A DNA stretch of 44,411 nucleotides from an uncultured Alphaproteobacteria bacterium (GTDB lineage: Bacteria; Pseudomonadota; Alphaproteobacteria; HIMB59): contig CABXXO010000004.1 of assembly GCA_902516235.1 (NCBI GenBank), positions 1 to 44,411 of the forward strand, written 5' to 3'. The notes under the pieces were generated by a model that was given only the letters and a program-made list of their open reading frames with translations, made no database searches and had not been told where the DNA came from. This document shows positions 1 to 44,411 of the stretch, piece by piece. Within the stretch, counting starts at the first letter, position 1, and each line of letters starts with the position of its first letter. The position numbers and the translations under genes were made by a program.

Positions 1-845
1 CTAAGAATGAGGATCCTGAAAGCTTGGGTTATAAAATGTTAGGTTATAAAGTATTTAAAACTAAACAAACAAATAATATTAATTATTTAGAGAATGTATT
101 AAGTCTAAGTAATTTATCCTCATATTCTCAAGATCCTTTTACAACTAATTTAAATAAAATAGATTTCAATTTAAAAAAGGGACAAATTTTTGGTATTGCT
201 GGAGTTGCAGGTAATGGCCAAAAAGAGTTAATGGAAATTTTGTTAAATGAGAATGATTTTGAGTTTAACGGAGATATAATTTTTAAAAATATTAACATCA
301 ATAAATTATCTACATTTCAAAGAAAATCTTTATCTATTTCTTATGTGACTGAGCAGAGATTGGGTCATAGCGCAGTTCCTGAAATGTCTTTAAGTGAAAA
401 CATTTTACTTAGTATGAATCATAAAAGTTACTTTAAAAAAGGAGATTTCATTAATTTTGATAGAATTAATTCTTACGCTAATGAAGTCATCAAAAATTTC
501 AATATTGATACTCCCTCATTTAATGTCAAAGCTGGTAAGTTATCAGGTGGCAATCTTCAAAAATTTATAATTGGAAGAGAAATCATGTCTAATCCTGAAT
601 TATTAATTTTATCTCAACCCACATGGGGTATAGATGCAGGTTCTGAGGCTTTTATTAAAAAGTCATTAATAGAATTATCACAGAAAGGTGTGTCAATAAT
701 CATTATTTCCCATGACTTGGATGAACTCCTTGAAGTTTGTCATAGTATTTCTGTTTTATATGAGGGTTCACTATCAAAATCTTTAAATGTTGAGAACATA
801 GATATCACCAAATTAGGTAAGTATATGGGGGGTCTATTTGATTAG
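1..845 (+). CDS. ABC transporter ATP-binding protein, BMP/nucleoside type, C-terminal ATPase half (5' truncated by window)
   Basis: Frame is open to the window edge before the TTG at 24; second ABC domain with KLSGGNLQK signature and LLILSQPTWGID Walker B-like segment; followed by two permeases and a BMP-type binding protein. Confidence 0.9.
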   Translation, partial: KNEDPESLGYKMLGYKVFKTKQTNNINYLENVLSLSNLSSYSQDPFTTNLNKIDFNLKKGQIFGIAGVAGNGQKELMEILLNENDFEFNGDIIFKNININKLSTFQRKSLSISYVTEQRLGHSAVPEMSLSENILLSMNHKSYFKKGDFINFDRINSYANEVIKNFNIDTPSFNVKAGKLSGGNLQKFIIGREIMSNPELLILSQPTWGIDAGSEAFIKKSLIELSQKGVSIIIISHDLDELLEVCHSISVLYEGSLSKSLNVENIDITKLGKYMGGLFD

Positions 846-1890
846 CATTAAATTAAGAGAGGAATATTCTAATTTAATATTTTATTTATCCCCATTAGTT
901 GCAGTTTTTTTAACATTATTTTTTGGGTCATTTATTTTTTTAATTTTAGATCTAAGTCCTATCGAGTCTTTTAAAATCTTTTTTATTAGCCCCATTTCAA
1001 ATTCTTACGGTATCTCAGAATTATTTGTCAAAGCTACTCCACTAGCTATCATCGCTCTTGGTTTATCTTATTGCTTTAAAAATAATATTTATAATATTGG
1101 AGCTGAGGGACAGTTAACAATGGGAGCTATCTTTGGAGGAGGTATTGGAATCCTGTTTAATGACTCTACAAGTATTTTCTTACTTCCTTTTATGATTTTA
1201 TTTGGAGCTATCGGAGGTGCCTTTTGGGCTACAATACCAGCTATCTTAAAAACAAAATTTAACACTAATGAGATTTTAACTAGTTTGATGCTGACTTATG
1301 TAGCACTTTTTATTCTCGATTATTTTGTTGTTGGCCCTTGGAAAGACCCAGCTGGATATGGTTTACCTAAATCAGTGCCATTCCCTGATGCTGGAAGACT
1401 ACCGGTGTTGTTTGATGGCCTTCGAATTCATATTGGTGTGTATTTCGCCTTAATAATATGTTTCATCTCTTATATTGTTTATAACAAAACTTTATTTGGC
1501 TTTAAATTAAGAGTTTCTGGTCTCAGTTCAAAAGCATCTCAATATGCAGGTTTTAAATATAAAAATTTAATTTTTTATACTTTCATAATAAGTGGTGCCT
1601 GTGCAGGATTAGCAGGGTTATTTGAAGTATCTGGACCAATAGGATTGTTATATAGAGATATTTCTCCGAACTATGGTTTTACTGCAATTATTGTTGCTTT
1701 TTTAGGAAGATTAAATCCTATTGGAATAATCTTATCATCATTGTTGATTGCTTTAACTTATTTGGGTGCCGAGGATGCCCAACTATTTTTAAAAATACCC
1801 TCAGCTGTAGGTTTTGTTTTTCAGGGCCTAGTTTTATTTTTTTTATTAGGCACTGACTTTCTTAACAAATATAAAGTATCTATATCATGA
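838..1890 (+). CDS. ABC transporter permease, BMP/nucleoside family
   Basis: Multi-TM protein with NIYNIGAEGQLTMGA motif typical of YufP/NupP-type permeases; overlaps the ATPase gene. Confidence 0.9.
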   Translation: MISIKLREEYSNLIFYLSPLVAVFLTLFFGSFIFLILDLSPIESFKIFFISPISNSYGISELFVKATPLAIIALGLSYCFKNNIYNIGAEGQLTMGAIFGGGIGILFNDSTSIFLLPFMILFGAIGGAFWATIPAILKTKFNTNEILTSLMLTYVALFILDYFVVGPWKDPAGYGLPKSVPFPDAGRLPVLFDGLRIHIGVYFALIICFISYIVYNKTLFGFKLRVSGLSSKASQYAGFKYKNLIFYTFIISGACAGLAGLFEVSGPIGLLYRDISPNYGFTAIIVAFLGRLNPIGIILSSLLIALTYLGAEDAQLFLKIPSAVGFVFQGLVLFFLLGTDFLNKYKVSIS

Positions 1891-2756
1891 ATACAGACTT
1901 AATTATCGGTATTTTGAATATAGTTTTAATATCAACTACACCCCTTGTATTTGCTGGTATTGGAGAATTAGTTACTGAAAAAAGTGGAGTTCTCAATCTT
2001 GGACTTGAAGGATTAATGTTAGTAGGTGCTGTAACAGGTTTTATAACTTTAGTTTTAACGGGTAATTATTTTTATTCTTTATTTTTTTCTATTATATCCG
2101 GTGTAATTCTTTCAGGAATATTTGCCTTTCTAGTTCTGAATTTAATGACTAATCAAATAGCCACTGGATTAGCCTTAACAATATTTGGTATCGGTTTAAG
2201 TGCAATGCTTGGAAAAAAATTTAGTGGAACTCCTATTGAAGGATTAAACCCATATTTCTTTATATTAATTTCATTCTTATTGGTATTTCTGGTGAGTTAT
2301 TTTTTATCTAAAACTAAATCGGGTCTAATTATCAGAGCAGTTGGAGAAAACCATAATTCTGCCTATGCTCTTGGTTATAATGTTATAAAAACCAGATACA
2401 TGACCATCATATTTGGAGGAGTAATGAGCTCTATAGCAGGTTTCTATATTTCTATTTGTTATGCTCCAATGTGGCAAGAGGGAATGACAGCTGGCAGGGG
2501 ATGGATTGCTTTAGCATTGGTGGTTTTTGCCACCTGGAAACCTTGGAGGCTTTTAGTTGGTGCCTATATTTTTGGTGGTGTAGCTATAATGCAAATGAAT
2601 CTTCAAGCAATTGGCGTAAAATTACCTGGGCAATTTTTTAATATGATGCCATATTTAGCAACAATTATTGTATTAGTTTTTATATCTTCTAATAAATTAA
2701 GACTTAAATTGAGTGCCCCAGCTTCTTTAAATATATCCTTTGAAAAAAATCAATAG
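1887..2756 (+). CDS. ABC transporter permease, BMP/nucleoside family
   Basis: Multi-TM; SGVLNLGLEGLMLVGA motif typical of YufQ/NupQ-type permeases; overlaps the preceding gene by 4 bp. Confidence 0.9.
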   Translation: MNTDLIIGILNIVLISTTPLVFAGIGELVTEKSGVLNLGLEGLMLVGAVTGFITLVLTGNYFYSLFFSIISGVILSGIFAFLVLNLMTNQIATGLALTIFGIGLSAMLGKKFSGTPIEGLNPYFFILISFLLVFLVSYFLSKTKSGLIIRAVGENHNSAYALGYNVIKTRYMTIIFGGVMSSIAGFYISICYAPMWQEGMTAGRGWIALALVVFATWKPWRLLVGAYIFGGVAIMQMNLQAIGVKLPGQFFNMMPYLATIIVLVFISSNKLRLKLSAPASLNISFEKNQ

Positions 2757-2909
2757 GTTATCCACTAATTTTTTTTCATATGGAGGGCATCTATTACTTT
2801 TTTTGTTATAAATTTATTACATATTTATTATTAACTAGATTCATTATTTTTTAATAAAAATAGTTTTATAATAAATTTAATAAATTTTTTAAAAGATAGG
2901 ATTTTTAAT

Positions 2910-3980
2910 ATGATAAGAAAAATACTAACTATTTTCTCATTTTTCACCATAATTTCTGTATCTGCTCTTTACGCTGATCAAAAGAAAATTGGTTTTATAT
3001 ACATAGGCCCTCCGGGAGATCATGGATGGACTTATATGCATGATCAAGGCAGAATTTATATGGAAAATGCTTTAGGAGACTCTATTTCAACAACTTATAT
3101 AGAAAATGTCCCTGAAAACGCTGATGCTGTTAGAGCAATTAGAAAACTTGCTGCTTCTGGTCATGACTTAATTTTTACTACTTCATTCAACTACATGGAC
3201 CAAACTCTAGAAGTAGCAAAAGAATTTCCCGATGTAAAGTTTGAACATGCTACTGGGTTTAAGAGAATGGATAATGTTTCAACATATTCTGCTAGATTTT
3301 ATGAGGGCAGAACTATTATTGGGCACATTGCGGGTAAAATGACTAAGACAAATACAATAGGTTACATAGTTTCATTCCCAATACCTGAAGTAATAAGAGG
3401 TATTAACGCTTTTTACCTAGCTGCTGCTAAAGTAAACCCAGATGTTAAGATTAAAATTATCTGGAATTACTCTTGGTATGATCCTGGAAAAGAGGCTGAT
3501 GCTGCTAATACATTAATTAATCAAGGCGCAGACATAATTGTACAGCACACGGACTCGTATGCTCCTTGCCAAGCTGCTGAAAAAGCTGGGGTACTTGCTT
3601 TCGGTCAAGCTTCAAATCAAGAAGCATTCTGTCCAAATGCCCATATGACTTCAATCGAAGATATTTGGGGGCCTTATTATGCTGCAAAGGCTCAAGCTGT
3701 TGTTGATGGTACATGGGGTTCCGAGGACACATGGCAAGGTTTTAAAGATGGCATGGTAGAAATGTCACCATATAACACAAAACTTTTACCTTTAGATATA
3801 ATTTTAGAAGCAAAAAATATGGAGACTGCAATTGAGAATGGAACACTTCATTCCTTTGAAGGCCCAATATATAATCAAGCTGGAGAGCTAGTTGTTAAAG
3901 AAGGCGAAGTTGCTGATGACGGAATGCTCGCTGGAATGATGTTCTATGTTCAGGGTATCGATGGAGAGGTACCTCAATAA
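2910..3980 (+). CDS. BMP family ABC transporter substrate-binding protein
   Basis: N-terminal signal peptide; KKIGFIYIGPPGDHGWTYMHDQGR start typical of the BMP/Med family; adjacent transporter genes. Confidence 0.92.
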   Translation: MIRKILTIFSFFTIISVSALYADQKKIGFIYIGPPGDHGWTYMHDQGRIYMENALGDSISTTYIENVPENADAVRAIRKLAASGHDLIFTTSFNYMDQTLEVAKEFPDVKFEHATGFKRMDNVSTYSARFYEGRTIIGHIAGKMTKTNTIGYIVSFPIPEVIRGINAFYLAAAKVNPDVKIKIIWNYSWYDPGKEADAANTLINQGADIIVQHTDSYAPCQAAEKAGVLAFGQASNQEAFCPNAHMTSIEDIWGPYYAAKAQAVVDGTWGSEDTWQGFKDGMVEMSPYNTKLLPLDIILEAKNMETAIENGTLHSFEGPIYNQAGELVVKEGEVADDGMLAGMMFYVQGIDGEVPQ

Positions 3981-4000
3981 ATACGAAACTAGACATTTAA

Positions 4001-4426
4001 TTAATCCTGTTCCCAAGGAAAAACAAGCCAGTCTTTATCACTAAAATCATAAAGATGAAGATCGGCTTGTTTTTTTCCTGAGGTTTTCGCATACAAAACT
4101 ACAAACTTTGAATTTGGCATCATTTCTTTGACAATTTTAGCTGTATCACCGCTATCTACTAAATCATCAATAACAACCAATTTTTTTTCAGATTTTATTC
4201 TTTTAAAAATTTTTATATCTGAGTTTTTTTTTCTATCTGCATAAGTTTTAAGAGCAATAACATCAATATCCTGTATACCAAGATAATTGGCTATTACAGA
4301 ACCTGGAATAAGTCCACCTCTAGAAATTAAAATAAGTTTTTGGGGTTTATATTTTTTTTTTATCATTTTAGCTAATTTTATACAATCTGTGTGTATATCG
4401 TGATAGCTTAAATAAACTTGTTTCAT
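4001..4426 (-). CDS. gpt: Purine (xanthine/guanine-type) phosphoribosyltransferase
   Basis: PRPP-binding loop LVVIDDLVDSGDTAK; ISRGGLIPG; Gpt-like length. Confidence 0.75.
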   Translation of the reverse strand: MKQVYLSYHDIHTDCIKLAKMIKKKYKPQKLILISRGGLIPGSVIANYLGIQDIDVIALKTYADRKKNSDIKIFKRIKSEKKLVVIDDLVDSGDTAKIVKEMMPNSKFVVLYAKTSGKKQADLHLYDFSDKDWLVFPWEQD

Positions 4427-4449
4427 TCAAGGATTATAATAAAAAATAA

Positions 4450-5280
4450 ATGAAAAGCAATTTAGCTGTACTAAGCTCAGATCAAAAATCAATTGATTTC
4501 ATAAAAAAAAATAAATTATCTAACAAACTAAATCTATACGCCAATAGTTCAAGAAACACTGAGGTTGCTCAAGCATTTTGTAAGTCTTACAAATTTAATA
4601 AATATTATGGCTCGTATGAAGATCTCATCTACGACAAAGAAGTAGATTTTATTTTAAATTTTTTACCCTCGGGCATTAAGTTTGAATATATTTATCTTTG
4701 TTTGAAAAATAATATTAAAGTTATAACTGATTACCCAATTATTAGTAATTCAAATGATTTGGAGCATTTCAATGAATTAGTTGACTCTAAATTAATTAAT
4801 AATCTTTTTTTAATTGATGAAATTAATTTGAAAAATCTTTATGAAGAGTCAATTAATAAAAAAATCATTACTTATACAAAAAATTTCCAATATTCTAATG
4901 ATTTTGAAAATACTCTAGATATTAAAGATGTCTTGTTTGATCTGTGCCCAGATCTCTTTTATTTAATTTATAAGTATCGTAATAAAAAAATTTCTATTCA
5001 TATTAAAGATAAAAGTATTGATAAAATAACTAATAAAATAATCTATTTTAAATGTGAGATTGAGATAAATAAGCAATTAAAAATTAAAATTATGTTAAAA
5101 AGTAATAGTTTTAATACTGACTCAACAATTAAATCAAAACAAGAGATATTTGAGACGAATAAAACCCTATATAACTCTTTAGATCTAAATTATTTTGTAA
5201 ATTCAAAGAATTCTTTTGAAAACTTATCTATTTTTACATATTATCCCTACAAATTATTTCAAGAGGTTCTTTATGAGTGA
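4450..5280 (+). CDS. Degenerate Gfo/Idh/MocA-like oxidoreductase-fold protein
   Basis: N-terminal pattern SRNTEVAQAFCKSYKFNKYYGSYEDLIYDKEVDFILNFLP...IKVITDYP follows the Gfo/Idh/MocA NAD domain, but canonical EKP is DYP and the glycine-rich loop is absent. Confidence 0.6.
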   Translation: MKSNLAVLSSDQKSIDFIKKNKLSNKLNLYANSSRNTEVAQAFCKSYKFNKYYGSYEDLIYDKEVDFILNFLPSGIKFEYIYLCLKNNIKVITDYPIISNSNDLEHFNELVDSKLINNLFLIDEINLKNLYEESINKKIITYTKNFQYSNDFENTLDIKDVLFDLCPDLFYLIYKYRNKKISIHIKDKSIDKITNKIIYFKCEIEINKQLKIKIMLKSNSFNTDSTIKSKQEIFETNKTLYNSLDLNYFVNSKNSFENLSIFTYYPYKLFQEVLYE

Positions 5281-5575
5281 AAATATTACATTCTCAGTAT
5301 CAGGTTCTGAGACTTACTACCACAAAGATTGGCTTAAAACCAAAGGCTTTAAATGGGCCGCATCAACTAAAAAATGGGAAAAATTAAATATATTAGAAAT
5401 TGAAGCCGACCAGCTATCAGAGTACTGCAGAGAGTTTGGACTTTATTATGAAAGGTCAGATAAGGGCATGCCTAAATTTGATTATGAAAGTTATTTATGG
5501 GATGGAAATGTTCCTGATAAATCAATTTGGTATGAAGATAAGAGCCTTCCTAATTCTACAAATAAAGATAACTAG
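5273..5575 (+). CDS. Small conserved-type hypothetical protein
   Basis: Preferred start is ATG at 5273 (MSENITFSVSG...), overlapping the upstream stop region; the ORF track start at 5216 lies inside the upstream gene. Confidence 0.6.
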   Translation: MSENITFSVSGSETYYHKDWLKTKGFKWAASTKKWEKLNILEIEADQLSEYCREFGLYYERSDKGMPKFDYESYLWDGNVPDKSIWYEDKSLPNSTNKDN

Positions 5576-5661
5576 TGTATCAAAACTGAAAATATTCCAT
5601 AAAAAAAGAATATTAGCGCTATCATTGAAGCAAAATAATAAGGTATTTTTTTCCTATTCAT
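5572..5661 (-). CDS. Possible 29-aa single-TM microprotein MNRKKIPYYFASMIALIFFFYGIFSVLIH
   Basis: Complete ATG-to-TAG ORF filling the gap between 5575 and 5664; positive N-terminus followed by a hydrophobic helix; below the ORF-track cutoff. Confidence 0.35.
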   Translation of the reverse strand: MNRKKIPYYFASMIALIFFFYGIFSVLIH

Positions 5662-5663
5662 AA

Positions 5664-6806
5664 ATGAAACCATTATTACCAAATACTTATATACTTAACA
5701 ATAAGTATCTACAGTCAATTATATCTCCGAGCACAGATATAATTGATTACAATTTTACTTCTGAACAAGTACATAAACTAAATCTTTTACAAATACTAAG
5801 ACCTGATATTTATTTTAATAAAAATCTTTCTGAAGAAGAATTTTTTGACTTATCAAAGAAATACTATCAAAAACTTATCGATGAAGAAATTATTTATAAA
5901 TCAGAAAAAGAATATTTTTTATATAGGATTGACTCTGAAAATCATTCTCAGACGGGCTTAATTTCTTTATTAAATATACAAGATTATATTAATAGAAATA
6001 TTAAGCCTCACGAAAAGATTTTAGTGAGTAAAGGAAAAGAAAGAGCTGATCAATTATCTAAAGTTAAATTCCAGTTAAGTCCTATTTATCTTTTTTATGA
6101 CGATGAAAGTATTGATTTAAACCTTGATATTCATCACGATAAAAAACCAATCATAAAGTTTAAATCGGGTAAGTATACTCACTCTATATATAAAACTAAC
6201 ACTGATTTTAGTGGAATAAATTTTAAGGAGCTTTTTGTTGCAGATGGCCATCATAGGATTGAAGGATTTGCACAATTAGATGTTGATAAAGATACCAAGT
6301 TTTTATCTATAGTTTTCCCAAAATCTAAGTGCTTAAACTTATCCTATAATAGAAGCATTAAGTTTCCTAAAGATTATAAAAAAGATTCGTTTTTGACTCA
6401 TTTAAAAAAATATTTTCATTTTGAGGAGCTAAAGTATCACGAGAAGATAGAACGTTTTTTTGTAATCTACTTCGAAGGTAAATTTTTTAAAATTGATTTG
6501 AAAGATGAATACTCTACAAATGGTGCAGATTGCATTGATTTTGGAGAGTTTGTCTTAAAAGAAATATTAAATATTTATGATGAGACTAATGATGAGAGGG
6601 TAGAATTCGTCCCACCCACACTAGGGACTGATTATTTGATTAATCAAGTTGATACAGGTATAACAGATCTATCAACATTGATGAGACCAGTTAGTATGGA
6701 TTTAGTTATAGATTATTCAAAAAATTTGAAATTTATGCCACCAAAAGCTACTTGGTTTGAGCCAAAGCCACTAGATGGCCTATTTTTTTATAAAATTATT
6801 GAATAA
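5664..6806 (+). CDS. DUF1015 family protein
   Basis: FVADGHHRIEGFA motif and overall layout; located immediately upstream of serC. Confidence 0.8.
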   Translation: MKPLLPNTYILNNKYLQSIISPSTDIIDYNFTSEQVHKLNLLQILRPDIYFNKNLSEEEFFDLSKKYYQKLIDEEIIYKSEKEYFLYRIDSENHSQTGLISLLNIQDYINRNIKPHEKILVSKGKERADQLSKVKFQLSPIYLFYDDESIDLNLDIHHDKKPIIKFKSGKYTHSIYKTNTDFSGINFKELFVADGHHRIEGFAQLDVDKDTKFLSIVFPKSKCLNLSYNRSIKFPKDYKKDSFLTHLKKYFHFEELKYHEKIERFFVIYFEGKFFKIDLKDEYSTNGADCIDFGEFVLKEILNIYDETNDERVEFVPPTLGTDYLINQVDTGITDLSTLMRPVSMDLVIDYSKNLKFMPPKATWFEPKPLDGLFFYKIIE

Positions 6807-6835
6807 ATTTTTAAAACTGAGGAGTAATATAAACA

Positions 6836-7996
6836 ATGCAAAAACCCACTATTAAACCAAATCATCCATTTTTTTCATCAGGACCTTGCTCTAAAAGACC
6901 TGGTTGGAAATTAGATGCATTAAGTGATGCGGTATTAGGGAGATCCCATAGAGCTAAAAGTGGTAAAGCAAAATTAAATGAAGTTATAGTTAAATCAAAA
7001 GAGGTACTCGAATTACCTGACGATTATTTAGTAGGTATTGTACCTGCATCAGATACTGGGGCTATAGAAATGGCTATGTGGAGTCTTTTAGGATTAAAAG
7101 GTGTTGAGGTTTGTGGTTGGGAAACCTTTGGATTGACTTGGGTAAAGGATATTACAAAACAGTTAAAACTAGGAAATGTCACTGTTCATAAAACTGATAA
7201 CTATGGTGAGCTTCCAGATTTAACTAAAGTAAATTTCAATAATGATGTTGTTTTTACTTGGAATGGCACAACCTCTGGTGTTTGTATACCTAATGCCGAT
7301 TGGATCCCAGACAACCGAGAGGGTCTATCAATTTGTGATGCAACTTCTGCTGTATTTGCAATGGATATGGATTTTAAAAAATTAGATGTTGTTACTTGGT
7401 CTTGGCAAAAAGTTTTAGGTGGAGAGGCTGCACATGGAATGATTGCCTTATCTCCAAAAGCTGTTGAAAGATTAGAGACTTATGAACCTTCCTGGCCAAT
7501 GCCAAAAATTTTTCAACTAGCTAAAAATAAAAAATTTGCTAAAGATATCTTTGAGGGTGCTACAATTAATACACCATCTTTACTTGCTGCTGAGGATGCT
7601 TTAGATGCTTTGGATTGGTGTATTGAAATAGGTGGTCAAAAAGAGCTGATATCACGATCAAAAAAAAATCTTCAAGTCATTAGAGATTGGATTGAACAAA
7701 GGGACTGGGTAGAGTTTTTGGCTGTTGATCCAAATACCTATTCTTCTACTAGCATATGCTTTAAGTTTACACATCCTGATTTTGTTGCTTTAGACAGTGA
7801 CAACCAAAAAAAATTAGTAAAAGAGGTTTGCTCGATATTAGAGGCAGAAGATGCTGGTTATGATATTAATGCTTATAAAGATGCACCAGCTGGTATTAGG
7901 ATTTGGGGAGGTGCAACCGTAGAAGCCTCTGATATTGAAAAAGTTTTACCATGGATTGAGTGGTCCTTTTTTGAAACAATGGAAAGGTATAAATAA
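6836..7996 (+). CDS. serC: Phosphoserine transaminase
   Basis: [16 protein letters not shown] start, [30 protein letters not shown] lysine region; followed by serA-like gene. Confidence 0.93.
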
Positions 7997-8937
7997 TGAA
8001 GATTTTAATTTCTGATAAAATGAGCGATAAGGTTGAAGACGTTCTTCAATCTAAACAAATTGATTACGACATTAAGACTGGAATGTCTCCAGAGGAACTC
8101 AAAGAAGTAATTGATCAATATGATGGTATTTTAATCAGATCTGCCACTAAACTAACGTCTGATATACTTTCAGACTGCAAAAACCTTAAAGTTATAGGAA
8201 GAGCAGGGGTAGGTGTTGATAACGTTGATCTAGATCAAGCAACAAAAAATAAAATTTTAGTAATGAACACTCCCTTAGGAAATCTTGAAGCAACTGCAGA
8301 GTTAAGTGTGGGTTTAATGTTTTCACTTTTGAGAAATATACACTTAGCTAATGACTCGACTCATCAAGGAAAATGGGAAAAACCAAAGTTTATTGGGACT
8401 GAATTAAAAGGAAAAACACTAGGAATAGTTGGTTATGGTAATATTGGCCAAAGAGTTGCTGAAATTTGCTCAACAATTGGAATGAACATTATTACTAACT
8501 CTAAATCAGCTAGTGATGAAGATCTATCTAGATTTAAAGCAAAAAAAGTTTCAACTGAACAGTTAATAAAAGAAGCTGATATTGTTTCAATTCATACAAA
8601 ATTAAATGACGAAACCAAATATATGTTTAATAAAGAAACCCTTTCTACCATGAAACCTACATCAGTAATTATAAATTGTGCAAGGGGTGGTTTAATCAAT
8701 GAAGCGGATTTAAAAGACGCTTTAAACAATGGAGTTATAGCAGGAGCAGCTATCGACGTTTATGAAAATGAACCTGCAACAGATAACGTTATGTTTGGAG
8801 CTAAAAATTTACTTTTAACACCACATTTAGGTGCCTCTTCAAAAGAAGCGCAATCTAATGTTGCCATTGACGTAGCAAACCAAGTTGCTGATTTCTTAAA
8901 AGACAATAAAATAGTTAATAACGTTAACTCTTTTTAA
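7996..8937 (+). CDS. serA: D-3-phosphoglycerate dehydrogenase (short form)
   Basis: 2-hydroxyacid dehydrogenase motifs IGRAGVGVDNVD, GIVGYGNIGQRVA, INCARGGLINEADL; adjacent to serC. Confidence 0.88.
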   Translation: MKILISDKMSDKVEDVLQSKQIDYDIKTGMSPEELKEVIDQYDGILIRSATKLTSDILSDCKNLKVIGRAGVGVDNVDLDQATKNKILVMNTPLGNLEATAELSVGLMFSLLRNIHLANDSTHQGKWEKPKFIGTELKGKTLGIVGYGNIGQRVAEICSTIGMNIITNSKSASDEDLSRFKAKKVSTEQLIKEADIVSIHTKLNDETKYMFNKETLSTMKPTSVIINCARGGLINEADLKDALNNGVIAGAAIDVYENEPATDNVMFGAKNLLLTPHLGASSKEAQSNVAIDVANQVADFLKDNKIVNNVNSF

Positions 8938-9499
8938 ATTTTTTTAAATATTCATATATCGAAACTTTTGTGAGCACGTTTTGAATTGTTTTACTTTCAT
9001 TAATTTTTTTTAATTGAGAAAGTGTTAGTTTAAAAATTTTTATTTCTTCATTTTCATTCTTATTGTATAGCGATTTAAATTCAATTTTTTCTACCTCGGC
9101 ATAGTAAACATGAACGATTTCATCAGAGTAACCTGGCACTGGACAATATGTAGTTAGTTTGACTATTTTTTTCGTTTTAACTCCAATTTCTTCTTTAATT
9201 TCTCTTTTTAAGGCTGTTGTTAAACTTTCACTCTTATCAACCAGACCACCAACAATTTCATATTTAAATTTTTTTCCTCTTACAAAGTAAAATGGTCTAA
9301 ATTGTTTTATTAAATAAAATTTTTTTTCATCTGGGCTAAAACATAATGCAAATACAACATCACCAATATTCAAAATTTCTCTATTAATTTTATAGGGTTT
9401 AATTTTTTTGTTATAGCTCTTGATTAAAAACTGGTATTTCCAAAAGCTAAAAAAACTTTTTGATAAAAGGGTTTTTTTTATTTTACTTACTTTTTGCAT
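8924..9499 (-). CDS. NUDIX hydrolase
   Basis: NUDIX box GGLVDKSESLTTALKREIKEEIGV. Confidence 0.9.
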   Translation of the reverse strand: MQKVSKIKKTLLSKSFFSFWKYQFLIKSYNKKIKPYKINREILNIGDVVFALCFSPDEKKFYLIKQFRPFYFVRGKKFKYEIVGGLVDKSESLTTALKREIKEEIGVKTKKIVKLTTYCPVPGYSDEIVHVYYAEVEKIEFKSLYNKNENEEIKIFKLTLSQLKKINESKTIQNVLTKVSIYEYLKKFKKS

Positions 9500-9551
9500 G
9501 TAATTTAACTGTTTGACTATTTATAAGACAAAAGTATATATATTCAATACT

Positions 9552-9628
<77 letters not shown>

Positions 9629-9639
9629 GTAAGTAAACT

Positions 9640-9948
9640 ATGAAAAAAGTTATAATTAAAAGACCTTCTAAAACAAATATGCAATCGGGTCTTAAAAAAA
9701 CTAAATTATGGATCATTGAATTTGACTTTGACCCTAGTCTTCAAAAAGATGTTTTAATGGGATGGAATAGTTCAAAAAACACAACTAAACAGCTAAAACT
9801 CAATTTTGATAACCTAGATGATGCTATCTTATGGTGTCAAAAGAACTCATATGAATATAGGGTTGTAGATCAAACTTATAAACAAGTAAAACCAAAGAGT
9901 TACGCGAGTAATTTCTCGAATAACAGAAAAACCTCCTGGACTCATTAA
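9640..9948 (+). CDS. NADH:ubiquinone oxidoreductase accessory subunit, NDUFS4-like (ETC complex I subunit region)
   Basis: VIIKRPSKTNMQSGLKKTKLWIIEF...MGWNSSKNT...LNFDNLDDAILWCQKNSYEYRV pattern. Confidence 0.85.
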   Translation: MKKVIIKRPSKTNMQSGLKKTKLWIIEFDFDPSLQKDVLMGWNSSKNTTKQLKLNFDNLDDAILWCQKNSYEYRVVDQTYKQVKPKSYASNFSNNRKTSWTH

Positions 9949-10021
9949 TAATTAAATATTCATTTTTCTGAATATAATACTATTATCACTGCATAATTAT
10001 TAATTAATAAGGGGGAAAGAA

Positions 10022-11197
10022 ATGATTAAGTTCATTACAACTCTGCTTGCTTTATTTATGTTTAGCACGTCATACGCTAAAGAAGTTAAAGTTGGCATTA
10101 TTTTAGGTTTTACAGGACCTATTGAATCATTAACGCCAGGTATGGCTGCGGGCGCCGAGTTAGCTTTTACTGAAGCTTCAAACTCTGGTGCATTATTAGA
10201 TGGTTCTACAGTTAACTCAATAAGAGCTGACTCAACATGTATCGACTCAGCAGCAGCAGCATCTGCAGCTGAATTTTTAATATCCCAAGGAGTTACAGCG
10301 ATAATGGGAGCAGATTGTTCTGGTGTTACAGGTGCAGTACTCTCAAATGTTGCTGTTCCAAATGGTGTTCCTATGATTTCACCATCTGCAACTTCACCAG
10401 CATTAACAACCGCAGAAGATAATGGTTTGTTTTTTAGAACAGCTCCATCAGATGCAAGAGGAGGAGAAGTTTTAGCAGATATTACTAACGACAGAGGTAT
10501 TACAAGTGTTGCAATAACCTATGTAAATACAGACTACGGTGTCGGTTTGGCTGATGTTTATGAAGCTGCTGCAGCTGCTAGAGGTATTGAAGTTACTGCA
10601 AAAACTGCCCACGAGGGAGATAAAGCTGACTATAGTGCTGAGGTAGGTGTTCTTTCATCTGCTGGTGGAGACGCCTTAGTTGTTATTGGCTATTTAGATC
10701 AAGGTGGAAACCAAATTATACAGGGATCACTTGATAGCGGTGCTTTTGATACATTTGTGCTTTCTGATGGAATGATTGGTGCTTCATTAACAGATACTTT
10801 TGGTTCTGATCTTGATGGATCTTTTGGTTCTATGCCTGGTTCATTAGGCGCTGGTGCTATGAAGTTTAAAGCGTACGCCGAAGCAAATGGTGTTGACCCT
10901 TCAGTTTATGTTGGAGAGTCTTACGATGCTGCAGCATTAATCATGCTAGCAATGTGTAAAGGTGGATCTGATGATAGTGCAACTGTGGCTGCAAATATTA
11001 TGAGTGTAGCTAATGGTCCTGGTACAAAGATTTATGCTGGTGAACTAGGTAAAGGTCTTGAGCTTGCTTGTGCAGGTTTCGCAGTTGACTATGACGGAGC
11101 AACAGATGTTAACTTCACAGAAGTTGGAGAAGCATTTGGAGCATTCCTTGAAAAAGGAATTGAAGGCGGTCAATTCACAGACGTAGCTCAAAGATAA
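10022..11197 (+). CDS. Branched-chain/polar amino-acid ABC transporter substrate-binding protein (LivK-like)
   Basis: Signal peptide, KVGIILGFTGPIESLTPGMAAGAELAF, type I periplasmic binding fold; liv-type transporter genes adjacent. Confidence 0.9.
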   Translation: MIKFITTLLALFMFSTSYAKEVKVGIILGFTGPIESLTPGMAAGAELAFTEASNSGALLDGSTVNSIRADSTCIDSAAAASAAEFLISQGVTAIMGADCSGVTGAVLSNVAVPNGVPMISPSATSPALTTAEDNGLFFRTAPSDARGGEVLADITNDRGITSVAITYVNTDYGVGLADVYEAAAAARGIEVTAKTAHEGDKADYSAEVGVLSSAGGDALVVIGYLDQGGNQIIQGSLDSGAFDTFVLSDGMIGASLTDTFGSDLDGSFGSMPGSLGAGAMKFKAYAEANGVDPSVYVGESYDAAALIMLAMCKGGSDDSATVAANIMSVANGPGTKIYAGELGKGLELACAGFAVDYDGATDVNFTEVGEAFGAFLEKGIEGGQFTDVAQR

Positions 11198-11206
11198 ACA
11201 TTAAAA

Positions 11207-11235
11207 TTTAGCCTCATCTTTTAGGTGGGGCTAAA
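11207..11235. terminator. Bidirectional hairpin terminator between convergent genes
   Basis: tttagcctcatct-ttt-aggtggggctaaa: 13-bp stem (with G-T pairs), 3-nt loop, followed by T-rich sequence, between convergent 10022-11197 and 11245-12615. Confidence 0.7.
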
Positions 11236-11244
11236 TAATTTTCT

Positions 11245-12615
11245 TTAATTTTTTATAACCTTTTCCGGAAGTAATCCTTTCGGTCTGTATCTCACAACTA
11301 ATAGTAGGCCCAAACCCATCATTAAATATCGAAAGTATGGAACACTATTTTGAAGATGATTTTTGATGTAACTAGTTTCATCTAAATGGCCAGTGAATAA
11401 GTTAATTACAACCATTGCAAATGGTGCTGATTGTATCCAAATAAACCAGACTACAAACCCTCCAAGTACTGCTCCATAATTATTCCCTGTACCACCTAAG
11501 AGGACCATCACCCATATTAAAAAAGTATATCTTAGTGGTTGATAACTTGATGGAGTAAAAAGACCGTCATAAGTAACGAGCATTGCACCTGCAAAACCAA
11601 TAATCGCTGAACCTAACATAAAAATAAACAAATGCTGTTTAACAACATTTTTACCCATAGCCCTAGCTGCTTCTTCATTATCTCTTATGGCTCTCATCAT
11701 CCTACCCCAGGGAGAATTTAAAGCTTTTTCTGAAAAATATAGAATTACAAATACAACGACTAAAAAAATCAAACTAAAACAAAGTTTCACAAAAACACCT
11801 GAAGAGGTAATTACTAATTGATTAAGTAAAGAAATTTTTACTTCAGGGTCTAAAACATTGGATAACTTTGAGGAGTTAAAAAACTGAACTAAATTAATAA
11901 ACCATTCTGACTCTTGTAAATTCACTTCATAAGGAACGGGTCTCTTTAGACCAATAACATTCTTAACACCTCTTGATAGCCACTCTTCATGTTTTACAAT
12001 CGTAATTATAATTCCCGATACCAACAGAGTAGAAATAGCTAAATAATCTGATCTTAATCCCAAACATACCTTTCCTACTACAAAAGCCACTAAGGCAGAT
12101 AAAATTGCTCCTACAAACCAAGAGAAAATAATTGGTAAATTCGCACCCCCAAGGAAACCAGAAGTAGCAGCATTTATAGACTCAATTTTACTAATTGATG
12201 GTCCTGCTATGAATTTAAGTAAAGGGATAGATAAAATTATAATTAAGAATACAAAATAGTTTTTATATTTATGTTTCGATAATTTTTTATTAATCATAAA
12301 TACGCTAATTACAACAGCTGCTAAAAATAATCCTGATATTAAAATACCTATACCTCCAGCACTCCATGCTTCATGCACAGGTGGCACAGAAACTAAAACA
12401 GTTGCAAGCCCTCCTATTGCTAAAAAACCCATTACACCAAAGTTTATTAACCCCGCAAATCCCCATTGTATATTTACCCCCATTGCCATGACCGCAGAGA
12501 TCAAACAAAGATTTAACATTGATAGAGCGATGCCCCAGGACTGAAACAGGCCAACTAAAACTGTTAATACAGTCATCACAGAGAAACAAATTCTAAAGTC
12601 TATATTTTTGATCAT
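11245..12615 (-). CDS. livM: Branched-chain amino-acid ABC transporter permease (LivM-like)
   Basis: LivM pattern GFAGLINFGVMGFLAIG, SPWGRMMRAIRDNEEAARAMG; operon with LivH/F/G-like genes. Confidence 0.88.
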   Translation of the reverse strand: MIKNIDFRICFSVMTVLTVLVGLFQSWGIALSMLNLCLISAVMAMGVNIQWGFAGLINFGVMGFLAIGGLATVLVSVPPVHEAWSAGGIGILISGLFLAAVVISVFMINKKLSKHKYKNYFVFLIIILSIPLLKFIAGPSISKIESINAATSGFLGGANLPIIFSWFVGAILSALVAFVVGKVCLGLRSDYLAISTLLVSGIIITIVKHEEWLSRGVKNVIGLKRPVPYEVNLQESEWFINLVQFFNSSKLSNVLDPEVKISLLNQLVITSSGVFVKLCFSLIFLVVVFVILYFSEKALNSPWGRMMRAIRDNEEAARAMGKNVVKQHLFIFMLGSAIIGFAGAMLVTYDGLFTPSSYQPLRYTFLIWVMVLLGGTGNNYGAVLGGFVVWFIWIQSAPFAMVVINLFTGHLDETSYIKNHLQNSVPYFRYLMMGLGLLLVVRYRPKGLLPEKVIKN

Positions 12616-13622
12616 ATGACTTTCCCTTTAAAAATACCATTTGGCCTAAATATGAGAACAACTATCAATATTGCAAAAGAGATAGCAAATTTATAATCAG
12701 TTGAGATAAATTGTATAAGCGTACTCGGCTCTAAACTTTCTGGCAAAATATATTTAAAGAATTTTTTATATGCATAGGTAAGACCTATTTCAGAGAATGC
12801 TATTAAAAAGCCCCCATAGAATGCCCCTAAAGGATTGCCTATCCCTCCAACTATTGTTGCTGCAAAGATAGGAAGAAGATTATTGAAATAGGTAAAGGGC
12901 TTAAAGCTCTTGTCTAATCCATATAATGTTCCTGCAACAGTCGCTAAAATAGAAACTATAACCCATGTTATTAAAACTATTTTTTTTGGGTCAATGCCTG
13001 AGAGTAGGGCTAGGTCTTCATTATTTGAATATGCCCTCATTGATTTTCCAGTCTTTGTTTTATTTAAAAAATAAAACAGTATTGAGCAGGTGATTATAGT
13101 TGTTACCAATGTAATTACTTGTGTAGACTTTATTGCTAGACCTTCATTTAAACCTGTTAATTGTTTAAATCCTCTCGCTTTCATTATGAATTTATGTCCA
13201 TCCATAAAATTTATATCATTTGGCCCAATGATAATTCTCACCACTGCATTTAAAACAAACATAATACCAAGGCTCACAACTATAAAAGTTACAGGATTAC
13301 TTTTTTTATTTCTGTAATATTCAAAAACTGTCTTGTCAAAGAATAAGCTCACAGCAATTGTCAATAAGATGCCAATAGGTAAAGCTAGAAGAGCCGTTGG
13401 AAGTAATCCAAATGAAATTCCCTTTGACTGTAAATACCATGTCATAAGAATTACAACCATAGTTCCAAAAGCCATTAAGTCTCCATAGGCAAAGTTAGCA
13501 AATCTTAACACTCCATAAATCAAAGTTACCCCAATAGCACCAAGCGCCAATTGAGATCCATAAGTGATACCAGGTACGATAATAAAGTTAGTTAGAAGTA
13601 TGATAGAGTTTAAAAAATCCAT
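12612..13622 (-). CDS. livH: Branched-chain amino-acid ABC transporter permease (LivH-like)
   Basis: GSQLALGAIGVTLIYGVLRFANFAYGDLMAFG; TKTGKSMRAYSNNEDLALLSGID. Confidence 0.9.
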   Translation of the reverse strand: MDFLNSIILLTNFIIVPGITYGSQLALGAIGVTLIYGVLRFANFAYGDLMAFGTMVVILMTWYLQSKGISFGLLPTALLALPIGILLTIAVSLFFDKTVFEYYRNKKSNPVTFIVVSLGIMFVLNAVVRIIIGPNDINFMDGHKFIMKARGFKQLTGLNEGLAIKSTQVITLVTTIITCSILFYFLNKTKTGKSMRAYSNNEDLALLSGIDPKKIVLITWVIVSILATVAGTLYGLDKSFKPFTYFNNLLPIFAATIVGGIGNPLGAFYGGFLIAFSEIGLTYAYKKFFKYILPESLEPSTLIQFISTDYKFAISFAILIVVLIFRPNGIFKGKVI

Positions 13623-14324
13623 TTATCCACCCAAAAAAGCTTTTCTGATATCTTTATCATTTAGTAGGTAGTCACCTTTACCTTCGTATGCATTCTTTCC
13701 TGTCACCAATATATAACCCCGGTCAGATACTTCTAAAGCTTGTCGTGCATTTTGCTCAACCATCATGATAGCAATATTTTGCTTTTTAATATTCAGGATG
13801 TGTTGAAATAATTCAGTCATAATAACAGGTGAGACACCTGCTGTAGGCTCATCGAGCATTAAAACATCAGGATCAGTCATTAATGCCCTTGCTATTGCCA
13901 CTTGTTGCCTTTGTCCGCCAGATAACTCACCAGCAAACTGATCCTTCTTTTCTTTAATTATAGGGAATAGATCATACATTTCCTCTACTCTAGAAGCTAG
14001 ATTTTCGTCATTGATAAACGCTCCCATCTCTAAATTTTCTTTTACTGTTAACTCTGTAAATATATTTTTAATTTGAGGTACGAACGATAAGCCTAGTTTT
14101 ATTCGGTCTTGTGTTTTTAGATTTGTAATATTTTTACCATCTAGCATTACATTACCATCTTTTAATTCTAATATACCAAGCATGGCTCTCATTGCCGTTG
14201 ATTTTCCAGCACCATTGGGGCCCAGAATTGACACAATCTCTCCACGATCTACATTGAAAGAACACTCTTCAATAATGTTAACTCCACCGTATCCTCCTGT
14301 TAGATTTGTCGCTGAAAAAAACAT
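13623..14324 (-). CDS. livF: Branched-chain amino-acid ABC transporter ATP-binding protein (LivF-like)
   Basis: Walker A GPNGAGKST, signature LSGGQRQQ, MMVEQNARQALEVSDRGYIL. Confidence 0.92.
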   Translation of the reverse strand: MFFSATNLTGGYGGVNIIEECSFNVDRGEIVSILGPNGAGKSTAMRAMLGILELKDGNVMLDGKNITNLKTQDRIKLGLSFVPQIKNIFTELTVKENLEMGAFINDENLASRVEEMYDLFPIIKEKKDQFAGELSGGQRQQVAIARALMTDPDVLMLDEPTAGVSPVIMTELFQHILNIKKQNIAIMMVEQNARQALEVSDRGYILVTGKNAYEGKGDYLLNDKDIRKAFLGG

Positions 14325-15100
14325 TATTTTTTTAATCCCTTACCCAAATAGGACTCAATAACCTGTTCATTTGACTTAACCTCTTCAGCAGAACCTTTAA
14401 AGAGAACTGATCCTTCTGCTAAAACAATAACTGGGTCACATAACTCACTTATAAAATTAAAATCATGCTCAATCATACAAAATGTGTAACCTTTATCCTG
14501 ATTAAGTTTTAAAATCGACTCACTAATATCTTTTAAAAGAGTTTTATTAACACCTGCCCCAACTTCATCTAAGAAAACTATTTTTGCATCAACCATCATA
14601 GTTCTCGCCAATTCTAATAATTTCTTTTGTCCTCCAGAGAGATTTCCAGCTCTTTCATTTTTTAAGTGTTCTATCTTAAGAAATTTTAGAACATCCATAG
14701 CCTTATCTCTTATAATCTCATCCTCTTTTTTTATTTGTCGATTATTCATAAGAGAGTAAAGAAGTTTTTCACCCTTTTGATTACCTGGAACTACCATTAA
14801 ATTTTCAATAACTGTCATATTTGAAAATTCGTGTGCAATTTGAAATGTCCTTAATACGCCTAAATGAAACAAGTCGTGTGACTCTTCATTTGTGATTTCA
14901 ACACCATTATAGAAAACTTTCCCTGTGTCTGGTTTAAGATTTCCAGTTATGACGTTAAATAATGTCGTTTTGCCAGAGCCATTAGGCCCTATAATACCAG
15001 TAATGGCTTTATCTTTAATTTCTAAGGAGCAGTCATTAAGCGCTACTAAACCGCCAAAAGTTTTTACTAAATTCTCTACCTTTATTAATGTGTTGTTCAT
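14324..15100 (-). CDS. livG: Branched-chain amino-acid ABC transporter ATP-binding protein (LivG-like)
   Basis: Walker A GPNGSGKTT, LSGGQKKLLELARTMM, CMIEHDFNFI. Confidence 0.92.
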   Translation of the reverse strand: MNNTLIKVENLVKTFGGLVALNDCSLEIKDKAITGIIGPNGSGKTTLFNVITGNLKPDTGKVFYNGVEITNEESHDLFHLGVLRTFQIAHEFSNMTVIENLMVVPGNQKGEKLLYSLMNNRQIKKEDEIIRDKAMDVLKFLKIEHLKNERAGNLSGGQKKLLELARTMMVDAKIVFLDEVGAGVNKTLLKDISESILKLNQDKGYTFCMIEHDFNFISELCDPVIVLAEGSVLFKGSAEEVKSNEQVIESYLGKGLKK

Positions 15101-15163
15101 TTAAAAATTAATGCATATTAAAGTAGAAAATATAAAGTTGAAGTGGTAAATATTCCAATAAAT

Positions 15164-15240
15164 GCGCTCTTAGCTCAGCTGGATAGAGCATCTGCCTTCT
15201 AAGCAGAGGGTCGCAGGTTCGAATCCTGCAGAGCGCGCCA
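15164..15240 (+). tRNA. tRNA-Arg (anticodon TCT), CCA encoded; integration site (attL in its 3' half)
   Basis: Cloverleaf gcgctcttagctcagctggatagagcatctgccttctaagcagagggtcgcaggttcgaatcctgcagagcgcgcca; anticodon loop ct-tct-aa. Confidence 0.96.
15195..15240 (+). repeat. attL direct repeat (46 bp, within tRNA-Arg)
   Basis: ccttctaagcagagggtcgcaggttcgaatcctgcagagcgcgcca, identical to 24049-24094. Confidence 0.95.
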
Positions 15241-15332
15241 TCCAAAAGATAATTACAAGTTTAAAAAACTAAATCGCTTCAAACTAATTTGAGATTTTAT
15301 CCCCAAAAGTAAGGGTCAACCAATTGACTAGT

Positions 15333-15408
15333 CTGTGTACCTTTTGTTAGCGTTTGTTTATGAGAATCTATTTAAATTTGTTTCGTAGGGTACACATAGG
15401 GTACACAG
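15333..15408 (+). promoter_or_regulatory. Left candidate integrase arm-site module
   Basis: ctgtgtacc (15333-15341, inverted) plus gggtacaca (15388) and gggtacacag (15399) spaced exactly 11 bp; same layout recurs at 23914-23990. Confidence 0.6.
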
Positions 15409-15553
15409 AGATATTTACCCACCCCCATTGTGTCTTTGACAATTACAATGGAAGTGATTTCAACCCACGACAATTTTTCCTAAAGGCTAAAAAACATTCT
15501 CAAGCAATCACAAACCTTTTGAAAGCGAGACAATAATCGAAAGGAAACATAAA

Positions 15554-16828
15554 ATGCAAAAAATAATATTCAATAAAACCAATATAGAATCCCTAGAGAC
15601 CCCAATTAAAAGATCTAGGGTATATTCTACTGAGATAGAGGGATTGTTCTGTGAGACCTTTAAATCTGGAATTAAAACCTTCCGTGTTCAGTATAAGTTA
15701 AACAACTTAAAATATACTTTCACAATAGGTCGATATCCTAGTATTCATCCAAGTTTTGCTATTACAAAAGCAAAGGAAGTTAAAAGGTTAGTAGCAGAAG
15801 GTGAAAATCCACAACTAGCTAAATCAGAAAATAGAAAAGAACCTACATTTAGAGATTATTATCTAAGAGAATATATTCCTCTAAAGATTTCTACTTATGA
15901 GGATCATAAAGATGTTAAAGCTTATTTTGATAATAATACTTCACTACAGAATATTTATAGAATTAGATATTCCAACAAAGTAGGGAAGGGATTAGAAACT
16001 TTAGTACAGAATTATAATTCTACTCTCAGATCTCATAGTTTCTGCAATAAGAGGATGGTAGATATATCACCTCTAGATATTCAAAAACTATTTTTAGATA
16101 TTTCCAAAAAACAAACTGCTAATCAATTAATGAGACAGTTAAGAAATGTATTTGAGTTCTATAATCCCTCTAATAACCCTGTCAAACTTGCCCTAAAGAA
16201 GTACATAAAACTCCATGTAAGCAATGAGAGAACACGAAAAGCGACTGAGCAAGAGTTAATGAGATTGGGTAATGCACTCAATAAAATAGAAAGTGGGTTC
16301 TTAATGGATAATGGGTTCTATTATCAACCCCAAAAAACCCAAGCAATAATTATTCGTGTTTGTTTATACGAAGGTTTAAGACCTAATGAAATCTATTCAA
16401 TGAAGTGGGAAGAGATTGAAAGCTCTAGATATCAAACTCTTTCTAAAACGGGTTTAATAGAAACTGAACTAACTTCACAAACTCTTAAAGAATTAGAGAA
16501 GTTAAATAGAAATACTGTTTATGTGTTTGAAGGTAGAAAACCAAATACACATATCAAATCTATCAGAAAAACTTGGCATAAGGCTTGTGAGTTAGCAGAT
16601 ATAACTGACCTTGAACTATATGACTTAAGAAAAACATTTTCCTCTAAAGCTACACAAACCTTTGGAGTGTTTAATAGTTCTAAACTAACGAACCATAAAT
16701 CATCTAAAGTAGTAGAGAAACATTACTCTCATTTGGACAGTGGAGAAACTAAAGAGAAAAAGGATCAGATAGCTGAAAGGTTTAATAACCTCCTCAATGG
16801 TGGTGGAAAGGTAATCAACCTTGGGTAA
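15554..16828 (+). CDS. int: Tyrosine recombinase/integrase (N-terminal arm-binding domain type)
   Basis: SGIKTFRVQYKLNNLKYTFTIGRYPSIHPSFAITKAKEVKRLVAEGENP (arm-binding/DUF4102-like), catalytic-domain segments RVCLYEGLRPNEIYSMKWEEI, LYDLRKTFSSKA, HYSHLD; lies next to attL. Confidence 0.95.
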   Translation: MQKIIFNKTNIESLETPIKRSRVYSTEIEGLFCETFKSGIKTFRVQYKLNNLKYTFTIGRYPSIHPSFAITKAKEVKRLVAEGENPQLAKSENRKEPTFRDYYLREYIPLKISTYEDHKDVKAYFDNNTSLQNIYRIRYSNKVGKGLETLVQNYNSTLRSHSFCNKRMVDISPLDIQKLFLDISKKQTANQLMRQLRNVFEFYNPSNNPVKLALKKYIKLHVSNERTRKATEQELMRLGNALNKIESGFLMDNGFYYQPQKTQAIIIRVCLYEGLRPNEIYSMKWEEIESSRYQTLSKTGLIETELTSQTLKELEKLNRNTVYVFEGRKPNTHIKSIRKTWHKACELADITDLELYDLRKTFSSKATQTFGVFNSSKLTNHKSSKVVEKHYSHLDSGETKEKKDQIAERFNNLLNGGGKVINLG

Positions 16829-17582
16829 GATACTTAAATTTGATAGGGGAGTTGAAGAAGCTCCCCTAGGTTTAACACATCATAGATCTCATTACGCTAG
16901 TACAATTAAATTGTTTGAGATGTTTAAGTTTTATAGATACATCAAACAGACAAATCCAAATCCTAGCTTAGATAATCGACCAGATCTTTTTGTTAAAGAG
17001 AAACATAAAATAAAGTTTCTTCATTTAGCATGGGAATACGAATACTTAGATCTAATTTATTCTCAAAATACGAGACCTTTTTCAAATGAAGAATTAAATT
17101 ACATAATACCAAAACTAAAAAGAATTAAAAAAGATATAGACGATATTGAGAAGTTAATGAAAGACAAACTTGATAATAAAAATAATTCTAAACCTAAAAA
17201 AACTCTTGGAAATTTATCTACATTTACAATTGATGAGAGTAGAAAAGAGTTACTATCTACAAAAAGATTATCATTCATCTTGGAAAGAGAAGCTAAAGGA
17301 GATTTAATAAAACAAAAAAAGAACAGACCTAGAGAGGCATTATCCCTTGTATATGCAGTTCAAATATTAAAAGAGATATATAATTGCCTTGATATTAAAC
17401 AAGAGTGGAAAACATTTATTCACCAAGAAATACTTAAATTACCATCACTATCTGAGTTAAAATATATAACTATTGAAACTGCTATAAAGAAATCAAAAGG
17501 TAAAGCTTTTCAGGATCAATGGCTTAGATCTGCTAGAGATGAGGGTGAATTTGAGAATATCCGCAAATTCATTTTGGGCTAA
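16821..17582 (+). CDS. Hypothetical protein coupled to integrase
   Basis: Overlaps int by 8 bp (TTG start); long open frame, charged/coiled sequence; no recognised family. Confidence 0.7.
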   Translation: MGKILKFDRGVEEAPLGLTHHRSHYASTIKLFEMFKFYRYIKQTNPNPSLDNRPDLFVKEKHKIKFLHLAWEYEYLDLIYSQNTRPFSNEELNYIIPKLKRIKKDIDDIEKLMKDKLDNKNNSKPKKTLGNLSTFTIDESRKELLSTKRLSFILEREAKGDLIKQKKNRPREALSLVYAVQILKEIYNCLDIKQEWKTFIHQEILKLPSLSELKYITIETAIKKSKGKAFQDQWLRSARDEGEFENIRKFILG

Positions 17583-17610
17583 TTAATTTTTAAATCTTTT
17601 TTACTTAATT

Positions 17611-18357
17611 TTAATCTAAAATTCCTAAATTATTCAAATTATATTGCGCATTGTACATTTTCATTGTGTGAGGAATGTAAATCTCCATCATAGAATAATC
17701 ACAACCTTCTTTTTCAATAATCTTGGTAGTGTCAATTTCACTTTGAATAGCTAAATATTCAATTTTTTTTGTTTGGTTTTCATTTAATAGGTTTTCTCTA
17801 AACGCTGCATCTAAAGTACTCATCAAAATATATTTCCCATCGTGTTCTTTATGTTCTTCTTTACACATAGACATAATTTTGTTGATTGCATATCCAGATA
17901 CAATAAAGTTTTTTATATTTATAAAGATCTCATCTTCACTTACTTCTAAACTTTCAAGGTCTTTTTCTTTATTATCCTCTATTCTGTTAGTAAGTAATTC
18001 ACATTGATAATAAATAAAATTGTAAATCCTCTCACCATTGTCTAAAGCAAATCTTTCAGAAATTGTAATTTTTAAATTATTCTTATTCAGTTCACCAATA
18101 CCTCCTGTATACCACCCTAAACTATTGAATTTGATGAATTCATCTGAAATTGAAATGATATCTGAATATTTTACGGTTAAACCATCAGAAAAAATATTTT
18201 CCAAGGTTTTTTTTTCTAAGTCAAAGATATAGGTTTCATAAATACCAGTCTCAGAAAATGCTCCTTTGTTTTCACTTAACATCTCACAATTATAAACAAT
18301 TTCGTTACCCCAACTCAAACTAGGGATTAATAACAATAGAGCTAAGAGGGTTTTCAT
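17611..18357 (-). CDS. Secreted hypothetical protein
   Basis: Signal peptide MKTLLALLLLIPSLSWG; no recognised domain. Confidence 0.75.
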   Translation of the reverse strand: MKTLLALLLLIPSLSWGNEIVYNCEMLSENKGAFSETGIYETYIFDLEKKTLENIFSDGLTVKYSDIISISDEFIKFNSLGWYTGGIGELNKNNLKITISERFALDNGERIYNFIYYQCELLTNRIEDNKEKDLESLEVSEDEIFINIKNFIVSGYAINKIMSMCKEEHKEHDGKYILMSTLDAAFRENLLNENQTKKIEYLAIQSEIDTTKIIEKEGCDYSMMEIYIPHTMKMYNAQYNLNNLGILD

Positions 18358-18687
18358 TTAATCACATTTTGCAACTATATTGAGTTCTGAAAATTCATTT
18401 TGTGATGGAAAATATTTAAAGTCAAATGGATTACCTTTTGTTTCACCACTATTACTTGATTTAAATGTGGCTATTCCTTTTACTAAATCATCATCAGACG
18501 AGTAAATATGAACATCATAAATTATATCTTGACCTTTATATCTGTATCTAATGGTTCCAAAATTAAAAGATATATTTAAACTTAAATCATAAATTGAATT
18601 TCCACTTTCGGATACACACTGGGTCATATAATTTTTTCCCCAACTCAAACTAGGAGCTAATAATAAGATAGCCAAGAATATTTTCAT
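18358..18687 (-). CDS. Secreted hypothetical protein with a signal peptide near-identical to its neighbour
   Basis: MKIFLAILLLAPSLSWG; abuts the next gene with 0-nt spacing. Confidence 0.7.
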   Translation of the reverse strand: MKIFLAILLLAPSLSWGKNYMTQCVSESGNSIYDLSLNISFNFGTIRYRYKGQDIIYDVHIYSSDDDLVKGIATFKSSNSGETKGNPFDFKYFPSQNEFSELNIVAKCD

Positions 18688-18753
18688 AAATTAATTTTAT
18701 AAAATATTTCGCATATTTGCATGTCTTCATTGACATCTAATTCATCTAAATAA

Positions 18754-18900
18754 CTAAATATCTTTAGATTTATCAATCTTAGGTATTTTTTCTTTTTTTA
18801 TTGGTCTGATATTTCTTCCGAATATTATTACTGTTTTATACTTAAGTTTGACTAAATCCTCAGGCTTTCTAACAATTATAGACTTAATAATTTTAACCAT
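18754..18900 (-). CDS. Small hypothetical protein (48 aa) MVKIIKSIIVRKPEDLVKLKYKTVIIFGRNIRPIKKEKIPKIDKSKDI
   Basis: Complete ORF read from the sequence, below the track cutoff; start overlaps the end of 18893-19078. Confidence 0.45.
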   Translation of the reverse strand: MVKIIKSIIVRKPEDLVKLKYKTVIIFGRNIRPIKKEKIPKIDKSKDI

Positions 18901-19078
18901 TTTTACTATCCTTTGGTTTATTGGCAGAATTAAAAAACTTTTTAAGTTTTTGATTAGGTAATGGTTTTTGATGAAATTGAATATAAGAGCGATGAATAGG
19001 TATTCCTAGTTCTCTTATTTCTTTTAGAGTTAATTTTTTCATTGGCATTGTTAACCTCCTTTGGTTTAAACAAGGCAA
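18893..19078 (-). CDS. Small hypothetical protein (61 aa or shorter)
   Basis: Open frame with internal ATG candidates (MPMKKLTLKEIRELGIPIH...); tandem with 18754-18900. Confidence 0.4.
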   Translation of the reverse strand: MPCLNQRRLTMPMKKLTLKEIRELGIPIHRSYIQFHQKPLPNQKLKKFFNSANKPKDSKNG

Positions 19079-19173
19079 CTAATGGGGAAATTTAATATTC
19101 ACCGTTTTAGCTGCATTTATATAGCACCCGCAATATTGTGTAAGTAAATCGGTGCTGATTATAAGATAAGTTA

Positions 19174-20670
19174 TTAACTAAATATTGTCAATAGCACTAC
19201 AGCTATCAGAGCTACAATAACCAATCCTTTAAGATTTTTTATTAGAAGAGTTTGTTCTTTTAATTGAATCTCTATATTTCTAAGATTTCTAATTCTCTCC
19301 AATATTTTATCTTGTAATTCTGCATTAAATCTAATTTGCTTGGCAACCCAATATTTCACTTTCAAATTTTCTTGTTCTGATTGCTCAGTTGAGTCTTTAA
19401 TTTTTGAAAACAAAACTGTCTCAACTAATTTAGAGTTTTTATCTATTTCTTTTATCAACTCTTCTTCATCTAAATTCCTGTCATAAGAATCATCAGTATT
19501 AAATAAAGTTGGAGCCTCTTGCCTTAGCGTTGTTTTTTTATAATTATATTTATTGTCTAACCATTCATTATTAGTTTTATTTTTATACTCAATAAATAAA
19601 TCTGCTGTTTCATTCTCTTTTTCATCTCTTCTTAAATAGAATTTATGGTTATCAATAGCGGCCTCAATAAATAAATCTTTATCTTTATTATAATATTGTT
19701 TAATTGACTCCAATGTAGGTTTATAAACCCGATAATATCCATATCTTAAATGCTTATCTTCATTTGTTCTAAAATAATTCCAAATCCCTTCATTGTGTTC
19801 GTTATCCTCACAAATTTTAAAACTAAGTAATTCTCTAAGACTATTTATGTCTTTCTCTAAACCAAAATATTCAGAGTATTTTTTTTCCTTATCCTTATCG
19901 TATTCAGGTTTGTATTTCCATTTATTGAAGATTGAATTGATAGATTCTGTTGATGGTTTAACAACTTTATAAGCTATCCGTTCATATAAGATCGTCAGAA
20001 TAGCAACATGTGTATCATTTGAAGGGCTTAAATGTTTGAGTAAAGCCCATGGTGCATCTTCTGCTTTTCCTCTTTCATACCAAGACCACCCATCCTCAGC
20101 ATTACCAAAATTATCATATTTTATTGAGCCAAACAGACCATCTACTTCGCTCTTAATGTTATTATTCCATGAAATATATCTTAATATTTCTATCCATCTG
20201 TCATCAGATAATTCTTTATATGGACCTTCATTATTTCTATAAAATATGCGTTTTAAATCTGTTAGTTGAAAGCACTCATTTCGAAAATAACTCTCTAAAT
20301 GTTTTAGTGGAGCATTAGATAAAAAAATTTTAAAAGAATTCTCATCGAAGAAAGTCTCATCTTTGTGCTGAAGCATAAACGGCTTAATAAATTGATTAGA
20401 TAAAACTAAATGTTTAGCTGAGTCATTAGAAGCAAAATAAATAAGTTTTAGACTATCACTATCTCTAACGACTTTAGCTAATGCTAAATTAATCAAATCA
20501 TTTTTTTTCCCAAGACAATACTTAATTGTATCTTCAGGAATAAGTAAGTTTTTGTTTAACTTATAATCAGAATTATCATCCAATGAGATAATTTCTTTAT
20601 AAATGTCATCAACTTTTAACTTCGAAATAAAACTTTTTGAAACATGTGGGTTTAATATAATTTTATTCAT
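19174..20670 (-). CDS. Large cargo protein of unknown function with C-terminal TM helix
   Basis: 498 aa, soluble-looking body ending NLKGLVIVALIAVVLLTIFS; TAATG overlap with upstream gene. Confidence 0.75.
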   Translation of the reverse strand: MNKIILNPHVSKSFISKLKVDDIYKEIISLDDNSDYKLNKNLLIPEDTIKYCLGKKNDLINLALAKVVRDSDSLKLIYFASNDSAKHLVLSNQFIKPFMLQHKDETFFDENSFKIFLSNAPLKHLESYFRNECFQLTDLKRIFYRNNEGPYKELSDDRWIEILRYISWNNNIKSEVDGLFGSIKYDNFGNAEDGWSWYERGKAEDAPWALLKHLSPSNDTHVAILTILYERIAYKVVKPSTESINSIFNKWKYKPEYDKDKEKKYSEYFGLEKDINSLRELLSFKICEDNEHNEGIWNYFRTNEDKHLRYGYYRVYKPTLESIKQYYNKDKDLFIEAAIDNHKFYLRRDEKENETADLFIEYKNKTNNEWLDNKYNYKKTTLRQEAPTLFNTDDSYDRNLDEEELIKEIDKNSKLVETVLFSKIKDSTEQSEQENLKVKYWVAKQIRFNAELQDKILERIRNLRNIEIQLKEQTLLIKNLKGLVIVALIAVVLLTIFS

Positions 20671-21152
20671 TAATTCTCAAAAGCTTTAATCATATATGCA
20701 TCTTTATAACGATAATGTTTGTTATTATGAAACAGCTCTTTCGTGTAATTAATTCCATAGAGTTGAATATAATCTTCAAAATTATTTGAAATAAAATCTG
20801 AATCTTCAATTTTTTGTATTTGTCTAAATGAACGATAATTATGATAATAATCTTTCATATCTTGTTTTGTTTGTTCATTAAAATAATTAAGTATTGTCTC
20901 TGTAATATCTACTTTTTTACCTTCATCTAGTAAATTTTTATGATCCTCGATTTGATTAATTGTTAAATCTTCTTTTTTAATAGTTATTTGTACTTCCCAG
21001 TCTACTGATGGAATTTCTAGTGGCTCCTGCAGATGTTCTGTATGATTATTAAATTTTTCAATCATGATAAAATTACCGTTGAACTTAAATCCATACTCAA
21101 CCATGTGATCATTATCTCCTTCAGCAAAAAATAAGTTTAACTTTGATGACAT
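20670..21152 (-). CDS. Hypothetical protein, partner of 19174-20670
   Basis: 160-aa ORF with TAATG stop/start coupling to the 498-aa gene. Confidence 0.7.
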   Translation of the reverse strand: MSSKLNLFFAEGDNDHMVEYGFKFNGNFIMIEKFNNHTEHLQEPLEIPSVDWEVQITIKKEDLTINQIEDHKNLLDEGKKVDITETILNYFNEQTKQDMKDYYHNYRSFRQIQKIEDSDFISNNFEDYIQLYGINYTKELFHNNKHYRYKDAYMIKAFEN

Positions 21153-21160
21153 AATTTAAA

Positions 21161-21448
21161 TTAATCCAATTTTAATACAGTCTCTCCCTCATTAGGAAGA
21201 GGGTTTTTTTGAATTTCTAACTCCTCTAAATAGTCCTCTTGTCCAAGGCGTAAAGCATTTAAATCCATAGCAACATCAGCAATATTTTTATCTAGTGTCT
21301 CTTGTTTTTGTTTCCAGATTTTTTCCTCAAACTTATAAACTAAGTAATTTTGAATATTAAATTTTCCATAAACTAGGTGATAGGCTAAATAACAAATAAC
21401 AAGTATAAAAAAGATATTTACTATCATACTTGCTTTAAAGAGTTTCAT
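21161..21448 (-). CDS. Small membrane-anchored hypothetical protein
   Basis: N-terminal TM (MIVNIFFILVICYLAYHLVYG) followed by charged coiled segment. Confidence 0.6.
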   Translation of the reverse strand: MKLFKASMIVNIFFILVICYLAYHLVYGKFNIQNYLVYKFEEKIWKQKQETLDKNIADVAMDLNALRLGQEDYLEELEIQKNPLPNEGETVLKLD

Positions 21449-21466
21449 TTTAAGATTTGATTTATT

Positions 21467-21679
21467 TTAAACATCATTTAATTCAAATATTTTTTTTGTG
21501 CATGCATGTGCTTCTTTGTTTATTTTATTATATATAGGTGACGGTGGATAACCCAAAGGAGCTTTCATTAATTTTCTATAATACCTGTTCCATATTTTTT
21601 TAATTATAAACAGATTGTAAGGACTCAATTTATTTAATTCAGAGTCATTTATCGGACAATTAAACTCATATTTTCCCAT
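21467..21679 (-). CDS. Small hypothetical protein
   Basis: 70-aa ORF in a tight same-strand operon. Confidence 0.5.
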   Translation of the reverse strand: MGKYEFNCPINDSELNKLSPYNLFIIKKIWNRYYRKLMKAPLGYPPSPIYNKINKEAHACTKKIFELNDV

Positions 21680-21682
21680 TAA

Positions 21683-21862
21683 CTAATGATAACCAACATA
21701 GTCAATATTCTCAATATAGATTTCTCTTCTACAATCTAAGCAAATATGGACTTCTATATGTTTCCATTTCTCTAAAACATCAGAAGCTTCACCACATTTC
21801 TCACATTTTCTTTGTTGTGGTTTTAACTCTTTCTCATCAAATTCACCGTTCCACCAACCCAT
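21683..21862 (-). CDS. Small zinc-ribbon protein
   Basis: MGWWNGEFDEKELKPQQRKCEKCGEASDVLEKWKHIEVHICLDCRREIYIENIDYVGYH; CxxC...CxxC; start at 21862 gives TAATG overlap with the upstream gene (the track start at 21904 is probably too early). Confidence 0.65.
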   Translation of the reverse strand: MGWWNGEFDEKELKPQQRKCEKCGEASDVLEKWKHIEVHICLDCRREIYIENIDYVGYH

Positions 21863-22095
21863 TATTCTTGAATCTTTATCCTTCCTGCTGATACACCTGC
21901 ACATTTAAAGTGGTCAGTATGATCACAAATTATTACTGGTAATGGTGAGTCCATTAATATTCTTTCTTGCATATCGACATAATTGTGGTCTGCATTTGCT
22001 TTAGGTGGAAAATCCTTAAAAGCATTTAGAAATAATCCTAATGCTATTGCCCCTAATAATAGTTTTACTGATAGTTCTAATTTAATTGTCTTCAT
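21862..22095 (-). CDS. Small secreted or membrane-anchored hypothetical protein
   Basis: MKTIKLELSVKLLLGAIALGLFLNAF hydrophobic N-terminus. Confidence 0.6.
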   Translation of the reverse strand: MKTIKLELSVKLLLGAIALGLFLNAFKDFPPKANADHNYVDMQERILMDSPLPVIICDHTDHFKCAGVSAGRIKIQE

Positions 22096-22185
22096 TTTTA
22101 CCCCTTTTGTTTATTTTTATCAAAGTTCTAAACTACCTCCAAGATAGGGGGGATTTATTCTGTGAATAATTTGCATAATATAATT

Positions 22186-22431
22186 ATGACAACAGACTTA
22201 TATCAATCCCTCATTGAGGGTGATGACATTTCTTCTAAGAAACATAAAGATGATTATCTTACTGAGAAGGAAGTCGCAAAAGAATATCCAATATATACAT
22301 CAAATTCACTAAGGTTTTACAGATCTACAAATAGATCTTTATTTCCTTTTCATAAGATTGGAAGAAAGGTTCTTTACAAAAGAGAAGATATAGAAAATGC
22401 CCTGGCTAGTAGTAGGGTGGTTCAACAATGA
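22186..22431 (+). CDS. AlpA/excisionase-like HTH DNA-binding protein
   Basis: DYLTEKEVAKEYPIYTSNSLRFYRSTNRSLFPFHKIGRKVLYKREDIENAL pattern (MerR/AlpA-like HTH_17); preferred ATG at 22186; track start is 22162. Confidence 0.8.
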   Translation: MTTDLYQSLIEGDDISSKKHKDDYLTEKEVAKEYPIYTSNSLRFYRSTNRSLFPFHKIGRKVLYKREDIENALASSRVVQQ

Positions 22432-22556
22432 GTGAAATCCTTAAAGAACTAGAGAAGATCAGAGAGCTCTCAGATAATCTTATTGGTTATATTCAAGCAA
22501 TAGATGAAAATAATTATTCCGAATATCTAACAAAAGGAAATCAAGTGAGTGAATAA
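22428..22556 (+). CDS. 42-aa protein MSEILKELEKIRELSDNLIGYIQAIDENNYSEYLTKGNQVSE
   Basis: ATGA overlap with the AlpA-like gene and TAATG overlap with the replication gene: translationally coupled trio. Confidence 0.6.
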   Translation: MSEILKELEKIRELSDNLIGYIQAIDENNYSEYLTKGNQVSE

Positions 22557-23401
22557 TGAAGAAACTTCCCTTTCTCCACCTAGCGACATCTGATGAAGTC
22601 GCTTCCACTCACTTGTTAACTCCATATGAAGTAGGTTGTGTTTGGAAGCTTAGATTACAACTTTGGGAAAATAATAGCATACCTCTTAAAGACGATGATA
22701 GTTATTTAGCAAAGATTTGTAATACTACTCCAAAAAAATTTAGATCCGCTAGAGTTAACTTTGATTATCTTTTTGAGAAAGAAAATGGAAAAATTTTTCA
22801 TATTTCTGACAAAGAGAAATGGGATCATGCATTGAATAAGTCTAAGGTTCTCACTAATAATGCAAACATTCGTTGGAATAATGATAATGCAAATGCAATA
22901 GAAATGGATAAGGAATTAGAACCAAAATTAAAACAAGAAGTAGAATTAAAACAAATAGATAAGGAAAATGAAACAAGGTTCGATAAAGCTCTTTGGAATA
23001 AAACTATGGCTACTTTTAAAGGGGAGTGGGATCAACTCCAATACAAAAGAGGGAGCTTGGTTCAAGCGGTAAAGAATTATTTATCAATCATTGATGACCC
23101 AAACTTAGAGATACCTAGTATCGAACAGTTATTTATCCTCTACAAAGAACATCAAAAACAGTATTTAGATCAACCTAAATATATAACTTCCCTTGATAAG
23201 TGGATCAGTAACTATAAGTGGTTAGAAGATACTTCGTTTAACATTCAACAAAACCTTATAGAACAGAGTGAAGCTGATTTCCAAGAGCAACAAGATAAAA
23301 AAGATTGGGAATTTGCAAAAAAAATAGGTTTTTGGTTGCCTGCTTACAGTGCTGAGAGAATTAATAGATGTGAACGAAAGTACGGATCTATTACTGACTA
23401 A
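22556..23401 (+). CDS. DUF1376-like (YdaU-type) phage replication protein
   Basis: LPFLHLATSDEVASTHLLTPYEVGCVWKLRLQLWENNSIPLKDDDSYLAKICNTTPKKFRSARVNFDYLFEKENGKIFH matches DUF1376 layout; C-terminal replisome-organiser-like segment. Confidence 0.75.
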   Translation: MKKLPFLHLATSDEVASTHLLTPYEVGCVWKLRLQLWENNSIPLKDDDSYLAKICNTTPKKFRSARVNFDYLFEKENGKIFHISDKEKWDHALNKSKVLTNNANIRWNNDNANAIEMDKELEPKLKQEVELKQIDKENETRFDKALWNKTMATFKGEWDQLQYKRGSLVQAVKNYLSIIDDPNLEIPSIEQLFILYKEHQKQYLDQPKYITSLDKWISNYKWLEDTSFNIQQNLIEQSEADFQEQQDKKDWEFAKKIGFWLPAYSAERINRCERKYGSITD

Positions 23402-23505
23402 CAATAATTATTATCTAAATGTTATGAAATTAATCGAAATCTATACGAATTTAAATTAATTATGGCGAAAATATTACAAAAGAATGATTAAAATTAATAA
23501 TAATA

Positions 23506-23829
23506 TTATTTTGGGTAATCACTTAGTTCACCCCTTGAGTAAGCCCCACAAATAGTTTCTTTAGCTTCTATGGAACCTGATCTATTGGAGTCGTGCATTC
23601 CTGTTTTTTTATGTAATTTAGTCATCTGTCCGTAACATTTAGAATATTTGTCGCTATCACCGATATTACTGTTACTACTTGACTGAGACTGTGTAGTTGA
23701 GGTATTAGAATTTGAATAATTTTTTTTTGATTTTTTTTCATCATCTTCTGGAAAAATCAATCCATAAATAGCACCAATAACCATAAAAATAACAAAAAGA
23801 ATAAAAAGTTTATTTTTAAGACTTCCCAT
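23506..23829 (-). CDS. Membrane-anchored/secreted small protein with an EF-hand-like loop
   Basis: N-terminal TM, Ser/Asn-rich linker, then loop DSNRSGSIEAKE (23557-23592). Confidence 0.65.
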   Translation of the reverse strand: MGSLKNKLFILFVIFMVIGAIYGLIFPEDDEKKSKKNYSNSNTSTTQSQSSSNSNIGDSDKYSKCYGQMTKLHKKTGMHDSNRSGSIEAKETICGAYSRGELSDYPK

Positions 23830-23913
23830 TTTATTAATTTTTTTCTTATTAAAACCTATTTCATAAAGTTTTTTTGGTCAAATTATTTTTGCATAATGAA
23901 TAACTTAACAATT

Positions 23914-23990
23914 CTGTGTACCCAAATGTATTGTAATGTTAGTTAAGTTTAGTATTTATATAATAAGAAAGGTACACATGAGGTAAACAG
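23914..23990 (+). promoter_or_regulatory. Right candidate integrase arm-site module
   Basis: ctgtgtaccc (23914-23923), aggtacaca (23970) and aggtaaacag (23981), doublet spacing 11 bp; mirrors 15333-15408. Confidence 0.6.
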
Positions 23991-24048
23991 AATAGGGTAT
24001 ATCTCTATAGTTGTTGAGTTATGTTGTCTTTTGAAACAAGCACTCATT

Positions 24049-24094
24049 CCTTCTAAGCAGAGGGTCGCAGGTTCGAATCCTGCAGAGCGCGCCA
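24049..24094 (+). repeat. attR direct repeat (46-bp tRNA-Arg 3' fragment)
   Basis: Identical to 15195-15240; no 5' half of a tRNA upstream. Confidence 0.95.
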
Positions 24095-24104
24095 ATACAA
24101 CAAC

Positions 24105-24956
24105 ATGTCTGATATTAAAAAAAAGTTAGACTTCTTATCAAAATCCTTCAAAGAGCTTACTGGATCTGATCTATCTAATAAAATAGCTAAATCATACGTA
24201 GACTTATTCAATCAAATAAAAAATAAAAAAACATTAATGATAGCTGGATCACAAGGTTCTGGTAAATCAACATTATCAATACAAATTAAAAAATATTTTA
24301 AAAAATTTTATTTTAAAACTGTTGTAATTCTTAGCATTGATGACTTTTATTTTTCATCCTATCAAAGAAAACAGTTGGCAAAAAAATTGAAAACTAATTT
24401 ATTTAATACCAGAGGTGTTCCATGTACACACAATTTAAAATTACTTATTGAGACAGTTGATAAATTAAAGAGAAATAATTTTCCAGTATATATTCCGATC
24501 TTTGACAAAGTAACTGATAATAAAAAAAAACATAATAGAAAAATTAATAAAGCAGATTTAATAATTTTAGAAGGGTGGTGTGTTGGCTCTAAACCAATTA
24601 ATCCCGAGTATTTAAAAAAAAATATAAATGACTTAGAAAAAATAAATGATCCCAATATGATATGGAGAACAGCTTACAATCAAGCCTTAGTTGAGTACCA
24701 AAAACTTTTTAATAAGTTTAACTATTATATTTTTATCAAACTACCTAACTGGCAATATGTTATTAACTGGAAATATAAACAGGAATTAGGTCTTCGTTCA
24801 TTGAGAAGTGACAATCATCTTAAAAAGAAACTCTTTCTATTTATCCAATATTATGAAAAATTGTCAAAATGGATGTCTTTTACTTCTCCTAATATATGTA
24901 ATGTTTTAATTACGTTAGATAAAAATCAAAAAACTAAAAAGATCTTATATAAATGA
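24105..24956 (+). CDS. D-glycerate 3-kinase-like P-loop kinase
   Basis: AGSQGSGKSTLSIQI, LSIDDFYFSSYQR, LIILEGWCVGSKP; operon with glucosylglycerate genes. Confidence 0.8.
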   Translation: MSDIKKKLDFLSKSFKELTGSDLSNKIAKSYVDLFNQIKNKKTLMIAGSQGSGKSTLSIQIKKYFKKFYFKTVVILSIDDFYFSSYQRKQLAKKLKTNLFNTRGVPCTHNLKLLIETVDKLKRNNFPVYIPIFDKVTDNKKKHNRKINKADLIILEGWCVGSKPINPEYLKKNINDLEKINDPNMIWRTAYNQALVEYQKLFNKFNYYIFIKLPNWQYVINWKYKQELGLRSLRSDNHLKKKLFLFIQYYEKLSKWMSFTSPNICNVLITLDKNQKTKKILYK

Positions 24957-25786
24957 AAAAATATCTAATCTTCACTGATCTCGATGGTACTTTATTAGAT
25001 CATGAAAATTACTCCTACGGTAATAACAAAAAAACTATTACTAGAATTATCAATAATGAAAATGATGTTATTTTTAATACAAGTAAGACATTTAGTGAGT
25101 CTATAAATTTATTAAAAAAATTAAATTTAACCAATATGCCTTTTAGCACAGAGAATGGGGCACTTTTATATTTTCCAAAAAATCGTTTTAAGAAAATTAA
25201 GAACTCATCTGATTACGATAAGTATTGGAAAATCAGAATTGCAAAATTATCCTCTAAGAATTGGTATCAATTTCTATTAAAAAAACAAAAAAAATTTAAA
25301 CTTCTAATAGCCCAAGATCTCCATTCTAAAATTTTAAAAAAATACACAAACTTAGATAATACTAGTAAGATGCTAAATAGAGAGGCTAGCCAAATTATTC
25401 TTTGGGAAGATAATTTGGTAAATTTAAAAAAATTTAAAAATGAACTTAAATCTGAAAAACAGGGAATATTAATACAAGGAAGTAGATTCATGCAAGTTTC
25501 ATCTGTATGCAACAAAAGAATAGCTAAAAAGTTAATATCTCATGTATATGATCATCAATTTTATGGTACATACTTTAAAAATACTATAGCTCTAGGCGAC
25601 AGTAAAAATGATATTGATATGTTAAATTCTGCCAGTTACTCTTGTCTTATAAAAAATCCATCTGGATCTTTCCCTAAGTTGCATTCAAATAAAAAAAATA
25701 TAATAAAATCATCAAAGTTTGCACCTGACGGTTGGAGTCAAGTCCTGTATAAATTGAACAATACATTGGAGAATAAAATTTTTTAA
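24953..25786 (+). CDS. HAD-IIB phosphatase, mannosyl-/glucosyl-3-phosphoglycerate phosphatase-like
   Basis: IFTDLDGTLLDHENYSY, FSTENGALLYFP, ALGDSKNDIDMLN. Confidence 0.85.
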   Translation: MKKYLIFTDLDGTLLDHENYSYGNNKKTITRIINNENDVIFNTSKTFSESINLLKKLNLTNMPFSTENGALLYFPKNRFKKIKNSSDYDKYWKIRIAKLSSKNWYQFLLKKQKKFKLLIAQDLHSKILKKYTNLDNTSKMLNREASQIILWEDNLVNLKKFKNELKSEKQGILIQGSRFMQVSSVCNKRIAKKLISHVYDHQFYGTYFKNTIALGDSKNDIDMLNSASYSCLIKNPSGSFPKLHSNKKNIIKSSKFAPDGWSQVLYKLNNTLENKIF

Positions 25787-25788
25787 AT

Positions 25789-27000
25789 ATGCCTGATTTT
25801 CATCAAAATGGTGTCATAGCAACTCTTCATAATTTTAATACAAAAAAAATTGAAAAAATTGAAAAAGATCTTTTATCTTTTTCAAAAACTTCTCCTATGA
25901 CTTTAATTTTACCTTCTCTTTATTCTGAGTTAGAAAAACCAGCTTTGACTTATATTGTTAATACTTTAAAGAAAGTAAAATACATCAAAAATGTAGTTAT
26001 TGGTTTAGATCAAGCTAATAAAAATGAATTTTTAAAAGCTAAAAAGTTTTTTTCAGTCCTTCCACAGAAAACTTATATCCTTTGGAACGATGGTCCTAGA
26101 TTAAAAAAAATAGACCAGGTTTTATCCAACCTTGACTTATCTCCGACAGAAAAAGGTAAGGGTAGAAATATATGGTACTGTATGGGTTTTGTAATCTCTT
26201 TAAAAGACTCTGGAACAGTGGCTATGCACGATTGTGATATTGTTACCTATGATAAAAATTTATTAGCTAAGTTATTTTATCCTATTGCAAACCCAAAGTT
26301 TTCTTTTGATTTTTGTAAAGGTTTTTACCCCCGCGTAGCTCAAGGTAAAATGAATGGAAGAGTTACAAGATTACTAGTAACACCTTTAGTAAAATCTTTA
26401 CAAAAAATGGTTGGTTATAATGAATATCTTAATTTCCTAGATATATTTAAGTATCCTTTAGCTGGTGAATTTTCATTTAAGTATGATCTTTTAAATGATA
26501 TCAGAGTTCCTCACGATTGGGGTTTAGAGATTGGAATACTATCTGAAATGTATAGAAACTTTGCTAATAATCGTATTTGTCAAGTTGATTTGGCAGAAAC
26601 CTATGAGCATAAACACCAAGAGGTTTCAAAAAATAATAGACAAAAAGGTTTATCTAAAATGACCATTGATATTTCTAAAGCTATTTTTAGAAAACTCGCT
26701 ACACAAGGTCAGGTATTTTCTCATGAAAAATTTCGTTCATTAAAAGCTACATACTTTCGTATGGCTCTTGATATGGTTCAGATATATAAAACAGATGCTG
26801 AAATGAATGGCTTGGACTATGATGTTCATAAAGAAGAGGAAATGGTTGAGCTGTTCGCACAAAACATCATTGAAGCAGGCAAGATTTTTCTAGAGTCTCC
26901 TAGTGAAAATCCCAACATCCCAACTTGGAGAAGAATTGACAGTGCAGATCCAACAATTCTAGATAATTTTAATAAAGCTGTAAAAGAAGATAACAAATAA
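25789..27000 (+). CDS. gpgS: Glucosyl-3-phosphoglycerate synthase-like glycosyltransferase (GT81-like)
   Basis: LILPSLYSELEKPALTYIVNTLKKV, GKGRNIWYCMGFVI...VAMHDCDIVTYD, EFSFKYDLLNDIRVPHDWGLEIGIL; operon context. Confidence 0.8.
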   Translation: MPDFHQNGVIATLHNFNTKKIEKIEKDLLSFSKTSPMTLILPSLYSELEKPALTYIVNTLKKVKYIKNVVIGLDQANKNEFLKAKKFFSVLPQKTYILWNDGPRLKKIDQVLSNLDLSPTEKGKGRNIWYCMGFVISLKDSGTVAMHDCDIVTYDKNLLAKLFYPIANPKFSFDFCKGFYPRVAQGKMNGRVTRLLVTPLVKSLQKMVGYNEYLNFLDIFKYPLAGEFSFKYDLLNDIRVPHDWGLEIGILSEMYRNFANNRICQVDLAETYEHKHQEVSKNNRQKGLSKMTIDISKAIFRKLATQGQVFSHEKFRSLKATYFRMALDMVQIYKTDAEMNGLDYDVHKEEEMVELFAQNIIEAGKIFLESPSENPNIPTWRRIDSADPTILDNFNKAVKEDNK

Positions 27001-27001
27001 G

Positions 27002-28729
27002 TTGAGAGAAGAATTAAAAAATAATTTAAATATCCATTTTCAAATTATTTATAAAGATATTTTAGATCAAAATGAGATCTTAAAGCTAATTAATATGGTT
27101 TTAGATATATTTGAAAACAAAGATCAGGGTATTACTGAACCTAATTGGTCACAAAAAGATATTTTTTTAATATCATATGGAGACTCTATTGTTGAAAACT
27201 CAGATAATAAATTAAAATCACTATCTAAATTTTTAAATAAATATTGTAAGAACCACTTTAATAATGTTCATATTTTGCCCTTTTTCCCATATAGCTCTGA
27301 TGACGGATTTTCTATAACAGATTATGAAATTGTAAGACCTGATTTAGGCAACTGGCAAGACATGAAATTATTGTCAAAAGATTTTAGAGTCATGAGCGAT
27401 ATAGTTATAAATCATGCCTCTATAAAAAGTAAATATTTTAAAAACTTTATTGAAAATAAGGAAGATACACAAAATTTTTTTATCAAACTAAAAAATGTTA
27501 AAGAAGGATATGAGAGTGTGGTACGTCCCAGAAGTTCAGATCTTTTTAAGGAGTACGCAATCAATGATGAGACTTTTTATTTGTGGTGTACATTTAGCCA
27601 TGATCAGGTAGATTTTAATTTCAAAAATCCTAAGGTTCTTTTTTTCTTTATCAAATTAATCCATTTATATTTAAAAAATGGTATCAGAGTATTTCGATTA
27701 GATGCTATTGCTTTTCTGTGGAAAGAATATGGAACTAATTGTTTAAACTTACCTCAAACACATGAAGTTGTTAAACTCATAAGGACTCTTTTAAATGCAT
27801 ATAGTAAAAACACACTTCTTATAACAGAAACAAATTTACCTAATTTAGAAAATCTTAGTTATTTTGGGGAAAATGATGAAGCTAATGCAATATACAACTT
27901 TGCTCTACCTCCTTTATTATTGTGGACATTAGTAATGGGTGACAGCACAGCTATTAGAAAATGGTCAATGAGCATGCCTCCTGCGAAAGATAACACTTCT
28001 TATTTTAATTTTATAGCTTCACATGATGGAATTGGTCTTAGACCTACAGAGGGTATTTTAACTGACAAAGAAAGAGACACATTAGTAGATATCATGACTG
28101 ACTTTGGTGGCCAGACTACTAAAAGAAAAAAAATTGATAACACAGAGTCTGTCTATGAAATAAACATCTCCCTGCTTGATGCTCTTAAAGGTACTTTTTT
28201 TGGAACTGATCACATGCAGTTAGAGAGATTTGTGTGTTGTCACTCCATAATGTTAGGTATTGAGGGAATACCAGCTATTTATATACACAGTCTCGTTGGA
28301 TCTACAAATGACTATAAACAAGTTGAAGAAACAAAAAATAAGAGATCGATTAACAGAAGATCATGGAAGTATGATGAAATTGATAAATTACTAAGTGACA
28401 AAGATACATTAAATAATCAGATCTACAGTGAGTTATCAAAATTAATCGATATTAGAAAAGATCAACCAGCTTTTCATCCGAACGCCACTCAATTTACATT
28501 TAATTTAGGAAAAAACTTTTTTGGCTTTTGGAGACAAAGTCACGATAAAAGACAATCTATTTTTTGTGTTAGTAATGTTACTAATGTTTTTCAATATTTA
28601 GATTTATCAGAATTAAATTTAATTTCCTCTAATGAGTGGTGGGATTTAATTTCTAATGAAATTATTATTGATATTAAATCTACAATAACTCTTAAAGCTT
28701 ACCAAACTATGTGGATTACAAACTATTAA
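27002..28729 (+). CDS. GH13 glycoside phosphorylase (sucrose/glucosylglycerate phosphorylase-like)
   Basis: LPFFPYSSDDGFSITDYEIV, FRVMSDIVINHAS, FRLDAIAFLWKEYGT, FIASHDGIGLRPTEGIL; operon context favours glucosylglycerate. Confidence 0.85.
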   Translation: MREELKNNLNIHFQIIYKDILDQNEILKLINMVLDIFENKDQGITEPNWSQKDIFLISYGDSIVENSDNKLKSLSKFLNKYCKNHFNNVHILPFFPYSSDDGFSITDYEIVRPDLGNWQDMKLLSKDFRVMSDIVINHASIKSKYFKNFIENKEDTQNFFIKLKNVKEGYESVVRPRSSDLFKEYAINDETFYLWCTFSHDQVDFNFKNPKVLFFFIKLIHLYLKNGIRVFRLDAIAFLWKEYGTNCLNLPQTHEVVKLIRTLLNAYSKNTLLITETNLPNLENLSYFGENDEANAIYNFALPPLLLWTLVMGDSTAIRKWSMSMPPAKDNTSYFNFIASHDGIGLRPTEGILTDKERDTLVDIMTDFGGQTTKRKKIDNTESVYEINISLLDALKGTFFGTDHMQLERFVCCHSIMLGIEGIPAIYIHSLVGSTNDYKQVEETKNKRSINRRSWKYDEIDKLLSDKDTLNNQIYSELSKLIDIRKDQPAFHPNATQFTFNLGKNFFGFWRQSHDKRQSIFCVSNVTNVFQYLDLSELNLISSNEWWDLISNEIIIDIKSTITLKAYQTMWITNY

Positions 28730-28818
28730 TTAAGACATGTAATTTATTCATATTTAGGTTATCTGAGACTTTTTTTCCATTACTTTCACATTTAAATATA
28801 TGATATGTTTAAAATATC

Positions 28819-30132
28819 ATGACAGATCCTAAAACATACAAATTTAACACTAAGACATTACATAGTGGGCATCAGCCAGATAAAAATTTTGGCTCACGTG
28901 CTGTTCCAATTTATCAAACAACCTCTTATCTATTTCAAGACGCGGATCATGCCGCTGCATTGTTCAATCTTGAAGAGGGTGGACATATTTATAGTAGAAT
29001 ATCAAATCCTACTATCTCAGTGCTAGAAGAAAGAGTTGCTGCTCTTGAAGGTGGTTCAGCTGCTTTAGCTACTGCTTCAGGAATGAGTGCAATGACTCTT
29101 GCTATTTTAAATATTTGTAGTGCAGGTGATCATGTAGTTTCCTCTTCACAGCTTTATGGAGGATCATTTAATTTATTAAGATTAACCTTAAAAAGATTTG
29201 GAATTGATACGACATTTGTAAAACCAAGAGACACTGAAGGTTTTAAAAATGCAATTCAACCAAACACCAAATGTATTTGGGGCGAACTAATAGGAAACCC
29301 CGGTATTGAAATTATGGACTTACCTGAAATTTCTAAAATCGCAAAGGAAGCAAATATACCTCTTATGGTTGATGGAACTTTTAACACCCCATATCTATGT
29401 AATTTATTTGATTTAGGTGCAGATATTATTACTCACTCTCTGACAAAGTGGATGGCTGGTCATGGAACTTCAATGGGTGGAATTATTGTTGAAAAGGGTG
29501 ATTTTGATTGGAATAAAGGGAATAAATTTCCAACAATGACTGAGCCATATGAAGGCTATCACGGTTTATCTTTTGCAGAAGAATTTGGACCCGCTGCTTT
29601 TACAATGAGAGCTAGAGCTGAAGGTATGAGAGATTTTGGACCATGTATGAGTCCAACAAATGCTTTTAATATTTTAATAGGTATTGAAACTTTATCAGTC
29701 AGAATGGAAAAACATCTATCTAATACTCAAATTATGCTTGATTACTTAACAAACAATGAGAGTGTATCATGGGTTAATCATCCAAGTTTACCTGATCATC
29801 CAGATCACAAAGTAGCTTCTAAGTTAATGCCAAAAGGTGCTGGTTCAATGATAGCATTTGGTATTAAGGGTGGAAAAGAGGCAGGTCATGCATTTATAAA
29901 TGCCTTGAAGCTTACCTCTCACCTCGCCAATGTTGGCGATGCAAAATCTTTGGTTATTCATCCTGCATCTGCAACACACTCTCAAATGGACAAGAAATCA
30001 CTTGAGTTAGCTGGTTTAACTGAAGATATGATAAGATTTTCAGTGGGACTAGAAGACATGGAAGATATTATGACTGACTTCGATATGGGTTTTAAAGCGT
30101 CTCAAAGACCAAGACTTGTTGCTTCTAAATGA
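28819..30132 (+). CDS. metY: O-acetylhomoserine aminocarboxypropyltransferase/sulfhydrylase
   Basis: KFNTKTLHSGHQPD...RAVPIYQTTSYLF, YSRISNPT, ITHSLTKWMAGHGTSMGG, VIHPASATHSQM. Confidence 0.92.
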   Translation: MTDPKTYKFNTKTLHSGHQPDKNFGSRAVPIYQTTSYLFQDADHAAALFNLEEGGHIYSRISNPTISVLEERVAALEGGSAALATASGMSAMTLAILNICSAGDHVVSSSQLYGGSFNLLRLTLKRFGIDTTFVKPRDTEGFKNAIQPNTKCIWGELIGNPGIEIMDLPEISKIAKEANIPLMVDGTFNTPYLCNLFDLGADIITHSLTKWMAGHGTSMGGIIVEKGDFDWNKGNKFPTMTEPYEGYHGLSFAEEFGPAAFTMRARAEGMRDFGPCMSPTNAFNILIGIETLSVRMEKHLSNTQIMLDYLTNNESVSWVNHPSLPDHPDHKVASKLMPKGAGSMIAFGIKGGKEAGHAFINALKLTSHLANVGDAKSLVIHPASATHSQMDKKSLELAGLTEDMIRFSVGLEDMEDIMTDFDMGFKASQRPRLVASK

Positions 30133-30938
30133 AGATAAAGATAAATGGTAAAGATGCTTATTATACTTCCAGTGGAAGAGAGATAGATAAAAAACAACCA
30201 ACTATTGTATTTGTTCATGGTAGTGGTTTGACTCATGTTACTTGGGTTCTTCAAACTCGGTATTTTGCTTTTCATGGATACAATACAATAGCTGTTGATT
30301 TACCAGGTCATGGTGAGTCAGAGGGTCCTGCTTTAAAAACAATTGAGGAAATGGCTGATTGGATTGCTGATTTGATAACTTCTTTAGGAATAGAGAAGAC
30401 TTCTTATGTCGGTCATTCACAAGGATGTTTAGTTGGTTTAGAATTCGCTCAAAGACACCCTGATAAATTAGAACTTCTGGCTTTAATAAATGGATCTATG
30501 TCAATGAAAATGAATACAGAGCTTTTAAACTTAGCATTAAACAAAGATCAAAAAGCTGTAGATTTAATGATGGATTGGGTACACGGACCTTTAGGACATA
30601 AAGGTGGCCATCCTGTTCCAGGGTTAAGCCATTTAGGAATGGGTGGTCAATTAGTGTCATCTAATAATAATGGAACACTAGGCACAGACTTTAATGCATG
30701 TGATATTTACGCAAATGGACTGAAAGCTGCAGAAAGTGTAAAGCATCCTACTTTATGTATTGTTGGTAAGCATGATAAAATGACACCTAAAAAAGTTGGA
30801 TTAGAATTAGCGTCTAAAATAAAAGACTCAAAAACTATTGTTCTTGAAGAGTCAGGACATATGGCAATTTTAGAAACTGCAAGTGAAACTAAAAATTTAT
30901 TAAAAAACTTTTTTAGGGAACATAGAAGTGCATCATAA
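30129..30938 (+). CDS. Alpha/beta hydrolase
   Basis: VFVHGSGLTHVTW, GHSQGCLVG nucleophile elbow, C-terminal SGHMA. Confidence 0.9.
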   Translation: MKIKINGKDAYYTSSGREIDKKQPTIVFVHGSGLTHVTWVLQTRYFAFHGYNTIAVDLPGHGESEGPALKTIEEMADWIADLITSLGIEKTSYVGHSQGCLVGLEFAQRHPDKLELLALINGSMSMKMNTELLNLALNKDQKAVDLMMDWVHGPLGHKGGHPVPGLSHLGMGGQLVSSNNNGTLGTDFNACDIYANGLKAAESVKHPTLCIVGKHDKMTPKKVGLELASKIKDSKTIVLEESGHMAILETASETKNLLKNFFREHRSAS

Positions 30939-31272
30939 GGGTTCTTGTCATTGCAAGGCAATTGAATTTGAAATTGAGTCCGATCTCGACAAAATTATGC
31001 AGTGTAATTGCTCAATATGCATAAGAAAAAATGCAAAGATGATCATGGTGCCTAAGGATAACTTTAAACTTTTAAAAGGAGAGAGTGATTTATCACTTTA
31101 TCAGTTCAATTTAAATTTAGCTGAACATTTTTTTTGTAAACATTGTGGTATTTATACTCATCATAATCGAAGAACAGATCCGAACGGTATGGGTATAAAT
31201 TTAGGATGTTTAGACGATGTCGATCCTTTAGATTACGATGCTGGTCTTAATGACGGAAGAAAACTCTCTTAG
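30928..31272 (+). CDS. GFA/CENP-V family zinc protein
   Basis: GSCHCKAIEFEI, CNCSICIRKNA, FFCKHCGIYTHH. Confidence 0.9.
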   Translation: MHHKGSCHCKAIEFEIESDLDKIMQCNCSICIRKNAKMIMVPKDNFKLLKGESDLSLYQFNLNLAEHFFCKHCGIYTHHNRRTDPNGMGINLGCLDDVDPLDYDAGLNDGRKLS

Positions 31273-31295
31273 TTCAGTCCTTGATTTTAATATAA

Positions 31296-34318
<3,023 letters not shown>

Positions 34319-34357
34319 TGGACTGGCTAATAAGTGGCGTAAAATATAGAAAAAAAA

Positions 34358-34440
34358 CTTACACACTTCTTACACACTTTTCAAAATCGTTCCATTTTTC
34401 AACATATTTAAAATCTATCTTACACAAAACTTACACATTT
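34358..34440 (+). promoter_or_regulatory. Left arm-site-like repeats of the guaA mini-element
   Basis: Tandem cttacacactt x2 (34358-34379) and cttacacaaaa/cttacacattt (34419-34440), 11-bp spacing in both pairs. Confidence 0.65.
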
Positions 34441-34500
34441 CTGATACTACTCCAAATCATAAGTTGAAAACATAATAAAAAATTGAGATATTTTTAATAA

Positions 34501-34602
34501 ATGCCTCAATGTCCAAAATGTAATATCAATGCTTTTCACAATAATGTGTGTAACAGATGTGGTTATATTGAAAAAAAAATGAAGTTAAAACTTCAGAAAT
34601 AA
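34501..34602 (+). CDS. Short zinc-ribbon ORF, probable 5' part of a frame-disrupted gene
   Basis: MPQCPKCNINAFHNNVCNRCGYIEKKMKLKLQK; followed in the -1 frame, across A9, by an open frame continuing into 34641-34868. Confidence 0.5.
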   Translation: MPQCPKCNINAFHNNVCNRCGYIEKKMKLKLQK

Positions 34603-34640
34603 CAATTAATGAAAATGAACATAAGGAGAAAAAGATAGAA

Positions 34641-34868
34641 ATGAATGGAAATGAAAATACCCACACGCCAAAATCTGAAAATAATAATTTGATAACTTGT
34701 CCAGACTGTAAAAAAGAAATTTCCCGTAATGCCGAAGCCTGCCCTCATTGTGGAGCGAGATTAAAAACATCATTTTTATATAAATTTATAAAATGGGGAC
34801 TTATTATTGGGGCTATATTTTTTGTTTTTCAAATTATACTTGCTATAGTTGCCTTTAATACAATTTAA
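34641..34868 (+). CDS. Zinc-ribbon protein with C-terminal TM helix
   Basis: CPDCKKEISRNAEACPHCGARL then FIKWGLIIGAIFFVFQIILAIVAF; purine-rich aaggag upstream. Confidence 0.7.
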   Translation: MNGNENTHTPKSENNNLITCPDCKKEISRNAEACPHCGARLKTSFLYKFIKWGLIIGAIFFVFQIILAIVAFNTI

Positions 34869-34967
34869 AAATATTTATTTTAACAAGTATTATAAAAAAG
34901 GTTCAAATAAAGGGATAAAGTTATGTTCGAATGTGCTTTATAAAAACTTTGTCTTTTTATGAGACAA

Positions 34968-34992
34968 TAAACTTACACAATGTGTAAGTTTA
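34968..34992. repeat. Near-perfect palindrome built from the TTACACA motif
   Basis: taaacttacaca-a-tgtgtaagttta (12-bp arms, 1-nt spacer). Confidence 0.8.
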
Positions 34993-35046
34993 AATTTAAA
35001 TGTCTATATTTTATAATACCAATCAATTTTAAAAATGAGATTTAAT

Positions 35047-35068
35047 CTTACACAAAACTTACACACTT
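35047..35068 (+). promoter_or_regulatory. Right arm-site-like doublet of the guaA mini-element
   Basis: cttacacaaaa/cttacacactt with 11-bp spacing. Confidence 0.65.
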
Positions 35069-35114
35069 CTAAAATGGGTGGTAGAATGATTGGCTTACAA
35101 TGTTAATTTCATCA

Positions 35115-35131
35115 TCTACTATTGAGTGGGA
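35115..35131 (+). repeat. attR-like 17-bp direct repeat
   Basis: tctactattgagtggga followed by ataa, so the duplicated guaA tail gaa-taa is still encoded. Confidence 0.85.
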
Positions 35132-35139
35132 ATAAATAA

Positions 35140-35925
35140 TTGAAAATTCCTATCTACCAAGTTGATGCTTTTGCATCAAAAATTTTCAAAGGAAATCCCG
35201 CAGCTGTATGCCCTTTAAAAGAATGGTTACCTGATCAAATAATGCAAAATATAGCTATGGAGAATAATTTATCAGAAACGGCATTCTACATAGAAGAGGG
35301 AGACAAATATTATATAAGGTGGTTCACTCCTAAAGCTGAGCTAGATTTAGCTGGCCACCCGACTTTAGCAACTGCTCATATTTTAATAAATGAATATAAA
35401 ACTAAGATTAGATCATTGATTTTCAAAACAAAAATAGGTGATACCTTAAATGTTTCTATTAATAGAAATCTTTATCTAATGGACTTTCCTTCAAGGCCGC
35501 CAAAAGCTGTTAAAGCGACATCTGATATTTTTGAAGCATTAGGAAAAACTCCTATTGAACTGTTAGCACATAGAGACCTAATAGCAGTATTTGAAAATCA
35601 AAATGATATTAAATATATGAAGCCAGATTTAGAAAAATTAAAGAAACTTAATTACCCTTCTGTTGTAATTACAGCAAAAGGAGATGAGTCAGATTTTGTT
35701 TCAAGGAATTTTGCTCCAAAATTAGGCATCCCTGAAGATCCTGTAACAGGCTCCTCTCATTGTGAATTAATTCCATATTGGTCAAAAAAACTCAATAAAA
35801 AAGAGATGATTGCTCTTCAAATTTCTGAAAGAGGTGGAAAAGTTCATTGCACAGATATGAATGATAGAGTTCTCATAGGGGGAGAAGCAATAACTTTTTT
35901 TAGAGGTGAAATTGAACTAGCCTAA
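35140..35925 (+). CDS. PhzF family isomerase-like protein
   Basis: YQVDAFASKIFKGNPAAVCPL, NLSETAFY, AELDLAGHPTLATAHIL, EDPVTGSSHCELIPYW. Confidence 0.9.
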   Translation: MKIPIYQVDAFASKIFKGNPAAVCPLKEWLPDQIMQNIAMENNLSETAFYIEEGDKYYIRWFTPKAELDLAGHPTLATAHILINEYKTKIRSLIFKTKIGDTLNVSINRNLYLMDFPSRPPKAVKATSDIFEALGKTPIELLAHRDLIAVFENQNDIKYMKPDLEKLKKLNYPSVVITAKGDESDFVSRNFAPKLGIPEDPVTGSSHCELIPYWSKKLNKKEMIALQISERGGKVHCTDMNDRVLIGGEAITFFRGEIELA

Positions 35926-35985
35926 AAAAAAATTTTTAATATTTTAATACTTTAGATATTTATAAAAAAATCTATTTTAAATATT

Positions 35986-37173
35986 GTGAAGCAAGATTTT
36001 AACAGAATTGATCGTTTACCTCCCTATATATTTGGAGAGATAAATAAACTTAAAGCAAAACTAAGAAAAAACGGTAAAGACATTATTGATTTTGGCATGG
36101 GCAATCCAGACATGCCAACACCAAAGCATATTAGAGACAAATTAAAAGAAGTGACTGATAAACCAGGAACAGGTAGATACTCTATGAGTAAGGGTGTGCC
36201 CGGTTTAAGAAAAGCTCAAGCTAAATATTATCAAAAAAGATTTGGTGTTAAATTAAATCCTGACAGTGAAGTTATAGTAACTTTAGGATCTAAAGAAGGT
36301 TTGGCTAACTTAGCTCAAGCAATTTCAACACCTGGTGATATTATTATCTCACCTAATCCTTCATATCCTATTCACCCTTATGGATTTATCATAGCGGGCG
36401 CTTCATTAAGACATCTACAAACCATGAAAGATGGTATTTTTGATCCTGAAACATACCTAGAAAGATTAGATCGATCTATCAGAAATAGTACACCTTCACC
36501 TGTAGCATTAATAGTTTCTTTTCCATCTAATCCAACAGCGCAAGTGGTTGATTTAGATTTTTATAAGGAAATAATTAAGATGGCATTAAAGTATAATGTT
36601 TATGTTTTATCTGATCTAGCTTATGCAGAAATATACTTTGATAAGAAACCACCACCCTCAATTTTGCAAGTTAATCGAGCCAAAGATATTGCTGTTGAGT
36701 TTACTTCGATGTCAAAGACGTATGCTATGGCTGGTTGGAGAATAGGATTTGCTGTTGGGAATAAAAAACTAATTGAAGCTTTAACTAAAATCAAATCCTA
36801 CTTAGATTATGGAGCATTTACACCTGTTCAAGTTGCAGCAGCTACTGCTCTAAACGGATCTCAATCATGCGTTTCTGAAATTAGGTCTATTTATGAGAGC
36901 AGAAGAAATGTCCTAGTTGAGTCTATGTCAAGATCAGGTTGGAGCATCCCCAGTCCCAAAGCAAGTATGTTTGCATGGGCACCAATACCCAAAAAATACC
37001 AAAATAAGGGATCTTTAAAATTTGCTAAGGATTTAATGACAAAAGCTGAAGTAGCTGTTTCACCAGGTATTGCTTTTGGCGAATATGGTGAGGGTTTTGT
37101 GCGAATAGGTTTAGTAGAAAATGAACAGAGAATCCGCCAAGCAGCGAAAAATGTTCGAAATTTAAAGCTTTAG
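35986..37173 (+). CDS. alaC: Class I/II aminotransferase, AlaC-like
   Basis: FNRIDRLPPYIFGEINKLK...IIDFGMGNPDMPTPKHI, SMSKTYAMAGWRIGFAVG. Confidence 0.8.
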   Translation: MKQDFNRIDRLPPYIFGEINKLKAKLRKNGKDIIDFGMGNPDMPTPKHIRDKLKEVTDKPGTGRYSMSKGVPGLRKAQAKYYQKRFGVKLNPDSEVIVTLGSKEGLANLAQAISTPGDIIISPNPSYPIHPYGFIIAGASLRHLQTMKDGIFDPETYLERLDRSIRNSTPSPVALIVSFPSNPTAQVVDLDFYKEIIKMALKYNVYVLSDLAYAEIYFDKKPPPSILQVNRAKDIAVEFTSMSKTYAMAGWRIGFAVGNKKLIEALTKIKSYLDYGAFTPVQVAAATALNGSQSCVSEIRSIYESRRNVLVESMSRSGWSIPSPKASMFAWAPIPKKYQNKGSLKFAKDLMTKAEVAVSPGIAFGEYGEGFVRIGLVENEQRIRQAAKNVRNLKL

Positions 37174-37249
37174 TCTAATTTTCCTTCAAATTATCAATTA
37201 AATAAAATATTGCTTATATTCTTGATAATTATATAAAACCAACCTTAAG

Positions 37250-38296
37250 ATGATTAATACAAAAAAAATAGGCTCTGTTCTTAAAAACATTAATAATATT
37301 AATGAATTGAGTATCTCAGATTTGATTGATAGTAATCAAGGGCGACTAATTGCAGTCAAAGTAATTTCAGTAAATCCTAATTACAATAAGTTAGAGCTAA
37401 TTTCTGGAAGAATTACTGAATTAACCGAAGGAGATATTATCGTTGGTGCTTTAGGTAATAGGATTGCGTCCTCTGGAATGACAGGATCTGTTCCCTCTGA
37501 ATTAAATAAACACGATAAAATTCATATTTTAAATTTAGGAGGGGTCATTGGTAATTGTAAAGATTTCAATATTCTCTTAGGCCCGGCTACAGAATGTGAA
37601 GTGCTTGGATCTATTATAGATAAAACAAATAAACAATTGAATTTAGTTGATTATTCTAAAATTAAAGAAAAGAAGATAAAGAACAAAGTTCCATCTATTG
37701 CTGTCATAGGCACTGGTATAGACTCAGGAAAAACGACAGTAACTTCCTTTATAATTAAAACACTCAGTAATTATTATAAGAAAATTAATGCATGTAAGTT
37801 AGCAGGCACTGCTTCCCAGAAAGATCTATACTCTTATGAAGATAATGGAGCTTATAAAACATCAGATTTTGTAGATTATGGTCTTCCTAGTACCTGTATG
37901 AATGAAAAAGAAACTATACAAAATTGTTCAGCCTCTATTATTAGTGATATGTCAGAAGATGCAGAAATAATTTTAATGGAATTAGGAGATGGCTATCATG
38001 GAGATTATGGAACCAAGGAAATCATTCAAAATACTGAAATTACGGAGTCAATCGAAGTAATTATTATTTGTGCTTATGATGTATCAGGGGCAGTAAATAT
38101 AATTGAGAACCTAAAATCAAATAATCTAGATGATAAATTATTGATTATAAGTGGACCTGTAACAAATAATGTCTCTGCCTACAAACAATCTATTGATAAA
38201 TTTTCTATACCTAATTCAGACTTTTTAAATATTTATAATTCAACTAACCATGTCAATGTTTTTGCTAAAATAATTAATAGGATTAATAATGATTAA
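37250..38296 (+). CDS. P-loop NTPase of uncertain specificity, coupled to ArgC/ArgB-like genes
   Basis: Walker A-like GTGIDSGKTT; overlaps the downstream ArgC-like gene by 8 bp. Confidence 0.7.
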   Translation: MINTKKIGSVLKNINNINELSISDLIDSNQGRLIAVKVISVNPNYNKLELISGRITELTEGDIIVGALGNRIASSGMTGSVPSELNKHDKIHILNLGGVIGNCKDFNILLGPATECEVLGSIIDKTNKQLNLVDYSKIKEKKIKNKVPSIAVIGTGIDSGKTTVTSFIIKTLSNYYKKINACKLAGTASQKDLYSYEDNGAYKTSDFVDYGLPSTCMNEKETIQNCSASIISDMSEDAEIILMELGDGYHGDYGTKEIIQNTEITESIEVIIICAYDVSGAVNIIENLKSNNLDDKLLIISGPVTNNVSAYKQSIDKFSIPNSDFLNIYNSTNHVNVFAKIINRINND

Positions 38297-39281
38297 AGTA
38301 GGCATAATAGGAGCTAATGGATATTTAGGCATAGAATTAATACGAATTCTCTCTATGCATCCAAATGTAAAGCTTTCAAAAATATTTCAAAGAGAATTAT
38401 CGATTGATGAGGAGTTTCCTCATTTACAATCATTAAATTTAAAAGACATACAAACAGAAAATTTAGATGATTTTAAAAATTTAGATTGTGTTTTTTTAGC
38501 ATTACCTCACGGATCAGCTCATGAATATGTAAAAGAATTAATATCAAAAGTTAAAATTATAGATCTGAGTTCTGATTTTAGAATTTCTAATCAAGAAGAT
38601 TATAATAAATATTATAAATCTAATTTTGATGTCAATACTCAGAGTCAGTTTCAATATGGCTTCATTGAAAATTCTGGCGATGAAATAAAAAAATCTTCAA
38701 ATATTTCTAACCCAGGATGTTTTGCATTAACAACACAGTTATCTTTATTACCATTTCACTCCATAATTAAAAATGTATCTGTAACTGCTATTACAGGATC
38801 TAGTGGTGGTGGAAAAAATCCAACAAACAAAAATCATCATTCGACAAGATCTAAAGATATATTTTCTTATAATATCAACTCACACCGACACCTAGCTGAA
38901 ATTTATCAATCCTTTCCAAATTTAAGAGAAAACCTATCTTTTGTCCCATTATCAGGGCCTTTTTCAAGAGGTATATATTTAACTAGTCATATTGAAACAA
39001 AAGAAACCATCAATAATGAATTTTTAGACTCATGTTTGGCAGATTGTTTTAAATCCGCTCCTTTTATAAGAATTCAAAATAATACCAAACTCTCAAATGT
39101 AGTTGGTTCAAACTTTTGTGATATTTCAGTGTCTTTTAAAGATGAGAATCATTTTGTTGTTGAAGCCTGTTTAGATAATTTAGTAAAAGGTGCTTCTGGT
39201 AACGCTGTAGAATGCATGAACCTCACCTTTGACCAGGATCAAGCACTTGGATTAAATCAAATAATACCTTTATACCTATGA
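38289..39281 (+). CDS. ArgC/LysY-like N-acyl-glutamyl(aminoadipyl)-phosphate reductase
   Basis: VGIIGANGYLGIELIRIL, SNPGCFALTTQL, SSGGGKNPTNKNHHSTRS...SHRHLAEIYQ. Confidence 0.85.
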   Translation: MIKVGIIGANGYLGIELIRILSMHPNVKLSKIFQRELSIDEEFPHLQSLNLKDIQTENLDDFKNLDCVFLALPHGSAHEYVKELISKVKIIDLSSDFRISNQEDYNKYYKSNFDVNTQSQFQYGFIENSGDEIKKSSNISNPGCFALTTQLSLLPFHSIIKNVSVTAITGSSGGGKNPTNKNHHSTRSKDIFSYNINSHRHLAEIYQSFPNLRENLSFVPLSGPFSRGIYLTSHIETKETINNEFLDSCLADCFKSAPFIRIQNNTKLSNVVGSNFCDISVSFKDENHFVVEACLDNLVKGASGNAVECMNLTFDQDQALGLNQIIPLYL

Positions 39282-40129
39282 TTAAAAATCAAAGTTTTTA
39301 TCAGTCCATATTACAAAATTCTATTCTTGTAATTAAAGTAAGTGGTAAAATTTGTGATAATCAAGAAAATATCGATAATGTTATCAGTGATATCAAAGAA
39401 CTATTAAATTCTATTTCTAAATTAAAAGTAGTGTTGGTCTTTGGATTTGGTCGACAGCTAGATAATTATATGATTAACGTACATGGTATAGAACCAAAAA
39501 AATTAAATGGAAGAAGAATAACTTCATCTCATGATATAGAGGCAGCAAAGAAAATTTCTGGTCAAATTTTAATAGATATTTTTAGTTTAAGCTCGCGATA
39601 TAATATTAGAAATTTTCCAATTCCTATTTCTAAAAAAGACTTTATTGCTGCAAAGAGAAGAGAAGTAGTAGATGAGATTGATTATGGTCAGGTAGGTGAT
39701 GTTGTGTCTGTTGATGCTTTACAAATTAAAAACTTATTTAAAGAACACGATATGATAATTATGCCAAGTTTAGTTTTAGATAAAAATACTTCTGAAGTAT
39801 TAAATGTTAACGCCGATACTATTGCTACAGAATTAGCAATTAATTTATCAGCAAGTAAACTTATTTTTATTTCCGATGTTCCTTATATTAAAAATAAAAA
39901 TAGTGAAAGAATATCTGCTGTTGATGAGAATGTTGCTAAAAAACTATTTGATGAAAAAATTATAAGCAATGGCATGATCATAAAAGTTGAAAATTCTCTT
40001 AAAGCTCTCAACCAAGGAGTCCAAAAAATTCATATAATCAGTGGAGAAATAAAAAATGCACTACTTACTGAATTAGAAACAGAGGACGGCATTGGTACTG
40101 TTTTTCAAAAACAATCTCTTGATTATTAA
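39278..40129 (+). CDS. ArgB/LysZ-like amino-acid kinase (divergent)
   Basis: VIKVSGKICDN, NGRRITSSHDIEAAKKISGQI, NVNADTIATELAINLSASKLIFISDVPYI. Confidence 0.85.
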   Translation: MIKNQSFYQSILQNSILVIKVSGKICDNQENIDNVISDIKELLNSISKLKVVLVFGFGRQLDNYMINVHGIEPKKLNGRRITSSHDIEAAKKISGQILIDIFSLSSRYNIRNFPIPISKKDFIAAKRREVVDEIDYGQVGDVVSVDALQIKNLFKEHDMIIMPSLVLDKNTSEVLNVNADTIATELAINLSASKLIFISDVPYIKNKNSERISAVDENVAKKLFDEKIISNGMIIKVENSLKALNQGVQKIHIISGEIKNALLTELETEDGIGTVFQKQSLDY

Positions 40130-41556
40130 TTCAAACGTTTAAAAAGAATTCCAATTTTTTCTAATTCAGTCCAAAATCCATCAATGTAGTAATGTCCTTC
40201 TTCATTTTTTTCAGAGGGTCCAACCATAATTACTTGTTCAGTATGATCAGAGGCTAAATCTAAGTTACCTACAACACTAAATAACCCATCTTGTGCTTTA
40301 AAATCTATTTTCTCCCTATTTTTTTTTCTTATATCTTGAACAGAGAAAAAATTTGAAAATGACAGATTTCCATTTTTTACTATTACCTCATCAAAGCCCA
40401 AGTTAGTATTTTTAATAACATTTCCTTCATCATTTAATTCTAACCAATACCATTCAATTCTATATGGTCCATCTTCAAAATCTTTATCTGCTGCTATTGA
40501 GGTATAATCTGAAATATTAAATTTACAATTTAAGCATCTTGGCTCACCATTTATAACAAAACCATCTTTATCTCCAAGGTCATCACAGTTATAACCAAGC
40601 TCATTTAATAGATTGCTAAATTCATTATCAGTGCATTTTTGTGCTCTAGAAATGCCATCGTAATATGCTACTAATTTTCCAGAATATTCTTTAGGTCTAT
40701 TCCCTGAATAAATGCCATACCTAAAGACTGGACTATCATACAATTTTTCCTTGGATGAATAAACTACTTCACTTATGTATCCAATTTCGGAATATTGTAA
40801 ATCACCATTAACAAATAGTTTCATAAATCCATCTTCACCCCACTTGACATGTAAAATTATATCATGCCACTTATTAAATAAATTTTTCTTATCAATCACA
40901 GAATTATATTTTGATACTAATTTGTGCAATCCTTTTTCGTTACAATATTCTCGACTAACACCTAAGCCTTTATGATCAGGTTTAAGTTTAAACATAAATG
41001 TAACACCTGCATAACTATCGTTTTCAGTCTCACAATGAGAATATTCTTCTATTATTGGATAAGTAAAACTTTGTTTGAATTGTCCAAATTGGATTAAATG
41101 TTCATCTGTAAAAGAAGATAGATCACTGTCATCTATATAAAATGACCAAGCATACCAATTTTCCCCAATCTCACCAGCATGTTGATCATCCATAGGATTA
41201 TTCAAATATGCCTCAGTTCTTCCCCATGAACCTTTGTATGATCCCCTAGAGCAATCATCACCGGCACATTCTTTTGCTCTTAATTCAAATCTATGAGAAA
41301 AACCATTAATACGTGTAAAATCATTTTCGACATCTTGACTCCACTTTTTCTTAATGTCTCGTCCGTGTTCCTCAGTATTACCCCAATTAATTGTTTCATA
41401 AGATTTTCCAGACACACCACTTTTTAAATTAGATGTAGATTTTTCTGAAGAATTTGAGATTTTCCCATCATCACCTACAGTGAAACCTAACAATATTTTT
41501 GGAAATAAAAATAGAATTAAAATGAATAGCTTTATCATTGAATTAATATTTTTCAA
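40126..41556 (-). CDS. Secreted protein with polysaccharide-lyase-like (heparin lyase-type jelly-roll) domain
   Basis: Signal peptide; SHRFELRAKECAGDDCSRGSYKGSWGRTEAYL...GENWYAWSFYIDDSDL...LIQFGQF resembles the PF14099-type layout. Confidence 0.55.
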   Translation of the reverse strand: MKNINSMIKLFILILFLFPKILLGFTVGDDGKISNSSEKSTSNLKSGVSGKSYETINWGNTEEHGRDIKKKWSQDVENDFTRINGFSHRFELRAKECAGDDCSRGSYKGSWGRTEAYLNNPMDDQHAGEIGENWYAWSFYIDDSDLSSFTDEHLIQFGQFKQSFTYPIIEEYSHCETENDSYAGVTFMFKLKPDHKGLGVSREYCNEKGLHKLVSKYNSVIDKKNLFNKWHDIILHVKWGEDGFMKLFVNGDLQYSEIGYISEVVYSSKEKLYDSPVFRYGIYSGNRPKEYSGKLVAYYDGISRAQKCTDNEFSNLLNELGYNCDDLGDKDGFVINGEPRCLNCKFNISDYTSIAADKDFEDGPYRIEWYWLELNDEGNVIKNTNLGFDEVIVKNGNLSFSNFFSVQDIRKKNREKIDFKAQDGLFSVVGNLDLASDHTEQVIMVGPSEKNEEGHYYIDGFWTELEKIGILFKRLN

Positions 41557-41582
41557 ATTATCTTATAAATTAAAAAAAAAAA

Positions 41583-42737
41583 TTACAATGATTTTGATAT
41601 TATATCTAAACCATTATTTAATTCTTTTTTGCTAATTATTAGAGGAGGGGTTATTCTTATAATGTTACCCTGAATAAGTGTAGTAATAAGTCCATTTTTT
41701 GCCATTTTTGAATATGTTTTTGAAGCAATTTCATTCGTTTTAAATTCTATCCCAGCCATGAGACCTAAGCATCTGGTATCAACTATTTTATCTTTATGAT
41801 CGTTATGCATTTTTTTAAGCAATTTTGATAAATATTCACCATTAATTAGTATTTTATCTAAAAAAGCCTTAGTGTTAATAGATTTCAGCACATTATAAGA
41901 AACCCTTGTTTGAAGCATACCTCCACCAAAAGTAGAACCATGAAAACCAGTAGAAATTATCTTAGATATATATTTTTTTACTATTGTTGCACCAATAGGA
42001 ATACCAGAACCTAATCCTTTAGCTGAAGTTATAATGTCAGGATTAACACCGTAATGTTTGTATGCAAAAATTTTACCTGTTCGACCTATACCACCTTGTA
42101 TTTCATCTCCAATTAATAAAATTTTCTTACTTTTGCAAATTTCTTTGATAGCTCTGGCAAAACTCTTACTACAAATATTAATACCTCCATCTCCTTGAAC
42201 AAATTCTATGATAATTGCTATTGTTTTTTTATTGACTAGTTTTTTGAGATGAGAGACATCATTAAACTTACAAAACTTTACTTTACCTGGTACAGGTCCA
42301 ATATCTGTCTTATATTTTTTATTACTACCAACTGATAAGGCTCCAATTGTTCTTCCATGAAAAGAGGAAGTCATAGCAATAATCTCATCTTTGCCTTTTT
42401 TACTTCCATAGTTTCTTGCTATTTTTAATGCAGCTTCAATGCTCTCTGCACCTGAATTAGAAAAGAACACATCACCTTTGTTTGAATTCTCAGATAATAA
42501 TTTAGATAATTTAGTCTTGAACTCATGCATTTGTGATCCTGATAAATGAGTGATGCCTGTTTTTATTTGATCTTGTAAACTTTTTTTTACAACTGGGTGA
42601 TTATAGCCAAGAGAATTAACTGCGACACCAGCTGAAAAGTCTAATAATTTTTTATTATCCGAAGTGTGTAAATAACACCCACGTCCTTTGACAACTTTAA
42701 AACTACTAAATTTGTAGGTTTTTAATAAATTATTCAT
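41583..42737 (-). CDS. ArgD/LysJ-like class III aminotransferase
   Basis: YLHTSDNKKLLDFSAGVAVNSLGYNHP, FFSNSGAESIEAALKIAR, SFHGRTIGALS, GDEIQGGIGRTG. Confidence 0.88.
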   Translation of the reverse strand: MNNLLKTYKFSSFKVVKGRGCYLHTSDNKKLLDFSAGVAVNSLGYNHPVVKKSLQDQIKTGITHLSGSQMHEFKTKLSKLLSENSNKGDVFFSNSGAESIEAALKIARNYGSKKGKDEIIAMTSSFHGRTIGALSVGSNKKYKTDIGPVPGKVKFCKFNDVSHLKKLVNKKTIAIIIEFVQGDGGINICSKSFARAIKEICKSKKILLIGDEIQGGIGRTGKIFAYKHYGVNPDIITSAKGLGSGIPIGATIVKKYISKIISTGFHGSTFGGGMLQTRVSYNVLKSINTKAFLDKILINGEYLSKLLKKMHNDHKDKIVDTRCLGLMAGIEFKTNEIASKTYSKMAKNGLITTLIQGNIIRITPPLIISKKELNNGLDIISKSL

Positions 42738-42778
42738 ATTTATATTTTACTTTTAATGAAATAAGGAGATTTTTAAAG

Positions 42779-43672
42779 TCAAAATCTCCATTGACTTATT
42801 TTATTCATAAGGAAGTCTCTAAAAGCAATAAGTTTTAAACTTCCTTTTAAATTTTCATGATAAACCATATGGACTTCATAATTTGGTCCTTGAATATCAG
42901 GTAATACTTTAACTAAATGTGCTTTATGTTGAGCCATATAATCAGGTAATGCAGCTAAACCTGCACCAGTCTCAACTGCAACTAATAGACCATAGAGGTT
43001 ATTGATGGTTATATGAGGTCGTCTATTTTTTTGGTTTTTTTTAACTCCTGTTTTTAATATCCAGTTAGTATCAGAGAGAGGAGAGGGCTTACCTATACCA
43101 TAAGTTATCAAACGATGACTATTCAGCTCAGATCTTCTAAGTGGCATACCCATTTCGTTGATATAATTAGCAGAACCATAAATATGGTATTTAATAGTAG
43201 CAATGTGTTTTGACACTAGGTCCAAATGTTTAGGTTTTCTCATCCACAAACCAATATCATAGTCTTGACGAAGCATATCTTGCTCGTCTTCAGAATAGTT
43301 TAGTTTAAGATTTATCTCTGGGTATCCATGAATAAATTCATTTATTCTAGGACTAAGCCACATAGATCCAAATGCAACTGTTGTGTTTATAGACAAGTTT
43401 CCAGTGGGAACTGACTTATATTCAACTATCTTTTTTTCAATAGAATTTAAATCAGCAAATATTTTCTCAGTCTCTTCAAAAAGATATGAGCCTTGTTCTG
43501 TTAGAGTTATACCCTTGGTGTGTCTTTTAAATAGCTTCGTCTTTAGACTGTGTTCTAAAGATTGTATTTGTCTTGTAATCGCTGATTGACTGAGATGGAT
43601 TGTATCCATGGCTCTAGATATGCTACCAGCTGTAGCAACATGATAAAATGTTTTTAATCTATCCCAATCCAT
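42779..43672 (-). CDS. LysR family transcriptional regulator
   Basis: MDWDRLKTFYHVATAGSISRAMDTIHLSQSAITRQIQSLE HTH. Confidence 0.92.
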   Translation of the reverse strand: MDWDRLKTFYHVATAGSISRAMDTIHLSQSAITRQIQSLEHSLKTKLFKRHTKGITLTEQGSYLFEETEKIFADLNSIEKKIVEYKSVPTGNLSINTTVAFGSMWLSPRINEFIHGYPEINLKLNYSEDEQDMLRQDYDIGLWMRKPKHLDLVSKHIATIKYHIYGSANYINEMGMPLRRSELNSHRLITYGIGKPSPLSDTNWILKTGVKKNQKNRRPHITINNLYGLLVAVETGAGLAALPDYMAQHKAHLVKVLPDIQGPNYEVHMVYHENLKGSLKLIAFRDFLMNKISQWRF

Positions 43673-44411
43673 TAATAATTGTATTTAAATCCCCGTTAAA
43701 AATAAGAATGTCTATTAAATAATATTTTCTGAGAGAATTCAAATCTAATAAAATATTTTGTGCATCATTTAAGTCGTTCTGACTTTCTATTAATTCAGTG
43801 ATATTAATTTTCTGTGCCTTGTACAATATTTCATTGCCTTTCAATTTCAGTTTCAGGGTATCCATAATTTTCACTTGGTTATCAATTTTATTTAAATAAA
43901 AATTATAGTTATTCCATGCCTCTAGATATGTATTTAACATATCTCTCTTCAAATCTTTATGTTCAAGCAATTTTTTTTGATAATTGTATTGTTCTATATC
44001 AAAATTATTTTCATCTTTGTAGCCATCATAAATAGGTACCGTTAATACCAAAGATAGTGAAGAGGATCTTCTATGATCAATTGTTGCAGAGTAATTTTGG
44101 CTTTCACTTAAAGAGTATGACAGATCGACTGACGGTCTCAGATCTTTTTTACTCATTTCCAACTCAGGTAAATATGTATTTTCTATAAAAGATAAATATT
44201 GACCATAAGAAGATCTCATTAAATCTGAAAATAATTTTTTATCAATTTGTGAGTTAGAGACATCAATTTCGTAATCAAAATTAACATCCTCATCTTTAAT
44301 TTCTAAATCAAGTAATTTACTTACTTGCAACATTAAGTTATCTATCTGTCTATCGAAATCTAATAATACTGTTTGTGCTTCTAACAGTTCATTTTCTAAA
44401 TCCAATAACTC
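43659..44411 (-). CDS. TolC-like outer membrane efflux protein (5' truncated by window)
   Basis: LRPSVDLSYSLSESQNYS...LSLVLTVPIYDGYKDE; runs to the window edge. Confidence 0.75.
   Translation of the reverse strand, partial: ELLDLENELLEAQTVLLDFDRQIDNLMLQVSKLLDLEIKDEDVNFDYEIDVSNSQIDKKLFSDLMRSSYGQYLSFIENTYLPELEMSKKDLRPSVDLSYSLSESQNYSATIDHRRSSSLSLVLTVPIYDGYKDENNFDIEQYNYQKKLLEHKDLKRDMLNTYLEAWNNYNFYLNKIDNQVKIMDTLKLKLKGNEILYKAQKINITELIESQNDLNDAQNILLDLNSLRKYYLIDILIFNGDLNTIINGLG

Follow-up and report, generated by a model that had tools for sequence, protein, structure and literature searches.

A putative non-autonomous integrative element at the 3′ end of guaA and its one-gene relatives in the order HIMB59

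Introduction

Tn5801-like elements use an 11-bp core in guaA together with a tyrosine integrase (PMC4844618), and the GIsul2 integrase excises and inserts the integrase-less CR2-sul2 units at guaA via the core GAGTGGGA (PMC9376610). Elements without integration genes have also been described elsewhere: CIMEs are described as decay products accreted beside functional elements (PMC5704250), Dehalococcoides carries ssrA islands that lack an integration module (PMC3146451), and "Ca. Methylopumilus" has additive flexible genomic islands of 330 bp to 42 kb at tRNA-Lys (PMC10872708). Streamlined ocean bacteria swap accessory genes, yet few mobile elements have been recognised there. The main text of a paper on HIMB59 islands mentions no integrases, GMP synthase or insertions (PMC10734472), and our literature search found no paper on guaA units of HIMB59. 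Here we analyse a segment at the 3′ end of guaA in this order, together with its counterparts in related genomes.

Results

Core repeats, arm sites and cargo of the window element

The window, that is, the whole 44,411-nt stretch of DNA analysed here, comes from a 1.02 Mb draft genome that is 69% complete; the features described below lie on the forward strand unless stated otherwise. The target gene is guaA (32780–34318; Pfam GATase and GMP_synt_C), which encodes GMP synthase, has a full-length identity of 90–98% within the genus, and offers its 3′ end as the attachment site. A first-pass annotation had reported a 17-bp repeat of this gene end 817 bp downstream, and exact copies of the 17-mer TCTACTATTGAGTGGGA indeed lie at both borders, at 34298–34314 (left core repeat, attL, which includes GAGTGGGA) and 35115–35131 (right core repeat, attR), with a start-to-start distance of 817 and 800 bp enclosed between the direct repeats. 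The window holds no third copy, even allowing three mismatches, and the chance expectation of the 17-mer under a dinucleotide model is ~6e-8 per kb downstream. Both core copies encode ...STIEWE-stop (GAG TAG on the left, GAA TAA on the right), as had been annotated for each junction.

The motif CTTACACA occurs eight times in 834 bp on both strands, against 0.022 expected under the dinucleotide model. Its pairs form the arm-site-like doublets that had been noted inside each repeat: left arm doublet 1 (CTTACACActtCTTACACA, 11-bp pitch; 34358–34376) lies 43 bp from the core, and the right arm doublet (35047–35065), which is common to all ACTTACACA-type units with one arm lost or degenerate in some, lies 49 bp from it. 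To these we add left arm doublet 2 (CTTACACAaaaCTTACACA; 34419–34437) and a palindromic arm pair, CTTACACA-A-TGTGTAAG (34972–34988, no strand assigned), which is present in genome G016 too. All arm sites were recognised solely by pattern, recurrence and geometry.

The ORFs between the repeats encode no recombinase or integrase. The cargo includes a 75-aa ORF with a zinc ribbon and a transmembrane segment (34641–34868; Pfam Zn_ribbon_3, E=1.6e-6), which matches PHROG 14275, a group with no known function (E=1.3e-9). Upstream of it, offset at an A9 run, is a 33-aa zinc-ribbon frame (MPQCPKC...CNRCGY; 34501–34602; weak Zn-ribbon matches) that is probably the 5′ part of the cargo gene. Of the original description of the interior, the lack of a recombinase stands, and the statement that it holds only a zinc-ribbon/TM protein is refined by this second zinc-ribbon frame preceding the 75-aa ORF. 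Judged by its reading frames, the cargo would be two ORFs or else one double zinc-ribbon/TM protein with a frameshift; the split at the A9 run may have arisen during sequencing or amplification or may be true decay, and the frame break may mean that the window copy is decaying. Known phages gave no real match to the window element.

Empty and filled sites at guaA

We compared the regions downstream of guaA in 41 genomes of the genus. The first-pass annotation had proposed a search for sites in which guaA runs straight into phzF, and six relatives have this arrangement (G031, G039, G011, G019, G037, and G020), with guaA ending in ...STIEWE* and phzF following 5 bp on. The guaA end at these empty sites reads ...TCTACTATTGA(G/A)TGGGA-ATAA, with small variations in the core. 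In the window, the guaA flank and the phzF-like gene (35140–35925; Pfam PhzC-PhzF) are kept apart by exactly one repeat plus the element. Compared with G031, G039, and G011, the window is 93.6–93.9% identical in guaA and 95.0–95.7% identical over the 700 nt downstream; the difference therefore represents either a clean insertion or a precise excision. The repeat was also found to bound further insertions at homologous loci, and the proposed search for larger guaA elements with shared ends yielded one of 1.2 kb in G016, which carries an FkbM methyltransferase gene between CTTACACA ends. Of the features of tyrosine-integrase elements at the guaA 3′ end, the window element has the border repeat and an empty attB in relatives, and it encodes no integrase of its own. 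Across the order, the 3′ end of guaA is a hotspot for insertions. Taken together, the empty sites, the shared ends, and the bounding repeats support the initial reading of this segment as a non-autonomous integrative element and not random intergenic DNA.

The interval between guaA and an aminotransferase gene is a general variable region of the clade, in which TPR-sulfotransferase, FG-GAP, and acyltransferase-like genes vary among genomes across the genus. Displaced guaA 3′ ends lie downstream of intact guaA at two loci, L054 (G034; ~2 kb downstream, preceded by an FG-GAP repeat gene) and L197 (G128; C2:2431–2622). They comprise 35 and 64 codons at ~60% amino acid identity and resemble the traces of earlier insertions in which more of the guaA end was replaced.

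Other one-gene units with the same right end

Four further integrase-less units with the same right end as the window element are located at guaA. A 515-bp unit with a single 142-aa gene of unassigned function sits directly after guaA in ~16 genomes of the genus; the ATG of its gene overlaps the guaA stop (ATGA), and CTTACACAaaaCTTACACA, a conserved stretch, and the core follow. This site is filled in G026 and G047, where the unit precedes an ABM-like gene, and empty in G004, G040, and G044, where the ABM-like gene follows directly. At guaA in G016, a 1,216-bp element with the FkbM methyltransferase gene precedes the 515-bp unit in tandem. The unit of G014 (447 bp) carries a DUF6150-like gene in reverse orientation, and that of G131, a genome of another family, is 279 bp long and encodes a 64-aa protein; the sequence downstream of it is 98% identical to that of the empty G089 and G091. 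The 515-bp and 279-bp units have arms at the 3′ side only.

A right end of ~68 bp is conserved across the window, 515-bp, G016, G014, and G131 units. Searched against 162 genomes of the order, a profile of it gave 22 strong matches (E<1e-18), every one at guaA; in these genomes, the doublet pattern in its exact form is likewise found nowhere else. Compared with the G016 element, the conserved left end of the window element (34315–34480) is 76% identical over 165 bp; its conserved right end (34890–35131) is 84–87% identical, with 84% over 232 bp that include the palindrome. Their interiors encode unrelated proteins and reach 65% in a forced alignment. A further 1.1-kb element at guaA in G109 encodes a hexapeptide acyltransferase and no integrase, and its arms are CTTACAAAG. 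The left-arm doublets are at +40/+51 and +101/+113 in G109, at +39/+50 and +100/+111 in the window, and at +38/+49 and +100/+111 in G016; such equal geometry with different arm sequence would be expected of sites for related integrases that differ in arm specificity.

The 142-aa cargo has no match in phages or viral contigs; other Alphaproteobacteria have distant relatives of it (~30%) that are named in neither Pfam nor NCBIfam, and its AlphaFold prediction has a pLDDT of 40. Five genomes (G082, G123, G143, G061, and G144) contain an eroded 279-bp unit in which the gene is kept and the right arms and core are gone; its frame is broken in at least one of them, a case of decay in place.

Transfer between families and position of the crossover

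The 515-bp unit was also found in two genomes of another family. Between G120, one such genome from a different GTDB family, and G033, the unit is 99.4% identical at the DNA level, as against 69.6% for the final 297 nt of guaA. Between G026 and G018, the units are identical and guaA is 92.3% identical. The flanks of the unit in G120, which are the guaA of this same genome on one side and downstream sequence of the genome's family on the other, make assembly contamination unlikely. By this comparison, the sister 515-bp unit has moved between GTDB families, and recently. G120, G117, and G131 have the host's GGNACNATTGARTGGGA as left core and TCTACTATTGAGTNGNA as right core; in full, the host core of G120 is GGTACAATTGAGTGGGA and its right core TCTACTATTGAGTGGGA. 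A host-type left core with a different right core places the crossover inside the shared ATTGAGTGGGA.

Search for a helper recombinase

A Pfam search found no tyrosine recombinase near guaA in 52 genomes of the genus. Likewise, no integrase ORF was found downstream of guaA at 107 loci of the order with a custom profile able to detect the integrase of the window, a weaker test since it covered stretches of up to ~12 kb, many of which end at contig edges. Carriers in the genus have Xer-type recombinases and, in some, also tRNA-associated or unassigned ones; the non-Xer recombinases lie mostly beside tRNA genes, and none has the CTTACACA doublet. G016, which holds two units in a genome 78% complete, has just two Xer-sized recombinase genes. 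Neither a guaA-specific integrase nor an integrase-bearing version of the units was found in the order, and no parent element (ICE or IME) in the 162 genomes; as the genomes are drafts, 50–99% complete, a guaA-specific integrase could be missed.

Two resident genes were considered and rejected. The P4-type integrase of the window sits in a tRNA-Arg island whose att region has no CTTACACA arms. This complete-looking island (15164–24090) occupies the tRNA-Arg(TCT) gene and comprises the integrase (15554–16828; phrog_1), a small MerR/AlpA-like ORF recognised by eye (22162–22431), nine other tested ORFs without a PHROG match, and, from 24049, a repeat of the tRNA 3′ part that spans at least 30 bp; it could be a phage-satellite-like element. 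The other gene, a 265-aa Xer-like gene of G038, is syntenic and adjoins an accA-like gene (identities by eye). Its homologues in G007 (L329) and G026 (L330) each consist of two overlapping frames, split at similar positions, and the G038 homologue of this split Xer-type gene has an altered end; the split may reflect an assembly error, decay, or frameshifting.

Viral contigs gave no match to the arm-plus-core pattern, nor to a stricter pattern. When inspected, the 36 matches to a looser pattern seemed to be unrelated sequence that recurs, and only one of these contigs has an integrase, far from the match. CTTACACANNACTTACACA is present in 25 viral contigs, of which only one, L115 (IMGVR_UViG_3300033463_001550, 1–2000), has a tyrosine recombinase; there, CTTACACAaaaCTTACACA flanks a tRNA-like core beside the 361-aa recombinase gene. 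This contig, whose search for relatives returned itself alone, is an independent hint, and a weak lead, that CTTACACAaaaCTTACACA may serve as integrase arm sites.

Discussion

The 817-bp segment is very probably a non-autonomous integrative element on which a guaA-specific tyrosine integrase acts in trans. At the level of sequence, the insertion is precise, ends are shared, cargo is exchanged, and the arm geometry is kept; the sister unit has passed between families, and the unit contains no recombinase. In the mechanism that we propose, the guaA-specific integrase, presumably of the tyrosine class, would be supplied in trans by a phage, a plasmid, or an island away from guaA. A putative circular form with core and arm sites would recombine with the guaA 3′ end inside ATTGAGTGGGA, which would duplicate the core and restore the coding end of guaA. 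The element itself would consist of attachment-site ends and one cargo gene for a small zinc-ribbon/membrane protein; the same ends carry other cargo in relatives, and units accrete in tandem at the guaA-proximal position. The system may be active at present, and the cargo may have a role of its own.

The first-pass annotation had left open whether the segment was mobilised in trans or a fixed remnant. For the family as a whole, mobilisation in trans is favoured, because the sister unit is 99.4% identical between families whose guaA is 69.6% identical; for the window copy, mobility stays putative. That the element is an immobile remnant of a former integrase-bearing island, which lost its genes and became fixed (the decay route to a CIME), is improbable. 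The cargo frame of the window broken at the A-run, the eroded right ends of some 67-aa units in a second family, and the description of CIMEs as arising by decay (PMC5704250) would all suit such a remnant. However, close relatives are without the window element, independent loci combine common ends with different cargo, and the sister unit moved recently between families; moreover, intact-ended single-gene units of 279–1216 bp recur, an outcome that random decay of large islands would not produce again and again. A duplication of the guaA end, or an exchange of flexible DNA through homologous recombination, with no site-specific step in either case, would fit the high variability of the guaA-aminotransferase interval, but G120 carries a near-identical unit in differing flanks (guaA at 69.6%, other downstream genes) that share no more than the 11–17 bp core, and we give this explanation almost no credence.

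The nature of the recombinase admits two further readings. The host XerC/XerD could perform the insertion, as in integrative elements that exploit Xer: XerC/XerD-type genes are the tyrosine recombinases most generally common to carriers, and no integrase is encoded by the element. The core, however, is unlike the general dif consensus, from which the dif of this clade may differ, and Xer sites are not known to have doublet arms, so we regard Xer as a very improbable agent. The units without left arms might instead be integron-like cassettes, with guaA as the receiving site, the 3′ arm-plus-core as the cassette site, and expression from guaA. Their ORF right after the guaA stop, their 3′-only arms, the tandem arrays, and an integrase located elsewhere resemble such cassettes, but the folded palindromes of an integron attC contrast with the direct-repeat doublets of the putative arms, a conserved gene end serves as the core, the window element is armed on both sides, and no IntI was found in a search of the general PF00589 family; we consider integron-like cassettes doubtful. 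Returning to an integrase acting in trans, a broader version can be put forward tentatively: HIMB59 as an order might possess a gene-cassette system without a resident integrase, in which the 3′ end of guaA serves everywhere as the receiving site, cargo carries a 3′ (or two-sided) tyrosine-integrase att module with the usual geometry, several integrases that differ in arm specificity (ACTTACACA, ACTTACAAAGT) come from passing phages or plasmids, and cassettes without left arms are expressed by coupling to guaA.

If confirmed, units of ~280–1,200 bp bring single genes to the end of one essential gene across families. Recombinase-less elements of such size slip past integrase-based island finders, and the same features (a gene-end repeat plus arm doublets, and no integrase) would provide a search rule for other genomes. 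With these units, it also becomes possible to test whether att-flanked elements that are not autonomous are left by decay or form an evolved class of parasitic or cassette-like nature.

Among described systems, Tn5801-like and other guaA islands share the target, the 11-bp core, and the tyrosine integrase, but are autonomous, ~25 kb in size, and encode their integrase (PMC4844618). Integron cassettes resemble the units in pairing a single promoterless ORF with a recombination site at its 3′ side, in forming arrays at one receiving site, and in relying on an integrase elsewhere; they differ in site architecture, since in place of an attC with folded palindromic arms the right end appears as a direct-repeat doublet plus the guaA end, and neither IntI (general PF00589 search) nor attC was identified in the HIMB59 units. 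The additive islands of "Ca. Methylopumilus" likewise occur in streamlined aquatic bacteria, repeat the last ~20 bp of the target gene, and include units down to one gene, but their target is a tRNA gene instead of guaA, and HIMB59 adds arm sites, empty sites, and transfer between families (PMC10872708). CIMEs and the Dehalococcoides ssrA islands are att-flanked, lack integrase and transfer genes, and accrete in tandem at one gene end (PMC5704250, PMC3146451), and the window element, which keeps attL and attR and has no integration or transfer genes, agrees with the definition of a CIME. CIMEs, however, are described as decay products beside functional elements (PMC5704250), whereas in HIMB59 one set of ends carries varied cargo and the order yielded no functional partner; shared ends with exchanged cargo, together with recent transfer, argue for more than decay. 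The CR2-sul2 units are integrase-less, lie between att sites of the guaA 3′ end with the core GAGTGGGA, a core of the GIsul2-type att system that is present at the guaA end in the window, and have tandem att copies and an integrase from another element (PMC9376610). They are larger and resistance-bearing, with an ISCR-type transposase gene of their own and a known integrase in an adjacent island (PMC9376610), whereas each HIMB59 unit has one gene and no integrase was found. On this evidence, the window element would work in the manner of the CR2-sul2 units, which the GIsul2 integrase moves. Att-flanked non-autonomous elements are already known as CIMEs and additive flexible islands, and the guaA units of HIMB59 are a variant of them.
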